This document shows positions 1-64,000 of a stretch of DNA of 64,000 nucleotides, one piece after another. This DNA comes from Sphingopyxis sp. QXT-31 (GTDB lineage Bacteria; Pseudomonadota; Alphaproteobacteria; Sphingomonadales; Sphingomonadaceae): positions 3,038,001-3,102,000 of the forward strand of contig NZ_CP019449.1 of NCBI RefSeq assembly GCF_001984035.1. Direction: 5' to 3'. The translations under genes and the position numbers were made by a program. Each line of letters starts with the position of its first letter. Position 1 is the first letter of the stretch. The notes under the pieces are model-generated. The model saw only the letters and a program-made list of their open reading frames with translations, made no database searches and was not told where the DNA came from.

Positions 1-358
1 TCGGGATCGAGCTGGTGTTGCTGGCGAGGATCGCGGTGCCTGAGAGATGCTGGCCGACACTGGCGAAGATCGCGCGCTTGATCTCCTCGCGCTCGGTCGC
101 GGCCTCGATGACGAGGTCGGCGGGGGCGAAGGCGCTATGGTCGGCGACGGGGGCGATGCGGCAGAGCAGCGCGTCGGCGTCGCCCTGGCTCATCTTGTCC
201 TTGGCGACGAGGCGGCCGAGCGCCTTGGCGATGCCCGCCTTGCCCGCTTCGGCGCGCGCAAGGTCGATGTCGGAGAGCAGGACATCATGGCCCGCGCCCG
301 CCGAGACCTGCGCGATGCCCGCGCCCATTTGCCCTGCCCCGATGACGCCGACGATCAT
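1..358 (-). CDS. 3-hydroxybutyryl-CoA dehydrogenase, N-terminal part (runs off window)
   Basis: About 119 residues are visible from the ATG at 358 to the window edge; the C-terminal part lies outside. The start reads MIVGVIGAGQMGAGIAQVSA, the GxGxMGxGIA dinucleotide-binding loop of NAD-dependent 3-hydroxyacyl-CoA dehydrogenases. It is followed by the acidic end of beta-2 (SDIDL) and a segment ending ILASNTSS, a family signature in which Ser and Asn contact the substrate. Known family role: oxidation of (S)-3-hydroxybutyryl-CoA or related acyl-CoAs to the 3-keto form in the cytoplasm (fatty-acid, PHB or phenylacetate routes). Which route applies cannot be told from this fragment. Confidence 0.88.
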   Translation of the reverse strand, partial: MIVGVIGAGQMGAGIAQVSAGAGHDVLLSDIDLARAEAGKAGIAKALGRLVAKDKMSQGDADALLCRIAPVADHSAFAPADLVIEAATEREEIKRAIFASVGQHLSGTAILASNTSSIP

Positions 359-426
359 ATGCTGCCCTTTCGATATAGCCTGCCCGTGCCCCTACGGCTT
401 CGGGCCAAAGCGTCAAGGGGCGAGGA

Positions 427-1413
427 TCAGGGGGCCGAGCGGAACTCGGTCGCCTGCGCGAGGATCAGCGCGAATTTGGGGTCGGCGTCGTCCCACGTCG
501 CGAGCGGGGTCCAGCCGCCGGCGCGGAGCAGCAGATTCGCGTCGCGCGGGCCATATTTGTGGCTGTTCTCGCTGTGGATCGTCTCGCCCTTCGCCATATG
601 ATAGGCGCGGCCATCGACGATGAAATCCATGTCGCAGGCGGCGACGAGATGCATTTCGATGCGCGCATGGACATCGTCCCACACGGCCTTGTGCTCGAAA
701 TTCTCCACCGGGATATCGCCGCCGAGCTCGCGGTTGATCCGCGTGAGGAGGTTGAGGTTGAACGCCGCAGTGACCCCCGCCGGATCGTCATAGGCGAGCT
801 CGAGGATGCCGGCGTCCTTGATCCGGTCGATGCCGATCAGCAGCAAAGAGCCATCGCCGAGCGTCTCGCGCCAATTGCGCAGCAGGTCGATCGCGGTGCG
901 CGCGACCATATTGCCGATCGTCGAGCCGGGGAAGAAACCCAGCTTGGGCAAGAGGCAGATCTCGCGCGGCAGCGCGACACGCTGGGTGAAATCGGCCTCG
1001 ACCGGATAGATGGCGAGCTCGGGGAAGCGCGCCGCGAGTGCGAGCGCGCTGTCGCGGAGGAAATCGCCCGAGATATCGACGGGCACATAGGCGGCGGGCT
1101 GCATCGCCCCGAGCAGCAGCGGCGTCTTGGTCGAGCTGCCCGAGCCGAGTTCGACCACCGCGCGGCCGGGGCCGATCGCCGCGGCGATGGCGGCGGCGTG
1201 GCGTTTCAAGAGGTCGGTCTCGCTGCGCGTCGGATAATATTCGGGGAGCGCGGTGATGTCCTCGAACAGCGCCGAGCCGGTCGCGTCGTAGAACCAGCGC
1301 GCGGGAACCGCCTTTTGCGCCTGGCTGAGGCCCGCATGGACATCGGCGCGGAAGGCGATGTCCACGCCGGCGGCATCGGCATCGACCTGCCGAAGATGGC
1401 GAACAACGCCCAT
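427..1413 (-). CDS. egtD: L-histidine N-alpha-methyltransferase (ergothioneine)
   Basis: 328 residues, close to the about 320 of characterised EgtD proteins. Known role: three successive SAM-dependent methylations of histidine give hercynine, the first step of ergothioneine synthesis. Visible support: an N-terminal segment with YDATGSALFE and LPEYYPTRSE, typical of the EgtD fold, then VELGSGSSTKT, the SAM-binding glycine loop, at about residues 89-99. The ATG lies one base after the egtB stop (TGA-T-ATG), so the two genes are almost certainly translated from one mRNA with egtB first. No egtA, egtC or egtE homologue is in the window, as in many bacteria that keep only egtB and egtD together. 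Confidence 0.93.
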   Translation of the reverse strand: MGVVRHLRQVDADAAGVDIAFRADVHAGLSQAQKAVPARWFYDATGSALFEDITALPEYYPTRSETDLLKRHAAAIAAAIGPGRAVVELGSGSSTKTPLLLGAMQPAAYVPVDISGDFLRDSALALAARFPELAIYPVEADFTQRVALPREICLLPKLGFFPGSTIGNMVARTAIDLLRNWRETLGDGSLLLIGIDRIKDAGILELAYDDPAGVTAAFNLNLLTRINRELGGDIPVENFEHKAVWDDVHARIEMHLVAACDMDFIVDGRAYHMAKGETIHSENSHKYGPRDANLLLRAGGWTPLATWDDADPKFALILAQATEFRSAP

Positions 1414-1414
1414 A

Positions 1415-2713
1415 TCAAAGATCCTTTGCGAGGCGGACGCCGGTGAATTGCCAGCGCTGGTGGGGGTAGAAGAAATTGCGGTAGGAGGCGCGTATATGGC
1501 CGCGCGGGGTCGCGACGCTGCCGCCGCGCAGCACGAACTGGCCGCTCATGAACTTGCCATTATATTCGCCGACCGCGCCGGGCGCGGCGCGGAAGCCGGG
1601 ATAGGGGCGATAGGCGCTGCCGGTCCATTCCCACACGCTGCCGAACATCTGTTGCGGTTCGGTGTCGCCGGCGAGCGCGGCGGGCTGGACGGGACCCGCG
1701 GCGTCGAGCTGGGCGCCGCCGTGCGGGTCGAGCGCCGATGCTGCGGCCTCCCATTCGAACTCGGTCGGCAGGCGCGCGCCGGCCCAGCCGGCGAAGGCGT
1801 CGGCCTCAAAGAAGCTGATGTGCGTCACCGGGGCGGCGGGGTCGATCGCCTGCCAGCCCGCGAGGGTGAACTGCCGCCCCTCGTGCCAATAGGCGGGTGC
1901 GTGGACATCCTGCTCCTGCACCCAGGCCCAGCCGTCGGCGAGCCAGAGCGACGGCGTGTGATAGCCGCCGTCGGCGATGAACGCCTGCCACTCGCCGTTG
2001 GTGACCAGGCGGCTGGCGAGCGCGTGCGGGGTCAGAAGCGCCGAAAACTGCGGAAGTTCACAGTCGAATGCGAAATCCTCGCCGGCGTGGCCGATCCGCA
2101 CGACGCCCTCGGCGCCCTTGATCCAGCGCATCGGTCCCGCATCGGCCGAAACCGCGGAAATCTGCGCAACTTCATTCGCGATTGCGTCTTTTTCCCACAC
2201 CGCGGGGCCGAGTGGATTTTGCGCGAAAAGATGCTTCACATCGGTGAGCAGCAGTTCCTGATGCTGCTGTTCGTGATGGATACCGAGCTCGACCAGCTTC
2301 AGCGCGGCGCGCGGCAGGTCGGGGATCGCGCTCTGCACCGCGGCGTCGACATGGGCGCGCCAGACGCGCACCTCGTCGAGCGAGGGTCGCGTCAAGAGGC
2401 CACGCTGCGGGCGCGCGTGGCGCGGTCCCTCGGCCTCATAATAGCTGTTGAAGAGGAAGGGGTAGCGCGCGTCGAACAATTCATAGCCCGGCACATGGTC
2501 GCGCAGCACGAAGGTTTCGAAGAACCAGGTCGTGTGCGCGAGGTGCCATTTGGCGGGCGAGGCGTCGGGCATCGACTGCGCGCTGGCATCGGCGTCCGAC
2601 AGGGTGGCGACGAGGTCGAGCGACAGACGGCGCGTCGCGGCGAAGCGGCTGGCCAGCGCCATCGCCTCATCGGTGTCGCCGGTCAGGGGCGAAGCATCTT
2701 TCTGGCTGGCCAT
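1415..2713 (-). CDS. egtB: Hercynine oxygenase, sulfoxide-forming (ergothioneine)
   Basis: 432 residues with the two EgtB domains. The N-terminal DinB-like bundle carries the iron-binding histidines: WHLAH near residue 60 and HHEQQH near 147-151, matching the H-x3-H pair of known EgtB. The C-terminal FGE-sulfatase-like domain contains LPTEFEWEAAA, SVWEWT and the ending FVLRGGS...YRNFFYPHQRW...GVRLA. Known role: a non-haem Fe(II) enzyme that inserts sulfur from gamma-glutamylcysteine or cysteine into hercynine using O2. The thiol donor preference cannot be read from the sequence. It is the first gene of the egtB-egtD pair, with a plausible promoter at 2759-2787. Confidence 0.93.
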   Translation of the reverse strand: MASQKDASPLTGDTDEAMALASRFAATRRLSLDLVATLSDADASAQSMPDASPAKWHLAHTTWFFETFVLRDHVPGYELFDARYPFLFNSYYEAEGPRHARPQRGLLTRPSLDEVRVWRAHVDAAVQSAIPDLPRAALKLVELGIHHEQQHQELLLTDVKHLFAQNPLGPAVWEKDAIANEVAQISAVSADAGPMRWIKGAEGVVRIGHAGEDFAFDCELPQFSALLTPHALASRLVTNGEWQAFIADGGYHTPSLWLADGWAWVQEQDVHAPAYWHEGRQFTLAGWQAIDPAAPVTHISFFEADAFAGWAGARLPTEFEWEAAASALDPHGGAQLDAAGPVQPAALAGDTEPQQMFGSVWEWTGSAYRPYPGFRAAPGAVGEYNGKFMSGQFVLRGGSVATPRGHIRASYRNFFYPHQRWQFTGVRLAKDL

Positions 2714-2758
2714 GAGCAGATAATCCCCGGGGTCCGATTCGGTTTCGCGGTGGAGAGG

Positions 2759-2787
2759 AATATGGTTACGGCGCGGGGGCTTGTCCA
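2759..2787 (-). promoter_or_regulatory. Predicted sigma-70-like promoter of egtB-egtD
   Basis: On the minus strand TGGACA (2787-2782) is separated by exactly 17 bases from CATATT (2764-2759), about 45 bases before the egtB ATG. Both boxes are near-consensus in otherwise GC-rich DNA. Inference only. Confidence 0.5.
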
Positions 2788-2798
2788 GAACATTTAGG

Positions 2799-2817
2799 GA
2801 ACGATGTGTTATCGTTC
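2799..2817. promoter_or_regulatory. Inverted repeat upstream of the egt promoter, candidate operator
   Basis: GAACGAT (2799-2805), GTGTT, ATCGTTC (2811-2817): a perfect 7-bp dyad whose edge lies about 12 bases upstream of the predicted -35 box. The position suits an activator or a repressor of the ergothioneine genes. No regulator gene sits beside it. It is not an EcfG promoter, because the spacing between GGAAC and CGTT is only 10. Confidence 0.35.
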
Positions 2818-2849
2818 GACGCGATTTTATTCAGCGGCGTTTAAGGGAT

Positions 2850-3056
2850 TCGCGCAGAGGCGCGGAGACGCGGAGAGACGCAAGAAGGCCGTTTGCCCTG
2901 AGCTTGTCGAAGGGCCGTTCTTTCTTCGCGACCCCGAAGAGAAGGACGGTGCTTCGACAAGCTCAGCACGAACGGAGTGGGGTATCCCTCCGCGTCTCCG
3001 CGTCCCCGCGTGAACATCTTTTCTCTGCGATCTCTGCGCCTCTGCGCGCATCATTC
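2850..3056. repeat. Palindromic repeat cluster between egtB and the adenosyltransferase gene
   Basis: This fills most of the 430-base gap. GAGCTTGTCGAAG (2900-2912) pairs with CTTCGACAAGCTC (2952-2964). An outer, imperfect pair is formed by the CGCAGAGGCGCGGAGACG type of sequence near 2852 and its complement near 2990-3050. The same GAGCTTGTCGAAG element recurs at about 17,160, so it is a dispersed repeat rather than a gene-specific element. It could also act as a hairpin terminator or mRNA stabiliser. Confidence 0.7.
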
Positions 3057-3146
3057 TTTTTCGCCTTGCGGCACAGCCGTCGAAACCCCTCCACCACCGC
3101 TTCGCGGCGCGCCCCCCCAAACGCTTCGCGATGGGGAGGATCTATT

Positions 3147-3728
3147 TCAGCGCGTCGCGCCGGGTTTCCAGAGGATGTCGCCGCCCGCCGCGGCGTTGAG
3201 GTGGCGCGTCAGGACGAAGAGATGGTCCGACAGGCGGTTGAGATAGGCGAGCGCGATCGGGTTGAGTTCGCGCTCCGCCGCGGCGGTCACCGCGGCGCGT
3301 TCGGCGCGGCGCGTCACCGCGCGCGCGATATGAAGCTGCGCCGCCGCCTCGGTCCCGCCGGGTAGGATAAAGCTCTTCAGCGGGTCGAGCCCGGCGTTCA
3401 TCGCGTCGATCTCGTCCTCGAGCCGCGCGACCTGGCTGGGCACGATGCGCAGCGCCATGTCGTGCGGGCCGAAGCCGAACTGGATGTCGGGCGGCGTGGC
3501 GAGGTCGGCGCCGAGGTCGAACAATTCGTTCTGGATGCGCGCGAGCATCTTTGCAGGATCGCTGTCCACGGCGAGCGACACGACCGCGACGCCGATTGCG
3601 CTGTTCGCTTCGTCAACATCACCGATCGCCGCCATCAGCGGCGCGGACTTGGCGACGCGCGAGCCGTCGACGAGCCCGGTGGTGCCGTCGTCGCCCGTGC
3701 GCGTGTAAATCTTGTTGAGTTTTACCAC
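3147..3728 (-). CDS. Cob(I)alamin / cobyrinic acid a,c-diamide adenosyltransferase, PduO type
   Basis: 193 residues, the usual length for PduO-type ATP:corrinoid adenosyltransferases. The signatures are in order: YTRTGDDGTTGL near the N-terminus (ATP phosphate binding), GDVDEANSAIG, and the C-terminal helix ARAVTRRAERA, which carries the conserved Arg and Glu residues of the active site. Known role: transfer of the 5'-deoxyadenosyl group from ATP to cob(I)alamin, giving adenosylcobalamin in the cytoplasm. The downstream HIG1 and gluQRS genes follow on the same strand with short gaps, but no functional link is evident. Its cofactor would serve enzymes such as methylmalonyl-CoA mutase, encoded elsewhere. 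Confidence 0.92.
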   Translation of the reverse strand: MVKLNKIYTRTGDDGTTGLVDGSRVAKSAPLMAAIGDVDEANSAIGVAVVSLAVDSDPAKMLARIQNELFDLGADLATPPDIQFGFGPHDMALRIVPSQVARLEDEIDAMNAGLDPLKSFILPGGTEAAAQLHIARAVTRRAERAAVTAAAERELNPIALAYLNRLSDHLFVLTRHLNAAAGGDILWKPGATR

Positions 3729-3744
3729 GGAAATGCGCGGCCGC

Positions 3745-3969
3745 TTATTTGCCGGCGGCGAACAAGCCGATCAGCACGAGCAGGATGACGGTGATCGCCT
3801 GCCATTTGACGCGCGCCATCATCATCTTGTTCTGCATCACTTGATTCTCGCGGACCGTCCCGTCCATCGCGGCGCGGTGCCCCTGCGAGAAATGGAAGAG
3901 TCCGCGCGCGAGCGAGAAGAGGACGAAGCCGGCGGCGACCACGACGCCAAGGACGAGCAGGATTTCCAT
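3745..3969 (-). CDS. HIG1-domain small membrane protein
   Basis: 74 residues. Two hydrophobic segments (about residues 3-23 and 54-71) flank a polar loop reading FHFSQGHRAAMDGTVRENQVM. The pattern of a short N-terminal helix, an LxRGL turn, then MxxRVxxQ-like residues (here MMMARVKWQ) before the second helix is that of the hypoxia-induced-gene-1 domain. Bacterial members are small inner-membrane proteins; some associate with cytochrome c oxidase, but I cannot show this here. It lies 9 bases after the gluQRS stop and 16 bases before the adenosyltransferase start, so the three may share a transcript. Confidence 0.75.
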   Translation of the reverse strand: MEILLVLGVVVAAGFVLFSLARGLFHFSQGHRAAMDGTVRENQVMQNKMMMARVKWQAITVILLVLIGLFAAGK

Positions 3970-3978
3970 GCCCCCTAT

Positions 3979-4830
3979 TTAGGGCATCCGCAGCGAATAT
4001 CCAGTGGGAAGCCGGTCGGCGAGCAGATCGGCGGCGAGCGCGGGCCCGTCGGTTCCCGCCGCGCGCAGCGAGGCGAGCGAGGCGGCGGCGTCGCGCTTCG
4101 CGAGGCGCTTGCCGTCCGGGCCGCAGACGAGCGCGTGGTGGCGATAGAGCGGCACGGGCAGACCGAGCAGCGCCTGGAGCAGGCGGTGGACGTCGGTCGA
4201 GGCGATGAGGTCGGCGCCGCGGATGACATGCGTCACCCCCATTGCGGCGTCGTCGAGCGTGCTCGCGAGATGATAGGAGGCCGGCGCGTCCTTGCGCGCG
4301 AGCACGACGTCGCCATGCGCGGCGGGATCGGCGCAGCGAGGCCCCTGCCCCTGCTCCTCCCAGTCGAGATCGCCCGCAAGTGCGGTCGCCTGCGCCATGT
4401 CGAGGCGCCAGCAATGCGGTTCGGCGGCGATGCGGCGCGCGCGTTCTTCGTCCGAGAGATGGCGGCAGGTGCCGGGGTAGATGGCGCCGGATGGTCCGTG
4501 CGGCGCGGCGAGGCTCGCGGCGATATCCGCGCGGGTGCAGAAGCAGGGATAGACAAGCCCGCGCGCGTGGAGGTCGTCGAGCGCCGCCTGATAATGCGCC
4601 AGCCGCAGCGACTGGCGCACGGGCTCGCCGTCCCAGAAGATGCCGAGCCAGGCGAGGTCGGTCAGCGACGCCGCGAGATAGTCCTCGCGCGAGCGGCTGC
4701 CGTCGATATCGTCGATGCGCAGGACGAAGCGCCCGCCCGCGACGCGTGCGGTGTCAAAGGCGAGCAGCCCGCTATAGGCGTGGCCGAGATGGAGCTCGCC
4801 GGTCGGGCTGGGGGCGAAACGGGTCAGCAT
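3979..4830 (-). CDS. gluQRS: Glutamyl-Q tRNA(Asp) synthetase
   Basis: I take the ATG at 4830, giving 283 residues that begin MLTRFAPSPTGELHLGHA. The longer in-frame start at 4995 would add a non-conserved tail, and GluQRS proteins are normally about 290-300 residues. HLGH corresponds to the class I HIGH motif and GKRLAKRD to KMSKS. Four zinc-binding-like residues are seen around YPCFCTR and YPGTCR. The anticodon-binding domain of true glutamyl-tRNA synthetases is missing, which defines this paralogue. Known role: glutamylation of queuosine in the anticodon of tRNA(Asp). Its gene is divergent from the HNH gene across a 125-base region. Confidence 0.92.
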   Translation of the reverse strand: MLTRFAPSPTGELHLGHAYSGLLAFDTARVAGGRFVLRIDDIDGSRSREDYLAASLTDLAWLGIFWDGEPVRQSLRLAHYQAALDDLHARGLVYPCFCTRADIAASLAAPHGPSGAIYPGTCRHLSDEERARRIAAEPHCWRLDMAQATALAGDLDWEEQGQGPRCADPAAHGDVVLARKDAPASYHLASTLDDAAMGVTHVIRGADLIASTDVHRLLQALLGLPVPLYRHHALVCGPDGKRLAKRDAAASLASLRAAGTDGPALAADLLADRLPTGYSLRMP

Positions 4831-4902
4831 AAGTGCGACTTCGAATCCATATGCTGTGGGACTTGTCCGCAAGCCTTCCCATATCTTGCGGCAGATGCCC
4901 CC

Positions 4903-4932
4903 TTGACGCCAGAATCTGATAAGGCATGTAAT
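4903..4932 (+). promoter_or_regulatory. Predicted promoter of the HNH gene
   Basis: TTGACG (4903-4908), 18-base spacer, TGTAAT (4927-4932). Both boxes resemble the sigma-70 consensus, and the expected start of transcription (about 4940) is upstream of both candidate start codons of the HNH gene. Inference. Confidence 0.5.
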
Positions 4933-5000
4933 GCCAGTGTCACTTCGGGAAGGCAGTGGCGCGCCAACCCGGACAGAAAAGGGGGCAGCGTCCAAAAGCC

Positions 5001-5567
5001 ATGTTTCATCCCGATCTCGCTCGGCATCCCGACAGCTGTCCCGCCCTAGTTTTGAACGCCGACTATACGCCGCTCAGCTATTACCCGCTCAGCCTGTGGC
5101 CTTGGCAGACCGCGGTCAAGGCGGTGTTCCTCGACCGGGTGACGATCGTCGAGAATTACGAGCGCGAAATCCATTCGCCGACGCGCACGATGCCGATCCC
5201 GAGCGTCATCGCGCTGCGCCAATATGTGAAGCCGTCGCAATATCCGGCCTTCACGCGCTTCAACCTGTTCCTGCGCGACCGGTTTTCGTGCCAATATTGC
5301 GGATCGGGCAAGGACCTGACCTTCGATCATGTCGTGCCGCGCCGGCTGGGCGGGCGCACGACGTGGGAGAACGTCACGACTGCGTGTGCACCGTGCAACC
5401 TCAAGAAGGGCGGGCGCACGCCGCAGCAGGCGCATATGCCGATCCACCGCCAGCCGTGGCGGCCGACTTCGTGGCAGTTGCAGGACAATGGCCGCTGCTT
5501 CCCGCCGGGCTATCTGCACGAAAGCTGGATTGACTGGCTTTACTGGGACGTCGAGCTGGAGGGGTAG
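5001..5567 (+). CDS. HNH endonuclease family protein
   Basis: 188 residues from the ATG at 5001 (MFHPDLARHPD). A GTG at 4956 would add 15 residues and has GGGAAGG very close upstream, so the start is uncertain. The core reads CQYC (about residue 98), then LTFDHVVPRRLGG, TTWENVTTAC and CAPCN: the two CxxC zinc knuckles plus the H-N-H residues of the widely conserved bacterial McrA-like HNH group. These proteins occur as single chromosomal genes in many proteobacteria and have no established role. There are no restriction-modification neighbours, so I do not call it a restriction enzyme. Confidence 0.88.
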   Translation: MFHPDLARHPDSCPALVLNADYTPLSYYPLSLWPWQTAVKAVFLDRVTIVENYEREIHSPTRTMPIPSVIALRQYVKPSQYPAFTRFNLFLRDRFSCQYCGSGKDLTFDHVVPRRLGGRTTWENVTTACAPCNLKKGGRTPQQAHMPIHRQPWRPTSWQLQDNGRCFPPGYLHESWIDWLYWDVELEG

Positions 5568-5587
5568 GCGTGGGCTTTCCTCCCCTT

Positions 5588-5762
5588 CGTCATTCCCGCG
5601 CATGCGGCAATCCAGCTTTCTTCTTCGTGCCTTTGCGCCTTTTCGCGAAATCCTTCTTTTTTTGTTTCGCGCAAAGACGCAAAGGCGCAAAGAGAAGGGG
5701 CAGAAAGAAGCTGGATTGCTTGGAGAGTCGCGCGCCTCTCCGCGCCCTCCACGGGAATGACG
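5588..5762. repeat. Long imperfect inverted repeat between the HNH and YbaY-like genes
   Basis: The left arm starts GTCATTCCCGCG and continues GCAATCCAGC; the right arm ends GCTGGATTGC ... GGGAATGACG. An inner pair is made of TGCGCCTTTTCGCG-like sequence facing GCGCAAAGACGCAAAGGCGC. CATTCCCG...CCAGC repeats are common intergenic elements in sphingomonads. The repeat ends about 10 bases before the next start codon, so it lies in or at the edge of that gene's leader. Confidence 0.7.
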
Positions 5763-5772
5763 AGGGTAGGAG

Positions 5773-6207
5773 ATGGCCATGCTTCGTTTCGCTGCGGCAC
5801 TTTTGCTCGCCCTGCCCCTGTCGTCCTGCGCCATTACCGGCGAGGACAGCGGCGAGGCGGCGAACCAGTGGGTCACGGTCAGCGGCAGCATCGCCTATCG
5901 CGAGCGGATCGCCTTGCCCCCGGATGCGCAGATCGAGGTGCGCGTCGACGACGTCAGCCTGGCCGACGCGCCGTCCAAGACGATCGCGCGCCAGGCCTTT
6001 GCCGCCGACGGGCAGCAGGTGCCGATTAGCTTCCTGATCCGCTTCGACCGCGGCGCGATCGAACCCCGGCACAGCTATGCGGTGGCGGCGCGGATCACCG
6101 GCGCCGACGGGAAGCTGATGTTCATCACCGACACGCGGCACAGCCTCGACGTCGGCGCCGGGTCGGAGGTCGACATGGGGACCTTGGGGCTGGTGAAGAC
6201 GCGCTGA
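5773..6207 (+). CDS. YbaY-family lipoprotein
   Basis: 144 residues. The N-terminus has a hydrophobic signal ending LALPLSSC, a type II signal peptidase lipobox with Cys at residue 19. The mature part contains VTVSGSIAYRERIALPPDAQ and VRVDDVSLADAPSKTIARQ, then IPIRF-like (PISFLIRFD) and HSYAVAARI. This is the beta-sandwich pattern of YbaY / DUF306-adjacent type III secretion-chaperonin-like lipoproteins, which bind no known ligand. The protein is likely anchored to the outer membrane. The start has GGTAGGAGATGGCC upstream: the GGAG motif lies 7-9 bases before the second ATG of the GCCATGCTT/ATGGCCATG pair, so MLRF... is a possible alternative start. Confidence 0.78.
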   Translation: MAMLRFAAALLLALPLSSCAITGEDSGEAANQWVTVSGSIAYRERIALPPDAQIEVRVDDVSLADAPSKTIARQAFAADGQQVPISFLIRFDRGAIEPRHSYAVAARITGADGKLMFITDTRHSLDVGAGSEVDMGTLGLVKTR

Positions 6208-6218
6208 GACCCCTTTAC

Positions 6219-6297
6219 GTCATCCCGGCGAAGGCCGGGATCTCGCCGGTGCGTCAGCAAGCTAGGGAGAAATCCCGGCCTTGGCCGGGATGACGGG
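6219..6297. repeat. Palindromic repeat (GTCATCCCGGC type)
   Basis: GTCATCCCGGCGAAGGCCGG (from 6219) faces CCGGCCTTGGCCGGGATGAC (ending about 6294), each arm itself containing a small hairpin. This is a dispersed intergenic element. Lying just after the lipoprotein stop, it may also end transcription there. Confidence 0.75.
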
Positions 6298-6367
6298 ATT
6301 GAGCATAGCTATGCGCCGACATCGCGCCGCTTGACGCTGCGCCTTCGCAGGTGCAGCAATCCGGCGC

Positions 6368-9046
6368 ATGGGCCCTCCGATCCAGATCTCGCAAAATCCC
6401 GACATCCGCTATTTGGGGCGGATCTTGGGCGACGTCATTCGTGCCTATGGCGGCGAGAAATTGTTTCGCCAGACCGAATATATCCGCTCGGTCAGCGTCG
6501 ACCGGCACCGCGGGATCGACGGGGCCGAGGCGATCGACACCGGGCTCGATGCGCTGACGCTCGACGACACCATCGCCTTTGTCCGCGGTTTCATGCTCTT
6601 TTCGATGCTCGCCAACCTCGCCGAGGACAGACAAGGCGTGGCGGCCGAGCCCGAGGCGACGGTCGCGGCGGCGCTGGCGCGGCTGAAGAGCGACGGGATC
6701 GACGGCGATGCGGTGGCGTCGCTGATGAGCGCGGCGCTGGTCGCGCCGGTGCTGACCGCGCACCCGACCGAGGTCCGGCGCAAGTCGATGCTCGACCACA
6801 AGAACCGCATCGCCGAGCTGATGCTGCTGCGCGACGCGGGGGCCGAGGAGACGGCAGAGGGCGATATCGTCGAGGATGCGATACGGCGGCAGATCGTGCT
6901 GTTGTGGCAGACGCGGCCGCTGCGCATGGAGAAATTGTTCGTCGCCGACGAGATCGACAATGCTTTGACCTATTTGCGCGACGTGTTCCTGCCGGTGGTG
7001 CCCAAGCTTTATGCGCGCTGGGAGAAGGAGCTGGGGCAGCGCCCCGCGAGCTTCCTGCGCGTCGGAAGCTGGATCGGCGGCGACCGCGACGGCAATCCCT
7101 TCGTCACCGCCGAGACGCTGACCATGGCCACCAGCCGCAACGCCGCGGCGGTGCTGGGCCATTATATCGACGCGGTGCACGCGCTGGGCGCCGAGCTGTC
7201 GGTGTCGGCGGGGCTCGCGCCGGTGCCCGAAGCCGTCGAGGCGCTGGCCGAGGCAAGCGGCGACAATGCGCCGAGCCGCCGCGACGAACCCTATCGCCGC
7301 GCCTTGTCGGGCCTCTATGCCCGGCTGACCGCGACTTTTGCGACGATCACCGGCAAGGCGGCGCCGCGGCCGTCGGCGCTGAAGGGCGCGCCCTATGCCA
7401 CGCCCGCCGAGTTCCGCCGCGACCTTGTGACGCTGGCCGACGGGTTGGCGGCGAGCGGCGAAGGCCAGCTCGCCGGGGTCGGCGCGCTCGGGCGGCTGAT
7501 CCGCGCGGTGGAAGTATTCGGCTTCCACCTCGCGACATTGGACATGCGCCAGAACAGCGCGGTGCACGAGCGTGTGATCGCCGAAGTGCTGCGCGTCGCC
7601 GGGGTGTGCGACGATTATGCGGCGCTTGACGAGGAGGCGCGTATCGCGCTGCTCACCGCCGAACTGGCGAGCGACCGGCCGCTCGCGGTGGCGTGGCACG
7701 AATGGAGCGAGGAGACCGCGGGCGAGCTCGCGATCGTCCGCGCCGCCGCCGACGTGCGGGCGCGGCTCGGCCCCGACGCGATCTGCCAGTGGATCATCTC
7801 GATGGCGCAGACTTTGTCCGACCTGCTCGAAGTGCATGTGCTCGCGCGCGAGGCGGGGCTGTGGCGGAGCGGCGATGCGGCGGGCAAGGCGAACCTGATG
7901 GTCGTGCCCTTGTTCGAGACGATCGCCGACCTCGTGCATGCGCCGGCGATCATGGCGCGTTACTTCGCGATGCCCGAGATCGGTCCCCAGGTGAGCGCAC
8001 GCGGGCATCAGGAAGTGATGATCGGCTATTCCGATTCGAACAAGGACGGCGGCTATCTCACCTCGACCTGGGGGCTGCACCAGGCGTCGCAGGCTTTGAC
8101 CCCGGTGTTCGCCGCGGCGGGGCCGTCGATGCAATTGTTCCACGGCCGCGGCGGCGCGGTCGGGCGCGGCGGCGGCAGCGCCTTTGCCGCGATCCGCGCG
8201 CAGCCCGCGGGGACGGTGCAGGGGCGCATCCGCATCACCGAACAAGGCGAGGTGATCGGCGCCAAATATGGCACCGCGGGCAGCGCGGCGACCAACCTCG
8301 AGGCGATGGTGTCGGCGAGCCTGCTCGCGAGCCTCGAGCCCGAGGCGCTGGGCGCGGCCGACTGCGTGCGCTTTACCGCGGCGATGGATAAGCTGTCGGA
8401 CGGGGCCTTCGCGGCGTATCGCGGGCTCGTCTACGACACGCCCACCTTCAAGGATTTCTTTCGCGCGATGACGCCGATCGCCGAGATCGCGACGCTGAAG
8501 ATCGGGTCGCGGCCGTCGAGCCGCACCAAATCGACCGCGATCGAGGACCTGCGCGCGATCCCCTGGGTGTTCAGCTGGGCGCAGTCGCGCACGATGCTGC
8601 CCGGCTGGTACGGGACGGGCGAGGCGTTTGCGGACTTCGCCGATAAGGCCTTGTTGGCGGACATGGCGGCGAGCTGGCCCTTCTTTGCGGCGCTGCTCGG
8701 CAATATGGAGATGGTGCTCGCCAAGTCCGACATGGGGATCGCTGCGCGCTATGCGGGACTCGCGGGGCAGGTCGAGGGGCATGACGCGATCTTCGGGCGG
8801 ATCAAGGACGGCTGGAACCGCGCGCACGACGGGCTGCTCGAGATCACGGGGCAGACGCGGCTGCTCGAGAAGAATCCCGCGCTCGAGGCGTCGATCCGGC
8901 TGCGGCTGCCCTATATCGAACCGCTCAACCTGCTGCAGATCGAGCTGATGAAACGGCACCGCGCGGGCGAGACCGATGCGCGGATCGCAGAGGGCATCCA
9001 GCTGACGATCAACGCGATCGCGACGGCGCTCAGGAACAGCGGGTAG
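6368..9046 (+). CDS. ppc: Phosphoenolpyruvate carboxylase
   Basis: 892 residues, the usual size. Known role: anaplerotic carboxylation of phosphoenolpyruvate with bicarbonate to oxaloacetate in the cytoplasm, as a homotetramer. The diagnostic motifs are present in order: LTAHPTEVRRKS with the catalytic His, GSWIGGDRDGNPFV, GYSDSNKDGGYLTS, FHGRGGAVGRGGG (the flexible glycine loop) and the family's C-terminal end, here RNSG in place of the usual QNTG. The start MGPPIQISQNPDIRYLGRIL is typical. The gene stands alone between repeat clusters. A nearly full-length antisense reading frame covers it and is a GC-rich shadow. Confidence 0.97.
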   Translation: MGPPIQISQNPDIRYLGRILGDVIRAYGGEKLFRQTEYIRSVSVDRHRGIDGAEAIDTGLDALTLDDTIAFVRGFMLFSMLANLAEDRQGVAAEPEATVAAALARLKSDGIDGDAVASLMSAALVAPVLTAHPTEVRRKSMLDHKNRIAELMLLRDAGAEETAEGDIVEDAIRRQIVLLWQTRPLRMEKLFVADEIDNALTYLRDVFLPVVPKLYARWEKELGQRPASFLRVGSWIGGDRDGNPFVTAETLTMATSRNAAAVLGHYIDAVHALGAELSVSAGLAPVPEAVEALAEASGDNAPSRRDEPYRRALSGLYARLTATFATITGKAAPRPSALKGAPYATPAEFRRDLVTLADGLAASGEGQLAGVGALGRLIRAVEVFGFHLATLDMRQNSAVHERVIAEVLRVAGVCDDYAALDEEARIALLTAELASDRPLAVAWHEWSEETAGELAIVRAAADVRARLGPDAICQWIISMAQTLSDLLEVHVLAREAGLWRSGDAAGKANLMVVPLFETIADLVHAPAIMARYFAMPEIGPQVSARGHQEVMIGYSDSNKDGGYLTSTWGLHQASQALTPVFAAAGPSMQLFHGRGGAVGRGGGSAFAAIRAQPAGTVQGRIRITEQGEVIGAKYGTAGSAATNLEAMVSASLLASLEPEALGAADCVRFTAAMDKLSDGAFAAYRGLVYDTPTFKDFFRAMTPIAEIATLKIGSRPSSRTKSTAIEDLRAIPWVFSWAQSRTMLPGWYGTGEAFADFADKALLADMAASWPFFAALLGNMEMVLAKSDMGIAARYAGLAGQVEGHDAIFGRIKDGWNRAHDGLLEITGQTRLLEKNPALEASIRLRLPYIEPLNLLQIELMKRHRAGETDARIAEGIQLTINAIATALRNSG

Positions 9047-9052
9047 CAGCTT

Positions 9053-9229
9053 CCTTCCCCCTTGACGGGGGAAGGATATGGAGCCTTGGCCGCGAAGCGG
9101 CCTAGGCGGAGTTGGATGGGGGTGAAGGTGCGTCCTTCGGCCTTCGTGTCAGGCCGAGGGCGCACCCCCACCGCTGCGACTAACGAACAAGTTCGTAAGT
9201 CTCGCTGCCTCCCCCATCGAGGGGGAGGG
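9053..9229. repeat. Cluster of short hairpins downstream of ppc
   Basis: Several palindromes lie in series: CCTTCCCC/GGGGGAAGG (9053-9075), GGCCGCGAAGCGGCC (about 9088-9102), ACGAACAAGTTCGT (9183-9196) and CCTCCCCCATCGAGGGGGAGG (about 9208-9228). The same modules return at about 9,830-9,955, 11,945-12,069 and 28,727-28,900. This is a dispersed composite repeat that could end ppc transcription. Confidence 0.75.
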
Positions 9230-9242
9230 TGGGATATGATTC

Positions 9243-9761
9243 TCAGCTCTTGGTGATCAGCACCTCACCCTTGCTGTTCGCGCCGTCGGGGCCGAATTTG
9301 ATCGTGAAATCGCTGCCGTCCTTGTCCTTGCCCGCGAGCGTGTCGCCGGTGCGCGAAATCTTGACGCCCTGTTTGGCGAATTCGCCCGCCATCCATTCGG
9401 CGGCCTTGGCGGGCGCGGCGGGCGAGGTGAAGCCGAGCTTGACCACCGCCTTGTCGGCGCCGTTCCGGTCGTTCGCGTCGACATTGACCGTCGTCACCTG
9501 GCTGCCCGGATAGAGCTTGACCCCGTCGATGTCGAAATCGCCGGTGACGTCGAAATCGACGAAGTCGGGGACGTCGATGTCGATATCGACGCCGTCGCCG
9601 CCGATCTTGACCTTGCCGCCGCCGTCCTTGCTCGAACTGATCTGGACGCCGCCATGCTCGTCGCCGGCGTTGATCGAGATTTCGGGTCCGGCCTTTTTCT
9701 CTTCCTCCTGTCCGCAGGCAGCGAGGAGGAGGATCGGGGGGAGCAGATAAGCGAAGCGCAT
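9243..9761 (-). CDS. Hypothetical lipoprotein
   Basis: 172 residues. The signal MRFAYLLPPILLLAACGQ is a clear lipoprotein leader with the lipobox LAAC and Cys16. The mature protein starts with a charged stretch, then an Asp/Gly/Val-rich region with alternating acidic and hydrophobic residues (VDIDIDVPDFVDFDVTGDFD), followed by a compact C-terminal part (EWMAGEFAKQGVKISRTGDTLAG). The pattern suggests a beta-rich cell-envelope protein, but I do not recognise the family with confidence. An AAGGAGATG ribosome site lies just upstream of the ATG. It is monocistronic, bounded by repeat clusters on both sides. Confidence 0.8.
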   Translation of the reverse strand: MRFAYLLPPILLLAACGQEEEKKAGPEISINAGDEHGGVQISSSKDGGGKVKIGGDGVDIDIDVPDFVDFDVTGDFDIDGVKLYPGSQVTTVNVDANDRNGADKAVVKLGFTSPAAPAKAAEWMAGEFAKQGVKISRTGDTLAGKDKDGSDFTIKFGPDGANSKGEVLITKS

Positions 9762-9823
9762 GGCACATCTCCTTGGTGAGTTAGTTTAATAATACACCTT
9801 GAAGAGGCCGGAGTCAAATAGGA

Positions 9824-9956
9824 CTCACCCTCCCCTTCAGGGGAGGGCAGCGAGACTTGGCAGCTTGCTGCCATAGTCGCAGCGGGTGGGGGCCAGACAC
9901 CTTGCGCAAGGCGTCTGGCCCCCACCCCAACCCCTCCCCTGAAGGGGAGGGGCTTT
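9824..9956. repeat. Composite palindromic repeat upstream of the lipoprotein gene
   Basis: It contains CCTCCCCTTCAGGGGAGG, GGCAGCTTGCTGCC, a long dyad in which GGGGGCCAGAC (9888-9898) pairs with GTCTGGCCCCC about 15 bases later, and CCCCTCCCCTGAAGGGGAGGGG followed by TTTTG. It shares modules with the clusters at 9,053 and 11,944. Confidence 0.75.
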
Positions 9957-9958
9957 TG

Positions 9959-10762
9959 TTACGCATCGATGCTGGTCTTGAGGTCACCGTGCACCAGCCC
10001 GCCGTCGACGGTGATCGTGTCGCCGACAACATAGTCGCCCGCCTTCGACGCGAGGAAGATCGCGGCGCCGGCCATGTCCTCGGGGATGCCGATGCGCTTG
10101 ACCGGGATGCTCTTCGCCACCGCGTCGCCATGGTCGCGCGCGGCCTTGTTCATGTCCGACTGGAAGGCGCCCGGCGCGATTGCGGTGACGATGATGTTGT
10201 CGGTCACCAGCCGCGCCGCCATGCGCTTGGTGAGGTAGAGGATCGCGGCCTTCGACGCGTGGTAGCTGTAGGTTTCCCATGGGTTGAGACGCATGCCGTC
10301 GATCGAGCCGATGTTGATGACCTTCGAGGGGCGGTCGGCGGTGCCGCCGGCCTTAAGCAGTCCGTGCAGCGCCTGCGTCAGGAAGAAGGGCGATTTGACG
10401 TTGATGTCCATCACCTTGTCCCAGCCCGCCTCGGGGAAACCTTCGAAAGGTTCGCCCCATGCGGCGCCGGCGTTGTTGACGAGGATGTCGAGTTTCTCCT
10501 CACGGGCTTCGAGTTCCTTCGCCAGCGCGCGGCAGCCCTCGACGGTCGAGAGATCGACGGGAAGCCCGATGACCTTGCCGGGGTAGCGCGTATTGAAATC
10601 GGCGACCGCGGCTTCGATCTGCGCGCTCTTGCGCGCCGAGATGTAGACGCGCGCACAACCCGCGGCGAGATAGCCCTCGACGATCATCTGGCCGATCCCG
10701 CGCGAGCCGCCGGTGACGAGCGCGATGCGGCCGTCGAGGCCGAACATGTCGTTTAGGTTCAT
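9959..10762 (-). CDS. SDR family oxidoreductase
   Basis: 267 residues, classical short-chain dehydrogenase. The N-terminal MFGLDGRIALVTGGSRGIG carries TGxxxGIG for NAD(P). NNAG is at about residue 92 and the active site reads SIDGM...YSYHASK, with Tyr and Lys four apart (YxxxK). The C-terminal part contains FLASKAGDYVVGDTITVDGG, the family's usual ending. Its substrate cannot be assigned. The gene is on the same strand as two acyl-CoA dehydrogenases that precede it in transcription order, which suggests a 3-hydroxyacyl or alcohol oxidation step of the same catabolic route. Confidence 0.88.
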   Translation of the reverse strand: MNLNDMFGLDGRIALVTGGSRGIGQMIVEGYLAAGCARVYISARKSAQIEAAVADFNTRYPGKVIGLPVDLSTVEGCRALAKELEAREEKLDILVNNAGAAWGEPFEGFPEAGWDKVMDINVKSPFFLTQALHGLLKAGGTADRPSKVINIGSIDGMRLNPWETYSYHASKAAILYLTKRMAARLVTDNIIVTAIAPGAFQSDMNKAARDHGDAVAKSIPVKRIGIPEDMAGAAIFLASKAGDYVVGDTITVDGGLVHGDLKTSIDA

Positions 10763-10813
10763 TTGTCTTCTCCGATCATTCCCCTCCCGCAGGCGGGAGG
10801 GGATAAGTTCAGC

Positions 10814-11932
10814 TCAGTAGCCGTTCATCCGCGCGACCTGGTCGATGTGGTAGTGCACGTCGCCCATAAACTCGGCGAGCGCGCGGTCGCGTTTCATGTA
10901 GAGGCCGATGTCATATTCGTCGGTCATGCCGATGCCGCCGTGCATCTGGACGCCTTCGCGCACCGCGAGGTTGGCGGCGCGACCGGCTTTCGCTTTCGCG
11001 ACCGACACCATCAGCCGCGCGCCTTCGCTGCCCTCGTCGAGCAATTGCTGCGCCTTCATCACCGTGGCGCGCGCGACTTCCATTTCGCCATAGAGATGGG
11101 CGGCGCGGTGCTGGAGGCCCTGGAATTCGCCGATCAGCTTGCCGAACTGCTTGCGTTCCTTGAGATAGGTGACCGTCATGTCCATCGCGCCCTGCCCGAC
11201 GCCGACCATTTCGGCGGCGGCCCCGGTGCGCGTCGCGGCGAGTAAGGCATCGAGGATCTCGCCGCCCGCGTCGACCTCGCCGATCACCGCGTCGGCATCG
11301 ACCTCGACGCCGTCGAGCGTGACGTGGCTGGCGAGCGAGGAGTCGACGAGGCGGCGCGGGTCGGCGGTCATGCCTTTCGCATTCTTGGGTACCGCGAACA
11401 AAGTGATGCCGCCGTCGGTCTTGGCCGCGACGATGCTCATGTCGGCGACATGGCCGTGGAGCACGAAGCTCTTCTTGCCGTCGAGGCGGAAGCCGTTGCC
11501 GCTACGCGTCGCGGTCGCCGCGATGCGGTCGGGGCGGTGCTTCGCGCCCTCGTCGATCGCGAGCGCGACGATCGCTTCGCCCGATGCGATCGCGGGGAGC
11601 CAGCGGCCCGCCTGCGTGCCGCCCGCCTTCGCGAGCGCGGCGACGGCGCCGACGCTGGTCGCGAGGAAGGGCGACGGGGTCAGGTTGCGGCCGATTTCCT
11701 CGAGCACGATGCCCGCCTCCATATGCCCCATGCCGAGCCCGCCATGCGCCTCCGGCACGAGCATGCCGGGCAGGCCCATTTCGGTGAACTGCGCCCAGAG
11801 GTCGCGCGAGAAGCCGGTGGCGTCGGCGCTGTCGCGCAGTTTGCGGAGGTGCGAAACCGGCGCCTGTTCGGCCACGAAGGGCGCGACGCTGTCCTTGAGC
11901 ATCGCCTGGTCGTCATTGTGATAGAGCGGCAT
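10814..11932 (-). CDS. Acyl-CoA dehydrogenase (short, 372 aa)
   Basis: 372 residues, shorter than its neighbour at 12,073. It has the acyl-CoA dehydrogenase layout: helical N-terminal domain with FTEMGLPGMLVPEAHGGLGM, a middle beta domain (GKKSFVLHGHVADMSIVAAK) and a C-terminal helical domain with YLKERKQFGKLIGEFQGLQH and MHGGIGMTDEYDIG. It looks like the second type of subunit in paired catabolic dehydrogenases, where a long and a short protein form an alpha2-beta2 enzyme (known for steroid side-chain and related pathways). FAD-dependent alpha,beta-oxidation of an acyl-CoA is the expected reaction; the substrate is unknown. Confidence 0.9.
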   Translation of the reverse strand: MPLYHNDDQAMLKDSVAPFVAEQAPVSHLRKLRDSADATGFSRDLWAQFTEMGLPGMLVPEAHGGLGMGHMEAGIVLEEIGRNLTPSPFLATSVGAVAALAKAGGTQAGRWLPAIASGEAIVALAIDEGAKHRPDRIAATATRSGNGFRLDGKKSFVLHGHVADMSIVAAKTDGGITLFAVPKNAKGMTADPRRLVDSSLASHVTLDGVEVDADAVIGEVDAGGEILDALLAATRTGAAAEMVGVGQGAMDMTVTYLKERKQFGKLIGEFQGLQHRAAHLYGEMEVARATVMKAQQLLDEGSEGARLMVSVAKAKAGRAANLAVREGVQMHGGIGMTDEYDIGLYMKRDRALAEFMGDVHYHIDQVARMNGY

Positions 11933-11943
11933 ATCTTCTCTCT

Positions 11944-12069
11944 CCAGTTCCCCTCCCGCTTGCGGGAGGGGTTAGGGGTGGGCCAGCAACTTCGCCTTTG
12001 CCCACCCCGCTGCGGCTAGCGAACAAGTTCGCAAGCCTCGCTGCCCCTCCCGCTCGCGGAAGGGGAGAA
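11944..12069. repeat. Composite palindromic repeat between the paired acyl-CoA dehydrogenase genes
   Basis: CCCCTCCCGCTTGCGGGAGGGG (about 11,950-11,971) is a perfect hairpin. Then comes a CGAACAAGTTCG dyad (about 12,020) with flanking GGTGGGC/GCCCACC pairing, and a second CCCCTCCCGC block. It belongs to the same repeat class as at 9,053 and 28,727. Confidence 0.75.
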
Positions 12070-12072
12070 ACA

Positions 12073-13254
12073 TCAGGCGCCCGGCAGGTCGAGGATACGC
12101 TTGGCGATGACGTTGAGCATGACTTCGCTCGTCCCGCCTTCGATCGAATTGGCCTTGGTGCGCAGCCAGCCCCGCGCGCGGGCGCCGCCCTTGGTCTCTT
12201 CGCTGTCCCATTCCAGGGCTTCGCTGCCGCCGCCCGACATCACCAGTTCGTGGCGGCGCTTGTTGAGCTCGGTGCCGACATATTTCATCATGTTCGAGCT
12301 GGCCGGATGCGCGCGACCGGTCTTCCACATATCCATGAAGCGCTCGCCCATCGCGCGATAGGCGAAGACGTCGACGTCGAACGCCGCCATTTCGGCGCGC
12401 AGGATCGGATCGTCGAGTTCGCCCGCGGCGTTCTTGCCGAAGGCCTTGGCGAAGGCGCCGCCGATGCTGACCATGTCGCCGCCCGCGCCGCCGCCCGAGA
12501 TCATCTCGCGTTCGTGGCCGAGCAGATATTTGGCGACGTCCCAGCCGCGGTTGATCTCGCCGATATATTGCGTCTTCGGCACCTCGACATCGTCGAAGAA
12601 GGTTTCGCAAAAGGGCGAATTGCCGGAGATGAGCAGGATCGGCTTGGTGGTGACGCCGGGGCTCTCCATGTCGAAGAGCATGAAGGTGATGCCCTGATAT
12701 TTGTTCGTCTTGTCGGTGCGGACGAGGCAGAAGATCCAGTCGGCCTTGTCGGCGTAGCTCGTCCAGATTTTCGAGCCGTTGACGACCCAGTGATCGCCCT
12801 TGTCCTCGCCGAAGGTCTGCAAGGACACGAGGTCGCTGCCCGAGCCGGGTTCCGAATAGCCCTGGCACCAGCGGATTTCGCCGCGCGCGATCGGGTTCAG
12901 ATACTGGACCTTCTGCTCCTCCGTACCGAATTGCAGCAGCGCGGGGCCGAGCATCCAGATGCCGAAGCTGTCGAGCGGCGAGCGCGCGTTGATGCGCTTC
13001 ATTTCCTGTTTGAGGATCTTGGTTTCTTCGGGCGTGAGGCCGGCGCCGCCATAGGGCTTGGGCCAGTCGGGCACGGTATAGCCCTTCGCCACGCACGCTT
13101 CGAGCCAGGCTTTCTGGGCGTCGTTCTTGAACACCCAATTGCGTCCGCCCCAGCAGACATCGCCTTCCTCGCGGATGGGTTCGCGCATTTCGGCGGGGCA
13201 GTTCGCCTCCAGCCAGCCGCGCACTTCGGCGCGAAAAGCGTCCAGATCGCTCAT
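12073..13254 (-). CDS. Acyl-CoA dehydrogenase (393 aa)
   Basis: 393 residues, the usual length. Visible: the FAD/substrate loop CQGYSEPGSGSDLVSLQT, WVVNGSKIWTSYADKADW, and the C-terminal SIEGGTSEVMLNVIAKR with the GGTSE signature, where Glu sits at the usual catalytic-base site of this subgroup. Known reaction: FAD-linked desaturation of acyl-CoA with electrons passed to ETF. It is the promoter-proximal gene of the minus-strand group 13,254-9,959 and is divergent from an SDR across 173 bases that contain a candidate operator. Confidence 0.93.
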   Translation of the reverse strand: MSDLDAFRAEVRGWLEANCPAEMREPIREEGDVCWGGRNWVFKNDAQKAWLEACVAKGYTVPDWPKPYGGAGLTPEETKILKQEMKRINARSPLDSFGIWMLGPALLQFGTEEQKVQYLNPIARGEIRWCQGYSEPGSGSDLVSLQTFGEDKGDHWVVNGSKIWTSYADKADWIFCLVRTDKTNKYQGITFMLFDMESPGVTTKPILLISGNSPFCETFFDDVEVPKTQYIGEINRGWDVAKYLLGHEREMISGGGAGGDMVSIGGAFAKAFGKNAAGELDDPILRAEMAAFDVDVFAYRAMGERFMDMWKTGRAHPASSNMMKYVGTELNKRRHELVMSGGGSEALEWDSEETKGGARARGWLRTKANSIEGGTSEVMLNVIAKRILDLPGA

Positions 13255-13301
13255 GTTTCAGGCTCCTCTTCCTGGCGGCAAATCTAGGAGCAGTGACCTG
13301 C

Positions 13302-13317
13302 TTTACGCAAGCGTCAA
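13302..13317. promoter_or_regulatory. Candidate operator between divergent acyl-CoA dehydrogenase and SDR genes
   Basis: TTTACGC-AA-GCGTCAA is a dyad with one mismatch. It resembles the perfect TTACGT-GA-ACGTAA at 15,823 in front of the next acyl-CoA dehydrogenase. Shared motif, similar position: a possible common regulator, by inference. Confidence 0.4.
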
Positions 13318-13427
13318 CTTGGTCGGCTCGGCCTGCCGTTACGGCGCCGTAGCGTCGGATTGCGGCCCGTTGACGCGCTTTCCCACGCGCCTAAGCTAGG
13401 TCGCAAAAGAAAACGGGAGCAGAGGAT

Positions 13428-14285
13428 ATGCGATTCGCAGGCAAGGTCGCCGTGGTCACCGGCGCGGCATCGGGCATCGGCAAGGCGACGGTGCTGAAAC
13501 TGGCGGCCGAGGGCGCACATGTCTTCGCCGCCGACATCGACCTTGCGGGCGGGCAGGCGCTCGCCGCGTCGTCGAACGGCAAGATCGACTTCGTCCCATG
13601 CGACGTGACGCGCCCCGCCGACATCGAGATCTTGATGGACACCGCCGCGGCGAAGGGCGGCGGGATCGACATCGTGTTCAACAATGCCGCCGCGGGCGGT
13701 GACCGCGCGCCGATCGACGAGATCAGCCCCGAGGACTGGGACCGGACGATGGACCTGGTGCTGAAGTCGGTGGCGATGGGCATCCGTTACGCCGCGCCGC
13801 ATATGAAGCACCGCCCGGGCGCGAGCATCGTCAACACCGCGAGCGTCGCGGCGCTGGGTGCGGGCTATTCGCCGACCGCCTATGCGGTGGCGAAGGCGGG
13901 GGTGCTGCACCTCAGCAAGGTCGCGGCCACCGACCTCGCGCAATATGGCATCCGCGTGAACGCGATCTGCCCGGGCTTCATCAACACCAATATCTTCACC
14001 GCCTCGCTCGAAGTACCCGACGCCATGAAGGCGCAGGCGAATGACATCATCGCCGGCATGAGCGCGCAGGCGCAGCCCGTCGCGCGCGGTGGCCAGCCGG
14101 AGGACATCGCCAACGCCGTCGCCTATCTCGCGAGCGAGGAAAGCTCGTTCATGACCGGCACCCACCTGCTGGTCGACGGCGGGCTGACGATCGGCCAGCG
14201 CCATGCCTGGGACAAGGAAAGCCCGGGCATGTTCGACGCGCTCGTCGCGATGGAGGAGGCGGCGAAGGCGGGAGCCGCGGCGTGA
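13428..14285 (+). CDS. SDR family oxidoreductase
   Basis: 285 residues, starting MRFAGKVAVVTGAASGIGKA (TGxxxGIG). NNAAAGG occupies the NNAG position. The active site is SVAALG..YSPTAYAVAKAG, giving YxxxK, and the ending SSFMTGTHLLVDGGLTI is typical. The protein is longer than a minimal SDR by a short C-terminal tail (about residues 262-285). An AGCAGAGGA ribosome site precedes the ATG. Its last bases overlap the MFS gene by four (GTGA), so the two are translationally coupled. Substrate unknown; probably a hydroxy or keto intermediate of the local acyl-CoA pathway. Confidence 0.9.
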   Translation: MRFAGKVAVVTGAASGIGKATVLKLAAEGAHVFAADIDLAGGQALAASSNGKIDFVPCDVTRPADIEILMDTAAAKGGGIDIVFNNAAAGGDRAPIDEISPEDWDRTMDLVLKSVAMGIRYAAPHMKHRPGASIVNTASVAALGAGYSPTAYAVAKAGVLHLSKVAATDLAQYGIRVNAICPGFINTNIFTASLEVPDAMKAQANDIIAGMSAQAQPVARGGQPEDIANAVAYLASEESSFMTGTHLLVDGGLTIGQRHAWDKESPGMFDALVAMEEAAKAGAAA

Positions 14286-15742
14286 CCGCCGCCGCCAAGG
14301 CCGTGCCCGACGCACGGCGCCTGCCCGTCTGGCTCAAGGCGACGCACGGGCTCGGCAGCATCGCCTATGGCGTCAAGGACAATGGTTTCGCGACCTTCCT
14401 GCTGCTCTTCTACAACCAGGTCATCGGGCTCGACGCGGGGGTGGTCGGCGCCGCGATCATGGTCGCGCTGTTCGCCGACGCGCTGGTCGATCCGATCATC
14501 GGCGAGCTGACCGACCGCACGCGCAGCCGCTGGGGCCGCCGCCTGCCCTGGCTCTATGGCGCGCCGATCCCGCTCGCGATCATGTGGATGCTGCTGTGGA
14601 GCCCGCCCGAGATGAGCGACGCGGCGACGATCGGCTGGCTAATCGCCTTTGCGATCATCGTCCGCGCGCTGGTGTCGATGTGCGAGGTGCCGTCGGTCGC
14701 GATCGTGCCCGAGCTGACCGCCGATTATGACGAGCGCACCGTGGTGATGCGTTATCGCTTCCTGTTCGGCTGGGGCGGCGGCCTGCTGATCCTGCTGCTC
14801 GCTTATGGCGTATTCTTCGGCGGGCCGAAGGGGCTCGTCGATCCGGCGGGCTATTTCCCCTATGCGCTGACCGGCGCGCTGATGATGGCGGGCGCGGTGA
14901 TGATCTCGGCCGCGGGACAGCACAAAAGGATCGCGGTATCGAACCTGGCCGATGCCAAGCCCGCGGGGAGCCTTGGCGACATCCTCCGCGAAATGAAGAA
15001 GACGCTGTCGAACCGCGCCTTTCTGTGGCTGATCTTCGCGGCGCTGTTCGGCTTCATCAACCAGGGCATCACTTTCTCGATGACCAATTATATGCTCGGC
15101 TTTTTCTGGAAGTTCGATCAGGGCGAGATGATCACCTATGTCTTCCTGCTGTTCGGGACGATGATTGCCGCCTTCCTGCTGGTCGCGCCGCTGTCGAAGG
15201 CGCTCGGCAAGCGCGAGGGCGCGATCGTCGCGGGTGCCATCTCGCTGACCGTCAACACCGCGATGTATTTCGCCTGGATCCAGGGCGTCTTCCCCGGCCT
15301 GCCGGGCAAGCCCTCGGCCGAGGTCATGTTCGCTTTGGTCTTCTTCTCGAACACCTTTGCGATCATCCTGATGATCCTCTCCTCGTCGATGATGGCCGAT
15401 GTGGTCGAAGCGTCGCAGAGCGAGACAGGGCGGCGGTCCGAGGGGCTGTTCTTCGCGGGCTATTTCTTCATGCAGAAATGCGCGACGGGGATCGGCATCT
15501 TCATCGCGGGCCAGATATTGTCCTACGCCGCCTTTCCGTCCGCGGCAAAGCCCGGCGAGGTCGGTGACGCGGTGCTCACCGACCTCGCCTGGGGCTATAT
15601 GCTCGCGGTGCTGGTGATCGGGCTGATGGGGCTGATCGTGACGCGGCAATTCCCGATCTCGCGCGCCGATCACGAGGCGCGGCTGGCGCTGCTCGACGAT
15701 GCGGCGCGGGTAGACCCCGATGCGAGCGGAGCGCATCCGTAA
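14282..15742 (+). CDS. MFS transporter, GPH (sugar:cation symporter) family
   Basis: 486 residues with about twelve hydrophobic segments. The start [29 protein letters not shown] and the loop [16 protein letters not shown] (the R-x-G-R-R cytoplasmic loop 2-3) are those of the glycoside-pentoside-hexuronide branch of the MFS. A second hallmark is [18 protein letters not shown] in the loop before helix 9. GPH members move sugars or sugar acids with cations, but many relatives sit in lipid or steroid catabolic clusters with unknown substrates. The start GTG overlaps the SDR stop. Location: inner membrane. Likely imports the substrate of this gene cluster. Confidence 0.88.
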
Positions 15743-15822
15743 CGGAAAAATGCGCGGCGCGGCGAAAGGGTGTAATTTTAGGGCCGCAAGGCTTGGCAGC
15801 ACGGACGAATCGGTCCAAGGGC

Positions 15823-15836
15823 TTACGTGAACGTAA
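15823..15836. promoter_or_regulatory. Candidate operator TTACGT-N2-ACGTAA
   Basis: A perfect 6-bp dyad with a 2-base spacer, 16 bases before the ATG of the acyl-CoA dehydrogenase at 15,853. It therefore overlaps or borders the ribosome site, suiting repression. A related dyad is at 13,302. Confidence 0.5.
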
Positions 15837-15852
15837 AGGGAAAGGGACACAG

Positions 15853-17142
15853 ATGGATTTCGACCTCACCGAACGGCAGCAATATTGGCAGGGCCGCGTG
15901 CGCGAATTCATCGATCGCAAGGTCCGCCCCGCGGTGCCGACCTATTATGAGCAGGACGCCAAAGGCGACCGCTGGAAGGTGATCCAGATCGTCGAGGATC
16001 TGAAGGCCGAGGCGAAGGCCGCGGGCATCTGGAACCTGTTCATGCCGCCGCGGAGCGGCGCGCACCACCATGTCGACGAGACGTTCGAGTTCGAAGGCCC
16101 CGGCCTCACCAACCTCGAATATGCGCTGTGCGCCGAGGAAATGGGCCGCGTCGGTTTCGCGAGCGAAGTGTTCAACTGCTCGGCGCCCGACACCGGCAAC
16201 ATGGAAGTGTTCCATCGCTACGGAACGCGCGCGCAGAAGGAAAAATATCTCGGCCGGCTGATGAACGGCGAGATTCGCTCGGCGTTCCTGATGACCGAGC
16301 CCGCGGTCGCTTCGTCGGATGCAACGAACATCGAGACGCGGATCGAGCGCGACGGCGACGATTATGTCATCAACGGCACCAAATGGTGGTCGTCGGGCGC
16401 GGGCGATCCGCGCTGCGAGATCGCGATCGTGATGGGCAAGACCGACTTCGCCGCCAAGCGCCACGCGCAGCAGTCGATGGTGCTGATGCCGCTGAACGCG
16501 CCGGGGGTGACCATCAAGCGCCACCTGCCCGTCTTCGGCTACGACGACGCGCCGCACGGGCATATGGAAATCGAACTGAAGGACGTCCGCGTCAACGCCG
16601 AGGAAGCGATGCTGCTGGGCGAGGGTCGCGGCTTCGAGATCGCGCAGGGCCGCCTCGGGCCGGGCCGCATCCATCACTGCATGCGCACGATCGGCGTCGC
16701 CGAGGAAGCGATCAGCAAGATGGCGAAGCGGCTGCAGTCGCGCGTCGCGTTCGGCAAGAAGATCGCCGAATACAGCATCTGGGAGCATCGCCTGGCGCGC
16801 GCGCGCATCGACATCGAGATGACGCGCCTGCTCTGCCTCAAGGCCGCCGACATGATGGACAAGGTCGGCAATAAGGCGGCCGCGGCCGAGATCGCGATGA
16901 TCAAGGTGCAGGCGCCGAACATGGCGCTGTCGATCATCGACGACGCGATCCAGGCGCATGGCGCCGGCGGCGTGTCGGAAGATTTCGGGCTGGCCAAGGC
17001 CTATGCGCATCAGCGCACGCTGCGCTTGGCCGATGGTCCCGACGAGGTTCACGAACGCGCGATCGCGCGGATCGAATTTGCGAAGCACAGCGAAGCGAGC
17101 GAGCCGGGCTTTTCGTCGGGCGACATCGGCGCTTCGCGTTAA
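15853..17142 (+). CDS. Acyl-CoA dehydrogenase, ACAD10/ACAD11-like (LvaC-like)
   Basis: 429 residues from the ATG at 15,853, preceded by AAAGGGA. Upstream in-frame codons give no conserved sequence. Motifs: [31 protein letters not shown], and the C-terminal [18 protein letters not shown]. The DGPDEVH ending and the N-terminal [15 protein letters not shown] are typical of the ACAD10/11 branch. Known for that branch: it works with a separate or fused kinase to eliminate phosphate from 4-phosphoacyl-CoA (levulinate pathway LvaC in Pseudomonas, ACAD10/11 in mammals). Here the matching kinase is two genes downstream. Assignment of the route is inference. Confidence 0.92.
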
Positions 17143-17152
17143 GGCACAATCC

Positions 17153-17234
17153 GCTCGTGCTGAGCTTGTCGAAGCACCGTCCTTCCTTGTCCCGAAGAAA
17201 GAACGGCCCTTCGACAGGCTCAGGGCGAACGGTC
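17153..17234. repeat. GAGCTTGTCGAAG palindromic repeat
   Basis: CGTGCTGAGCTTGTCGAAGC (17,156-17,175) faces CCCTTCGACAGGCTCAGGGC (17,207-17,226), an imperfect inverted repeat with a 30-base loop. It is the same element as at 2,891-2,975. It fills the space between the dehydrogenase stop and the alcohol dehydrogenase start. Confidence 0.8.
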
Positions 17235-17248
17235 TGAGAGGACAGTTC

Positions 17249-18340
17249 ATGACCAAAGCCGCCATCCTGATCGAAGCCGGCCAGCCGCTGTCGATCGAGA
17301 CCGTCCAGATCGCCGATTGCGGCCCGCACGAGGTGCGCATCCGTACCGCCGCGTGCGGCCTCTGCCATTCGGACCTGCATTTCATCGACGGCGCCTATCC
17401 GCACCCCCTTCCGGCCATTCCCGGCCATGAGGCGGCGGGCATCGTCGAGGCGGTCGGCAGCGAAGTGCGCATGGTCAAGGTCGGCGACGCGGTCGTCACT
17501 TGCCTGTCGGCCTTCTGCGGCCACTGCGAATTCTGCGTCAGCGGCCGCATGTCGCTGTGCATGGGCGGCGACACCCGCCGCGCGCCCGGCCAGCCGCCGC
17601 GCATCACGCGCCCCGACGGCTCGCCCGTGAACCAGATGCTGAACCTCAGCGCCTTTGCCGAGACGATGCTGGTGCACGAACATGCCTGCGTGCGCATCGA
17701 CCCCGACATGCCGCTCGACCGCGCCGCGGTGATCGGCTGCGCGGTGACCACCGGCGCGGGGACGATCTTCAACGCGTGCAAGGTGACCCCGGGCGAGACC
17801 GTCGCGGTCGTCGGCTGCGGCGGCGTCGGCCTCGCGACGATCAACGCCGCGAAGATCGCTGGCGCGGGGCGGATCATCGCCGCCGACCCGGTGCCCGAGA
17901 AGCGCGCGCTGGCCATGAAGCTCGGCGCGACCGATGTCGTCGACGCGCTGTCGGACGACGCCGCGAAGCAGATCCTCGAGATCAGCAAGGGCGGTGTCGA
18001 TCATGCGATCGAGGCCGTGGGGCGCCCGGCCTCGGCGAGCCTCGCGGTCGCGTCGCTGCGCCGCGGCGGCACCGCGACGATCCTGGGCATGATGCCCTTG
18101 TCGGAGAAGGTCGGGCTCAGCGCGATGGACCTGCTCAGCGGCAAGAAATTGCAGGGCGCGATCATGGGGGGCAACCGCTTCCCCGTCGATATCCCGCGCC
18201 TCGTCGATTTTTACCTGCGCGGCCTGCTCGACCTCGACAGCATCGTCGCCGAGACGATCCCGCTCGAAAAGGTCAACGAAGGGTTCGAAGCCATGAAGAA
18301 AGGCGATGCCGCGCGGTCGGTGATCGTGTTCGACCAGTGA
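17249..18340 (+). CDS. Zinc-dependent alcohol dehydrogenase
   Basis: 363 residues from the ATG at 17,249. Catalytic zinc residues: CGLCHSDLH (Cys near residue 36) and GHEAAG (His). The structural zinc loop is CGHCEFCVSGRMSLC, with four cysteines. The Rossmann fold has VVGCGGVGLATI, and the ending SVIVFDQ is typical of class III-like or NDMA-type medium-chain dehydrogenases. Known reaction: NAD(P)-dependent oxidation of an alcohol to an aldehyde or ketone. It sits between the dehydrogenase and kinase genes of the putative 4-hydroxyacyl-CoA module. Its stop overlaps the next start by four bases (GTGA). Confidence 0.93.
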   Translation: MTKAAILIEAGQPLSIETVQIADCGPHEVRIRTAACGLCHSDLHFIDGAYPHPLPAIPGHEAAGIVEAVGSEVRMVKVGDAVVTCLSAFCGHCEFCVSGRMSLCMGGDTRRAPGQPPRITRPDGSPVNQMLNLSAFAETMLVHEHACVRIDPDMPLDRAAVIGCAVTTGAGTIFNACKVTPGETVAVVGCGGVGLATINAAKIAGAGRIIAADPVPEKRALAMKLGATDVVDALSDDAAKQILEISKGGVDHAIEAVGRPASASLAVASLRRGGTATILGMMPLSEKVGLSAMDLLSGKKLQGAIMGGNRFPVDIPRLVDFYLRGLLDLDSIVAETIPLEKVNEGFEAMKKGDAARSVIVFDQ

Positions 18341-19404
18341 CGCTCGACGCGCAAAAGGCCTTCAGCGGCACCGTCGCGCCTGAGGGCGCCGATGTGCTCG
18401 ACGAGGCGAAGCTGACGGCGTGGATGGAAGCGCATGTCGAGGGGTTCGAGGGCCCGCTGACGCAAGGCAAGTTCGCCGGCGGCCAGTCGAACCCGACCTA
18501 CAAGATCTCGGCGCCGTCGGGCAATTATGTCCTGCGCCGCAAGCCCTTCGGCCCGTTGCTGCCTTCGGCGCATGCGGTCGACCGCGAATATAAGGTGCAG
18601 GCGGGGCTGTATAAGACGGGCTTCCCCGTCGCGCGCCAGTACGGCCTGTGCACCGACGACGAGGTCGTCGGCAGCTGGTTCTATGTCATGGGGATGGTCG
18701 ACGGGCAGACGATCTGGGACGGCGCGATGCCGGGGTCGACCCCCGAGAACCGCCGCGCGACGTACGAGGCGATGATCGACACGCTCGCCGCGCTGCATTC
18801 GGTCGATGTCGAGGCCGCCGGGCTGTCGGATTTCGGCAAGCCCGGCAATTATTTCGGGCGCCAGGTCGACCGCTGGACCAAGCAGTACCGCCTTTCCGAA
18901 ACCGAGACGATGGACGAGATGGAGCAGCTGATCGCCTGGCTGCCCGCGACGCTGCCCGAGCAGACGCGCACCAGCGTCGTCCATGGCGATTACCGCATCG
19001 ACAATATGATCTTTGCGAAAGACCGGCCGCAAGTGCTCGCGGTGCTCGACTGGGAGCTCTCGACGCTGGGCGATCCGCTCGCCGATTTCACCTATGTCGC
19101 GATGGCGTGGGTGACCGAGAATGGCGGGCGCTCGGGGGTCGAGGACCTCGACCGCAAGGCGCTGGGCATCCCCGAATTGGACGAGATGGTCGCGCGCTAT
19201 TGCGCCGCCACCGGCCGCACCGGCGTGCCCGACATGAACTGGTATTTCGCGTACAACTTCTTTCGCCTCGCCGGGATCATCCAGGGGATCAAGAAGCGCG
19301 TGATCGACGGCACCGCCTCGTCGCAGCACGCGCGCGACATGTCCGAGCGCGTCCGCCCGCTCGCCGAAAAGGCGTGGGCCTTCGCGAAGAAGGCGGGCGC
19401 ATGA
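18337..19404 (+). CDS. Aminoglycoside-phosphotransferase-like kinase, ACAD10/LvaA type
   Basis: 355 residues from the GTG at 18,337, which overlaps the upstream stop; this start keeps the normal N-terminus. Kinase signatures: FAGGQSNPTYKI and NYVLRRKPFG (nucleotide loop and Lys), the Brenner motif VVHGDYRIDNMIF (catalytic Asp and metal-binding Asn) and VLDWELSTLGDPLADF (DxD-like metal Asp). This is the APH-fold family that in vertebrates is fused to acyl-CoA dehydrogenase as ACAD10/11, and in Pseudomonas levulinate catabolism acts as the 4-hydroxyacyl-CoA kinase LvaA. Together with the neighbouring LvaC-like dehydrogenase this suggests phosphorylation of a 4-hydroxyacyl-CoA. It is unlikely to be a resistance gene. 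Confidence 0.88.
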   Translation: MTLDAQKAFSGTVAPEGADVLDEAKLTAWMEAHVEGFEGPLTQGKFAGGQSNPTYKISAPSGNYVLRRKPFGPLLPSAHAVDREYKVQAGLYKTGFPVARQYGLCTDDEVVGSWFYVMGMVDGQTIWDGAMPGSTPENRRATYEAMIDTLAALHSVDVEAAGLSDFGKPGNYFGRQVDRWTKQYRLSETETMDEMEQLIAWLPATLPEQTRTSVVHGDYRIDNMIFAKDRPQVLAVLDWELSTLGDPLADFTYVAMAWVTENGGRSGVEDLDRKALGIPELDEMVARYCAATGRTGVPDMNWYFAYNFFRLAGIIQGIKKRVIDGTASSQHARDMSERVRPLAEKAWAFAKKAGA

Positions 19405-20162
19405 GCCTGTTCGACCTGAGCGGCAAGGTCGCGATCGTCACCGGATCGTCGCGCGGCATCGGGCGCGCGATCGCCGAGGAATATGCCGATCATGGTGCCA
19501 AGGTGGTCATCACCAGCCGCAACCTCGAGCCATGCGAAGAGGTCGCCGCGGCGATCAATGCCAAGCATCCCGGCCATGCGATCGCGATATCGTCGAGCCT
19601 GTCGTCGAAGGAATCCTTACAAGCCATGGTCGACTCCGGGCGTGCCGCCTTCGGCCCGATCGACATCCTCGTCTGCAACGCGGCGTCGAACCCGCATTAC
19701 GGCGCGATGGAGACGATCAGCGACGAGGCGCTGCGCAAGACGCTCGACCATAATATCGTCGCGCAGCATTGGCTGATCACGATGGTGGTGCCCGGCATGC
19801 GCGAGCGCAAGTCGGGGTCGATCATCCTGGTTTCGTCGATCGGGGGGCTGCGCGGCACCGCGATCATCGGCACCTATGCGATCACCAAGGCCGCCGACAT
19901 CCAGATGGTCAAGAATCTGGCGCGCGAGTTCGGGCCGTCGAACATCCGGATCAACGCGATCGCGCCAGGGCTGGTGAAGACCGATTTCGCCAAGGCTTTG
20001 TGGGAAAATCCTGACAATCTGAAGGCGTCGGTGTCGAACGCGTGTTTGGGCCGCATCGGCGAGCCGCGCGAGATCGCGGGCGCGGCGGTGTTCCTGGGCT
20101 CGGAAGCGGCGAGTTTCATGACCGGGCAGACGGTCGTGCTGGATGGAGGTGTGGTGGTATGA
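19401..20162 (+). CDS. SDR family oxidoreductase
   Basis: 253 residues, starting MSLFDLSGKVAIVTGSSRGIG. NAASNPHYG takes the NNAG position and the catalytic stretch is SSIGGLRG..IGTYAITKAA (YxxxK). It ends ASFMTGQTVVLDGGVVV. The layout resembles DHRS4-like reductases. Its ATG overlaps the kinase stop (ATGA), and its own stop overlaps the next SDR start, so all these genes are translationally coupled. Probable role: oxidation or reduction of a hydroxy/keto intermediate; the substrate is not deducible. Confidence 0.9.
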   Translation: MSLFDLSGKVAIVTGSSRGIGRAIAEEYADHGAKVVITSRNLEPCEEVAAAINAKHPGHAIAISSSLSSKESLQAMVDSGRAAFGPIDILVCNAASNPHYGAMETISDEALRKTLDHNIVAQHWLITMVVPGMRERKSGSIILVSSIGGLRGTAIIGTYAITKAADIQMVKNLAREFGPSNIRINAIAPGLVKTDFAKALWENPDNLKASVSNACLGRIGEPREIAGAAVFLGSEAASFMTGQTVVLDGGVVV

Positions 20163-20965
20163 GCGGAGCGTTGGACGGCAAGGTCGCGATCATCACCGGC
20201 GCCGGGTCGGGCATCGGCCGCGCGAGCGCGCTGCGCTTTGCCGCCGAAGGCGCGAAGCTGGTGCTCGGCGACAAGACCGCCGCGGTGCACGAGACCGCCA
20301 AGGCGGTGCAGGACGCGGGCGGCGAGGCCGTCGCGCTGGAGATCGACGCGGGGGTCGAAAGCGACGTCGCGTCGCTCGTGAGGGCCGCGCAGGAGACATT
20401 CGGCGGGCTCGATATCGCCTTCGCCAACGCCGGGATCATCGGCGACATGGGCGGCATTTTCGACTTCGACCCTGGCGCCTGGGCCGAAACCTTGCGCGTC
20501 AATTTGATCGGCCCGGCGCTGATGGTGAAGCACGCCGGCAAGGCGATGGTCGACCAGGGTCGCGGCGGCGCGATCGTGCTGACCGCGAGCGTCGCGGGGA
20601 TCAATTCGGGCGCGGGTCCGGGGGCTTATTCGGCGTCGAAGGCGGGCGTCATAAACCTCGCCAAGACCGCCGCGCAGCAGCTGACCACCAGCGGCGTGCG
20701 CGTCAACGCGATCTGTCCGGGCCTGACCGAGACGGGGATGACCAAGCCGACCTTCGATTATGCGAAGGCCAAGGAGGTTACCCACAAGCTGGGCCAGCTC
20801 AATCCGCTGAAGCGCGCGGCGCAGCCCGAAGAGCTCGCCAATGTCGCGCTCTTCCTTGCGAGCGACCAGGCGAGCTATGTCAACGGACAGGCGATCGCGG
20901 TCGACGGCGGGCTCACCAGCTCGCACCCGGTGACGCGCCAGCTATTGGGCCAGACCTCACACTGA
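20159..20965 (+). CDS. SDR family oxidoreductase
   Basis: 268 residues from the ATG at 20,159. It has MSGALDGKVAIITGAGSGIGRA, then FANAGIIGDMGG as the variant NNAG region, and SVAGINSGAGPGAYSASKAG as active site with YxxxK. FLASDQASYVNGQAIAVDGG closes the fold. It is a different paralogue from the SDR just upstream (about one third identical by eye). It ends with AGGAGA just before the aldo/keto reductase start. Role presumed in the same acyl-CoA or alcohol pathway. Confidence 0.9.
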   Translation: MSGALDGKVAIITGAGSGIGRASALRFAAEGAKLVLGDKTAAVHETAKAVQDAGGEAVALEIDAGVESDVASLVRAAQETFGGLDIAFANAGIIGDMGGIFDFDPGAWAETLRVNLIGPALMVKHAGKAMVDQGRGGAIVLTASVAGINSGAGPGAYSASKAGVINLAKTAAQQLTTSGVRVNAICPGLTETGMTKPTFDYAKAKEVTHKLGQLNPLKRAAQPEELANVALFLASDQASYVNGQAIAVDGGLTSSHPVTRQLLGQTSH

Positions 20966-20976
20966 GGAGAGACACG

Positions 20977-21924
20977 ATGCAGTATCGGCAGCTTGGCGAC
21001 AGCGGGATCGAGGTTTCGGCGATCTGCCTCGGCAGCTGGCTGACCTATGGCGTGGGGGTTGACGACAGCGCGGGGCGTGCCTGCGTCGATGCGGCCTTCG
21101 ATGTCGGGATCAACTTCATCGACACGTCGAACATCTATGGGCGCGGCGCGGCGGAGAGCTTCCTCGGCGACGTGCTCAAGGACCGGCCGCGCGATTCGTA
21201 CGTGCTCGCGACCAAGCTCTTCTTCCCGATGACCGACACCGACAAGGGGCTGTCGGCTGTACAAGTGGCCAAGCAGATCGACGCCAGCCTGCAGCGGCTC
21301 CGGACCGACTATGTCGATCTCTACCAATGCCATCGCTACGACCCCGACACGCCGCTCGAGGAGACGATGCAAGCCCTGAGCGAAGTCGTGCGCAGCGGCA
21401 AGGCGCGCGCGATCGGCTTTTCCGAATGGTCGCCCGAGCAGATCGAGGCCGCGGTCGCGCTCGCCCCGCCCAGCGTCAAATTCGTGTCGAGCCAGCCGCA
21501 ATATTCTCTGCTCTATCGCCGCGCGGAAAAGAAGGTCATCCCGATCAGCATTGCGAACGGCATCGGCCAGATCGTCTGGTCGCCGCTCGCGATGGGGGTG
21601 CTCAGCGGCAAATATGCGCCGGGCGCCACCCCGCCCGCGGGCACGCGCGCGGCGGGCGACGATGCGGCGTTCATGAAGCTCTATATGACCGACCAAGTGC
21701 TCGAAGCGGTGCAGGCGCTGCAGCCGGTCGCCGACAAGGCGGGCTGTACGATGGCGCAACTCGCGATCGGCTGGGTGCTCGCGCAGCCGGGCATCACTAG
21801 CGCGATCGTCGGCGCGAGCCGCCCCGAACAGTTGCGCGAGACGGCCAAGGCCGCCGATCTGGCGATCGACCCCGCGCTGCTCGCCGAGGCGGCGGCCATC
21901 CTCGAAGGAGTGCGTGTTTCGTGA
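20977..21924 (+). CDS. Aldo/keto reductase
   Basis: 315 residues with the (beta/alpha)8 NADPH reductase signatures: [16 protein letters not shown] (Asp and Tyr of the catalytic tetrad), YVLATKLFF (Lys), [10 protein letters not shown] (His), and the cofactor end [11 protein letters not shown]. It belongs to the beta subunit / YdhF-tas-like (AKR11/Kv-beta) group by the pattern of its start, [19 protein letters not shown]. Known chemistry: NADPH-dependent reduction of aldehydes or ketones. A good AGGAGA ribosome site lies just upstream. The stop overlaps the next start (GTGA). Confidence 0.93.
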
Positions 21925-23123
21925 GTCAGGGTTTCGATAGCGCAAGGCTCGACCGCATCCCGGCCTTTCTGCAGGCCAAATATGTCGGCCCCGGCCGCCT
22001 GCCGCACGCCGCGACCCTCGTGTCGCGGCACGGCGAGGTGGTGCACCAGTCGTGCGTCGGCGAGGCCCGCCCGGGCGAGGCGCTCAAGGAGGATGCGATC
22101 TTCCGCATCGCGAGCATGACCAAGCCGGTCACCAGCATCGCCTTCATGATGCTGGTCGAGGAGGGCAAGGTCGCGCTCGGCGATCCGCTCGTGAAGTTCT
22201 GCCCCGAGTTCCGCGACACCGGCGTGTTCGTCGCGGGGGGCGGCAACATCCCCTTCGTCACGCGCCCGCCGGCGACGCCGATCCGCATGGTCGACCTGCT
22301 GCGCCATACCTCGGGCCTGACCTATGGTTTCCAGGAGCGCACCCCAGTCGACGCCGCCTATCGCAAGGCGCGGATCGACGATTTCGACGCGGCTTACACG
22401 ATGGACAGCTTCATCGAGGGGCTCGCCAAGATTCCGCTGCAATTCGACCCCGGCGCGCACTGGAATTATTCGATGGCGACCGACGTGCTCGGCGCGGTGG
22501 TCGAGCGGATCGAGGGCAAGCCGTTCGCCGAAGTGCTGCAGGAGCGCATCTTCGGTCCGCTGAACATGGTCGATACGGGCTTCAAGGTGCCCGCCGACCA
22601 GCAGCACCGCCTCGCCGACGCCTATGCCTTCGATCCGGCCGAGAAGATGAAGGTCTTCGACAGCGGCGCGACGAGCCGCTGGGCCAAGGACCGCAGCTTT
22701 CATTCGGGCGGCGGCGGCCTCGTCTCGACGCTCGCCGACTATCACCGTTTCTGCCTGATGCTTCTCGGCGGCGGACAGCTCGATGGCACCCGCATCGTCA
22801 GCCGCAAGACGCTCGCGCTGATGACCGCGAACCATCTCGTCGGCGGCGGCGACCTCGTCCAGCATAGCGTCGGCATCTTTTCGGAGGCCGAAAATGCCGG
22901 GGTCGGCTTCGGGCTCGGTTTCGCGGTGACCGAGCATCCGGCGCAGACGCTGACCCCCGGGTCGGTCGGCGACTATTATTGGGGCGGCATGTTCTCGACC
23001 GGCTTCTTCGTCGATCCAGTCGAGCAGATCTGCTCGGTCTTCATGACCCAGCTGATGCCCTCCTCCACCTATCCCGTGCGGCGCGAGGTCAAGACGCTTG
23101 TCCACGCCGCGCTCAACGATTGA
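21921..23123 (+). CDS. Serine hydrolase, class C beta-lactamase / EstB-like
   Basis: 400 residues from the GTG at 21,921. The catalytic SxxK motif is SMTKPVTS (about residue 68), the second motif is the Tyr in [10 protein letters not shown], and HSGGGGLVS fills the place of the KTG-like third motif, as in EstB esterases. No signal peptide is visible, so the enzyme is probably cytoplasmic, unlike periplasmic AmpC. Members of this family hydrolyse esters or lactones more often than beta-lactams. In this cluster, opening of a lactone or hydrolysis of an ester substrate is a reasonable inference. Confidence 0.88.
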
Positions 23124-23142
23124 ACCCTTCAAGGAGCCAGAT

Positions 23143-25176
23143 ATGTCCGAAGAAACCCCGAACAGCGTCACGATGGAAAAGGACGGCGAAGTCGCCGTCG
23201 TCATCGTCAACAACCCGCCGGTCAACGCGCTGAGCTGGCACGTCCGCGAGGGGCTCGCCAATCACTTCGCCGCGGCGCTCGCCGACGACAATGTCAAGGC
23301 CATTGTGCTGCGCTGCGACGGCGCGACCTTCATCGCCGGCGCCGACATCAGCGAATTCGGCAAGCCGCCGCGCGGCCCCGATTTCAACGCGGTGCTCAAC
23401 AGCATCGAAGCAGCGACCAAGCCGGTCGTCGCCGCGATCCATGGCACGGCGCTCGGCGGCGGTCTCGAAACCGCGCTCGTCTGCCATTATCGCGTCGCAG
23501 TACCCTCGGCGAAGCTCGGGGTGCCCGAGGTGAAGCTCGGCCTGCTCCCCGGTGCGGGCGGCACGCAGCGCCTGCCGCGCGTCGTCGGCGTCGAAGCCGC
23601 GGCGACGATGACCTCGACCGGCGATCCGGTCCCCGCGCCCAAGGCGAAGGAACTCGGCTTGGTCGACGAACTGGCGGGCGAGGACAGCCTTGCCGCCGAT
23701 GCGATCGCCTTTGCACGCGCGAAGATCGCCGACGGCCCGCGCCCGACGCGCGAACGCGAAGTGTTCGGCGATGTCGCGATCATCGAGCAGCTCAAGACCG
23801 CCAACGCCAAGAAGTGGCGCGGCTTCGAGGCGCCCTATGCGAACCTCGCCTGCGTCGAGGCGGCGACGCGGCTGCCCTTCGAGGAAGGCCTCGCCTTCGA
23901 GCGCCAGGAATTCATGAAGCTTATGTTCGGCAGCCAGTCGGCGGCGCAGCGCCATATCTTCTTCGCCGAGCGTCAGGCCGCGAAGATCGACGGCCTGCCC
24001 AAGGACACCGCGCTGCGCGACGTCAAGAAGGTCGGCGTCATCGGTGCCGGCACGATGGGCGGCGGGATCAGCATGAATTTCCTTCAGAAGGGCATCCCCG
24101 TCACCATCGTCGAGATGCAGCAGGAAGCGCTCGACCGCGGCACCGGCGTGATCCGCAAGAATTACGAGGCGTCGGCCGCCAAGGGCCGCTTCAAGCCCGA
24201 GCAGGTCGAGCAAATGATGGGGCTGCTCACCCCGACGCTCAACATCGAGGATCTCGCCGACTGCGACCTGATCATCGAGGCGGTCTATGAGAATATGGAC
24301 GTGAAGAAGGAGATCTTCGCGAAGCTCGATGGCATCGCCAAGCCCGGCGCCATCCTCGCGTCGAACACCAGCTATCTCGACATCGACGAGATCGCGACCG
24401 CGACGAGCCGCCCCGGCGACGTGCTCGGCATGCATTTCTTCTCGCCCGCCAACGTCATGAAGCTGCTCGAAGTCGTGCGCGGCGACAAGACCGCGCCTGA
24501 CGCGCTGGCGACGGCGATGGCGATCGGCAAGAAGATCGGCAAGGTCGCGGTGGTCGCGGGCGTGTGCGACGGCTTCATCGGCAACCGGATGCTCAAGCCG
24601 CGCCAGGTCGAGGCGATGAACCTGCTGATGGAAGGCGCGACGCCGCAGCAGATCGACAAGGTCCATGTCGATTTCGGCATGCCGATGGGGCCGTTCCAGA
24701 TGAGCGACCTTGCCGGCGTCGACATCGGCTGGCACCGCGACCCGACGCGCATCGAAAGCATCCGCGACGCGCTCGCCGCCAAGGGCCGCTGGGGGCAGAA
24801 GACCGGCAAGGGCTTCTACGACTATGACGAGAAGCGCAATCCGTCGCCGAGCGCCGAGGTCGCCGAGATCATCGAGGACTTCCGCCAGCATTCGAACAAG
24901 GCGAAGCGCGAGATCAGCGATCAGGAAATCATCGAACGCACGCTCTATCCGATGGTCAACGAAGGCACGCTGATCCTGGCCGAGGGCAAGGCGCAGCGCG
25001 CGTCGGACATCGATGTCGTGTGGATCTATGGCTATGGCTGGCCGGTCTATCGCGGCGGCCCGATGTTTTGGGCGGGGCTCGAAGGCACCGACAAGATCGT
25101 CGCGGCGCTGGAGAAGCATGGGTTTGCGGTCGCGCCGCTGCTCAAGGAAAAGGCCGAGGCGAAGAGCGGGTTCTAA
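23143..25176 (+). CDS. 3-hydroxyacyl-CoA dehydrogenase / enoyl-CoA hydratase, FadB-like
   Basis: 677 residues from the ATG at 23,143, with AAGGAG at the right distance. The N-terminal hydratase domain (about 1-190) has [29 protein letters not shown] and [19 protein letters not shown] with both catalytic Glu regions. The dehydrogenase part starts near residue 297 with [14 protein letters not shown], then [13 protein letters not shown] and [19 protein letters not shown]. It lacks the thiolase, as in FadB/FadJ. Known role: conversion of trans-2-enoyl-CoA to 3-ketoacyl-CoA. This finishes the beta-oxidation part of the cluster; a strong terminator follows. Confidence 0.94.
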
Positions 25177-25197
25177 GTCGCTCGCCCGAAAGGATGA

Positions 25198-25239
25198 CAA
25201 GGCCGCCTGTCCCACCCTGGGGCGGGCGGCCTTTTCTTT
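25198..25239 (+). terminator. Rho-independent terminator after the catabolic cluster
   Basis: AAGGCCGCC (25,199-25,207) pairs with the GGGCGGCCTT side (25,224-25,233) in a GC-rich stem, followed by a T-rich run (TTTTCTTT). It begins about 20 bases after the FadB-like stop. Confidence 0.8.
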
Positions 25240-25320
25240 GCCCGCAATGCCGGTCGGCGGCGGCGCCCATAGTGCGATTCAAGGTTAAAGCCGTGGCAAC
25301 CGCTGCCGTTAGGGCTGAGC

Positions 25321-25557
25321 ATGAACGCCATGTCCTTAATCGCCATCCTTCTGCTTACCGGAAGCACCGCCGCCTCGGCGCCGGTCTCGGCACCGCAGGC
25401 GAGCGCGGTCGGCATCGCGCGGGCGCGGATCATCGCACCGGCCGAGGTGCGGCGGGTCGACGGGCGGCTGGAGGTTCGTACCGGCGAGCGCAAGGCGCCG
25501 ACGCAGGTGCACCGGGGCGAGCGGAAAGATGGCGGCGAGACCGCCGACTTCTACTAG
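25321..25557 (+). CDS. Small secreted protein, unknown function
   Basis: 78 residues. The N-terminus MNAMSLIAILLLTGSTAASA is a Sec signal with a likely cleavage after ASA near residue 20. The mature part (about 57 residues) is basic and arginine-rich (ARARIIAPAEVRRVDGRLEVR, then RGERKDGGETADFY), without Cys. I recognise no family. It stands alone between the terminator and the repeat at 25,572, on its own strand. Codon third positions are GC-rich as in true genes nearby. Confidence 0.6.
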   Translation: MNAMSLIAILLLTGSTAASAPVSAPQASAVGIARARIIAPAEVRRVDGRLEVRTGERKAPTQVHRGERKDGGETADFY

Positions 25558-25571
25558 CCCACTCCCATCCG

Positions 25572-25640
25572 TTCGTGTCGAGCGAAGTCGAGACACGCCA
25601 GCACATCGCCAGACGCATCTCGACTTCGCTCGATGCAAAC
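25572..25640. repeat. Inverted repeat with GTCGAGCGAAG arms
   Basis: CGAGCGAAGTCGAGA (25,579-25,593) and TCTCGACTTCGCTCG (25,618-25,632) are exact complements separated by 24 bases. It lies between convergent genes (25,557 and 25,659), where it can serve as a two-way terminator. It is of the dispersed sphingomonad type. Confidence 0.8.
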
Positions 25641-25658
25641 GGGGTGGGGTTGTGAGGT

Positions 25659-26534
25659 CTAGGCCTGCAAGGTCTGGATGATCGCCGAGAAGTCGCGGCC
25701 ATCCTTGTCGGCCTCAACGAACGCCTCATACAGCTCGCGCGCTTTCGATCCCATCGGCACATCGGCATCGACGCTCGCCGCCGCCTCCATCGCGAGGCGG
25801 AGGTCCTTGAGCATCAGCCCCGCGGCGAAACCGCCGGCATAGCCGTTATCGGCGGGGGTCACCGGGCCGACGCCGGGAAGCGGCGCATAGCTGGTCAGCG
25901 ACCAGCATTGCCCCGACGACACGCTGGCGATGTCGAAGAATTTCTGCGGATCGAGCCCGAGCTTCTGCGCGAGCGCGAGCGTCTCGCACGTCGCGATCAT
26001 CGACGCGCCCAGCAGCATGTTGTTGCAGATCTTCGCGCCCTGTCCCGCGCCCGCGTCGCCCGCGTGAATCACCGCCTTGCCCATCGCGGCGAGGATCGGC
26101 TCGGCGCGTGCGAAACCCTCGTCGGTGCCGCCGACCATGAAGGTCAAAGTGCCGGCGTTGGCGGCAGCGATGCCGCCCGAGACCGGTGCATCGACCGCAA
26201 CGAGACCCTTGGCGGTTGCGGCCGCGATATTCGATCGCGCGGTCGCGACGTCGATCGTCGAGCAATCGAGGAGCAAGGTGCCCGGCGCGGCGTTGGCGAA
26301 GACGTCGCCTTCATAGACGCCCGCGACATGCTTTCCCGCCGGGAGCATCGTCACCACCGCTTCGGCGCCAGTGACGGCTTCGGTGGCCGATGCGGCGCGG
26401 GTGCAGCCCGCCTCGACCGCGCGGGCAAGCGCTTCCTCGCTGAGGTCGAAGGCGCGGACCTCATGGCCCGCCTTGGCGAGATTGGCAGCCATGCCGCCGC
26501 CCATATTGCCGAGTCCGATAAATGCGATTTTCAT
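25659..26534 (-). CDS. mmsB: 3-hydroxyisobutyrate dehydrogenase
   Basis: 291 residues. The NAD loop is GLGNMGGGMAANLAKAGHEV at the N-terminus; DAPVSGGIAAANAGTL is the substrate-binding region; and AGAGQGAKICNNMLLG carries the catalytic Lys near residue 170. These are the signatures of 3-hydroxyisobutyrate dehydrogenases. Known role: oxidation of 3-hydroxyisobutyrate to methylmalonate semialdehyde in valine degradation, with mmsA (32,337) for the next step. The enoyl-CoA hydratase gene ends one base upstream, so they are cotranscribed. Confidence 0.93.
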   Translation of the reverse strand: MKIAFIGLGNMGGGMAANLAKAGHEVRAFDLSEEALARAVEAGCTRAASATEAVTGAEAVVTMLPAGKHVAGVYEGDVFANAAPGTLLLDCSTIDVATARSNIAAATAKGLVAVDAPVSGGIAAANAGTLTFMVGGTDEGFARAEPILAAMGKAVIHAGDAGAGQGAKICNNMLLGASMIATCETLALAQKLGLDPQKFFDIASVSSGQCWSLTSYAPLPGVGPVTPADNGYAGGFAAGLMLKDLRLAMEAAASVDADVPMGSKARELYEAFVEADKDGRDFSAIIQTLQA

Positions 26535-26535
26535 G

Positions 26536-27318
26536 TCACCGCCCCTTCCACACGCCTTCGCGCTTTTCGATGAAGGCGGCCATGCCTTCGGCCTTGTCCT
26601 CGGTCGCGGCGAGGATCTGGAACAGCCGGCGTTCGTAGATCAGCCCCTGGTCGAGCGAGGTCTCGAACGCGGCGTTGACCATGTCCTTGTTCACCATCGC
26701 GGCCATCGGCGGCATCGACGCGATGAGCGTGGCGGTCTTCACGGCTTCCTCGACCAGCGTCTCATGCGCGACGACGCGCGCGACGAGGCCCGAACGCTCA
26801 GCTTCGGCTGCGTCCATCATGCGGCCGGTGAGGCACATTTCCATCGCCTTCGCCTTGCCGACCGCGCGGGTCAGCCGCTGCGACCCGCCCATGCCCGGAG
26901 CGACGCCGAGCTTGATTTCGGGCTGGCCGAATTTCGCCTTCTCCGACGCGATGATGAAGTCGGCCATCATCGCGAGTTCGCAGCCGCCGCCGAGCGCGAA
27001 ACCGTTGACCGCGGCGATCCACGGCTTGCGGACCTTCTTCACGAAGTCGCTCGTCCATTTCGAGAAGAAGTCCTCGAGGTAGAAATCGGCGGCGGGCTTG
27101 TCGGCCATTTCCTTGATGTCAGCGCCCGCGGCGAAGGCTTTGTCGCCCGAGCCGGTGAGCACCGCGCAGCGCTGGCTGTCGTCGGCTTCGAAGGCGGCGA
27201 AGGCGGCGATCAGGTCGTCGAGCACGCCCGAGTTCAGCGCATTAAGCGCCTGCGGGCGGTTCAAGGTCACCAGCGTGACAGCCCCGCGCGTTTCGACGAG
27301 GAGGGTTTCATAAGTCAT
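26536..27318 (-). CDS. Enoyl-CoA hydratase
   Basis: 260 residues, the canonical short-chain crotonase. [14 protein letters not shown] at the start, [11 protein letters not shown] (oxyanion Gly), then [17 protein letters not shown] and [20 protein letters not shown] carry the two catalytic Glu residues (CEL and PEI). Known role here: hydration of methacrylyl-CoA to 3-hydroxyisobutyryl-CoA in valine catabolism; it may also act on crotonyl-CoA. Its position between the acyl-CoA hydrolase and mmsB genes supports this. Confidence 0.93.
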
Positions 27319-27332
27319 GGTCTTGTCCTGTT

Positions 27333-27677
27333 TCAGCGGTTGGCGTCGATGTTGCGCAGCAGCTGTTGCAGCTGCGCCGGCGTGGCATGGTCATACGCCT
27401 CGTCGATCGACGTCAGGCGATTGTCATAGGGAATGGGCTCGTCGAACTGATCGGCCGCCAGATCCCAATAGCGTCCGTCGATCCGGTTGTAGAAATGCGT
27501 GCCGCCCTTGGTCGCGGTCTTGACGATATCGCCGCCGAAATGATGGTGGACGGCGAGCGCGGTGACGGCGCACTGGTTGCGGCAGGGGTTCGCGGGGTCG
27601 AACGGATCGCCGATCGTCTCGGCCGACCAGCTGTGTTTTACCGCATGATAGAGCGCGATCGGGTCGGCGAAGCTCAT
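27333..27677 (-). CDS. YunG-like protein of unknown function
   Basis: 114 residues from the ATG at 27,677 ([13 protein letters not shown]); upstream in-frame codons lie in the preceding gene. The sequence [22 protein letters not shown], then [16 protein letters not shown] and ADQF, fits the YunG-type pattern (NQC-VTAL, FGG, HFYN-I, D-T-DQF). A Cys followed later by His and Asp could form a catalytic triad, but this is untested. It overlaps the hydrolase stop by four bases (ATGA) and is followed by the enoyl-CoA hydratase after 14 bases, so it is built into the valine operon. No role in valine degradation is known to me. Confidence 0.65.
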
Positions 27678-28720
27678 AGCGGCGTCCATTCTTCCTGCGC
27701 GGGCAACGGCTCGAAGATCGCGGCGATCAGCTCGTCGCTCACCCCTTCGGCCGTCGCGGGATTCCATTGCGGCTTATTGTCCTTTTCGACGATCACCGCG
27801 CGCACGCCCTCGGCGAAGTCGGGGCGGGTGAGCACACGGCTGCCGATGCGATACTCCATCGCCATGTTCGCGGCGAAATCGGGCAGGCTCAGGCTGTCGG
27901 CAAGCTGGCGCAGCGCGACCTTGCAGGTCTGGGGCGATTTGGTGCGCAGCGCGGCGAGTTCCTTCGCCGCCCATTCGCCGGGGTCGGCTTCGAGCGCGGC
28001 AAGGATGTCCTCGAGCTTGTCGGAGGCGAAGAGCCGGTTGATGTCGGCGATATGCGTCAGGATCTTCGCCTCGGGCGGGGTGGCCGACAATTCGCCAAGG
28101 ATGCCGCCGATGCGGTCGGGATGCTCGGCGATGCGCGCCTTGGCCTCGGCGAGCTTGTCCACCGGGAGATAATGGGTCGCGAGGCCGAGCGCCAAACATT
28201 CGGCGCCGTCGAGCCGCGCGCCGGTGAGCGCGAGGAAGGGGCCGACGCGCCCTTCGAGCCGCGAGAGATACCAGCCGCCGCCGACGTCGGGGAAGAGGCC
28301 GATCCCCGTCTCGGGCATGGCGAGGCGGGTGTTCTCGGTCGCGACGCGATATTTGGCCGGCAGCGCAATGCCGACCCCGCCGCCCATGGTGATCCCGTCC
28401 ATGAAGGCGACCACCGGCTTGGCGTAGGTGAAGAGCAGATGGTTGAGCTGATATTCGTCGTGAAAGAAGCGGCGGCCGGAGACGCCGTCGTCGGTCAGCG
28501 CCGAATTCCGCAGGAAGGCGATGTCGCCGCCGGCGCAGAAGCCGCGACCTTCGCTATGGTCGAGCAGCACCGCCTGCACCGCAGGATCGTCCTTCCACGC
28601 GACGAGTGCGTCGGTCATGGCATGGACCATGTCGAGGTTCAGCGCGTGGATCGCCTTGGGGCGGTTGAGCGAGAGGCGGCCGATGGCGCCTTGCTGTGCG
28701 ACGAGAACGTCTTCGGTCAT
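27674..28720 (-). CDS. 3-hydroxyisobutyryl-CoA hydrolase
   Basis: 348 residues from the ATG at 28,720 (MTEDVLVAQQ). It is a crotonase-fold hydrolase: EGRGFCAGGDIAFL, DGITMGGGVGIALPAKYRVA and PETGIGLFPDVGGGWYLSR, which contains the Glu and Asp that define 3-hydroxyisobutyryl-CoA hydrolases and differ from true hydratases. The C-terminal extension of about 90 residues is also typical. Known role: release of free 3-hydroxyisobutyrate from its CoA ester in valine degradation, the substrate of mmsB. Confidence 0.93.
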   Translation of the reverse strand: MTEDVLVAQQGAIGRLSLNRPKAIHALNLDMVHAMTDALVAWKDDPAVQAVLLDHSEGRGFCAGGDIAFLRNSALTDDGVSGRRFFHDEYQLNHLLFTYAKPVVAFMDGITMGGGVGIALPAKYRVATENTRLAMPETGIGLFPDVGGGWYLSRLEGRVGPFLALTGARLDGAECLALGLATHYLPVDKLAEAKARIAEHPDRIGGILGELSATPPEAKILTHIADINRLFASDKLEDILAALEADPGEWAAKELAALRTKSPQTCKVALRQLADSLSLPDFAANMAMEYRIGSRVLTRPDFAEGVRAVIVEKDNKPQWNPATAEGVSDELIAAIFEPLPAQEEWTPL

Positions 28721-28726
28721 AAGCCC

Positions 28727-28900
28727 TCTCAAAACCTTCTCCCGTCGGGAGAAGGATATGGAGCCTTACCGGCTTGCCGGTTAGGCGGAGTTGGATGAGG
28801 GGTTGCGTTCTATCGTTGGCAACCATCCCCTCACCCAGCTGCGACTAGCGAGCAAGCTCGCAAGTCTGCGCAACCCTCTCCCGACGGGAGAGGGGAAATC
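28727..28900. repeat. Composite palindromic repeat inside the valine operon
   Basis: Hairpins CTTCTCCCGTCGGGAGAAG (28,738-28,756), a GCTTGCC/GGTTAGGC-like pair, GCGAGCAAGCTCGC (about 28,849-28,862) and CTCTCCCGACGGGAGAG (28,875-28,891) follow each other. Same module types as at 9,053 and 11,944. It separates the hydrolase gene from the upstream dehydrogenase and could reduce read-through. Confidence 0.75.
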
Positions 28901-30052
28901 CTATTGCCGCAACAAATCCCGTCCGACGATCATTCGCATGACCTGGTTGGTGCCTTCGAGGATCGAATGGACGCGCAGGTCGCGCCAGAAACGCTCGATC
29001 GGATAGTCGCGCAGATAGCCATAGCCACCGAACAATTGCAGCGCGTCGTTGACGATCTTGCTGCCATTGTCGGTCGCGAGGCGCTTCGCCATTGCCGAGA
29101 AGCGCGACTTGTCGGGGGCGTTGGCGGTGACTTTCGCCGCGGCGAGATAGAGCAAGGCGCGCGAGGCTTCGAGGTCGGTCGCCATGTCGGCGAGCATGAA
29201 CTGGGTGTTCTGGAAATCGGCGATCGGTTGGCCAAACTGCTGGCGGTCCTTGGTGTAGGCGATCGCCTCGTCGAGGCAGCGCTGCGCGCCACCCAAGGAG
29301 CAGGCGCCGATGTTGAGGCGGCCGCCGTCGAGCCCCGCCATCGCGAAGCGGAAGCCGTCGCCCTCGGCACCGACGAGATTTTCGACCGGCACGCGGCAAT
29401 CCTCGAAGATCACCTGCGCGGTCGGGGAGGCGTTCCAGCCGAGCTTCTTCTCGGGCGCGCCGAAGCTGAGGCCGGGCGTGTCCTTTTCGATGACGAGGCA
29501 GGAGATGCCCTTCGACTTTTCCTCGCCGGTGCGGACCATGCAGACATAGATGTCGTTATAGCCGGCACCCGAGATGAACTGCTTGGTGCCGTTGAGCACA
29601 TAATGATCGCCGTCGCGCTTCGCCGTGGTCTTGAGCGCGGCGGCGTCCGAGCCCGAACCAGGTTCGGTCAGGCAATAGCTCGCGATCTTTTCCATGCTGA
29701 CGAGGTCGGGCAGGAAGCGCGCCTTGACCTCGGCGCCGCCGAAGCGGTCGATCATCCAGGTCGCCATATTGTGGATCGAGACATAGGCGGATGTAGCAGG
29801 ACAGCCATAGGCCATCGCCTCCATGATCAGCGCCGCTTCCAATCGGCCGAGCCCGATGCCGCCCGATTCCTCGGCGACGTAAATCGCGCCGAAGCCGAGC
29901 TCGCCCGCGGCCTTCCACACCTCGACGGGATAATGGCTTTTCTCGTCCCATTCGGCCGCGAAGGGCGTGATGCGGTGGGCAGTGAACTTGCGCGCCATGT
30001 CCTGGATGGCGAGCTGGTCGTCGGTAAGCTGGAACTGGTCGGTCATGGTCAT
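28901..30052 (-). CDS. Acyl-CoA dehydrogenase, probably isobutyryl-CoA dehydrogenase
   Basis: 383 residues from the ATG at 30,052, whose first bases overlap the RidA stop (ATGA). Motifs: YCLTEPGSGSDAAALKT, VLNGTKQFISGAGYNDIYV, MAGLDGGRLNIGACSLGGAQ, TKDRQQFGQPIADFQNTQF, LFGGYGYLRDYPIERFWRD and SILEGTNQVMRMIV. The order and the LEGTNQVMR ending match the isobutyryl-CoA / 2-methylacyl-CoA branch (ACAD8-like). Known role: FAD-dependent oxidation of isobutyryl-CoA to methacrylyl-CoA. The neighbours provide the following steps. Confidence 0.93.
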   Translation of the reverse strand: MTMTDQFQLTDDQLAIQDMARKFTAHRITPFAAEWDEKSHYPVEVWKAAGELGFGAIYVAEESGGIGLGRLEAALIMEAMAYGCPATSAYVSIHNMATWMIDRFGGAEVKARFLPDLVSMEKIASYCLTEPGSGSDAAALKTTAKRDGDHYVLNGTKQFISGAGYNDIYVCMVRTGEEKSKGISCLVIEKDTPGLSFGAPEKKLGWNASPTAQVIFEDCRVPVENLVGAEGDGFRFAMAGLDGGRLNIGACSLGGAQRCLDEAIAYTKDRQQFGQPIADFQNTQFMLADMATDLEASRALLYLAAAKVTANAPDKSRFSAMAKRLATDNGSKIVNDALQLFGGYGYLRDYPIERFWRDLRVHSILEGTNQVMRMIVGRDLLRQ

Positions 30053-30462
30053 TTCTCGATGAGGATGGCTTCGGCTTCGATTTCGACTTTCCACTCGGGG
30101 CGGATCAGCGCCGGGATGACGAGCATCGTCGAGGCGGGGCGGATATCGCCGAACATCGCGCCATGCGCGCGCCCGACGAGGTCGGCGTCGGCGGGGTCGG
30201 TGATATACATGCGGGTGCGCACGACATCGGCGGGCGTGCCGCCGAGCGCTTCCAGGGCCTCACGGATGATCGTCAGGCAGCGCGCCGCCTGGGCGCCCGC
30301 ATCGCCGGGAGTCGAGCTGCCGTCGGGCTCGATCGGCGCGCAGCCGGCGACGTCGATGCGATTGCCGACGCGTACCGCGCGGCTGTAGCCGTAGACGGGC
30401 TCGAACGGCGACGCCGAACTATGGTTGCGACGCCCCCCCGCCGCCGCGCCCGAATCAGCCAC
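30049..30462 (-). CDS. RidA/YER057c/UK114 family protein
   Basis: 137 residues. NRIDVAGCAPIEPDGS (beta-1/2), DAGAQAARCLTIIREALEALGG, VVRTRMYITDPAD, and the C-terminal RPASTMLVIPALIRPEWKVEIEAEAIL follow the Rid fold. In canonical RidA an Arg lies in an ARS segment at the active site; here the segment reads RPASTM, as in other Rid subgroups, so imine deaminase activity is uncertain. It overlaps the I78 gene by 8 bases upstream and the dehydrogenase by 4 bases downstream. Linkage to branched-chain amino acid breakdown is plausible. Confidence 0.85.
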   Translation of the reverse strand: MADSGAAAGGRRNHSSASPFEPVYGYSRAVRVGNRIDVAGCAPIEPDGSSTPGDAGAQAARCLTIIREALEALGGTPADVVRTRMYITDPADADLVGRAHGAMFGDIRPASTMLVIPALIRPEWKVEIEAEAILIEK

Positions 30463-30763
30463 AGCTGACCCGTTCGATCTTCATCGCGCCGTCGTAGGAG
30501 ACGGTGAGCCGGTCGGGGCGATAGTCCATCGTCACCGCCATGCCCGGCGCGACCCAGCGCAGGGTGCGTGCGCCGGTGGCGCGGAGGAGCGCGGCGCCGG
30601 TTTCGGCGGTCGCGGTCTGCCCAACGAAGCTCTGTCCGGCGTCGCCGTTGCACGCGGCCTCGGCGGGCGGGGGCAGCGGGGCGGGTTCGGCGCCGCCGTC
30701 CATCGCCTGGCAGGCGGCGAGCGGCAGCAGGGCTGCGGCGGCGATCCAGCGAAACTCCATCAT
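30455..30763 (-). CDS. I78-family peptidase inhibitor-like lipoprotein
   Basis: 102 residues from the ATG at 30,763 (second ATG at 30,760), after AAGGGAGA. Signal with lipobox LLPLAAC, then a short Ala/Pro-rich linker. The C-terminal part QSFVGQ, RTLRWVAPGMAVTMDYRPDRLTV and the end ERVSCG follow the I78 signature (RxxxPGxxxTxDYRxDRLN...CG). Known for the family: inhibitors of serine proteases; the bacterial lipoproteins are thought to act in the periplasm. It is translationally coupled to the RidA gene. Confidence 0.85.
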   Translation of the reverse strand: MMEFRWIAAAALLPLAACQAMDGGAEPAPLPPPAEAACNGDAGQSFVGQTATAETGAALLRATGARTLRWVAPGMAVTMDYRPDRLTVSYDGAMKIERVSCG

Positions 30764-30791
30764 CTGTCTCCCTTGTCCAAATCGGGCCCGG

Positions 30792-31343
30792 TCAGGCCGC
30801 ACAGCGCGTATAGCGCATCGCATTCGCCGCGGCACCCTCGCCATAGTCGCGGCGGACGAGCGTCTTGCCGCCATCGGCGATGCTGAGCATCATCAGCCGG
30901 TCCCAATCCATGCCTTCGCCGCTGAACTTGTAATCGGCGACGATGCGGTTCGCGCTGCGTTCGCGGACGCGCGCGAGTTCGCCGTGCGATTCGTGGAAGC
31001 GCAGGTTCGCGGCGTCGATGACGAGCGCGGTGAGGTCGGTGCCGGGGCGCTTCGGGCAGTCGGCGGCATTGAGCGCCCAGCGCCCCTGGATCGCGGCGGG
31101 GATCGCCTTTTCGCCGCTGCCGATGCCCGCCTCGACGGCGGCGGGCGGCTTCATCGCGGGATCGGGCTGATACTCCTCGGCGGGGGTCGGTTCGGGCGCG
31201 GGAGGCGGCGGCGCGGGTTCGGCGTCGGTCGCGGGCGCGACGCTCGCCTTTTCCTCGGGCGCGGCCTTGTCGGCGCTATCGCCGCAGGCGGCGAGCATCA
31301 GCATGCCGCCTGAGAGGAACAGGGGAAGCAGGGTGCGGGTCAT
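30792..31343 (-). CDS. Hypothetical Pro/Ala-rich lipoprotein
   Basis: 183 residues from the ATG at 31,343 (MTRTLLPLFLSGGML). The lipobox is LMLAAC, with the modified Cys near residue 20. A low-complexity Pro/Ala/Glu linker follows to about residue 65 (APPPPAPEPTPAEEYQPD). The C-terminal domain has IQGRWALNAADCPKRPGTD, LRFHESHGELARV and YTRCAA, with two Cys that could pair. The pattern WALN..DC.....TDLTAL resembles small envelope proteins without known role. There is an AAAGGAGAAAG ribosome site. An upstream in-frame ATG at 31,394 would precede the signal and is unlikely. Confidence 0.8.
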   Translation of the reverse strand: MTRTLLPLFLSGGMLMLAACGDSADKAAPEEKASVAPATDAEPAPPPPAPEPTPAEEYQPDPAMKPPAAVEAGIGSGEKAIPAAIQGRWALNAADCPKRPGTDLTALVIDAANLRFHESHGELARVRERSANRIVADYKFSGEGMDWDRLMMLSIADGGKTLVRRDYGEGAAANAMRYTRCAA

Positions 31344-31390
31344 TATCTTTCTCCTTTGCCGGGAGAAATGCGCAGGCGTCGGGACGAGTT

Positions 31391-32329
31391 TCATTTGTCG
31401 CCGCCTTCGTGGAGCACCTGCCGCTCAAATTCGGCGGTCGCGAGGCGCGTGTCATTATAACGATACCAGCGCGGCGCGGGCAGGCCTTTTTCCCACGCCA
31501 GCGCCTCGGTCAGCGTGCCCTGTGCCGACGGCACGTCGGGCATGAGCGCGCCGATCGGGTCGGCATAGGCGGTGTCCGCGCTGACCACGGTCCAGCCGGC
31601 CTTGCGGAGCGCGCGGACGAGGTCGCCGATGTACAGCGCGGCGAGGTCGGTTTCGTGGAGCAGCAGCATCTGCACCGGCTGGCGACCGATGACCTGCTGC
31701 ATCAGGCCGTCCGAATGATCGGCGGCCTCGACATGCCAGGTGACGTAGAGCCGCCCGAGCGCGTCGCGGTCGATCGTCTTGCCTGCCTTCGCGGCCTGGA
31801 TCGTCAGCGTTTCGAGGTGCCAGTCCGAGGACTCGGCGGTGACATAACCGTTGCGCAGGCCGCGTGTCGCGAGGCCCGCGCGCAGCGCGTCGCGCTTGAC
31901 CTTGTCCTGGCCGCCCTCGTCGAGGAAGGGGAAGCGGAACCAGGGGCGATAGCCGGGGCGACCCTTCAGCCAGGCCTCGGCCTTGTCGATATCGGCGAGA
32001 TAGGCCTCGGCGCTGGTGGCGTTCAGGTGCGGGTGGCTGAAGCTGTGGTTGGCGATGACGTGCCCCGCCGCGACATAGGCGGCGAGCCGTTCCTCGCCGC
32101 CGACCCCGTCGCCGCGCCCGAGCGCGCCGGGGTTGACGAAGAACACCGCCTGCGGTGCCTCGGCCGCCTTCAGTTCGGCGATGATCCGTTCGGTCCGCTC
32201 GTCGGGGGTGAAGAAAGCCCCGCGCCCGCGCGGCGCGTCGTCGAACGACAGTGCGATCAGCTTCTGCGCCGCCGCCGGAACCGGCAGCAGCAACAAGATC
32301 AGGAGGGGAAGGAGCAGCCGGCGCAACAA
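31391..32329 (-). CDS. Polysaccharide deacetylase family protein
   Basis: About 312 residues. No ATG fits: TTG at 32,329 or 32,326, seven or ten bases after the mmsA stop, starts the hydrophobic signal LRRLLLPLLILLLLPVP ending AAAQ. Motifs of carbohydrate esterase 4: LSFDDAP (catalytic Asp and metal Asp), ANHSFSHPHLN (metal His residues) and RFPFLDEG. Known role of the family: removal of acetyl groups from extracellular polysaccharide or peptidoglycan; the signal suggests export. Its link to the valine operon is unexplained; it lies just downstream of mmsA on the same transcript. Confidence 0.8.
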   Translation of the reverse strand: MLRRLLLPLLILLLLPVPAAAQKLIALSFDDAPRGRGAFFTPDERTERIIAELKAAEAPQAVFFVNPGALGRGDGVGGEERLAAYVAAGHVIANHSFSHPHLNATSAEAYLADIDKAEAWLKGRPGYRPWFRFPFLDEGGQDKVKRDALRAGLATRGLRNGYVTAESSDWHLETLTIQAAKAGKTIDRDALGRLYVTWHVEAADHSDGLMQQVIGRQPVQMLLLHETDLAALYIGDLVRALRKAGWTVVSADTAYADPIGALMPDVPSAQGTLTEALAWEKGLPAPRWYRYNDTRLATAEFERQVLHEGGDK

Positions 32330-32336
32330 CGCCGGC

Positions 32337-33833
32337 TTATCCCATCGTCGGGATGACGAAGGCGTTGCCGCCGTCGGGCGAGCCGTCGGGCCAGCGCGCG
32401 GTGATCGTCTTGACCTTGGTCCAGAATTTGACGCCTTCCATGCCGTGCTGGTTGGTGTCGCCAAACGCCGACCGCTTCCAGCCGCCGAAGCTGTGATAGG
32501 CGACCGGCACAGGGATCGGCACGTTGATGCCGACCATGCCGACATTGACCCGCGCGGCGAATTCGCGCGCGGCATGGCCGTTGCGCGTGAAGATCGCGAC
32601 GCCATTGCCGTACTGGTGCTTTGAGGGCAGCGACAGCGCGGTCTCGAAATCGGGGGCGCGGACGATCTGCAGCACGGGGCCGAAAATCTCTTCCTTGTAC
32701 GATTCCATGTCGGTGGTGACATGGTCGAACAGGGTCGGGCCGATGAAGAAGCCCTTCTCGTGCCCCTGCAGGCTGAAGCCGCGGCCGTCGATCACCAGTT
32801 CGGCGCCCTCGTCGGCGCATTTCGCGATCCAGCCCTCGACCTTTTCCTTGTGCGCCTGCGTCACCACGGGGCCGTAATGCGCCTCGGCATCGGTCGACAC
32901 GCCGACGCGCAGCGCCTCGATCGCGGGGATCAGCTTGGCCTTGAGCCGCTCGGCGGTCTCGTCGCCGACGGGGACCACCACCGGGAGCGCCATGCAGCGT
33001 TCGCCCGCCGAGCCGAAGGCGGCGCCGGCGAGGTCGTTCACCACCTGATCGAGATCGGCGTCGGGCATGACGATGCCGTGATTCTTTGCGCCGCCCATCG
33101 CCTGCACGCGCTTCCCGTTGGCGACGCCGCGGTTGTAGACATAATGCGCGATGTCCGACGAGCCGACGAAGCTGACCGCGCCGATGTCGGGGTGGTCGAG
33201 GATCGCGTCGACCATTTCCTTGTCGCCATGGACGACCTGGCAGATGCCCTCGGGCAGCCCGGCTTCGAGGAAGAGTTCGGCGAGGCGCACCGGCACGCTG
33301 GGGTCGCGCTCGCTGGGCTTGATCAGGAAGGCGTTGCCCGTCGCGATCGCGACGCCCGACATCCACAGCGGGATCATCGCGGGGAAGTTGAACGGGGTGA
33401 TGCCGGCGCCGATGCCGATCGGCTGGCGCATCGAATAGACGTCGATGCCCGGGCCCGCGCCCTGCGTATATTCGCCCTTGAGCACATGCGGGATGCCGCA
33501 GCAGAATTCGATGACCTCGAGGCCGCGCTGAATGTCGCCCTTCGAATCGGCGATCACCTTGCCATGCTCGGACGAGAGCAGGTGCGCGAGTTCGTCCATA
33601 TTGGCTTCGACGAGGCGCTTGAATTCGAACATCACGCGCGCGCGGCGCTGCGGGTTGGTCGCGGCCCAGGCGGGCTGCGCCGCCTTCGCCGCGGCGACCG
33701 CCTTTTCGAGGAGCGCCGCGTCGCCGAGCGCGACCTCGGCCTGCACGCCGCCGCTGTTGGGGTCGAACACCGGGCTGGAGCGCCCGCCGCCACCGACACC
33801 GCCGACGATGAGATGGTCGATCTGTCGCATCAT
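32337..33833 (-). CDS. mmsA: Methylmalonate-semialdehyde dehydrogenase (CoA-acylating)
   Basis: 498 residues from the ATG at 33,833 (MMRQIDHLIVGG). Aldehyde dehydrogenase motifs: ITPFNFPAMIPLWM with the catalytic Asn, SFVGSSDIAHYVY (NAD-binding), MGGAKNHGIVMPDADLDQV and AFGSAGERCMALPVVV with the catalytic Cys. The GERCMA context is that of MMSDH. Known role: oxidative decarboxylation of methylmalonate semialdehyde to propionyl-CoA, the last step of this valine route. The LysR regulator is divergent across 92 bases with two dyads. Confidence 0.95.
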   Translation of the reverse strand: MMRQIDHLIVGGVGGGGRSSPVFDPNSGGVQAEVALGDAALLEKAVAAAKAAQPAWAATNPQRRARVMFEFKRLVEANMDELAHLLSSEHGKVIADSKGDIQRGLEVIEFCCGIPHVLKGEYTQGAGPGIDVYSMRQPIGIGAGITPFNFPAMIPLWMSGVAIATGNAFLIKPSERDPSVPVRLAELFLEAGLPEGICQVVHGDKEMVDAILDHPDIGAVSFVGSSDIAHYVYNRGVANGKRVQAMGGAKNHGIVMPDADLDQVVNDLAGAAFGSAGERCMALPVVVPVGDETAERLKAKLIPAIEALRVGVSTDAEAHYGPVVTQAHKEKVEGWIAKCADEGAELVIDGRGFSLQGHEKGFFIGPTLFDHVTTDMESYKEEIFGPVLQIVRAPDFETALSLPSKHQYGNGVAIFTRNGHAAREFAARVNVGMVGINVPIPVPVAYHSFGGWKRSAFGDTNQHGMEGVKFWTKVKTITARWPDGSPDGGNAFVIPTMG

Positions 33834-33881
33834 GAGTCTCCCGAAATTGCTGCCGCTGCCACAGCCGAGTTGCGGGCCGAT

Positions 33882-33900
33882 TGCAAGGGATAGACTTGCA
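33882..33900. promoter_or_regulatory. LysR-type operator candidate, site 1
   Basis: TGCAA (33,882-33,886), nine bases, TTGCA (33,896-33,900): a perfect dyad of the interrupted type that LysR regulators bind (T-N11-A like), placed between mmsA and the lysR gene. Confidence 0.6.
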
Positions 33901-33908
33901 GGACGATG

Positions 33909-33922
33909 CTGCATATTTGCAG
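33909..33922. promoter_or_regulatory. LysR-type operator candidate, site 2
   Basis: CTGCA-TATT-TGCAG, a perfect dyad that ends 3 bases before the lysR ATG and covers its ribosome site; the TTGCAGGAC element occurs in both sites. It suits autorepression. Confidence 0.5.
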
Positions 33923-33925
33923 GAC

Positions 33926-34813
33926 ATGGACTGGGATAAGCTGCAATATTTCCTGACCGTCGCGCAGCAGGGCACGCTCGCGCGCGCCGGGCAAGCCTTG
34001 CAGGTCGATGCGACGACGGTCAGCCGGCAGCTGAGCGCGCTCGAGGCGTTGCTGCAACAGACTTTGTTCGAACGCGCGCCGGGCGGTTTCCTTTTGACGG
34101 CGACCGGCCGCGCGCTCGTCCCCCATGCCGAGGCGATGGCGGCGGCGGCGGCGCGCATCCGCTCGGTCGGCGAGGACGGCGCGGCGCTGTCGGGGCAACT
34201 CCGCGTCAGCGTGTCCGAAGGATTCGGGAACAGCTTCATCGCGCCGCGCCTCGCGGGCTTCGTCGCCGCGCATCCCGAGCTCGAGATCGACCTCGTCGCC
34301 TCGTCGGGCTTCCTCAATCCGTCGCGGCGCGAGGCCGATATGGCGGTGCTGCTCGCGCGGCCGCGCAAGGGCCCGCTGATCACGCGCAAATTGTCCGACT
34401 ACAGCCTCGGCCTTTATGCGCCCGCGAATCGCACCGACTGGCAGGAAGCGGTCGCCGCGACGCCGCTGTCGCGCGCCGGGGTGCCGGTGATCGGCTATGT
34501 TCCCGACATTCTTTACGCGCCCGAACTCGACTATCTGGGCGAAATCGAGCCGGGGCTGCGCGCCGGGGTGCGCTCCTCCTCGATCCTCGCGCAAAGGCGG
34601 ATGATCGCGGGCGGCGCGGGAGTCGGCGTTTTGCCCTGCTTCCTCGCCGCGGGCGATCCCGCGCTGGTGCGCGTGCGCCCCGAGCAGGTCATCGCGCGCG
34701 CCTTCTGGCTGGCGCTCCACCGCGACGTCGCCCCGCAACCGCGCATCCGCGCCTTCATCGACTGGCTCGATGGCGAGGTGCGCGAGAGCCGGGGGCTGTT
34801 CGTGCCGGGGTAA
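33926..34813 (+). CDS. LysR-family transcriptional regulator
   Basis: 295 residues from the ATG at 33,926. The N-terminal winged helix-turn-helix is MDWDKLQYFLTVAQQGTLARAGQAL...ATTVSRQLSALE (recognition helix about residues 30-40). The effector-binding domain follows, with ASSGFLNPSRREADMAVLLA and GVGVLPCFLA. It stands divergent to mmsA. By the usual LysR logic it controls mmsA and perhaps itself in response to a pathway intermediate such as methylmalonate semialdehyde or 3-hydroxyisobutyrate; this is inferred from the position and the TGCAA-N9-TTGCA dyad only. Confidence 0.9.
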   Translation: MDWDKLQYFLTVAQQGTLARAGQALQVDATTVSRQLSALEALLQQTLFERAPGGFLLTATGRALVPHAEAMAAAAARIRSVGEDGAALSGQLRVSVSEGFGNSFIAPRLAGFVAAHPELEIDLVASSGFLNPSRREADMAVLLARPRKGPLITRKLSDYSLGLYAPANRTDWQEAVAATPLSRAGVPVIGYVPDILYAPELDYLGEIEPGLRAGVRSSSILAQRRMIAGGAGVGVLPCFLAAGDPALVRVRPEQVIARAFWLALHRDVAPQPRIRAFIDWLDGEVRESRGLFVPG

Positions 34814-34855
34814 TCCTGACTCGTCTTGACAAGCGCAGCCCCGAAAGCGCTAATA

Positions 34856-34870
34856 GAACAAATCAGGAAC
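34856..34870. promoter_or_regulatory. SOS box (LexA site)
   Basis: GAAC-AAATCAG-GAAC (34,856-34,870) is the direct-repeat LexA site of alphaproteobacteria (GTTC-N7-GTTC on the other strand). It ends three bases before the imuA ATG. Position and spacing are exactly as in other imuA-imuB-dnaE2 cassettes, so LexA repression and DNA-damage induction can be expected. Confidence 0.88.
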
Positions 34871-34873
34871 ATC

Positions 34874-35662
34874 ATGCCTCACGAGTCGTCCCCTTCTATC
34901 GCCGGCCTGCGCCGGCGTCTCGCCCGGATCACCGGCGAGGCCGAACCGCGCGGGCCAAGCGCGGGGCGGCTGGCGAGCGGTCATGCGGACTTCGACGCCG
35001 CGCTCGGAGGTGGGCTCGCGACGGGGCGCCTGCACGAATTTTTCGCCGCCGATGCGCTCGATGCGACGAGCGCCGCCGCCTTTGCCGCGCTGCTCGCGCT
35101 GCGCGGGTCGGAGGACGCGCCTTTGGTGTGGCTGCGCACCGCCGATGCCGGCCGGCGCGGCGGGCATATCTACGCCCCTGGGATCGCCGAGCTCGGCGGC
35201 GATCCCGATCGGCTGCTGTTGATCGAGGCGCCCGATCCCAAATTGCTGCTCGCCTGCGCCAATGACGCGATTCGCGGCGCCGGGTCGGCGGCGGTGATCG
35301 TCGAAAGTTGGGGGCGGTGGCCCGCGCTCGACCTCACCGCCGGGCGCCGCCTCGCGCTCGGTGCGCGCGATGCGGGGACGACGCTGCTGATGCTGCGGCT
35401 CAATACGACGCCGAGCCCGAGCGTCGCCGAAACGCGCTGGAGCGTCGCGGCAGCGCCGTCGCGCGAACTGGAAGCCAACGCGCCGGGGGCGCCCGCCTTC
35501 GACCTCGAACTGCTGCGTCGGCGCGGCGGCGCCGCGGGCGGGCACTGGCAATTGGAATGGTACCATGACGAACAAGTCTTCCGGGACCCGGCGCTATCTG
35601 GCGCTGTTCTTCCCGTGGCTGCCCGCCGAGCGGCTCTGCCGCACGGCGCCGCGGCCGCCTGA
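34874..35662 (+). CDS. imuA: ImuA, RecA-like accessory protein of SOS mutagenesis
   Basis: 262 residues from the ATG at 34,874. The protein has a RecA/SulA-like layout with LASGHADFDAALGGGLATGRLHEFF at the start and no clear Walker A lysine. Later ADAGRRGGHIYAPGIAELG and DRLLLIEAPDPKLLLACANDA follow, typical of ImuA. Known role: with ImuB and DnaE2 it forms the mutasome that copies past lesions, and it interacts with the other two subunits. The last 98 bases overlap imuB in a different frame. Confidence 0.88.
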   Translation: MPHESSPSIAGLRRRLARITGEAEPRGPSAGRLASGHADFDAALGGGLATGRLHEFFAADALDATSAAAFAALLALRGSEDAPLVWLRTADAGRRGGHIYAPGIAELGGDPDRLLLIEAPDPKLLLACANDAIRGAGSAAVIVESWGRWPALDLTAGRRLALGARDAGTTLLMLRLNTTPSPSVAETRWSVAAAPSRELEANAPGAPAFDLELLRRRGGAAGGHWQLEWYHDEQVFRDPALSGAVLPVAARRAALPHGAAAA

Positions 35663-37103
35663 AGCCCCGCTCGTCTTCGCCGAGAAGGCGCGCGGCGCGC
35701 TCCGCCTCGCGGGCGTCGACCGGGCCGCGCAGGCGGTCGGGCTCGCCCCCGGCATGCCGCTCGCCGACGCGCGCGCGCGGGTGCCCGAGTTGCTCGTGGT
35801 CCAGCACGATCCGGTCGCCGACGCCGCTTGGCTCGACCGGCTCGCGCTCGGGTGCAACCGCTACACGCCGCTGGTGGCGCTCGACGCCCCCGACGGGCTG
35901 ATCCTCGACATCGCGGGGACCGACCATCTGCTGGGTGGTGAGGCCGGACTGATCGACGACCTCGAAATGCGCCTGTCGCGGCTCGGGATGAGCGTGCGGA
36001 CCGCGCTCGGACCGACCGCCGACGCGGCGCGCGCGCTCGCGCGCTACCAGACGCGCCCCGCGCCCGACGAGGACCAGGCGGTGCGCCGCTTGCCCGTCGC
36101 GGCGCTCGAACTCGAGGCCGAGGCGACGACCGCGCTGGTGCGCGCGGGGCTGAAGACGATCGGCGACCTCGCGAGCCGGCCGATGGCGAATATCGCCGCG
36201 CGTTTCGGCGCCGAGGCCGCGGGCGCGCTGCGCCGCATCCTCGGCGATGCGCCGAGCCCGCTCGACCCGCGCATCGCCCCGCCGCCCGTCGCGACCGAGC
36301 GCCGCTTCGCGGAACCGCTCGGCAGCAGCGCGCATGCAACCAGGGTGCTGGCTGAACTGGTGGGCGAGGCAATGGTGGAGCTCGGCGAGCGCGGCAAGGG
36401 CGGGCGCCATTTCCGCGCCACCTTCTTTCGCAGCGACGGGCTCGCGCGCGGCATCGAGATCGAGACCGGCCACCCAACACGCGACACCGCGCTCGTCATG
36501 CGGCTCTTCGCCGAACGGATGGACGGGCTCGCCGACCCGCTCGACCCCGGCTTCGGCTTCGACATGATCCGCCTCGCGGTGCCGCGGCTCGAGGCGCTCG
36601 GCGCGACGCAGCTCAAGCTCGAGGGCGGGGCGGTGCGCAGTGCGGCGATGGATGAACTCGTCGACCGGATGACGACACGGCTCGGGCGCGGGCGGGTGCG
36701 CCGCCTGCTCGCCGCCGACACGCATATCCCCGAACAGGCGCAGCTCGCGCTGCCCGCAATCGACGCGCCGCCGCCCGAACCCTGGCAGGCGCCCGAGCCC
36801 GGCGAGCCGCCGACGCGCCCCTTCCACCTGTTCGATCCGCCGCAGCCGATCGAGGTGATCGCCGAAGTTCCCGACGGCCCGCCGCACCAGTTCCGCTGGC
36901 GGCGGCAGGCGCATGCGGTGCGCCGCTACGAGGGGCCCGAGCGCATCGCCGCCGAATGGTGGCGCCGCCGCGACAATGCCGGGCTGACGCGCGACTATTA
37001 CCGCGTCGAGGATGCGCAGGGCCGCCGCTTCTGGCTGTTCCGCCACGGGCTCTACGACGAAAAGCCCGACCCGCGCTGGTATATCCACGGGGTGTTCGCA
37101 TGA
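35565..37103 (+). CDS. imuB: ImuB, catalytically inactive Y-family polymerase subunit
   Basis: 512 residues. RRYLALFFPWLPAERLCR is the degenerate start of the palm region, in which the catalytic Asp residues of DinB are absent. The little-finger region follows at about residues 245-350. The C-terminal third contains HLFDPPQPIEVIAEVP and PERIAAEWWRR...TRDYYRVED, then RFWLFRHGLYDE...WYIHGVFA, typical of ImuB. Known role: a hub that binds the beta clamp and recruits DnaE2 and ImuA. The stop overlaps the dnaE2 start by four bases (ATGA). Confidence 0.92.
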   Translation: MTNKSSGTRRYLALFFPWLPAERLCRTAPRPPEAPLVFAEKARGALRLAGVDRAAQAVGLAPGMPLADARARVPELLVVQHDPVADAAWLDRLALGCNRYTPLVALDAPDGLILDIAGTDHLLGGEAGLIDDLEMRLSRLGMSVRTALGPTADAARALARYQTRPAPDEDQAVRRLPVAALELEAEATTALVRAGLKTIGDLASRPMANIAARFGAEAAGALRRILGDAPSPLDPRIAPPPVATERRFAEPLGSSAHATRVLAELVGEAMVELGERGKGGRHFRATFFRSDGLARGIEIETGHPTRDTALVMRLFAERMDGLADPLDPGFGFDMIRLAVPRLEALGATQLKLEGGAVRSAAMDELVDRMTTRLGRGRVRRLLAADTHIPEQAQLALPAIDAPPPEPWQAPEPGEPPTRPFHLFDPPQPIEVIAEVPDGPPHQFRWRRQAHAVRRYEGPERIAAEWWRRRDNAGLTRDYYRVEDAQGRRFWLFRHGLYDEKPDPRWYIHGVFA

Positions 37104-40100
37104 GCGCGGAGCCGCCCCCCGCAACGCCGCCCGAACCCGCTTTCGCTGAGCTGGTCGCAGCGACCAACTACAGCTTTCTGCGCGGCGCCTCCCACCCCGC
37201 CGACATGGTTGCGCGCGCGCTCGATCTCGGCCTGAAAGGCATCGGTATCGCCGACCGCAACAGCGTCGCCGGGGTGGTGCGCGCTTGGGCGTTTCTGAAG
37301 GAGTTGCAGGTCAAGGCGCCTGAGACTGTCGCGCATTTCCGGTTGGCCGTCGGCGCGCGGCTCGTTTTTGCCGACGGCACCCCCGACATCGTCGCTTATC
37401 CGGTCAGCCGCCACGGCTGGGGCCGGCTGACACGGCTGCTGTCGACCGGAAACCTGCGCGCGCAAAAGGGCGGCTGTACCCTCTCTCTGGACGACCTGCT
37501 GGAGCATTGCGACGACCTGTTGCTGATCGCGATGGAAGGCGACGAGGCAGTGCTTCGCACCCTCAAGCGCAAGCGACCGAAGTCGGTGTGGCTGGCGGCC
37601 ACCATGCCGCAATCGGGCGCCGATGCCCGCCGTCTGGCCGATCTGCAGCGGCTGTCGGCGGCCACCGGTGTTCCGCTGCTTGCCACGAACGACGCGCTTT
37701 ACGCGACCCCCGCGCAGCGCCCCCTGCACGATATCATCACCTGCATTCGCGAAGGAAAGACGGTCCGGAAAGCCGGCAAGCTGCTGCGCGCCAATGGCGA
37801 ACGCCACCTGAAAGCGCCGGCCGAAATGAAGCGGTTGTTCAACGGCTATCCCAAGGCGATCGAGCAAAGCGCCAAGCTGCTCGCCCGCATCGGTTTCGAT
37901 CTTGAGGACCTGCGCTATGAATATCCGCACGAACCGGTTCCGCAGGGCTGGAAGCCCTTCAATTACCTCCACCATCTGGTCAAAACGGCGGCGGAGAAGC
38001 GTTACGGAACCCCTCTCAGCAAAAAGGTCCGGAAACTTGTCGGGAACGAACTTCGGCTGATTCGGAAGCGGGACTACGTCTATTATTTCCTGACGGTCTA
38101 CGACCTCGTCCGCTTCGCCCGCGCGCAGCAGCCGCCGATATTGTGCCAAGGGCGTGGGTCGGCGGCCAATTCGATCGTCTGCTTCCTGCTCGGCGTCACC
38201 TCGGTCGATCCGGTCGAGCATAAGCTGCTCTTCTCGCGCTTCGTGTCGGCCGAGCGCGACGAGCCCCCCGATATCGACGTCGATTTCGAGCATGAGCGGC
38301 GCGAGGAGGTGATCCAATATATCTATGATCGCTATGGCCGCGACCGTGCTGCGATCGCCGCGACCATCATCCATTACCGCCCGCGCAGCACGATCCGCGA
38401 GGTCGGCAAGGCGCTGGGCCTCAGCGAGGACGTCACCGCACGCCTTGCCGACACGAGCTGGGGAAATTGGGGCAATGAAGTCCCGGTGGAACGACTGGTT
38501 CAAGCCGGGCTCGATCCGCATAATGGCGAGATCGAGCGGCTGCACCGCTTCGTCGGCGAGTTGCTGGAGGCACCGCGCCACCTGTCGCAGCATGTCGGTG
38601 GTTTTGTGCTGACGCAGGGACGGCTCGACGAACTGGTGCCGATCCACAATGCGGCGATGGAGGACCGCACCTTCATCGAATGGGACAAGGACGATATCGA
38701 CGCGCTCGGGCTGATGAAGGTCGACATCCTTGCGCTCGGCATGCTGACCTGCATCCGCAAATGCTACGACCTGATGCGCGAGCACGGCCTCGGCGACCAT
38801 ACGCTGGAGCTCGACATCGATTCCAAGGATCCCGCTGTCTACGACATGCTGTGCAAAGGCGACAGCATCGGCGTCTTTCAGGTCGAGAGCCGCGCGCAGA
38901 TCAACATGCTGCCGCGCCTGCGCCCGCGCAAACTCTACGATCTGGTCGTACAGGTCGCGATCGTCCGCCCGGGACCGATCGAAGGCGACATGGTTCATCC
39001 TTATCTGCGCCGCCGGAACAAGGAGGAACCGGTCGAATACCCGTCTCCGGCGCCGCAATATCCGCAGGACGAGCTATATGATGTTCTGGGCCACACCTTC
39101 GGCGTGCCGCTGTTCCAAGAACAAGCGATGAATCTCGCGATCACCGCAGCCGGTTTTACCCCGGAAGAAGCGAACGGCCTGCGCCGCGCCATGGCGACTT
39201 TCCGCAATGTCGGGACGATCGAGAATTTCCGCGAGAAGATGGTCGGCGGCATGGTCGAGCGGGGTTACGAAAAGGATTTCGCCGAACGCTGTTTCAAGCA
39301 GATCGAGGGCTTCGGCAGCTATGGCTTCCCCGAAAGCCACGCCCAATCCTTCGCGCGGCTCGTCTATGTCTCGTCATGGATCAAGCATTATCACCCCGCC
39401 GTCTTTTGCTGCGGCCTGCTCAATTCGCAGCCCATGGGCTTCTACGCTCCCGCGCAGCTCGTTCGCGATGCGCGCGAGCATGGGGTCGCGGTGCGCGAGG
39501 TCGACGTCAATTTCAGCGGCTGGGACAACAGCCTCGAGCGCCGCGATGACGGGGCGCTCGCGCTGCGGCTGGGCTTTCGGCAGGTCGACGGGTTTCGCGA
39601 GGAATGGGCTGGGGAGATCGTCAAGGCCCGCATCTCCCCTTTTGCTTCGGTCGAGGAACTCGCGCGGCGCGCGAACCTGCCGCCCCGCGCGTTGCGACTG
39701 CTCGCCGAGGCCGATGCGTGCAATTCGATGGGGCTCGAGCGGCGCCCGGCCTTGTGGGATGCGCGGCGGGTGCGGCAGGGGGTGCTGCCCTTGTTCGGCG
39801 CCGCCGAAGCCGATGAGCTCGGCGCCGAGGATGACGCCAAGCTGCCGCCCACCCCACTAGTCGAGCATGTGCTGACCGATTACCAGACGACGCGGCTGTC
39901 GCTCAAAGGGCACCCGATGGCATTTCTACGCCCGGCGCTCGACCGCGAAGGCCTGTTGAGCTGCCTCCAGGTCGGCGCCGCCAAGAATGGCGCGCTCGTC
40001 CGCACCGCAGGGGTGGTGCTGATCCGCCAGCGGCCGGGCAAGGGCAATGCGGTATTCATCACGATCGAGGACGAGGGCGGGGTCGTCAACATTTTGCTGT

Positions 40101-40384
40101 GGGCGCGTCTGATGGAACGCTATCGCCGCGCCGTCATGGCGTCGCGGCTGATGGAAGTCGCGGGTGAGGTGCAGCGGAGCAAGGAAGGCGTCGTCCATCT
40201 GATGGCGAACCGCATCATCGACCGAACCGCACTGCTCGACACGCTGGGCAGCGACCGGTCCTTCGAACCCGAGCTATGCCGCGCCGACGAGGTCGCGCAT
40301 CCGCAGCAGCCGCGCGGATACGCCCAGCGCCACGGCCATCCGCGCAACGTGCGCATCCTGCCGAAGTCGCGCGATTTCCATTGA
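37100..40384 (+). CDS. dnaE2: Error-prone DNA polymerase DnaE2 (ImuC)
   Basis: 1,094 residues from the ATG at 37,100. PHP domain: AELVAATNYSFLRGASHPAD at the N-terminus. Polymerase domain: CQGRGSAANSIVCFLLGVTSVDP and the catalytic PDIDVDFEHERREEV, with the active-site aspartates. The C-terminal OB-fold region has GVVLIRQRPGKGNAVFITIED. It ends with MANRIIDRTALLD...HPRNVRILPKSRDFH, a DnaE2 hallmark. Known role: translesion synthesis and induced mutagenesis after DNA damage. It is the third gene of the LexA-controlled cassette; the convergent TetR gene lies 17 bases away. Confidence 0.97.
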   Translation: MSAEPPPATPPEPAFAELVAATNYSFLRGASHPADMVARALDLGLKGIGIADRNSVAGVVRAWAFLKELQVKAPETVAHFRLAVGARLVFADGTPDIVAYPVSRHGWGRLTRLLSTGNLRAQKGGCTLSLDDLLEHCDDLLLIAMEGDEAVLRTLKRKRPKSVWLAATMPQSGADARRLADLQRLSAATGVPLLATNDALYATPAQRPLHDIITCIREGKTVRKAGKLLRANGERHLKAPAEMKRLFNGYPKAIEQSAKLLARIGFDLEDLRYEYPHEPVPQGWKPFNYLHHLVKTAAEKRYGTPLSKKVRKLVGNELRLIRKRDYVYYFLTVYDLVRFARAQQPPILCQGRGSAANSIVCFLLGVTSVDPVEHKLLFSRFVSAERDEPPDIDVDFEHERREEVIQYIYDRYGRDRAAIAATIIHYRPRSTIREVGKALGLSEDVTARLADTSWGNWGNEVPVERLVQAGLDPHNGEIERLHRFVGELLEAPRHLSQHVGGFVLTQGRLDELVPIHNAAMEDRTFIEWDKDDIDALGLMKVDILALGMLTCIRKCYDLMREHGLGDHTLELDIDSKDPAVYDMLCKGDSIGVFQVESRAQINMLPRLRPRKLYDLVVQVAIVRPGPIEGDMVHPYLRRRNKEEPVEYPSPAPQYPQDELYDVLGHTFGVPLFQEQAMNLAITAAGFTPEEANGLRRAMATFRNVGTIENFREKMVGGMVERGYEKDFAERCFKQIEGFGSYGFPESHAQSFARLVYVSSWIKHYHPAVFCCGLLNSQPMGFYAPAQLVRDAREHGVAVREVDVNFSGWDNSLERRDDGALALRLGFRQVDGFREEWAGEIVKARISPFASVEELARRANLPPRALRLLAEADACNSMGLERRPALWDARRVRQGVLPLFGAAEADELGAEDDAKLPPTPLVEHVLTDYQTTRLSLKGHPMAFLRPALDREGLLSCLQVGAAKNGALVRTAGVVLIRQRPGKGNAVFITIEDEGGVVNILLWARLMERYRRAVMASRLMEVAGEVQRSKEGVVHLMANRIIDRTALLDTLGSDRSFEPELCRADEVAHPQQPRGYAQRHGHPRNVRILPKSRDFH

Positions 40385-40401
40385 TGCCGAAGGTTATGCC
40401 T

Positions 40402-40986
40402 TCAACAGGTCAACGCCGCCGCAAAGAGGCAACGGAAGCGTTCGGTGCAATCGGCGATAGCCTCGTCGCCGCCGGTAAAGCCGTCGACCATCATGATCGT
40501 GCGCAGCACCCCGATGCCCATGAGGATCGACAGCAGCATGGTCGCGCGAAATTCGCTCTGGTCGCCACCGATGAGTTCGGTGAGCGGGCCCAGCACGTCG
40601 AGGTGGACAAGGTCGCGGATGACCTCGCCCGCCTTGGGCGACGAAGCCGAGCGAAGCATGATGACGAACATCTCCATCCGCTTTTCGAGATCCTCGTCGG
40701 CATCCTCGACGACGAGCCTCGCAAAGAAATCCGGCAGTTCGGCGGCGCTTTTGGGCTCGCGGAATATCTTCGGCTTTTCCTTATCGGCGACGACTTCGCG
40801 AAACAGCCCTTCCTTGCCGCCGAAATAGCGGCTGATCAGCGCGACATCGACCCCGGCGTCGCCCGCAATGTCGCGCAGCCCGACGCCGTCATAGCTTTCG
40901 CGCAGGAAGCGCTGGTGCGCCGCCGCAAGGATCGCGGCGCGTGTCGCGACCGCGTCACGTTTTTTGACGATAATTTCTCTCTCCAT
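40402..40986 (-). CDS. TetR-family transcriptional regulator
   Basis: 194 residues. The DNA-binding part is TRAAILAAAHQRFLRESYDGVGLRDIAGDAGVDVALISRYFGGKEGLF (about residues 15-62), a complete TetR helix-turn-helix. The rest is a helical ligand domain without close recognisable family. It is divergent from an RND efflux operon across 151 bases that contain a 14-base dyad at 41,017. Local repressor of the efflux pump is the likely role. Confidence 0.9.
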   Translation of the reverse strand: MEREIIVKKRDAVATRAAILAAAHQRFLRESYDGVGLRDIAGDAGVDVALISRYFGGKEGLFREVVADKEKPKIFREPKSAAELPDFFARLVVEDADEDLEKRMEMFVIMLRSASSPKAGEVIRDLVHLDVLGPLTELIGGDQSEFRATMLLSILMGIGVLRTIMMVDGFTGGDEAIADCTERFRCLFAAALTC

Positions 40987-41016
40987 CGCTCCCTCTTATC
41001 GACGCTGAGAATTAAA

Positions 41017-41030
41017 TCAACACCTGTTGA
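41017..41030. promoter_or_regulatory. TetR operator candidate
   Basis: TCAACA-CC-TGTTGA: perfect dyad between the divergent TetR and efflux genes. Its right arm overlaps a plus-strand TTGACT (41,027-41,032) that would be the -35 box of the efflux operon, so a bound repressor would block it. Confidence 0.6.
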
Positions 41031-41064
41031 CTTGTCCGCTAACGCAGATTAATCGGCAAAGTCT

Positions 41065-41105
41065 GACATCGCGCGGCACCTCCCCCCTCCCTGCCGCGCG
41101 ATGTC
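41065..41105 (+). promoter_or_regulatory. Strong hairpin in the leader of the efflux operon
   Basis: GACATCGCGCGGCA (41,065-41,078) and TGCCGCGCGATGTC (41,092-41,105) are exact complements with a 13-base C-rich loop. The hairpin lies between the predicted promoter and the adaptor ATG at 41,138. It lacks a following T-run, so it is not a classic terminator; a stability or regulatory element, or a second protein site, is possible. Confidence 0.5.
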
Positions 41106-41137
41106 GGACCGCCCTGAAAAAAGAAAAGACCAGCCCC

Positions 41138-42313
41138 ATGACCTTGCGCCGCTCCCTTGCGCTTTCGATTTTGTGTTCGCTGACGCTCGCCGCCTGTTCG
41201 GGCGGCGAGGAACAGGGCGGCCCGCCGCAGCTGCCGGTGACCGTCGCGCCGCCGCTGGTCCGCGAGATCACCGAATGGGACGATTATGTCGGCCGCTTCG
41301 AGGCGGTCGACAGCGTCGAGGTGCGCCCACGCGCCTCGGGCTACCTGCAGCGCGCGCATTTCACCGACGGCCAATATGTCCGCGCGGGGCAACTCCTCTT
41401 CACCATCGACGCGCGCCCGGCGCAGGCCGCGCTCGACCAGGCGCGCGCGCAGCGGGCCCGCGCGCTGGCGACGCTCGCCAATGCGAAGACCGAGCTCGCG
41501 CGCAGCGAGACGCTTGCCAAGTCGCAGGCCGCGAGCCAGGAAGAGGTCGAACAGCGCCGCGCCGCGGTACGCACGAGCGAGGCCGATGTCGCCGCCGCGA
41601 GCGCCGCGATTCGCGCCGCCGAGCTCAACGTCGGTTTCACCCGCGTGACCGCCCCGATCTCGGGCCGCGTGTCTCAGCGGCTGGTCGATCCCGGCAATGC
41701 CGTCACCGCCGACCAGTCGATCCTGACCACCGTGGTGTCGACCAGCCCGATCCACTTCAGCTTCCAGGGATCCGAGGCGAGCCTGCTCGAATATGAGCGC
41801 CGCGGCGACACGCTGGTCGGTTCGCCGGTGCGCATCAAGCTGCAGGGTGCGGCCGATTACAGCATCGGCGGGCGCATCGATTTCGTCGACAATGCGCTGT
41901 CGAACGGGTCGGGCACGATCACCGTGCGCGCGGTGGTGCAGAACCCCGACGGCGCGCTGCGCCCGGGCCTTTTCGGCCAGCTCCAGCTCGCCGCCTCGGC
42001 GCCGCGCCCCACCTTCCTGCTGCCCGACACCGCGATCGTCACCGACGGCCCTCGCCGCGTCGTCTATGTCATCGGCCCCAAGGATGTGGTGCAGGCGCGC
42101 CCGGTCCAGCTCGGCCCGGTGGTCGGCAATCTGCAGGTGATCCGCTCGGGCGTCACCGCCAAGGACCGCATCATCGTCGGCGGCATCCAGCGCGCGATGC
42201 CGGGCAAGCCGGCGAAAGTCCAGGCGGGGCGCATCGGCGCCGACGGCAAGGTGATCATGCCCAAGGGTGCGCCCGCCGCGAAAGGTGACGCGAAGGCGGG
42301 AGCGGCGAAGTGA
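41138..42313 (+). CDS. RND efflux periplasmic adaptor
   Basis: 391 residues from the ATG at 41,138. Lipoprotein signal with lipobox LTLAAC. Membrane-fusion-protein features: EVRPRASGYLQRAHFTDGQYVRAGQLLFTID (lipoyl half), a coiled-coil hairpin at about residues 100-165 with EQRRAAVRTSEADVAAA, then FTRVTAPISGRVSQRLVDPGN (second lipoyl half) and beta-barrel. It resembles AcrA/MexA. Known role: it links the inner-membrane pump to the outer-membrane channel. The stop overlaps the permease start (GTGA). Confidence 0.94.
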   Translation: MTLRRSLALSILCSLTLAACSGGEEQGGPPQLPVTVAPPLVREITEWDDYVGRFEAVDSVEVRPRASGYLQRAHFTDGQYVRAGQLLFTIDARPAQAALDQARAQRARALATLANAKTELARSETLAKSQAASQEEVEQRRAAVRTSEADVAAASAAIRAAELNVGFTRVTAPISGRVSQRLVDPGNAVTADQSILTTVVSTSPIHFSFQGSEASLLEYERRGDTLVGSPVRIKLQGAADYSIGGRIDFVDNALSNGSGTITVRAVVQNPDGALRPGLFGQLQLAASAPRPTFLLPDTAIVTDGPRRVVYVIGPKDVVQARPVQLGPVVGNLQVIRSGVTAKDRIIVGGIQRAMPGKPAKVQAGRIGADGKVIMPKGAPAAKGDAKAGAAK

Positions 42314-45300
42314 ACTTCAGCCGCTTCTTCGTCGACCGCCCGATCTTCGCGGCGGTCATCGCGATCTTCATCACGCTGATCGGCGCCTTCGCCTATCCGC
42401 AGCTGCCGCTTGCGCAATATCCCGAGATCGCGCCGCCGACGATCAGCGTCACCGCCGCTTACCCCGGCGCGTCGTCCGAGACGATCGCCGAGACCGTCGC
42501 CGCGACGCTGGAACAGGAAATCAACGGCGTCGAGGACATGCTCTACCTCCAGAGCAGCTCGACGCAGGGCGCGGCGCAGATCACCGTCACCTTCCAGCCC
42601 GGCACCGACCTCGATGCCGCGCAGGTGCTGGTGCAGAACCGTGTCGCGCTCGCCGAGCCGCGGTTGCCCGAACAGGTGCGCCAGATCGGCGTGCAGGTGA
42701 ACAAGCAGGAATCGGGCTTCCTGATGATCGTCGCGCTGACGTCGACCGATCCCGCGATCGACGTCGATTATGTCGGCAATTACGCGAACTCGACGCTGCG
42801 CGACCGGCTGCTGCGCCTCGACGGCATCGGCGGGGTCCAGATTTTCGGCGGCGGCTTCTATTCGATGCGCATCTGGATCGATCCCGACAAGGCCGCGGCG
42901 CGGGGCCTCACCGCGCCCGAAATCGTCGCCGCGCTGCAGAGCCAGAATGTCCAGGTCGCCGGCGGGTCGGTCGGCGCGCCGCCCTATGGCAAGGGCAACC
43001 CCGCCTTCGAACTGCCGGTCCAAGTCCCGGGCCGCCTCGTCAGCCCCGAGCAATTCGCCGATGTCGTGATCAAGACCGACACGGCGAACGGCGCGATCAC
43101 GCGGATCAAGGATATCGGCCGCGTCGAATTGGGCGCGCAGGATTATGGCATCCGCGGCACCTTCGACGGCCAGAAGGGCGTCGGCATGGCGGTGATCCAG
43201 CAGCCCGGTGCGAATGCCCTCAACGCCGCGAACCTGGTGCTCAAGGAAGTCGAGGCGGCGTCGAAGGATTTCCCGCCGGGGCTGGAATATTCGATTCCGT
43301 ACAATCCGACCGAATATGTCGAAGCGTCGGTGACCGCGGTGCAGGAGACGCTCGTCGAGGCGATCGTCCTCGTCGTGCTGGTCGTGCTCGTTTTCCTCCA
43401 GACCTGGCGCGCCGCGATCATCCCGATCGTCGCGATTCCGGTGGCGCTGGTCGGTACCTTTGCTGTCCAGCTCGCGCTCGGTTTCTCGATCAACTCGCTG
43501 TCGCTGTTCGCGCTGGTGCTCGCGGTCGGCATCGTCGTCGACGATGCGATCGTCGTCGTCGAGGCGGTCGAGAAGCATATCCGCGAGGGCCTGTCCCCGC
43601 GCGAAGCCGCGCACCGGACGATGGACGAGGTGTCGGGCGCGCTGATCGCGATCGGGCTGGTGCTCGTCGCAGTGTTCGTGCCGACCGCCTTCGTCCCCGG
43701 CATTCCCGGCATCTTCTATCAGCAGTTCGCGGTGACGATCGCCGCGGCGACGGTCTTCTCTTTGCTCACTTCGTTGACGCTGTCGCCCGCGATGGCGGCG
43801 CTGCTGCTGAAGCCGCACGAGGAGCATCGCGAACCGCCCAAGAACCGCGTCGCGCGCTTCTTCCGCACCGCCGCCGACAAGTTCAACGGCGGCTTCGACA
43901 AATTGTCCGACCGCTATGGCCGCACCACCGCCTCGCTGGTGCGCAAGACGACGGTGATGCTCGCCATCTATGCGGTGCTGCTGGCGGCGACCGGCTGGCG
44001 GCTAACCGCCACCCCGACGGGCTTCATCCCCGACCAGGACCAGGGTATTCTGATCGGTGTCGTCCAGCTGCCCCCAGGCGCGTCGCTCGACCGCACGAGC
44101 GAAGTGCTCGAACGCGCGCAGAAGGAAGTCACCAAGATCGAGGGCGTAAGAAATATCGCGACCTTCGCGGGGCTCGACGGCGCCAGCTTCTCGAGCGCGT
44201 CGAACGCCGGCACGATGTTCGTCAAGCTCACCGACTGGGACGAGCGCGGCAGCAAGCTTTCGGCTGCCGCCCTCTCGCAGCAATTGTCGGGCGTGCTCGC
44301 CAATGCGCTGCCCGAGGCGCAGGCCTTCGTCATCGCACCCCCCGCGGTGCAGGGCCTCGGCAACGGCAACGGCTTCGTCATGATGCTCCAGGCGACCGGC
44401 GGACAGAGCTACAAAGAGCTCGAGCAGGTCACCGGCGCGATGATGGGCGGCGCGGCGCAGATGAAGGACGTGCAACAGGTCTTCTCGCTGTTCAACACGG
44501 GCAGCCCGCGCATCTTTGCAGACGTCGACCGCGACAAGGCGCAGATATTGGGCGTCGACCCGAGCCAGGTCTATGCCGCGCTCGGCACCTATCTGGCGTC
44601 GACCTATGTCAACGACTTCAACTTCCTCGGCCGCACCTTCCGCGTCACCGCCCAAGCCGAACCGACCTCGCGCGCGAGCATCGAGGATGTCGGGCGGCTG
44701 CAGGTGCGCTCGACCTCGGGCGAGATGGTGCCCTTGTCGTCGGTCGCGACCTTCCGCAACGACAGCGGTCCGACGCGCGTCGTGCGCTACAACCTCTTCC
44801 CCGCGGTCGAATTGCAAGGCCAGGCAGCCCAGGGCGTCTCGTCGGGCACCGCGCTGACGGCGATGGAGGGGCTCGCCGACAAGACCTTGTCGAACGGCTT
44901 CGCCTATGAATGGACGGGCCTCGCCTATCAGCAGAAGGCGGCGGGGAGCAGCTCGGTCCTGATCTTCCTGCTCGCGGTGGTGTTCGTCTTCCTCGTTCTC
45001 GCGGCGCAATATGAATCGCTGCCGCTGCCGCTTGCGGTGATCCTGATCGTGCCGATGTGCATCCTCGCGGCGATGATCGGCGTCAATCTGCGCGGCATGG
45101 ACAATAATATCCTGACGCAGGTCGGGCTGGTCGTGCTGATCGCGCTCGCCGCGAAGAATGCGATTCTGATCGTCGAATTCGCCAAACAGGCCGAGGAAGA
45201 GGACGGGATGAACAAATATGACGCCGCGGTCCACGCCGCGCGCTCGCGCCTGCGGCCGATCCTGATGACCAGCTTCGCCTTCATCTTCGGTGTGATCCCG

Positions 45301-45501
45301 CTCGCCACCGCGTCGGGGCCGGGGCAGGAGATGCGCCAGTCGCTCGGCACCGCGGTGACCTTCGGCATGATCGGCGTGACCATCTTCGGGCTGATCTTCA
45401 CCCCGCTCTTCTACGTCCTCTGCCGCCGCATGGGCGACCGCGCGAACCGCTGGTTCCGCCGGAACAGGAAGACCGACGACCGGCCGGTGGAGAGTTTCTG
45501 A
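42310..45501 (+). CDS. RND efflux permease, HAE-1 (AcrB/MexB) family
   Basis: 1,063 residues from the GTG at 42,310. MNFSRFFVDRPIFAAVIAI is the usual start. The proton-relay residues are present: Asp-Asp in GIVVDDAIVVVEAVEKH and the Lys in ALAAKNAILIVEF. Twelve transmembrane segments and two large periplasmic loops fit the family. Known role: proton-driven export of hydrophobic compounds and drugs through a trimer. The gene overlaps the channel gene downstream by a single base. Confidence 0.96.
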   Translation: MNFSRFFVDRPIFAAVIAIFITLIGAFAYPQLPLAQYPEIAPPTISVTAAYPGASSETIAETVAATLEQEINGVEDMLYLQSSSTQGAAQITVTFQPGTDLDAAQVLVQNRVALAEPRLPEQVRQIGVQVNKQESGFLMIVALTSTDPAIDVDYVGNYANSTLRDRLLRLDGIGGVQIFGGGFYSMRIWIDPDKAAARGLTAPEIVAALQSQNVQVAGGSVGAPPYGKGNPAFELPVQVPGRLVSPEQFADVVIKTDTANGAITRIKDIGRVELGAQDYGIRGTFDGQKGVGMAVIQQPGANALNAANLVLKEVEAASKDFPPGLEYSIPYNPTEYVEASVTAVQETLVEAIVLVVLVVLVFLQTWRAAIIPIVAIPVALVGTFAVQLALGFSINSLSLFALVLAVGIVVDDAIVVVEAVEKHIREGLSPREAAHRTMDEVSGALIAIGLVLVAVFVPTAFVPGIPGIFYQQFAVTIAAATVFSLLTSLTLSPAMAALLLKPHEEHREPPKNRVARFFRTAADKFNGGFDKLSDRYGRTTASLVRKTTVMLAIYAVLLAATGWRLTATPTGFIPDQDQGILIGVVQLPPGASLDRTSEVLERAQKEVTKIEGVRNIATFAGLDGASFSSASNAGTMFVKLTDWDERGSKLSAAALSQQLSGVLANALPEAQAFVIAPPAVQGLGNGNGFVMMLQATGGQSYKELEQVTGAMMGGAAQMKDVQQVFSLFNTGSPRIFADVDRDKAQILGVDPSQVYAALGTYLASTYVNDFNFLGRTFRVTAQAEPTSRASIEDVGRLQVRSTSGEMVPLSSVATFRNDSGPTRVVRYNLFPAVELQGQAAQGVSSGTALTAMEGLADKTLSNGFAYEWTGLAYQQKAAGSSSVLIFLLAVVFVFLVLAAQYESLPLPLAVILIVPMCILAAMIGVNLRGMDNNILTQVGLVVLIALAAKNAILIVEFAKQAEEEDGMNKYDAAVHAARSRLRPILMTSFAFIFGVIPLATASGPGQEMRQSLGTAVTFGMIGVTIFGLIFTPLFYVLCRRMGDRANRWFRRNRKTDDRPVESF

Positions 45502-46928
45502 TGACCCGTACGATCCTGATCGCCGCCACGAGCGCGCTCGCGCTGTCGGCGTGCACCGTCGGCCCGCGCTATGTCTCGCCGGTTCCCGCGGCGCCGTCGC
45601 AGACGCCCTTCCTCGAGGCTGGCAAGTCGCCCGCGTTCAGCGGCGAGCAGCCGCCGGGACCGTGGTGGAGCCTGTTCGGCGATCCCTTGCTCGACCAGCT
45701 GGTGACCGAGGCGCTGGCGGCGAACACCGACCTGCGCGTCGCCGCCGCCAATCTGGCGCAAGCGCGCGCGGTGCTGCGCGAGCAGCGCGCCGGCCGCCTG
45801 CCGACGACGACGATCGGCGCCAACGGAACCTATGCGCGCCAGCCGCTCGTCGGCGCGAGCGAAGACATCCCCGGCGCCAGCGCGTTCGAGGGCGAAAATT
45901 ACGACGTCGGGCTCGACGTCAGTTACCAGATCGACCTGTTCGGCCGCGTCGGCAGCGCGATCCGCGCCGCGCGCGCCGACGCCGATGCGGTGCAGGCGGC
46001 GTTCGACCTGACCCGCATCACGGTCGCCGCCGAGACGACGCGGGCCTACACCGACGTCTGTTCGTTCAACCGCCAGATCGCGGTCGCCGAAGACACGCTG
46101 CGCATCCAGCAACAGACCTTCGACCTCGCGCGGCGCCTGTTCGAGGGCGGCCGCACGACGCGGCTCGAAACCGGGCAGGCCGGCGCGCTGCTCGAACAGA
46201 CGCGCGCGACGATCCCGACGCTGACCGCACAGCGCGCGGCGGCGCTCTATCGCCTCGCGGTGCTGACCGGCAAACCGCCCGCGGAGGCGCCGCAGGCGGT
46301 GCTGGCATGCACGGCGCCGCCCGAACTGAACCGGCCGGTCCCGGTCGGCGACGGCGCGTCGCTGCTTGCGCGCCGCCCCGACATCCGCCGCGCCGAACGC
46401 CAGCTCGCCGCCGCCGCCGCGCGGGTCAATGTCGCGACCGCCGACCTCTATCCTAGCATCAGCCTCGGCGGCTCGATCGGCTCGACCGCGAGCTCGATCT
46501 CGGGGCTGGGCACATCGGACAGCTTCCGCTTCTCGCTCGGCCCGCTGATTTCGTGGAGCTTCCCCAATATGGAGGTCGCGCGTTCGCGGCTGAAACAGGC
46601 CGAGGCCGGCGCCGACGGCGCGCTCGCAACCTTCGACGGCGCATGGCTCACCGCCTTGCAGGAAAGCGAAAGCGCGCTCGCCAACTATGCGGGCGAGCTC
46701 GACCGCTTGGCAGCGCTGCGCCGCGCGGCGGCGGAAGCCGGCGAAGCGGCGCGCATCGCGCGGCTGCGCTATCAGGCGGGGCGCGAGAATTTCCAGGTCG
46801 TGCTCGACGCCGAACGCTCGCTCGCCGCCATCAACGCGAGCATCGCGCAGTCCGAACAGCAGCGCGCGACGAACCTCGTCGCGGTATTCCTCGCGTTGGG
46901 CGGCGGCTGGCAGGAACCAGCCGCCTGA
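45501..46928 (+). CDS. RND efflux outer-membrane channel (OprM/NodT family lipoprotein)
   Basis: 475 residues. The lipobox is ALSAC, then TVGPRYVSP. The body has the repeated OEP layout: WWSLFGDPLLDQLVTEALAANTDLRVAAANLAQARA and PDIRRAERQLAAAAARVNVATADLYPSISL, typical of OprM-like proteins. Known role: outer-membrane exit duct of the tripartite pump. The genes adaptor-permease-channel form one operon under the TetR-controlled promoter. Confidence 0.94.
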   Translation: MTRTILIAATSALALSACTVGPRYVSPVPAAPSQTPFLEAGKSPAFSGEQPPGPWWSLFGDPLLDQLVTEALAANTDLRVAAANLAQARAVLREQRAGRLPTTTIGANGTYARQPLVGASEDIPGASAFEGENYDVGLDVSYQIDLFGRVGSAIRAARADADAVQAAFDLTRITVAAETTRAYTDVCSFNRQIAVAEDTLRIQQQTFDLARRLFEGGRTTRLETGQAGALLEQTRATIPTLTAQRAAALYRLAVLTGKPPAEAPQAVLACTAPPELNRPVPVGDGASLLARRPDIRRAERQLAAAAARVNVATADLYPSISLGGSIGSTASSISGLGTSDSFRFSLGPLISWSFPNMEVARSRLKQAEAGADGALATFDGAWLTALQESESALANYAGELDRLAALRRAAAEAGEAARIARLRYQAGRENFQVVLDAERSLAAINASIAQSEQQRATNLVAVFLALGGGWQEPAA

Positions 46929-46937
46929 TTCCCTATG

Positions 46938-47022
46938 CTCGTCATTGCGAGCGAAGCGAAGCAATCCGAGCGAGTTTACGCCCCTCTGGATTGCCGCGTC
47001 GCTTCGCTCCTCGCAATGACGA
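46938..47022. repeat. Inverted repeat between convergent efflux and nitronate monooxygenase genes
   Basis: CTCGTCATTGCGAGCGAAGC (from 46,938) faces the GCTTCGCTCCTCGCAATGACGAG side (ending about 47,022). It contains the CAATCC/GGATTG inner pair. A common intergenic element; here it may be a bidirectional terminator. Confidence 0.8.
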
Positions 47023-47032
47023 GGTTTAGCAG

Positions 47033-48001
47033 TTAACCCGCGATCTTTGCGCGCACCGCTTCGGCCTGCGCCATGATGTTCGCGACCAGCTCGGCGCAGG
47101 TCGGGATATCGTGGATCAGCGCCTGGCTCTGGCCGCTGGTCCAGATGCCGCCGTCGACATCACCGTCGCGCAGCACATTTTCGCGCCCGCGCACGCCCGC
47201 CATCAGGTGGCGGACGTCGTCGAAGGTCTTGGTCGGGTCGCGCTGAATCTCGGCGACTTCCATCGACACGGCGTTCTTCGCGACGCGCGCGGTGTTGCGC
47301 AGCGTCCGGCCGACGAGCACCGTGTCGGTCTCGCTGGCATCGACGATGCGCTGCTTCACATTCTGGTGGATCTGCGCCTCGACCGTGGCGCAGAAACGCG
47401 TCCCCATGTTGACTGCATCGGCGCCGAGCGCGAGCGCCGCGACCAGGCTGCGCCCGTCGGCCATGCCGCCCGAAGCGACGATCGGCACATCGGGCAAGGC
47501 ATCGACCGTCGCGGGCAGCAGTACGACGAGCCCGACATCGTCCTCGCCGGGGTGCCCCGCGCATTCGAAGCCGTCGATGCTGATCATGTCGACGCCCTTC
47601 TTCACCGCCGACACCGAGTGGCGCACCGAGGTGCATTTGTGGATAACGGTGACACCCTCTTCCTTGAAGCGCGGCAGGTGATCGGTCGGCGCGCGGCCCG
47701 CGGTCTCGACGATCTTGATCCCGCTCGCGATGATCGCCTCGCGATATTCGTCATAGGGAATTGGGTTGATCGACGGCAGCAGGGTCAGGTTCACGCCGAA
47801 GGGCTTGTCAGTGAGCTTCCGCGTCGCCTCGATCTCGTCGAACAACGCCTGCCCCGTCGGATACATATGCGCGGTGATGAAGCCGAGCGCACCGGCATTG
47901 GCGACCGCGGCCACGAGCGGGCCGTAACCCACGCCGGTCATGCCGCCCATCAGGATCGGGGTTTCGATACCGAATTTCTCGGTAATGCGCGTCTTGATCA
48001 A
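47033..48001 (-). CDS. Nitronate monooxygenase family protein
   Basis: 322 residues from a TTG at 48,001 (TTG ATC AAG ACG), which has GGGAGGA six bases upstream and gives the family start IKTRITEKFGIETPILMGGM. The in-frame ATG at 48,058 would add a non-conserved piece. FMN-binding TIM barrel: MGGMTGVGYGPLVAAVANAG, FGVNLTLLP, DGFECAGHPGEDDVG with a conserved His, IVASGGMADGRSLVAALALGADAVNMGTRF. Known role of the family: FMN-dependent oxidation of propionate 3-nitronate / alkyl nitronates; some members are enoyl-reductase-like. Natural substrate unknown. Confidence 0.88.
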   Translation of the reverse strand: MIKTRITEKFGIETPILMGGMTGVGYGPLVAAVANAGALGFITAHMYPTGQALFDEIEATRKLTDKPFGVNLTLLPSINPIPYDEYREAIIASGIKIVETAGRAPTDHLPRFKEEGVTVIHKCTSVRHSVSAVKKGVDMISIDGFECAGHPGEDDVGLVVLLPATVDALPDVPIVASGGMADGRSLVAALALGADAVNMGTRFCATVEAQIHQNVKQRIVDASETDTVLVGRTLRNTARVAKNAVSMEVAEIQRDPTKTFDDVRHLMAGVRGRENVLRDGDVDGGIWTSGQSQALIHDIPTCAELVANIMAQAEAVRAKIAG

Positions 48002-48144
48002 GGCTTCCTCCCGTCGTTTCGTTGCAAGGCCCTTGGCGCGGCGGCGGACGGTGATCAAGCCTGATAATCGCGCAGGCGCCTATGGCCAGCCGCGCAGGCT
48101 TGGGGCAGGATGATGCCTCGGTCGCAGCAGCAGGGAGAAAAGAC

Positions 48145-49842
48145 ATGGCGGGCACAAGGCGGATCGCGGGGTCGTTGGCGCTGGTCGCGAGCCTGCTCGC
48201 GCTGACCGCGGCGCAGGCGGCCGAGGACTCCGCCTATGACGTCGTGATCCGCGGCGGCACGATCTACGACGGATCGGGCAAGGCGCCGGTCAAGGGCGAC
48301 GTGGCGATCAAGGACGACCGCATCGTCGCGGTCGGCACCGTCGCGGGCAAGGGCCGCAGCGAGGTCTCGGCCGCGGGCATGGCGGTCGCGCCGGGTTTCA
48401 TCAACATGCTGAGCTGGGCGACCGAATCGCTGATCGCCGACCCCAGGAGCCAGAGCGATATCCGCCAGGGCGTCACGCTCGAGGTGATGGGCGAGGGCTG
48501 GTCGATGGGGCCGATGAACGCCGCGATGAAGCGGCAGGAAACCGAGCGGCAGGGCGACATCAAATTTGACATCGGCTGGACCAGCCTCGGCGACTATCTC
48601 GGCTGGCTGGAGAAGCGCGGGGTCGCGACCAATGTCGCGAGCTTCGTCGGCGCCGCGACGGTGCGGGTGCACGAGCTCGGCGAAGGCGATGTCGACCCGA
48701 CCCCCGAGCAGCTGGCCAAGATGCGCGCGCTGGTGCGGCAGGCGATGGACGAGGGCGCGCTCGGCGTCGGCAGCTCGCTGATCTACGCCCCCGGCTCCTA
48801 TGCCGAGACCGACGAGCTCGTCGCGCTGACCAGCGAGGCGGCGAAGTGCGGCGGCATGTATATCAGCCATATGCGCTCCGAGGGCGACCGGCTGGAAGAG
48901 GCGGTGGACGAGCTGATCGAGATTTCGCGCCGCTCGGGCGCGCCCGCCGAAATCTATCATCTCAAGATGGCCGGGCGCAGCAACTGGGGCAAACTCGATG
49001 CCGTGGTGAAGAAGATCGAGGCCGCGCGCGCCGCGGGGCAGCGTATCACCACCGACATGTATCTCTACACCGCGGGCGCGACCGGGCTCGATGCCGCGAT
49101 GCCGACTTGGGTGCAGGCGGGTGGGCTCGAGGCGTGGATCGAGCGGCTGAAGGATCCGGCGACGCGCGCGCGTGTAGGCGCCGAGATGCAGAAGCCGGGC
49201 AGCGACTGGGAAAATCTCTATATCGGCGCGGGCGCCGACAAGATGATCCTGTCGGGCTTCAAGAATGAAAAGCTCAAGCCGCTCACCGGCAAGACGCTCG
49301 CCGAGGTCGCGGCGATGCGCGGCAAGAGCCCCGAGGAGACCGCGATGGACCTGGTCGTCGAGGACGGCTCGCGCGTCGGCACCGTCTATTTCCTGATGTC
49401 CGAGGACAATGTCCGCAAACAGGTGCAGCTGCCGTGGATGAGCTTCGGCTCCGACGCCGCGTCGCAGGCCACGGAGGGCGTGTTCCTGAAATCGGGCGCG
49501 CACCCGCGCACCTACGGCAATTTTGCCCGATTGCTCGGTCGCTATGTCCGCGACGAGAAGCTGATTTCGCTGGAGGAGGCGGTGCACCGGCTGACCGCGA
49601 TGCCCGCCGTGAACTTGGGGATCAAGGAACGCGGCGCGCTGAAGCCCGGCTATTATGCCGATGTCGTGGTCTTCGACCCCGCCACGATCGCCGACCGCGC
49701 GACCTTCGAGAGCCCGCACCAATATTCGGTCGGGGTGCGCGACGTCTTCGTCAACGGCGTCGCCGCGCTGAAGGACGGCGAACCGACCGGCGCCACCCCC
49801 GGCCGCGCGGTGCGCGGCGCGGGTTACGGGAAATGCCAATAG
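48145..49842 (+). CDS. D-aminoacylase-like amidohydrolase lacking usual metal ligands
   Basis: 565 residues from the ATG at 48,145, after AGGGAGA. A Sec signal ends in ALTAAQAAE near residue 26. The composite barrel of N-acyl-D-amino-acid deacylases is seen: YDVVIRGGTIYDGSGKAP at the start, YISHMRSEGDRLEEA and YHLKMAGRSNWGK (metal His residues) and FGSDAASQA (catalytic Asp). At the N-terminal HxH site (APGFIDxHTH in known enzymes) the protein reads APGFINMLSWATESL, and the GNCG zinc-bridging Cys is replaced by GEGW near residue 117. Two usual ligands are thus absent. Homologues with this variant exist as I recall; activity is uncertain. Periplasmic. Confidence 0.82.
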   Translation: MAGTRRIAGSLALVASLLALTAAQAAEDSAYDVVIRGGTIYDGSGKAPVKGDVAIKDDRIVAVGTVAGKGRSEVSAAGMAVAPGFINMLSWATESLIADPRSQSDIRQGVTLEVMGEGWSMGPMNAAMKRQETERQGDIKFDIGWTSLGDYLGWLEKRGVATNVASFVGAATVRVHELGEGDVDPTPEQLAKMRALVRQAMDEGALGVGSSLIYAPGSYAETDELVALTSEAAKCGGMYISHMRSEGDRLEEAVDELIEISRRSGAPAEIYHLKMAGRSNWGKLDAVVKKIEAARAAGQRITTDMYLYTAGATGLDAAMPTWVQAGGLEAWIERLKDPATRARVGAEMQKPGSDWENLYIGAGADKMILSGFKNEKLKPLTGKTLAEVAAMRGKSPEETAMDLVVEDGSRVGTVYFLMSEDNVRKQVQLPWMSFGSDAASQATEGVFLKSGAHPRTYGNFARLLGRYVRDEKLISLEEAVHRLTAMPAVNLGIKERGALKPGYYADVVVFDPATIADRATFESPHQYSVGVRDVFVNGVAALKDGEPTGATPGRAVRGAGYGKCQ

Positions 49843-49843
49843 C

Positions 49844-50992
49844 TCACGCCACTTTCTGAAACTGCTCGAACCGGTCCAGCGCAGCCTCGATCCGCCGTCG
49901 CAATCCCGATGTTTCGGGGACGAGCCAGGTCCATTTCTGGATCGCCAACGCGCCGGCCCTGCGATCCATCTTCGTATCGATCGCGGCGACGACGCGGTCG
50001 CCGACGAGGATCGGAAGCGCGAAATAGCCGAGGATTCGCTTGGCCGCGGGAACATAGGCCTCGAACCGGTGGTCGTGGCCGAAAAGCGCCGCGAGGCGCT
50101 TTCGCTGGATCACCAGCGGGTCGAACGGCGACAGGATATGGGCCCGGAGTGTCCGCTCCAAGGTGGCGACCTCGTCGAGCGCGGCAGGCGTGGTCCAGTG
50201 GCTGGTCCGCGCCAGCCCAGCGATCTCGACCGGGACGAGCGCACCGCTCGCGACGCGCCCGGCAACCAGCCGCGCCACTGCCGCCTTGGCGGGCGCGTCG
50301 CCATAGGTCATGCTCTCAAGGCTCACGACGCCCTGCGTGCGCAGCCCCCGGTCGAGCAGATAGGAGGCGAATTCATCGGCCGTCGCCGCCGGCATCGGCT
50401 CGGTCCAGCCGAAGTGCCGGTGGGTCAGTTCGTAGGTCTTTACCATCCCGGTCCGCGCGCTGATCGTGAGGTCGCCAATCCAGAACCCATGGTCCAGCAG
50501 GCGCTTCGACGGCTTCCGGCTTGCCCAAGGATGCCGCTTCTCCTCCAGTGTCTCGTCCTCGATATCGCGCAGCGACAGCGGACCCTGATCGCGGATTCGC
50601 GCGAGCATCGCCCCATAGGCATCGGGATCGATGTTGCCGTGAAAGGGATGGGCCTTGCCGCGCCTGGCCTCCATCGCGGGGACAAAATAGCGATAGTCCC
50701 TGGTCGGCACATAGGCGAGCGCGTGGGTCCAATATTCGAACGCAGACTTCTCGACCGACTGGACGGCGGCGAGCGCCGCAGTCCGGTATCGGGGGATGCG
50801 TGACCAGAGGATGTGATGGTGGCAACGCTCGATGACGTTGATCGTATCGATCTGGACATAGCCGAGATGGCCGATCGCCGCGGCGACCGCTGATGGCCCT
50901 GCGCCGAACGGCGCCCTCGCGTCGAGGCGCTGCGCGCGAAGCCACAACCGGCGCGCGTCGGCTTGGCTTATCCCGAAGATTTTTGAGCTCAT
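49844..50992 (-). CDS. Winged-helix DNA glycosylase-like protein, YcaQ/AlkX family
   Basis: 382 residues from the ATG at 50,992 (MSSKIFGISQAD). The HTH_42 repeats begin with ADARRLWLRAQ, and the GYVQIDTINVIERCHHHILWSR segment carries the Gln-x-Asp (QID) catalytic motif of the AlkZ/YcaQ glycosylases. Later LSPFDPLVIQRKR and YVPAAKRILGYFALPILVGD are typical of the family. Known role: unhooking of DNA interstrand crosslinks and removal of bulky alkylated bases (YcaQ in E. coli). The gene is convergent with the amidohydrolase (gap one base) and separated from the next genes by a gene-poor stretch. Confidence 0.9.
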   Translation of the reverse strand: MSSKIFGISQADARRLWLRAQRLDARAPFGAGPSAVAAAIGHLGYVQIDTINVIERCHHHILWSRIPRYRTAALAAVQSVEKSAFEYWTHALAYVPTRDYRYFVPAMEARRGKAHPFHGNIDPDAYGAMLARIRDQGPLSLRDIEDETLEEKRHPWASRKPSKRLLDHGFWIGDLTISARTGMVKTYELTHRHFGWTEPMPAATADEFASYLLDRGLRTQGVVSLESMTYGDAPAKAAVARLVAGRVASGALVPVEIAGLARTSHWTTPAALDEVATLERTLRAHILSPFDPLVIQRKRLAALFGHDHRFEAYVPAAKRILGYFALPILVGDRVVAAIDTKMDRRAGALAIQKWTWLVPETSGLRRRIEAALDRFEQFQKVA

Positions 50993-51669
50993 ATATCGTC
51001 CCCGAAGCGCCCGGCCAACGACGCTTAGGGCCGAAATACGGCCGGGGCCATGGGCGAGTGACGCCCCGATGCTTCCGACCGTCGGCAGACCGACTCCCTT
51101 CGAGAGAGTCAATCGAACCGTTTGGAAATATGGGAAAATGGCGCGCCCGACATGAATATGGTGGGCACTCAAATCATTGGGAAATTTCGGTGTTCCTTAG
51201 CTCGTAGGTCCGCAACTTATCGCGAACGCCTTCCGAACGGATATACCTGCCATTTCGTTCGACCGAACTGGAAGCTCCCTCTTCGCGCCGGTGCGGCCTA
51301 GAGGCAAGTGCACTGAACGCGCAGCTATGGCCGGTTGCAGCCAGTCGGGTTTGAGGTGCAGGTCTCAAGAAGCGGACATTCTCGCGCTACCTGAAGGGCA
51401 CGACCAGACGATCACTTGATGCCGAACACAGAGTCTCTGCGTTCGCCGGGTAACTTGTCGCTCACTCGGAGGTCTACGCCGATCCTGCAAGCGAGGAGCA
51501 ACGCCGCCAGTACGCCGTCTCCTGCTGGCTGAAATTTCGAGCGCGAGGCTCCAGACAGCAAGATTTGCTGGCCGTTCAGCAGGAAGTGGAGCGACCGGAT
51601 ATCTCCGATCTTTTATTCCAAACCCAGCGGGCTGGAGAGGCCAGCGCAAGCTGACGGAAGGAGAATATT
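50993..51669. other. Gene-poor stretch upstream of the YcaQ-like gene
   Basis: 677 bases in which I see no convincing gene. The base composition is less GC-skewed by codon position than in neighbouring genes. A reading frame on the minus strand (51,365-51,757) has no ribosome site, signal or recognisable motif. Short AT-richer stretches near 51,120-51,200 are not matched to promoters. Likely decayed or non-coding DNA. Confidence 0.5.
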
Positions 51670-51978
51670 GTGACCTTCGGACCAAAGATTCCCGCGGCAA
51701 GCTCACGCGAGGCCTCTCATACGCTGCTGGGATGCTCGGGTGATCGCGTTGCCGCATGGCTCGCCTTGCTGGGTTGCGCGGGCGTCTCGGCGACGCTGGC
51801 AGCTGCCGGCTTGTATATCGCTCGCGAACTCATTGGCACCGTATCGACCGCATTTGCAGAGACGGGGACACTCGCCCGGCAGACCAGGAATCGATCGGCG
51901 CCACATCTTCTCTTCGGGCGAACCATGGCCAGCCGGGCCACCTCAACGAAGACCTCGCCAAGGCGTGGTGGCGCTTAG
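51670..51978 (+). CDS. Hypothetical short protein with one membrane helix, possibly a gene remnant
   Basis: 102 codons starting at GTG, preceded by GGAAGGAGA at a good distance. About residues 30-48 form a hydrophobic segment (WLALLGCAGVSATLAAAGLYI). The C-terminal third becomes basic and low in hydrophobic residues and looks non-native, as if a frame change occurred near codon 75. I recognise no family. Given the pfkB remnant just downstream, this may be the surviving start of a damaged gene. Confidence 0.3.
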   Translation: MTFGPKIPAASSREASHTLLGCSGDRVAAWLALLGCAGVSATLAAAGLYIARELIGTVSTAFAETGTLARQTRNRSAPHLLFGRTMASRATSTKTSPRRGGA

Positions 51979-52022
51979 CGGGAGGAGAGCACGAAGCCCG
52001 ACTAACCTGTCATTTTCCGGAG

Positions 52023-52205
52023 TCAGTCATGGACGAGCCGCTGCTTGAGGCCAAGCCGGGCGACGACGCGGGCGACATTGATGCCGCCGCCACCCGGATC
52101 ATAGCGTTCGTGACGCGACCGTATCTTGTGCGTGTGCATCACGCGATCGGCTTCGTAGGCGACATCGATTGCCGGGTTCATCGTGAGCGTAGCGATTGTT
52201 TTCAT
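52023..52205 (-). pseudogene. pfkB remnant (N-terminal about 52 residues)
   Basis: The frame starts at the ATG at 52,205 with MKTIATLTMNPAIDVAYEAD and continues to RYDPGGGGINVARVVARLG, the N-terminal part of phosphofructokinase-2/1-phosphofructokinase (PfkB sugar-kinase family), with the GGGGxN substrate signature intact. After ARLG the sequence departs (LKQRLVHD) and stops. The nucleotide-binding C-terminal 250 residues are not found in any frame nearby. So this is a truncated copy, without kinase activity. The DUF1275 gene starts 125 bases away on the other strand. Confidence 0.82.
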
Positions 52206-52329
52206 CGTCCACCCTATCGCCGCATCATGGTGGCCCGGACATACGTAGATGCCCGCTCGCGAGCGGATGACCCTCCATCAAGCGGCTTGGTGCAGACACG
52301 GCGGATGCCGCGATGCTATTGAACTGAGC

Positions 52330-52971
52330 ATGATCCGGTACGACAGGAATTTTCGCGCGCTAGCCTGCTCCCTCGCGGCGCTCGCGGGATATGTCGACGC
52401 CATCGGATTTATGAAATCGGGCGGCCTGTTCGTGTCTTTCATGAGCGGCAACTCGACCCGAATGGCGATCGGAATAGTGGAAGGCGCCGCTCTAGGGTTC
52501 GCCGCCGCGGCGCTGATCGCCCTGTTTGTCTGCGGCGTGGTCCTTAATCTGATACTCTGCGCCAAGGTCACGATCGCCCATCGCAAGGTGACCGCGATGA
52601 CCGGGGTGGCCGTTCTTCTCACTGGCGCAGCGATTTGCCAGAGCGCGGGCCTCGATATTCCGACGATCGGACTGCTCTGCCTGGCAATGGGCGCCTCGAA
52701 CACGATCTTCCAGCGCGATGGCGAGGTGAGCATCGGCGTCACCTATATGACCGGCACGCTGGTCAAGCTGGGGCACAAACTGGCCGATGCGGCGCTGGGT
52801 GGAAATCGAACCGCTTGGTTTCCCTATCTGCTGCTCTGGCTTGCGCTTGTATTAGGCGGCATCTCCGGGGCAGCAACTTACACTTGGCTTCCGGACGCGA
52901 GCATTTGGATCGCTTCGGCCGTTGCCATAGCGCTGTCCGTCGCCACGCTTAGGCTGACCGAGAGTAAGTGA
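52330..52971 (+). CDS. YoaK/DUF1275 membrane protein
   Basis: 213 residues from the ATG at 52,330. Five to six hydrophobic segments. The start LAALAGYVDAIGFMKSGGLFVSFMSGNSTRM is the DUF1275 signature (GYVDAxxF...F.SFMSGN), repeated in weaker form as TYMTGTLVKLGHKL. Known: integral inner-membrane proteins of unknown transport function. An upstream in-frame frame exists but has no conserved part. It stands between the pfkB remnant and the sensor kinase. Confidence 0.88.
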   Translation: MIRYDRNFRALACSLAALAGYVDAIGFMKSGGLFVSFMSGNSTRMAIGIVEGAALGFAAAALIALFVCGVVLNLILCAKVTIAHRKVTAMTGVAVLLTGAAICQSAGLDIPTIGLLCLAMGASNTIFQRDGEVSIGVTYMTGTLVKLGHKLADAALGGNRTAWFPYLLLWLALVLGGISGAATYTWLPDASIWIASAVAIALSVATLRLTESK

Positions 52972-53247
52972 CTTGAAATGGCCGAACTGAGACGGTCTGC
53001 GCGCGTGGAATTCAGAAAAGCTGCCATTGGGCATGTCGTGGCGGCTAAGCCCGTAAGCGACCGATTCTGGCCAGACCTTCAGTTCGGGAGTATCCCAAGA
53101 TTGCCGAATTCATACGCGTCTGTCTCCGGCGGCATGCTATGACAGCTTTCCGGGGCAGTCGTTTGCAAGATCGATCGAGGACCCCCGCGCTATGGTTGCC
53201 GACAAGGCCGCGTCCTGCGGTCCGGGCGGACCGGGAAGGCGCGCCGC

Positions 53248-54318
53248 ATGGCTGCCGATCAACCTTCGATCAATCTGGGCCGCACGCTGGGGCTCGCGGT
53301 GGTGCTCGCCTCCGACGCGCCGCTGTTGCTGCTCGACGAAAATCTGGCGGTCGTCGCGGCGAGCGACAGCTTCTGTGCCGCGTTCGGTATCGATCCCGAA
53401 ACCGTCACCGGGCAGACAATCTATGACCTCGACGATCATCATTGGGATCTGCCGCGGCTCCACTCGCTGATCGACGCGACGCTGTCGGGCGCGGCGGAGG
53501 TCGAGGCGTATGAGATGGAGATCGAGACCAGCGCCGCCGGCGTGCGATGTGTCGTGATCAAGGCGCAGCGGCTCGACTATGGCGACATCCATCACACGCG
53601 GATGCTAGTCACTGTGATCGACGTGACCGAAGTGCGAGCGAGCGAGAAGCGGCAGAAATCGTTGGTCCACGACAATGCCGCCCTTCTCCACGAGATGCAG
53701 CACCGCGTCGCCAACAGCCTGCAGATCATCGCGAGCATCCTGATGCAGAGCGCGCGCAAAGTACAGTCGACCGAGGCGCGCGGCCATTTGAGCGATGCGC
53801 ACCAGCGCGTGATGTCGATCGCGACGCTGCAACGTCACCTCGCCGAATCCGACGCCGGTTCGGTTGAACTCGAGCCCTATCTGGCACAGCTATGCGCCAG
53901 CATCGGGGCGTCGATGATCTATGACCGCGATCAGCTGACGCTGACAACACGGGTCGATCCGGTGTCGATCGGCGGCGATATTTCGGTCAGCATGGGGCTG
54001 GTCGTCACCGAACTGGTAATCAACGCGCTCAAGCATGCCTTTCCGGACGGGCGTCCCGGCCATGTCGTCGTGGGTTATGCCGCGGAGGGCGAGGACTGGA
54101 CGCTGTCGGTGTCTGACGACGGCGTTGGCATGAACGAAGATGCAGGTCGATCGCAGGCCGGGCTCGGCACGCGCATCGTGCAGGCGCTCGCCAAACAGCT
54201 GGGGGCCGAGATATCGATCGCGGACGCCGGGCCTGGAACACGCGTCTCGCTTACCCGCACCGTGCAGATCGCGCGGCAGGTTGCAGCGAATGACGAGGCG
54301 GAGATCGCGGCCGTTTGA
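53248..54318 (+). CDS. Sensor histidine kinase, HisKA_2 (HWE-like) type with PAS-like domain
   Basis: 356 residues. A PAS-like domain (about 20-130: LLLLDENLAVVAASDSFCAAFG...VTVIDVTEV) leads into a short linker and the HisKA_2 helix HEMQHRVANSLQIIAS, with the phospho-acceptor His (HR) near residue 152. The ATPase domain has the N box VTELVINALKHAF, DDGVGM (G1) and GLGTRIVQALAKQLGA (G2). No membrane segment, so cytoplasmic. Kinases of this family act in alphaproteobacterial general-stress and light responses. The two response regulators lie convergent downstream (54,337-55,088). The partner choice is inference. Confidence 0.9.
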   Translation: MAADQPSINLGRTLGLAVVLASDAPLLLLDENLAVVAASDSFCAAFGIDPETVTGQTIYDLDDHHWDLPRLHSLIDATLSGAAEVEAYEMEIETSAAGVRCVVIKAQRLDYGDIHHTRMLVTVIDVTEVRASEKRQKSLVHDNAALLHEMQHRVANSLQIIASILMQSARKVQSTEARGHLSDAHQRVMSIATLQRHLAESDAGSVELEPYLAQLCASIGASMIYDRDQLTLTTRVDPVSIGGDISVSMGLVVTELVINALKHAFPDGRPGHVVVGYAAEGEDWTLSVSDDGVGMNEDAGRSQAGLGTRIVQALAKQLGAEISIADAGPGTRVSLTRTVQIARQVAANDEAEIAAV

Positions 54319-54336
54319 CGCGAAACGCGCAGGCGC

Positions 54337-54732
54337 CTAGCGTCTCGTTGCAGCCAGGAGGCGCTTGATGTGCGCTGCCACACTTTCCGGATCATAGGGC
54401 CTTTGGAGATGTGGACCTTCATCGCATAAATGGCCTGCAGCCTTCGCGGCTGAATCAACGTTGCCTGCGAGGACAATCTTGACGTCGGGATGATGGTCCC
54501 TGACCCAGATCCGCAACTCGAACGCATTGTATGTTCCCGACAGCTCTGCGTCGGCCAGCAATGCGTCTATCTGAACTGCGCCTTCTTCGAGCGCGATTAT
54601 TACCTCGTCGGAGGTCGCGGCCTCGAAAACCTTGTAACCGCAGTGCCGAAGATATTCCGCGAGCGCGTTGCGGATCAGCACGTCAGCGTCGGCGACGATC
54701 AGGCACTGTGGGCTTGGGAGCTCTTCTGCCAT
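54337..54732 (-). CDS. Degenerate single-domain response regulator
   Basis: 131 residues with the receiver fold (CLIVADADVLIRNALAEYL...ALLADAELSG...LLAATRR). The phospho-acceptor Asp61 is kept, but one acid of the acidic pair is Ala (A14-D15), the switch Ser/Thr position is Ala (IVLAGN), and the conserved Lys is Arg (LQRPYD). Phosphorylation may be weak or lost. It overlaps the upstream regulator by 34 bases in another frame, so it is translated from the same mRNA. Confidence 0.8.
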   Translation of the reverse strand: MAEELPSPQCLIVADADVLIRNALAEYLRHCGYKVFEAATSDEVIIALEEGAVQIDALLADAELSGTYNAFELRIWVRDHHPDVKIVLAGNVDSAAKAAGHLCDEGPHLQRPYDPESVAAHIKRLLAATRR

Positions 54733-55088
54733 GGGTCTCCAATCAGCCGTTCGATCGTTTCAGCGAGCGCGGCAATGCTGTAGGGTTTTGCAAGAAATTC
54801 GTCTGCGGGAAAGGCTTCGGATTTGTACAGGTGCGCCGAGCAGACGATGACGGGGCGCCCTGGCGCCAGCGATTTCGAACGCTGCGTCAGTTCCATTCCG
54901 TCGACGTCACCGGGCATGCGGACATCTGTGACGATGAGGTCGACCACCTGCATGGAATTCAGGATGTGTAGCCCCTCATCGCCGTCCGCTGCTTCCAGAA
55001 CTTGATATCCAATGTCTCGGAGCGAGTCGGCGAGTATGAACCTGATCAAGATCTCGTCCTCGACGACGAGTACCGTCTGTGCGTCCAA
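54699..55088 (-). CDS. Single-domain response regulator (CheY-like)
   Basis: 129 residues, all receiver domain. The acidic pair Glu10-Asp11 (VVEDE), phospho-acceptor Asp55 (VTDVRMPG), switch Ser84 (IVCSAH) and Lys101 (LAKPYS) are all present. There is no output domain, so it works by protein-protein contact or as phosphate sink. It is the first of the two-regulator transcript, which has an EcfG-type promoter at 55,163-55,188. The kinase at 53,248 is the likely partner. Confidence 0.9.
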   Translation of the reverse strand: MDAQTVLVVEDEILIRFILADSLRDIGYQVLEAADGDEGLHILNSMQVVDLIVTDVRMPGDVDGMELTQRSKSLAPGRPVIVCSAHLYKSEAFPADEFLAKPYSIAALAETIERLIGDPWQKSSQAHSA

Positions 55089-55162
55089 TTTCGGTCCTTA
55101 CCACAACGCGGACTCAGCGACCCCGATTGAACCCGCACCCCGTCACGCCGTGGAGAAAAATA

Positions 55163-55188
55163 AACGTCTGCCGACGAGTGTAGGTTCC
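55163..55188 (-). promoter_or_regulatory. EcfG-type (general stress sigma) promoter
   Basis: On the minus strand GGAAC (55,188-55,184), 17 bases, CGTT (55,166-55,163): the consensus of alphaproteobacterial EcfG promoters. It precedes the response regulator gene by about 75 bases. Confidence 0.6.
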
Positions 55189-55513
55189 GGCCTGTTCCGC
55201 TTCGTGAGACCGACCCATTCCTCCACTGAAACCTGGCCGATTTCAGACGGTCCGCTCCCAGGTACAAATCGTGAGAAGCGGCATTGGGACACGCGTCGCT
55301 GCCCGGCGACAGCTCTCGATCGTGGATGACTTTAAACTCGATGCGATGGTCACCCCAAAATCAGTCCTTTCTCAAACGAGCGTGCCGGATGTCTAATTGC
55401 AGAGAGAGACGCCCCTCGAAGAGCGGCGGAGTAATTTTCCGCAGCGTGCGACACCCGTCAGGGCCGCGATCCCATTCGAATCGCTCGTCGCGATCGCGAT
55501 CGGCTCCGCCTGC
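55189..55513. other. Intergenic stretch without recognisable gene
   Basis: 325 bases between the EcfG promoter and the small reading frame at 55,514. I see no gene, strong hairpin or clear promoter on the plus strand. A CCTGGCCGATTTCAGACGG-type short element near 55,230 resembles sequence at 57,745 (CTTTGGCCGGTTGCGGAC), a diffuse repeat family. Confidence 0.4.
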
Positions 55514-55711
55514 TCATTGACGCGTGCGTTCGATTTCTTCCGCCAGCCGGTGGATGGCGCCTTTAGCCCAAATCGCGACCCTCGCGTCGCTGTCACTTTC
55601 CAGCTGATCTAGGAGAGGCATCTTGCCCGCGAGTATTCGTGCCGGCCCGACTTCGAGCTTTGATCTAGCCAGAGCGCACAAGCGCTCGCAGTTGCCCCGC
55701 TTAGTCGGCAC
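55514..55711 (-). CDS. Small protein coupled to AbiEii, unknown
   Basis: 65 residues if started at the GTG at 55,711, which overlaps the last codons of the AbiEii gene (GTG CCG ACT AA). Frame MPTKRGNCERLCALARSKLE...PLLDQLESDSDARVAIWAKGAIHRLAEEIERTRQ. The last 30 residues look like an amphipathic helix pair, similar to the end of HEAT-like repeats. No family is recognised. A strong ribosome site is lacking, so it depends on coupling if it is real. It may be a third component of the AbiE locus or the tail of a lost gene. Confidence 0.35.
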   Translation of the reverse strand: MPTKRGNCERLCALARSKLEVGPARILAGKMPLLDQLESDSDARVAIWAKGAIHRLAEEIERTRQ

Positions 55712-56597
55712 TCCAAGGCAAGGACCGGTAAAATCCGTCGACGGTCGCAAAGCATTCGTCGAAATCGGGCAGTTCGCCGATTTCGATTGCGAGGGTATCC
55801 CATTCCTTGCGCGCGCGTTCCTTTATTTCGGTCCGCGAAAGCGCCTCCGAATCGGGTTCGATCGCCCGCGCCTTGCTCTTCTCGCAGAGCGTGTCCAGCA
55901 AGGTCTGTTTCTCCTCCTCGTCGAACGTGAAACAGGCCAGTAGCGAAGCGATGTCATATATGTCCTGTCGGCGATTACGATTGCGGACCTCCTGCTGGAG
56001 GAGCGCACGCAGCTTTTCGGCGATCAGATCGATGAGCGAATAGGCGCGGAAAGTCTCGCCGGTCTCGCCGAGCCAGACGAGCTGGATCGCGTTCACCGGT
56101 TCGCGAAAACTGATATCGACGTCGAGGATCGTCGGCGAGCGCCCCACGCGAAACTTCGCCTCTTGCGGAGCGCCGCGCCGCGCGTAACCGATCCGCAAGC
56201 TAAGCGCAGGTCCCCGGGCTTTCTCGAACATCTGTTCCGACGGCATGAAGCGCGAGCTTTGCACCGCGCACAGGAGGTCAGGATAGCCGAGGCGCGCGGC
56301 GGCGCGGGGGAGAGCTTCGCTGAGCGCGGCCTTCAGCGCGTCGACGGTTTCGCTCGTCGGATCGCTAATCGCGGTGAGATCGACATCGCCCGTCTGGCGC
56401 GGGCTCTCATAGACGACCCCCATCAGGATGCCGCCCTTGAGGAAGATTTCGTGCGCGAAGGGCGTCGTCATCCCGAGCGCGGCGAGGAATATCTCGGTGA
56501 CCTGCCGTTCGAGATAGGCTTCGGGATCGGCTTTCGCCTTGTCGATCCATTGGTCGATGTCGACGGTACAGCTTTCGATTTCGACCGGGTCAGACAT
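55701..56597 (-). CDS. AbiEii toxin, nucleotidyltransferase of the type IV toxin-antitoxin / abortive infection system
   Basis: 298 residues from the ATG at 56,597 (MSDPVEIES), which overlaps the antitoxin stop by eight bases. The four motifs of AbiEii/AbiGii nucleotidyltransferases are visible: FLKGGILMG with RQTGDVDLT (Asp71 and Asp73, the metal pair), a third acidic site LDVDIS near 159-161, and the C-terminal IAEKLRALLQ...RRQDIYDI. Known role: GTP-dependent toxin that halts growth during phage infection, in a non-contact (type IV) pair with AbiEi. The catalytic residues appear intact. Confidence 0.92.
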   Translation of the reverse strand: MSDPVEIESCTVDIDQWIDKAKADPEAYLERQVTEIFLAALGMTTPFAHEIFLKGGILMGVVYESPRQTGDVDLTAISDPTSETVDALKAALSEALPRAAARLGYPDLLCAVQSSRFMPSEQMFEKARGPALSLRIGYARRGAPQEAKFRVGRSPTILDVDISFREPVNAIQLVWLGETGETFRAYSLIDLIAEKLRALLQQEVRNRNRRQDIYDIASLLACFTFDEEEKQTLLDTLCEKSKARAIEPDSEALSRTEIKERARKEWDTLAIEIGELPDFDECFATVDGFYRSLPWSAD

Positions 56598-57510
56598 TGA
56601 GCGACAGCATCCACGTCTCCGAAAACTCGCTGGCGAAGGGTTCGCCGGCGACGAGCACGCGGCTCGACCCGCGCTGCGCAAGCGCCGACCACGCCGCGAC
56701 CCGGGAATCTGTAACGCCCAAACGTTCGTCGAGGATATAGCCGGCGCGGACCTTGAGGATCGGCTTAGGCGCTCCGTCGATCGTCGTCAGGACATCGTCT
56801 AGATAGGTGCGGACATGCTCCGACCAGATGTCCAATATATGGGCCATGCCCCCACAGCGCGCAGGCTCGTCCAGCATATCGAGGAAGGTCTGGCCGATCG
56901 TCGCGATCCGCGCGAGGGTGCCCTTGATCGCAACATGCTTCCCCACATGCTTGGTCGAAAGTATCTCGAGGCGACGGCCGCGGACGCTCGCCGGATGGCG
57001 CACCGCCGTGGGCCGCTCGGCGGGACCATTGAACCGATCGAGATCATTGTCGAAGCGGATATTGCCGCTTGGCGCCTCGGCCTTGACGAGCTGCCGCTTC
57101 AGCGCGGCGGTGGGCTCGGTCAGAAACAGCGCTTCGGGGCGACGATTGGTGAGACCGTAGCGCTGCATCGCCGACATATGCGAAATATAGCAATAGGGAT
57201 CGACCGAGCAGGCGATATCTTCGGCGGCGGCGTCGGACTTGCTCATCACACGGTAGAGCGGATGATAGTCATTATCGCTACGGATGATCCCCTCGGCCAC
57301 GAGCAACGCGCGCGTACGGCGGAAAATATCGTGGTTCGGCTTGTCGCCGCGCAGATAACGCGCGTCGCCGTCCCTATAAATGCGTGTCAGGATAGCGAAA
57401 ATCTCGTAGTTTGAGAGGACCGGCTTTTCCTGAGCGTCCAAACGACGCGCCAGCGATTCGGCAAGATTGGTCATCCGCTTGCGCAGCTGAAAGGGCCGGA
57501 CCGCTTCCAT
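56590..57510 (-). CDS. AbiEi-type antitoxin and repressor
   Basis: 306 residues from the ATG at 57,510 with AGGAGG five bases upstream. The N-terminal half (MTNLAESLARRL...NYEIFAILTRIYRDGDARYL) fits a winged-helix DNA-binding domain; the middle has SHMSAMQRYGLTNRRPEALFLTEP, a typical AbiEi segment, and the C-terminal domain (GPAERPTAVRH...LDMLDEPARCGGM) resembles the AbiEi antitoxin part. Known role: neutralises AbiEii activity and represses the operon by binding inverted repeats. The repeats in front (57,519-57,650) fit this closely. Confidence 0.85.
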   Translation of the reverse strand: MEAVRPFQLRKRMTNLAESLARRLDAQEKPVLSNYEIFAILTRIYRDGDARYLRGDKPNHDIFRRTRALLVAEGIIRSDNDYHPLYRVMSKSDAAAEDIACSVDPYCYISHMSAMQRYGLTNRRPEALFLTEPTAALKRQLVKAEAPSGNIRFDNDLDRFNGPAERPTAVRHPASVRGRRLEILSTKHVGKHVAIKGTLARIATIGQTFLDMLDEPARCGGMAHILDIWSEHVRTYLDDVLTTIDGAPKPILKVRAGYILDERLGVTDSRVAAWSALAQRGSSRVLVAGEPFASEFSETWMLSLNV

Positions 57511-57518
57511 TTTTACCT

Positions 57519-57563
57519 CCTACCCCATACCCTATGTCCTAAGGACATAGGGTATGGGGTAGG
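57519..57563. promoter_or_regulatory. AbiE operator, inverted repeat 1 (22-bp arms)
   Basis: Arms 57,519-57,540 and 57,542-57,563 are exact complements around a single base (57,541). The core is CTATGTCCT-A-AGGACATAG. The right side covers the predicted minus-strand -10 box and the left end reaches into the AGGAGG ribosome site of the antitoxin gene, so binding here would block transcription, and the RNA hairpin could mask the ribosome site. Confidence 0.85.
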
Positions 57564-57577
57564 ATATGAAAAGTCAA
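57549..57577 (-). promoter_or_regulatory. Predicted promoter of abiEi-abiEii
   Basis: TTGACT (57,577-57,572), 17-base spacer, TACCCT (57,554-57,549) on the minus strand; the -10 box is inside inverted repeat 1. Confidence 0.6.
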
Positions 57578-57599
57578 GTCTCCCGCCGAGCTTGACTTT
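57570..57599. repeat. Central inverted repeat carrying two divergent -35 boxes
   Basis: AAAGTCAAG (57,570-57,578), 12 bases, CTTGACTTT (57,591-57,599), exact complements. Each arm contains TTGACT on opposite strands. The centre (57,584.5) coincides with the midpoint of the two flanking palindromes. Confidence 0.85.
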
Positions 57600-57619
57600 C
57601 ACTCAGTAGCGTTTATCCT
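57592..57619 (+). promoter_or_regulatory. Predicted rightward promoter opposite the AbiE promoter
   Basis: TTGACT (57,592-57,597), 16-base spacer, TATCCT (57,614-57,619), inside inverted repeat 2. Downstream on the plus strand only a 12-codon frame (ATG at 57,660) is found before convergent genes, so it may be the promoter of a small RNA or a relic of a lost divergent gene. Confidence 0.45.
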
Positions 57620-57650
57620 ATGTCCTTAGGACATAGGATAAACGCTACTG
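57604..57650. promoter_or_regulatory. AbiE operator, inverted repeat 2 (23-bp arms)
   Basis: Arms 57,604-57,626 and 57,628-57,650 are exact complements around one base (57,627). The core CTATGTCCT-T-AGGACATAG is the same as in repeat 1; the outer parts differ (CAGTAGCGTTTA here, CCTACCCCATAC there). The two centres are 86 bases apart, about eight helical turns. Confidence 0.85.
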
Positions 57651-57811
57651 CTTCAAACCATGCTCACAGTGACCTGGAAGATCGACAGAAGGCCCTAATA
57701 GAAACCCATCGCGCCCACCTCGCCTAGCCAAGTTCGCACCCAGCTTTGGCCGGTTGCGGACTGTCGGCTTTTGGGTAGATCGAGGAAAAGGCGGACGTTG
57801 AGACAACAGTC

Positions 57812-58819
57812 CTATCGCGATGCAAGCGTGGTCCCTGCGAGTTCAGGAAATACCTTGCTGACCTTGCCGAGGAGGTACTCGCCATAGGTGCCGATTTCGG
57901 CGTGGAGATCGACATCGTCCCAGCGTGGTCCGTCTCCGCCCGTGACGCGGCCGTCGATCGGCAGCGGCTCGACCGGAGCGGTGAAATCGGGATCGAAGAA
58001 GAGCGGAAAAGAATAGCGCGAGACGCCCGAGCGATTGACGACGCGGTGCGGCGCCGAGCGAAAGCGTCCGCTTGTCAGCCGCTCGAACATGTCGCCGACA
58101 TTGATGACGAGCGCGCCGTCGATCGGCGGGACATCGATCCAGCCATCGCGCGTGCGCACTTCGAGCCCGCCCTTGTCGTCCTGCGCGAGCAATGTGAGCA
58201 GGCCATAATCGCTATCCTCGCCGACGCCGAACGCGCCGCCGTCCTGCGAGGCGCCGACAGCCGGATAGTGAAAGACCCGGAACAGCAAAGTCGGATGACG
58301 CGTCAGGCCGTCCGCAAAATGATCGGCCTGAAGCCCGAGCGAAAGCGCCATCCCGCGCATCAGCGCTTCGCCCGCGCGCGTCGCGTCCGCGACATAGGCC
58401 TCGACCGCAGGGCGCAGGGCAGGCACGGCATCGGGCCAGAGATTGGCGCCGTGAAGCGGAAGACCGTCCCGGACGCGCGGATCATCCGGCCCTAGCTCCT
58501 CGCCAAGGTAGAGGCCCTCCTTGAGATCGGGGATGCCCGATGTGAGCTCGCCCGCAACCGGAAACCAGCCGCGCCAGGCGGTGCCGCCCTTGTCCATCGA
58601 TATCCCCGCCTTTTCGGCCTCGGGGAGCGCGAAGAAGGCGCGGCTCGCATCGAGAAGATCAGGCAGAACCCCGGCGCCGATCCCGTGCCCGGCGGCATAG
58701 AAGAATCCGAACTCGCCTGCAGCAGCACCGATCTGCCGCGCGGTTTCGGCGACCGCCGCGGCATCCTTCATGCGAAGCAAAGGCGCGATGTCGATGACCG
58801 GGAGGCTAGCGCTGCTCAT
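57812..58819 (-). CDS. 2OG-Fe(II)/isopenicillin N synthase family oxygenase with altered metal site
   Basis: 335 residues. The start LPVIDIAPLL and the segment EFGFFYAAGHGI are typical of this family; LFRVFHYPAVG precedes the metal site. The distal site is kept (SAPHRVVN, His258; RYS, Arg268 and Ser270 for 2-oxoglutarate-like carboxylate). But the HxD part reads GEDSDYGLLTLL: Asp202-x-Asp204 instead of His-x-Asp. The codon is GAT (58,214-58,216), one base from CAT. The enzyme may bind iron differently or be inactive. It is the last gene of the minus-strand run starting at 62,458, 47 bases after the symporter stop. Confidence 0.85.
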   Translation of the reverse strand: MSSASLPVIDIAPLLRMKDAAAVAETARQIGAAAGEFGFFYAAGHGIGAGVLPDLLDASRAFFALPEAEKAGISMDKGGTAWRGWFPVAGELTSGIPDLKEGLYLGEELGPDDPRVRDGLPLHGANLWPDAVPALRPAVEAYVADATRAGEALMRGMALSLGLQADHFADGLTRHPTLLFRVFHYPAVGASQDGGAFGVGEDSDYGLLTLLAQDDKGGLEVRTRDGWIDVPPIDGALVINVGDMFERLTSGRFRSAPHRVVNRSGVSRYSFPLFFDPDFTAPVEPLPIDGRVTGGDGPRWDDVDLHAEIGTYGEYLLGKVSKVFPELAGTTLASR

Positions 58820-58866
58820 TCGTGCCAGCCTATCGCAAAAGCCCGGCAGTCGCCATCGCCTCGATG

Positions 58867-60192
58867 TCAGGCAAACGCCGGCGTCCTATCGTCTTGCTCG
58901 CGCTCGGACAGAAGTCCGGCGCGCTTGGCGACGATCGTCGGCACCAGCGCCTGTCCCGCGACATTGACCGCGGTCCGGCCCATGTCGAGGATCGGATCGA
59001 TCGCCAGCAGCAGCCCGACGCCCTCGAGCGGAAGTCCGAGCGTCGAGAGCGTCAGTGTCAGCATGACGGTCGCGCCCGTGAGGCCGGCGGTCGCGGCCGA
59101 CCCAAGCACCGATACAAGGACGATCAGCAGATAATCGTCGATGCCGAGAGCAATGCCGTAGAATTGCGCGACGAAGATCGCCGCGATCGCCGGATAAATG
59201 GCCGCGCAGCCGTCCATCTTCGTGGTCGCGCCGAGCGGCACCGCGAAGGCGGCATAGGCTGGCGGCACGCCGAGGCGGCGTTCGACCACCTCCTGCGTCA
59301 CCGGCAAGGTCCCGATCGACGAACGCGACACGAAGCCCAGCTCGATCGCCGGCCAAGCGGCGCGGAAGAAGTGCAGCGGCGACACACCGTTCAATCGAAG
59401 AAGGACAGGATAGACGAGAGCGACGAGCAAAAGCAGACCGGCGTAGATCGCGATCGCGAACTGCCCGAGGGAGCCCAGAGCCTCCCACCCATAGCGGGCG
59501 ATGGCATCGCCGATCAGCGCCGCCGTGCCGATCGGCGTCAGGCGGATCACCCAGAGCAGCAGCCGCTTGAAGATGGCGAGGAGCGACGCGTTGAACGCAA
59601 GAAAGCCCTCGCCCGCCGGCCCCACCCGCACTGCGGCGGTTCCGATCGCGATCGCGAGCACGATGATCTGCAGGACATTGAACGAGAGCGAGGTCGCGGG
59701 TACGCCATCGGCGATCTTCGTCGATGCCGAAAGTCCGAGGAAATTGCCCGGTACGAGACCTTTCAGGAAATCGAACCAGCTTCCCGTTGTCGTCGGCGCT
59801 GCGGCCGCGGTCGCATCGATGCCGGTCCTGAGCCCGGGTTCGAGCAGGATGCCGAGCGCGATGCCGATCAGCACCGCGATGAGCGCGGTGATGGCGAACC
59901 AGAGCAGGGTCTTCGCGACGAGGCGCGCGGCATTCTGCAAATCCTTGAGCGCGGCGATCGAGGCGACGATGGCGGCAAACACCAAGGGCGGGACGAGCGC
60001 GCGGAGCAATTGCACGAAGATCGAGCCGATCGTCTGCAGCGCTTCAGCCAGCGCGCTCGCCTCGCCCAGGCTTCGAGTCCAGAAGCCGAGGCCCACGCCG
60101 ACGGCCAGACCGAGAAGGACCTGGACGCCGAACGAAGGCAGGCGAACCCTGGTTGCGCGCGCGGTGCCGTCAACCGATATGGGCTTCGTCAC
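58867..60192 (-). CDS. Dicarboxylate/amino acid:cation symporter (DAACS)
   Basis: 441 residues, about eight membrane segments. Start VQVLLGLAVGVGLGFW, then the helical hairpin SRSSIGTLPVTQEVVERRLG (HP1) and the signature FAVPLGATTKMDGCAAI (TM7), with AVNVAGQALV at the end (TM8). These are the features of the DctA/GltP/TcyP family. Known substrates: C4-dicarboxylates, glutamate/aspartate, or cystine. Substrate-specific residues cannot be decided here; the place next to a dipeptidase and serine acetyltransferase gene favours an amino acid. Its start overlaps the dipeptidase stop by four bases. Confidence 0.92.
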   Translation of the reverse strand: MTKPISVDGTARATRVRLPSFGVQVLLGLAVGVGLGFWTRSLGEASALAEALQTIGSIFVQLLRALVPPLVFAAIVASIAALKDLQNAARLVAKTLLWFAITALIAVLIGIALGILLEPGLRTGIDATAAAAPTTTGSWFDFLKGLVPGNFLGLSASTKIADGVPATSLSFNVLQIIVLAIAIGTAAVRVGPAGEGFLAFNASLLAIFKRLLLWVIRLTPIGTAALIGDAIARYGWEALGSLGQFAIAIYAGLLLLVALVYPVLLRLNGVSPLHFFRAAWPAIELGFVSRSSIGTLPVTQEVVERRLGVPPAYAAFAVPLGATTKMDGCAAIYPAIAAIFVAQFYGIALGIDDYLLIVLVSVLGSAATAGLTGATVMLTLTLSTLGLPLEGVGLLLAIDPILDMGRTAVNVAGQALVPTIVAKRAGLLSEREQDDRTPAFA

Positions 60193-61411
60193 GGTTTGCG
60201 CCCCTCCTCAGCGGTACGAAGCACACGGAGGAAATTGCCGCCCCAGATCGCAGCGACCTGCTCCTCGCTATAGCCGCGGTGGAGCAGTTCGCGGGTGACG
60301 TTCGGCGCCTCGGCGGCGCTGTCGAAGCCGGTGACCCCGGCACCATGATCGAAGTCGGTGCCGATCCCGACATGCTGCCAGCCGATGCGCTTGGCGATAT
60401 AGTCGATATGATCGACGAAATCGGAGAGACTCGCCTTCGAGCGCGCCGCCGATATCTCGTCGAGATAGGCCGTCCGCCGCGCTTCGGGCAGCGCCTCGCT
60501 GCCATCATAGGTCGAAGCATAGTCCGCCGCGAGACCGTAGCGCGCCCGGATCGCGGCAAAGCGCTCACGGCTCGCCGCATCGGGAAGCGTCAGATAGGAG
60601 GTGAAGGGCGTTACCTGCACCACGCCCCCATTGACCTTGATCGCATCGAGCTCGGCGTCGCTGAGGTTTCGGCCATTGTCGACGAGCGCGCGCGCCGCCG
60701 AATGGGTCGCCGCGACCGGCGCGCGGCTCAGCGCAATGGTCTGGAGGAGCGCATCGGTCGAAAGCTGCGATACATCGATCAGCACGCCGAGGTCGTTGAG
60801 CTTCGTCACCGCCTGCTTGCCGAGCGGCGACAATCCGCGATGCTCCGCAATTGGTTCGCCGGGCTGCGGACGCGAGCTGTCGGCAAAATCATTGTGCCCC
60901 GCATGATCGAAGGCGAAGACGCGCACGCCTTCGCCGTACAGGCGGTCGATCTGGCCGATATCTTGCCGATCGAGCGGGCATTCTGGAAGCCGATGACGAC
61001 AGCCACCTTCCCGTCGCGGCTCAGCCGCTCGACATCCGCCGCGCTTAGCGCCAGCCCGATCCGCGCGGGATCAGATGCGGCAAAGGTCTTGATCCGTGCG
61101 AGCTTCTCGTCGGCCTCGCGCCGGGCCGCGGCAACGCCGGCGGCATCGCGCGGACCCGGTCCGACGGCGACGGCGAGGACGATCGCATCGACGCCGCCCT
61201 TCTCCAGGCGCGGCAGATCGACCCGCGAGTCCGTCCCGCTGAGATAATAGCGTTTCGGCGTCGAGGGCAGGAGCACGTCGGCATGGCTGTCGAGCACGAG
61301 AATACGCTCGTGAATCGCGGCGGCTTTGTCGGCACTCTCTTGACCATGGGCGATAGCAGGCAGCGCGAGAAGCACGCCGGCCAGCAGTGAGATTTTCCAA
61401 TATCTAGGCAT
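60189..61411 (-). pseudogene. M19 membrane dipeptidase with a single frameshift
   Basis: The N-terminal half (ATG at 61,411) has a signal (LLAGVLLALPAIAHG), LDSHADVLL with the His-x-Asp zinc pair near residue 43, and VVIGFQNARSIG. At about 60,964-60,967 the frame is lost; the other frame continues with DIGQIDRLYGEGVRVFAFDHAGHND, then ATHSAARAL, HVGIGTDFDHGAG and FLRVL, the rest of the family. Inserting one base after SIG restores about 407 residues. Known role: periplasmic hydrolysis of dipeptides, including those with D-residues or cysteinylglycine. Either a broken gene or a sequencing error. Confidence 0.88.
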
Positions 61412-61525
61412 GTTCGGTTCCTTGGGGGAGCCGCTCCGGCCGCGGTCGGCAGGGAGGAGCTAGGATTATCATCCCGGCCGCTTCGCGCCTCCCGGAAGTG
61501 CCGGGCCGGACGCCGCGTGGACCGC

Positions 61526-62458
61526 CTACGCGCCGTTGATGCTGTTCTGCTCGCGCGCCTGGATGACGCGGCTGCCCGGCGGCACATCGTGCGTGAGCCA
61601 GACATTGCCGCCGATCTCCGACCCGGCACCGATCGTCACGCGTCCGAGGATCGTTGCGCCGGCGTAGATGACGACGTCGTCCTCGACGATCGGGTGGCGC
61701 GGGATGTTGCGGACCATCACCCCCGCCTCGTCGGCGGCAAAGCTCCGCGCACCCAGCGTGACGCCCTGATAGAGACGGACGTTGCGCCCGAGGATCGCGG
61801 TCTCGCCCATGACGACACCCGTGCCATGGTCGATGAAGAAGCTGTCCCCGATCTGCGCTCCGGGATGAATATCAATGCCGGTCTTGTCGTGTGCAACCTC
61901 GGCGATGATCCGCGCGACGAGCTTGGCGCCATCGATATGGAGCTGATGTGCGAGCCGGTGATGAATGATCGCGAGCATCGAGGGGTAGCAGATGAGCACC
62001 TCGTCGACGCTGCGCGCCGCGGGATCGCCGCGCCACGCCGCCTCGACGTCGGTATCGAGCAGGCGCCGCAGGGCCGGCAGACGCGCGGTGAAGCGACGGA
62101 CGATCTCCTCGGCGCGGGCATCGACGGCATGGACCGTCTCGTCCGACATCGCATAGATGAGTTCGAGCCTGACCTGTCCATAGAGCCGCGCCAAGGTCGT
62201 CTGCAGCGTCTGCTCGACGAATATATGCTCGTTATGCGGCCGCACGAAATCCGGGCCAAGCCGCAGCGGATAGAGCGCACCGCAGAGCGCGCCGACGATC
62301 TTCGCGAGATCGCCGCGCGACGGAAAACCCTCGCTGCCATATTCGGCATCATGGCCGCGCGCGTCGCGCCATTCGCGGCGGATGTCCGCAAGCTCGGCCG
62401 CCACCGCGGCGACGCCATCGGTGAGGTCGCTCTGTCCGGCGTCGGCCGTCCCGATCAC
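61526..62458 (-). CDS. epsC: Serine O-acetyltransferase, EpsC type
   Basis: 310 residues from the GTG at 62,458 (MIGTADAGQSD), close to the usual length of EpsC proteins. The N-terminal helical domain is followed by the left-handed beta helix with hexapeptides: GIDIHPGAQIGDSFFIDHGTG, VVMGETAILGRNVRLYQGVTLG and VIYAGATILGRVTIGAGSEIGGNVW. The His in IDHGTG and ILGRN pattern are SAT hallmarks. Known role: transfer of acetyl from acetyl-CoA to serine, giving O-acetylserine for cysteine synthesis. The GTG overlaps the stop of a small leader frame (GTGA). An ATG at 62,620 gives an unconserved 54-residue extension. Confidence 0.9.
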   Translation of the reverse strand: MIGTADAGQSDLTDGVAAVAAELADIRREWRDARGHDAEYGSEGFPSRGDLAKIVGALCGALYPLRLGPDFVRPHNEHIFVEQTLQTTLARLYGQVRLELIYAMSDETVHAVDARAEEIVRRFTARLPALRRLLDTDVEAAWRGDPAARSVDEVLICYPSMLAIIHHRLAHQLHIDGAKLVARIIAEVAHDKTGIDIHPGAQIGDSFFIDHGTGVVMGETAILGRNVRLYQGVTLGARSFAADEAGVMVRNIPRHPIVEDDVVIYAGATILGRVTIGAGSEIGGNVWLTHDVPPGSRVIQAREQNSINGA

Positions 62459-62598
62459 AGGCCAAGCCGCTGCCAGAACTCCTGCGCGCTGACGCGGCAC
62501 TGCTCGCCGAGCGGCGGCGACCAGGATGGATGCGGAAGCGGCTGAGTTCCCGCCAAATGACGTGTGCGGGGCGATATCCGTCGGCGAACTCTCATCAT
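62455..62598 (-). CDS. Small leader reading frame coupled to epsC
   Basis: 47 codons from ATG 62,598 (ATGATG) with GAAGGAG four to five bases upstream, the best ribosome site in the region. It reads MMRVRRRISPRTRHLAGTQP, a basic start, and ends EFWQRLGL; its stop overlaps the epsC GTG as GTGA. The epsC gene itself has no good ribosome site, so translation probably depends on this leader. It contains one Cys (EQCRV) and several Arg; a role as attenuator responding to sulfur amino acids or as a simple coupling peptide is open. No family known to me. Confidence 0.5.
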   Translation of the reverse strand: MMRVRRRISPRTRHLAGTQPLPHPSWSPPLGEQCRVSAQEFWQRLGL

Positions 62599-62749
62599 CG
62601 TATCTCCTTCTCGGAAGCACGAATCCGTGGGCTCGCCCGGTCTTCGTGCGCTTTAGCCGTTGGTGACGCGGAGCAAGCTGACAGCCATCAAAAGCCGCGA
62701 GATCCGAAGATCTGCCAATCGGTTAGCCGAGCCGGGGTTTTCCGACCAC

Positions 62750-62778
62750 ATAGAAAAACTATCTTTGTCAATTAAATT
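62750..62778. promoter_or_regulatory. AT-rich dyads upstream of epsC
   Basis: ATAG-AAAAA-CTAT (62,750-62,762) and CAATT-A-AATTG (62,769-62,779 region), with TTGACA on the minus strand at 62,771-62,766. The -35-like box has no clear -10 partner at 16-18 bases. Possible operator; low certainty. Confidence 0.3.
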
Positions 62779-62800
62779 GGTTGAGTAACCTTGAAGGCAG

Positions 62801-63949
62801 GCAACAGGAGAAACCGCCCGCATGATCTTCGATCTCTACTTGATCGGACCGGTCGGCACCCAACCGCTCGGTATCACCAAGATCTCCCAGTGGCTCAATA
62901 GCAATGGCTACAAGCTTCGCGGCAAGAAATTCCACGTCTCCAACGTGCAGGCGATCCTTCGCAACACTGCCTACATCGGCGTCGCTTTCTATAACAAACG
63001 CGACTCCAAGACCGGCGAGCAGCGACCTGAAGAAGAATGGATACCGATTCCGGTGCCGCCACTAATCGCCACCGAGGATTTCGAGGCGGTACAGGTTCGG
63101 CTCGTCGACCGCCGTCCGACCGCGCGCGCCGCGCGCGTCACAACGACAAACAATCTGCTGATCGGCATCACCATCTGCGGTTGCGGAGGCGACGGCTGTG
63201 GCGGCGGGATGACGACATCCACCGGGAAGAGTGGCCAGTATAAATATTATGCCTGTTCCAACCGTGCCCGGGCCGGACCCAGCATCTGTAATGGCCGGCG
63301 AATGCCTATGCACAAGCTCGACGAGATCGTGCTCAATGCTCTCGAAGAACGACTGCTCACTCCTGAGCGCCTTCACGATCTACTGTCGAGCTGGCTCGAT
63401 CATGCCCTTCACGCCACAGAATCGCGACGTGAGAAATTGCGGCAACTCCGGACGCGCAAGACGTCTCTCGGCGCAGGACTCGAACGGCTACTCGACCTTG
63501 TGGCCGAGGGCCACCTTACCGCTTCCGATCCACGCTTTGCCAGGAAGCATGCCGATCAGAAAGCACAGCTCTCTCAAGTCGAGGCCGACATCGTGCTGCT
63601 CGAGCGGCAGTTGGCGAATTCCGAGAAGCGCATCACGCCGGAATTGATCGACCGATTCGCAAAGCTGATGCGCGAACGGCTCCGCGAAAGCGATCCAGCT
63701 CTCCGACAATATTATGTCCGCAGCATCGTGGGCCGCGTGGAAGTGGGCGACGCGGAAATACGGATCATGGGAACCACGAAAGCCCTCGAACACGCCATAG
63801 GGCGCGTCGGGGCAAAACCACATTTCCCAGTTCCCAACATCGAACGGGAATGGTGCACCCGAAGGGATTCGAACCCCTGGCCTCTGCCTTCGGAGGGGGT
63901 ACTAGCATGTTTGCGCCAGCCTACGCCAGAGCAAGTTTTTCTAGCCTAA
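62801..63949 (+). pseudogene. 5'-truncated serine recombinase
   Basis: From the ATG at 62,822 (MIFDLYLIGPVG) 375 residues are readable, but the sequence starts in the middle of the Recombinase domain; the catalytic resolvase domain (about 150 residues with the nucleophilic Ser) is absent. In-frame codons just upstream (GETAR) still match before a stop at about 62,797. What remains: ILRNTAYIGVAFYNKRDS (recombinase domain), a zinc ribbon with CGCGGDGCGGG and YYACSNRARAG, and a coiled coil at about residues 190-290. The end WCTRRDSNPWPLPSEG is read from a tRNA fragment on the other strand. No recombination activity is expected. Confidence 0.85.
63851..63895 (-). tRNA. tRNA-Arg(CCG) 3' half, likely attachment-site remnant
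   Basis: On the minus strand the sequence runs from the anticodon loop CTCCGAA (63,895-63,889) through the GGCAG stem, the T arm (GGGGTTCGAATCCC) and the acceptor end CGGGTGC-A-CCA (63,861-63,851). Anticodon CCG decodes CGG, Arg. The 5' half (acceptor GCACCCG and D arm) is absent, and the 5' anticodon stem is not complementary. Such 45-base 3' halves are typical att sites left by tyrosine integrases that insert in tRNA genes. The element would extend to the right, beyond the window. Confidence 0.75.
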
Positions 63950-64000
63950 GCCACTATAATAAAACGCTATTCTTGATTTGTCGATCTGCGCTGCCGTAAC

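Follow-up and report, generated by a model that had tools for sequence, protein, structure and literature searches.

Perfectly paired palindromes with a conserved core and nearly free arms in front of the abiE genes of Sphingopyxis sp. QXT-31 and related loci

The window analysed here, a stretch of 64,000 nucleotides from Sphingopyxis sp. QXT-31 (NZ_CP019449.1), carries a pair of minus-strand genes of the abiE type, preceded by two long palindromes. The genes, the palindromes and the predicted promoter boxes are listed below in coordinates of the window.

55701..56597, minus strand: abiEii, nucleotidyltransferase toxin; the in-frame stretch overlaps the end of abiEi (PF08843, E 5.7e-29; PADLOC PDLC02306, E 4.4e-108)
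56590..57510, minus strand: abiEi, antitoxin of 306 aa and presumed repressor
57516..57521, minus strand: AGGAGG, a Shine-Dalgarno-like sequence of abiEi that straddles the left palindrome's end (read directly)
57518-57564, no strand: left (proximal) palindrome with centre base 57541 between the arms 57518-57540 and 57542-57564; predicted abiE operator that spans the -10 box and the start region
57549..57554, minus strand: weak -10 box TACCCT of the predicted abiE promoter, within the left palindrome, 17-nt spacer (by eye)
57570-57599, no strand: central inverted repeat, AAAGTCAAG (57570-57578) and CTTGACTTT (57591-57599)
57572..57577, minus strand: predicted abiE promoter, -35 box TTGACT, lying 30 nt ahead of the left centre
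57592..57597, plus strand: -35 box TTGACT of a second, outward promoter (promoter scan)
57604-57650, no strand: right (distal) palindrome with centre base 57627 between the arms 57604-57626 and 57628-57650; predicted as a second operator
57614..57619, plus strand: -10 box TATCCT of the second promoter, within the right palindrome, 16-nt spacer (promoter scan)

The AbiEi protein combines an N-terminal winged helix-turn-helix with an AbiEi C-terminal domain, and the gene for the AbiEii nucleotidyltransferase toxin adjoins its gene with overlapping coordinates, as in type IV toxin-antitoxin systems of the AbiE kind. The assignment of the pair as AbiEi/AbiEii in the initial annotation was borne out by Pfam, by PADLOC and by a fold comparison, which gave an AbiEi match; a profile search of PDB sequences gave no AbiEi match, and none of 30 members matched in NCBIfam. 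Judged by its domains, abiEi-abiEii is a bona fide abiE operon.

The coordinates agree with the initial description of three perfect inverted repeats that share one centre near 57584, the outer centres (57541 and 57627) lying 86 bp apart. The outer arms, put at 22 and 23 bp, are indeed perfect, but both palindromes have arms of 23 bp. As had been noted, the two have a common core and different outer arms, and the central repeat supplies a TTGACT on each strand; this repeat is best read as two divergent -35 boxes. A -10 box had been placed within each outer palindrome. For the right one, the promoter scan concurs (9 of 12 consensus matches; one site against 0.3 expected from shuffles), whereas the left box is weak, was picked out by eye and is absent from the scan output. 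We found no ORF of at least 60 aa starting on the plus strand between 57650 and 57812 that could be the product of the outward promoter.

These palindromes are the two longest perfect inverted repeats in the window (arm of at least 11, loop of at most 8), the next having 14-bp arms. The core CTATGTCCT-N-AGGACATAG, allowing up to 3 mismatches, occurs twice in the 64-kb window and in none of 100 shuffles, and TATGTCCTNAGGACATA, with up to 2 mismatches, is found at just these two sites in the 4.29-Mb genome. Folding energies of the palindromes are -25.2 and -23.9 kcal/mol, and for each none of 200 shuffles was as stable. At this locus, inverted repeats overlap the abiE promoter, as in AbiEi-autoregulated operators; binding of AbiEi to promoter inverted repeats and autoregulation have been published for homologues, as the accessible portions of three papers report (PMC3985639, PMC7319586, PMC11062541). 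The palindromes here are very probably AbiEi operators.

We searched for relatives of this AbiEi and found them in 5 of 80 genus, 6 of 397 family, 7 of 396 order, 15 of 385 class and 6 of 398 phylum genomes; these counts take in the window's own genome and some weak, distant matches. Relatives were also present in 150 PLSDB plasmid records, from which 25 loci were taken for study, and DNA searches added three plasmid loci and one E. coli plasmid locus. Palindromes were seen in 43 of the 45 family loci first examined (numbered with an L below); the other two are L004, which ends 41 bp upstream of the gene, and L016, whose variant site has perfect arms of 25 bp around a 3-base centre. The core itself occurred in six of 80 genus genomes, comprising all five with AbiEi and one further genome with the core alone, and in four of 254 family genomes, of which three have AbiEi and the fourth a probable remnant. 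The initial annotation had suggested that the core would be a mobile repeat if it occurred at many loci without abiE genes. Scans of the genome itself and of its relatives gave no such picture: they show an association with AbiEi genes, as the annotation had supposed, and largely refute a dispersed repeat. Single copies without AbiEi, at L079 and on the IMG/VR contig L072, are what a mobile or dispersed palindromic repeat unrelated to AbiEi would predict, but given the genome counts above we hold such a repeat to be extremely improbable. On the latter contig (IMGVR_UViG_3300028822_000310), which looks phage-like by eye, a perfect palindrome with 19-bp arms and the same core is centred at 5490; tblastn detected no AbiEi relative on it, and the palindrome is possibly a phage-borne operator copy. 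In viral contigs, 23 stretches matched a peptide pattern and none was confirmed as an AbiEi relative, and phage records gave no match.

Besides their link to AbiEi, the palindromes of this family combine a conserved core with perfectly paired, covarying arms of nearly free sequence. Searching 52 family loci for exact TCCT-N-AGGA cores, with no symmetry filter, yielded 89 cores, 87 of them perfect over 18 pairs; one more, at the edge of L037, was not scoreable. The two imperfect cores were that of L064 (12 of 18 pairs) and one at position 1865 of L013 (9 of 18), which lies far from the operators of that locus; chance cores are about as many as expected. Once the genus and family loci had been added, a scan for palindromes with a central TCC and 14 or more of 16 pairs gave 87 palindromes in 49 loci, with no mismatch in the first 18 pairs (1566 pairs); these sites include near-duplicates (L063, probably LC363 again, shares its arms with L010), and L067, a duplicate of L007, was left out. 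Across 70 distinct sites with 18 pairs each, all 1260 cells were Watson-Crick pairs, 485 had changed on both sides and none on one side only, and there was no G-T or G-U. The covariation score of these sites was 0.946, compared with 0.161 (sd 0.011) after shuffling and at most 0.181 after sliding; kinship among the sequences inflates such scores, and the slid controls and the absence of one-sided states are independent of it.

In 61 distinct arms, the TCCT beside the centre was invariant (TCC being part of the filter) and the fifth base was G in 58, with a core consensus of TCCT-N-AGGA, usually GTCCT-N-AGGAC. Positions 7-10 of these arms resemble a -10 box, positions 11-22 carry 0.03-0.16 bits, and pairing, 100% up to position 18, is no better than chance by position 24. 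As a control, operator-type sites with 14 or more of 18 pairs (a threshold that L064 does not reach) were compared with other near-palindromes of the same 301,567 bases: 79 of 79 distinct sites of the first kind were perfect over 18 pairs and 3 of 47 of the second, and two of these three, at L016 and L031, precede AbiEi-type genes. As far as these sequences go, long perfect symmetry, kept while the arm letters change, is the rule in this AbiEi subfamily, a point that the initial annotation had missed. Given that the arm letters are nearly free yet self-complementary, the conserved property of the arms is taken to be pairing within a DNA strand. The reading that we favour, with about as much confidence as doubt, is that the operator has been selected for self-pairing, as a DNA hairpin or cruciform, together with its core motif.

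We compared these sites with known AbiEi operators as described in the accessible portions of the papers cited. The S. agalactiae abiE operator is one repeat pair with a 3-bp gap and four mismatches in 23 bp, the outer 11 bp being perfect (PMC3985639, PMC7319586), whereas here there are usually two palindromes with a 1-base centre, no mismatches, a conserved centre and a nearly free outer arm; the S. agalactiae pattern of a perfect outer repeat, an N3 centre and imperfect arms is not seen. That operator works despite its four mismatches, so some AbiEi proteins can do without perfect pairing. The M. tuberculosis Rv2827c operator consists of two pairs of 23-bp repeats; gaps within a pair are 13 bp, 4 bp separate the pairs, and the repeats are related in sequence and graded in affinity (PMC7319586), in contrast to the 1-base gap, the perfect pairs and the 69-152 bp between centres found here. 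In the abiE system of an S. suis ICE, AbiEi binds the palindromic IR1 and IR2 and represses, which is the same kind of arrangement, but sequence-free perfect arms are not described in the accessible part of that report (PMC11062541). Nor did we find any description of such arms in the open-licence literature searched, as far as its texts were accessible. The site here is of the AbiEi inverted-repeat operator kind and represents a distinct variant, centre-conserved and with perfect, nearly sequence-free arms.

A conventional operator, in which AbiEi subunits contact the whole arm with a weak, shape-based preference and the symmetry merely reflects equal half-sites, would agree with published AbiEi sites of about 23 bp per repeat, as given in the accessible part of one paper (PMC7319586), and with arm identity at positions 11-18, which is slightly higher within a locus than between loci (0.31-0.42 vs 0.25-0.30). 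However, one protein would then have to read two arms that differ at most outer positions while each is the exact complement of its partner, and a weak readout would tolerate mismatches, of which the 1566 pairs of 87 sites contain none. We therefore regard this explanation as improbable.

Arm lengths in the family are 18-25 bp, with one of 28, and both palindromes have arms of the same length in 14 of 26 non-redundant loci (permutation p 0.0001; mean difference 0.77), a test into which shared ancestry feeds, so that it is not fully independent. Differences greater than 1 occur in L033 (28/23), in L050-L054 (18 proximal, 20-21 distal) and in the L055 group (19-20 distal, 22 proximal). These lengths suggest that arm length tends to be a property of the locus or lineage. 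A near-integral number of helical turns between the outer sites had been proposed as a basis for cooperative binding or looping, but 86 bp correspond to 8.19 turns at 10.5 bp per turn and are therefore not near-integral. Among relatives, phasing was apparent across all 38 two-palindrome loci, near-duplicates included (Rayleigh p 0.008-0.012), and is gone in the 30 non-redundant ones (p 0.16-0.26), whose centres are 69-152 bp apart. Neither phasing nor looping between the two sites is supported. Cooperativity of AbiEi is reportedly the subject of a 2018 paper in J Mol Biol. A single palindrome was present in 11 of 49 loci; in two of these (L009 and L052) the record stops shortly upstream.

Promoter boxes recur at set positions. 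Scoring at least 5 of 6 matches to TTGACA, we found a -35 box 25-31 nt before the centre on the abiEi side of 32 of 38 proximal and 7 of 11 single palindromes, against shuffled-flank expectations of 1.8 and 0.61; the commonest distance was 27 nt (23 of 39). This distance would therefore put the transcription start near the centre and the -10 box in the arm. The box is missing from its usual place at L033-L035, at six other proximal or single sites and at L044; in L034 and L035 the promoter seems, by eye, to lie upstream of the proximal palindrome. The start-site-centred layout is evidently not universal. Because the site is symmetric, promoter direction is set by the side of the -35 box, and by this measure 16 of 38 loci have a distal promoter directed away from abiEi and 11 have one directed towards it, the other 11 showing no recognisable -35 box. 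The bidirectional promoter claimed for the locus thus holds here as sequence, with boxes on opposite strands, but is conserved in part only, the distal promoter being outward in those 16 loci.

The tandem distal promoters of the 11 loci would transcribe the whole proximal palindrome, and here the Shine-Dalgarno-like AGGAGG straddles the palindrome's edge. Both observations would suit an RNA hairpin, that is, a palindrome acting in the transcript, for example by hiding the ribosome-binding site in read-through RNA. Yet no G-U pair occurs in the 1260 cells, and the operon's own transcript, by -35 position, would, in most loci, start near the centre and include no more than half of the palindrome. 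Rfam likewise returned no family at gathering score in the region: its six matches at E up to 1, four of them to microRNA precursor models, were all under their gathering scores. An RNA hairpin is in our view very unlikely.

Related loci were aligned to follow changes in the arms. The outer arms proved less divergent than the flanks in 11 of 12 alignments, as in L003/L010 (8 of 72 positions changed vs 26 of 141) and L050/L054 (4 of 56 vs 95 of 203); the exception is L034/L035 (44 of 72 vs 75 of 162). Where two arm changes separate a pair (n = 6), they are adjacent in four comparisons, a single base apart in one and 11 apart in one (L038/L040), and this last difference is the sum of two single differences, each seen against L045. 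Three or four changes (n = 8) form one solid block of four, in L050/L053, and are mixed or scattered in the rest. The centres change as well. L055 and L061 differ at 2 of 2 centres but at 0 of 64 outer arm, 0 of 20 core and 1 of 163 flank bases, plus two gap columns. Read directly, the distal and proximal centres of these near-identical enterobacterial plasmids are A,T in L055, T,T in L058 and T,A in L061, and the identities alone of about 50 further plasmid records fit more such A/T flips; at one centre, L045 has C where its neighbours have A or T.

Two-sided and clustered changes, loop inversion and a lack of one-sided intermediates are the features of template-switch inverted repeats, and all are present here, the clustering being clear in four of the six two-change comparisons and less so in those with three or four changes. 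Given the arm homogenisation, the centre flips and the clustered changes, the strands are taken to fold back during replication. In the accessible portions of two papers, homogenised inverted repeats share with our sites the arm homogenisation, loop inversion and clustered double changes, but there they reflect a general mutational process, whereas here the core, the location and the within-lineage arm length are conserved across many species (PMC8604942, PMC8794818).

Template switching alone is the main rival to selection for self-pairing: AbiEi would read the central core only, and the arms would be perfect through replication copying, their pairing being without function. The clustering of compensated changes (four of six two-change pairs adjacent; the block of four in L050/L053) and the centre flips between L055 and L061 are expected on this account, and arm homogenisation, spacer inversion and clustered changes are its described marks, according to the accessible part of one paper (PMC8604942). 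It is further favoured by two perfect sites without intact abiE. One, in genome G330 of the same genus (L079, at 5728-5774, also numbered L078), is an orphan perfect palindrome with 23-bp arms, the same core and, by eye, a TTGACC box 30 nt from the centre; this genome gave no AbiEi match, with no abiE nearby. The other, L081, has 23-bp arms and precedes what by eye is an N-terminal AbiEi remnant, for which tblastn gave no significant match to AbiEi. Such orphans could be explained by recent loss of abiE or by upkeep through mutation alone.

On the other hand, template switching alone leaves unexplained why arm length tends to be set per locus with sharp ends and why, in 11 of 12 alignments, the arms change more slowly than the flanks. 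Of the 47 other near-palindromes of this DNA, 44 are imperfect, and of the eight comparisons that involve three or four changes, most show a mixed or scattered pattern instead of a single block. Nor was the site of the decayed L064 operon corrected. This operator (around 1452), the only broken one found, is a fusion, at the core, of a left arm of distal type with a right arm of proximal type, the spacer being lost, which suggests a chimera formed by deletion between two cores; its operon has lost the abiEi start codon, has abiEii cut short and is followed by a transposase-like ORF (by eye). Loss of symmetry in a dead operon applies to L064 only, and not to L079 and L081. Lineage-typical arm length, slower arm change and the imperfection of other palindromes argue for selection, and we consider template switching alone possible but unlikely. 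Our confidence in selected pairing is moderate because L079 and L081 keep perfect sites without intact abiE.

In the favoured reading, AbiEi would bind both palindromes and repress the abiE operon, as has been shown in homologues. The operator of this subfamily is two-layered, with a short, sequence-conserved centre and self-complementary arms of a lineage-typical length of 18-25 bp, and would act at least part-time as an extruded hairpin or cruciform with the core at its tip and its base at a set distance. At most of these promoters the palindrome is centred near the predicted transcription start and holds the -10 box, and for this reason extrusion, or the hold of AbiEi, would shut the promoter. 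The arms would change largely by template switching, a single event copying a block of one arm into the other. What we infer from these patterns is the binding of AbiEi here, the transcription start, hairpin formation in the cell, the mode of repression and the function of the pairing. More tentatively, and with doubts outweighing our confidence, we propose that the AbiEi of this subfamily is a structure-reading repressor, which would recognise the hairpin or cruciform by its TCCT-N-AGGA tip and by how far the tip lies from the base, whatever the letters of the arms. If this is true, the antitoxin would couple toxin expression to supercoiling, replication or single-strandedness, all of which phage infection and plasmid transfer change. 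Operators are normally conserved in sequence, and conservation of symmetry and length instead of letters would mark a binding site differently; the locus family would be a rare natural case for a DNA hairpin or cruciform function in a bacterial promoter. With its many natural compensated arm pairs, centre flips and few decayed copies, it also makes selection for pairing and template switching separable experimentally.

Among 14 further or more distant AbiEi loci, three (L016, L018 and L031) carry palindromes built on other cores, some of them mismatched, and one (L024) carries a single 12-bp repeat; the other ten have none at that threshold. The distant AbiEi genes of L018 and L031 are preceded by several palindromes whose centres are different (TATAGTATATATACTATA; GC-rich) and whose arms vary, some containing a mismatch, and the symmetry rule may be wider and looser in other AbiEi subfamilies.

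Elsewhere in the window, another long near-perfect inverted repeat (9888-9923; 17 of 18 pairs, no gap) lies beside C- and G-rich repeats. Part of a large serine recombinase (62822-63949; PF07508, PF13408) is encoded near the window's end, and the abiE operon may be close to a mobile element. Downstream of abiEii, the Rhodobacterales plasmids of L038, L040 and L045 carry an N-6 DNA methylase gene, and the Enterobacterales plasmids of L051, L052 and L054 carry a serine/threonine or PP2C-type phosphatase gene.
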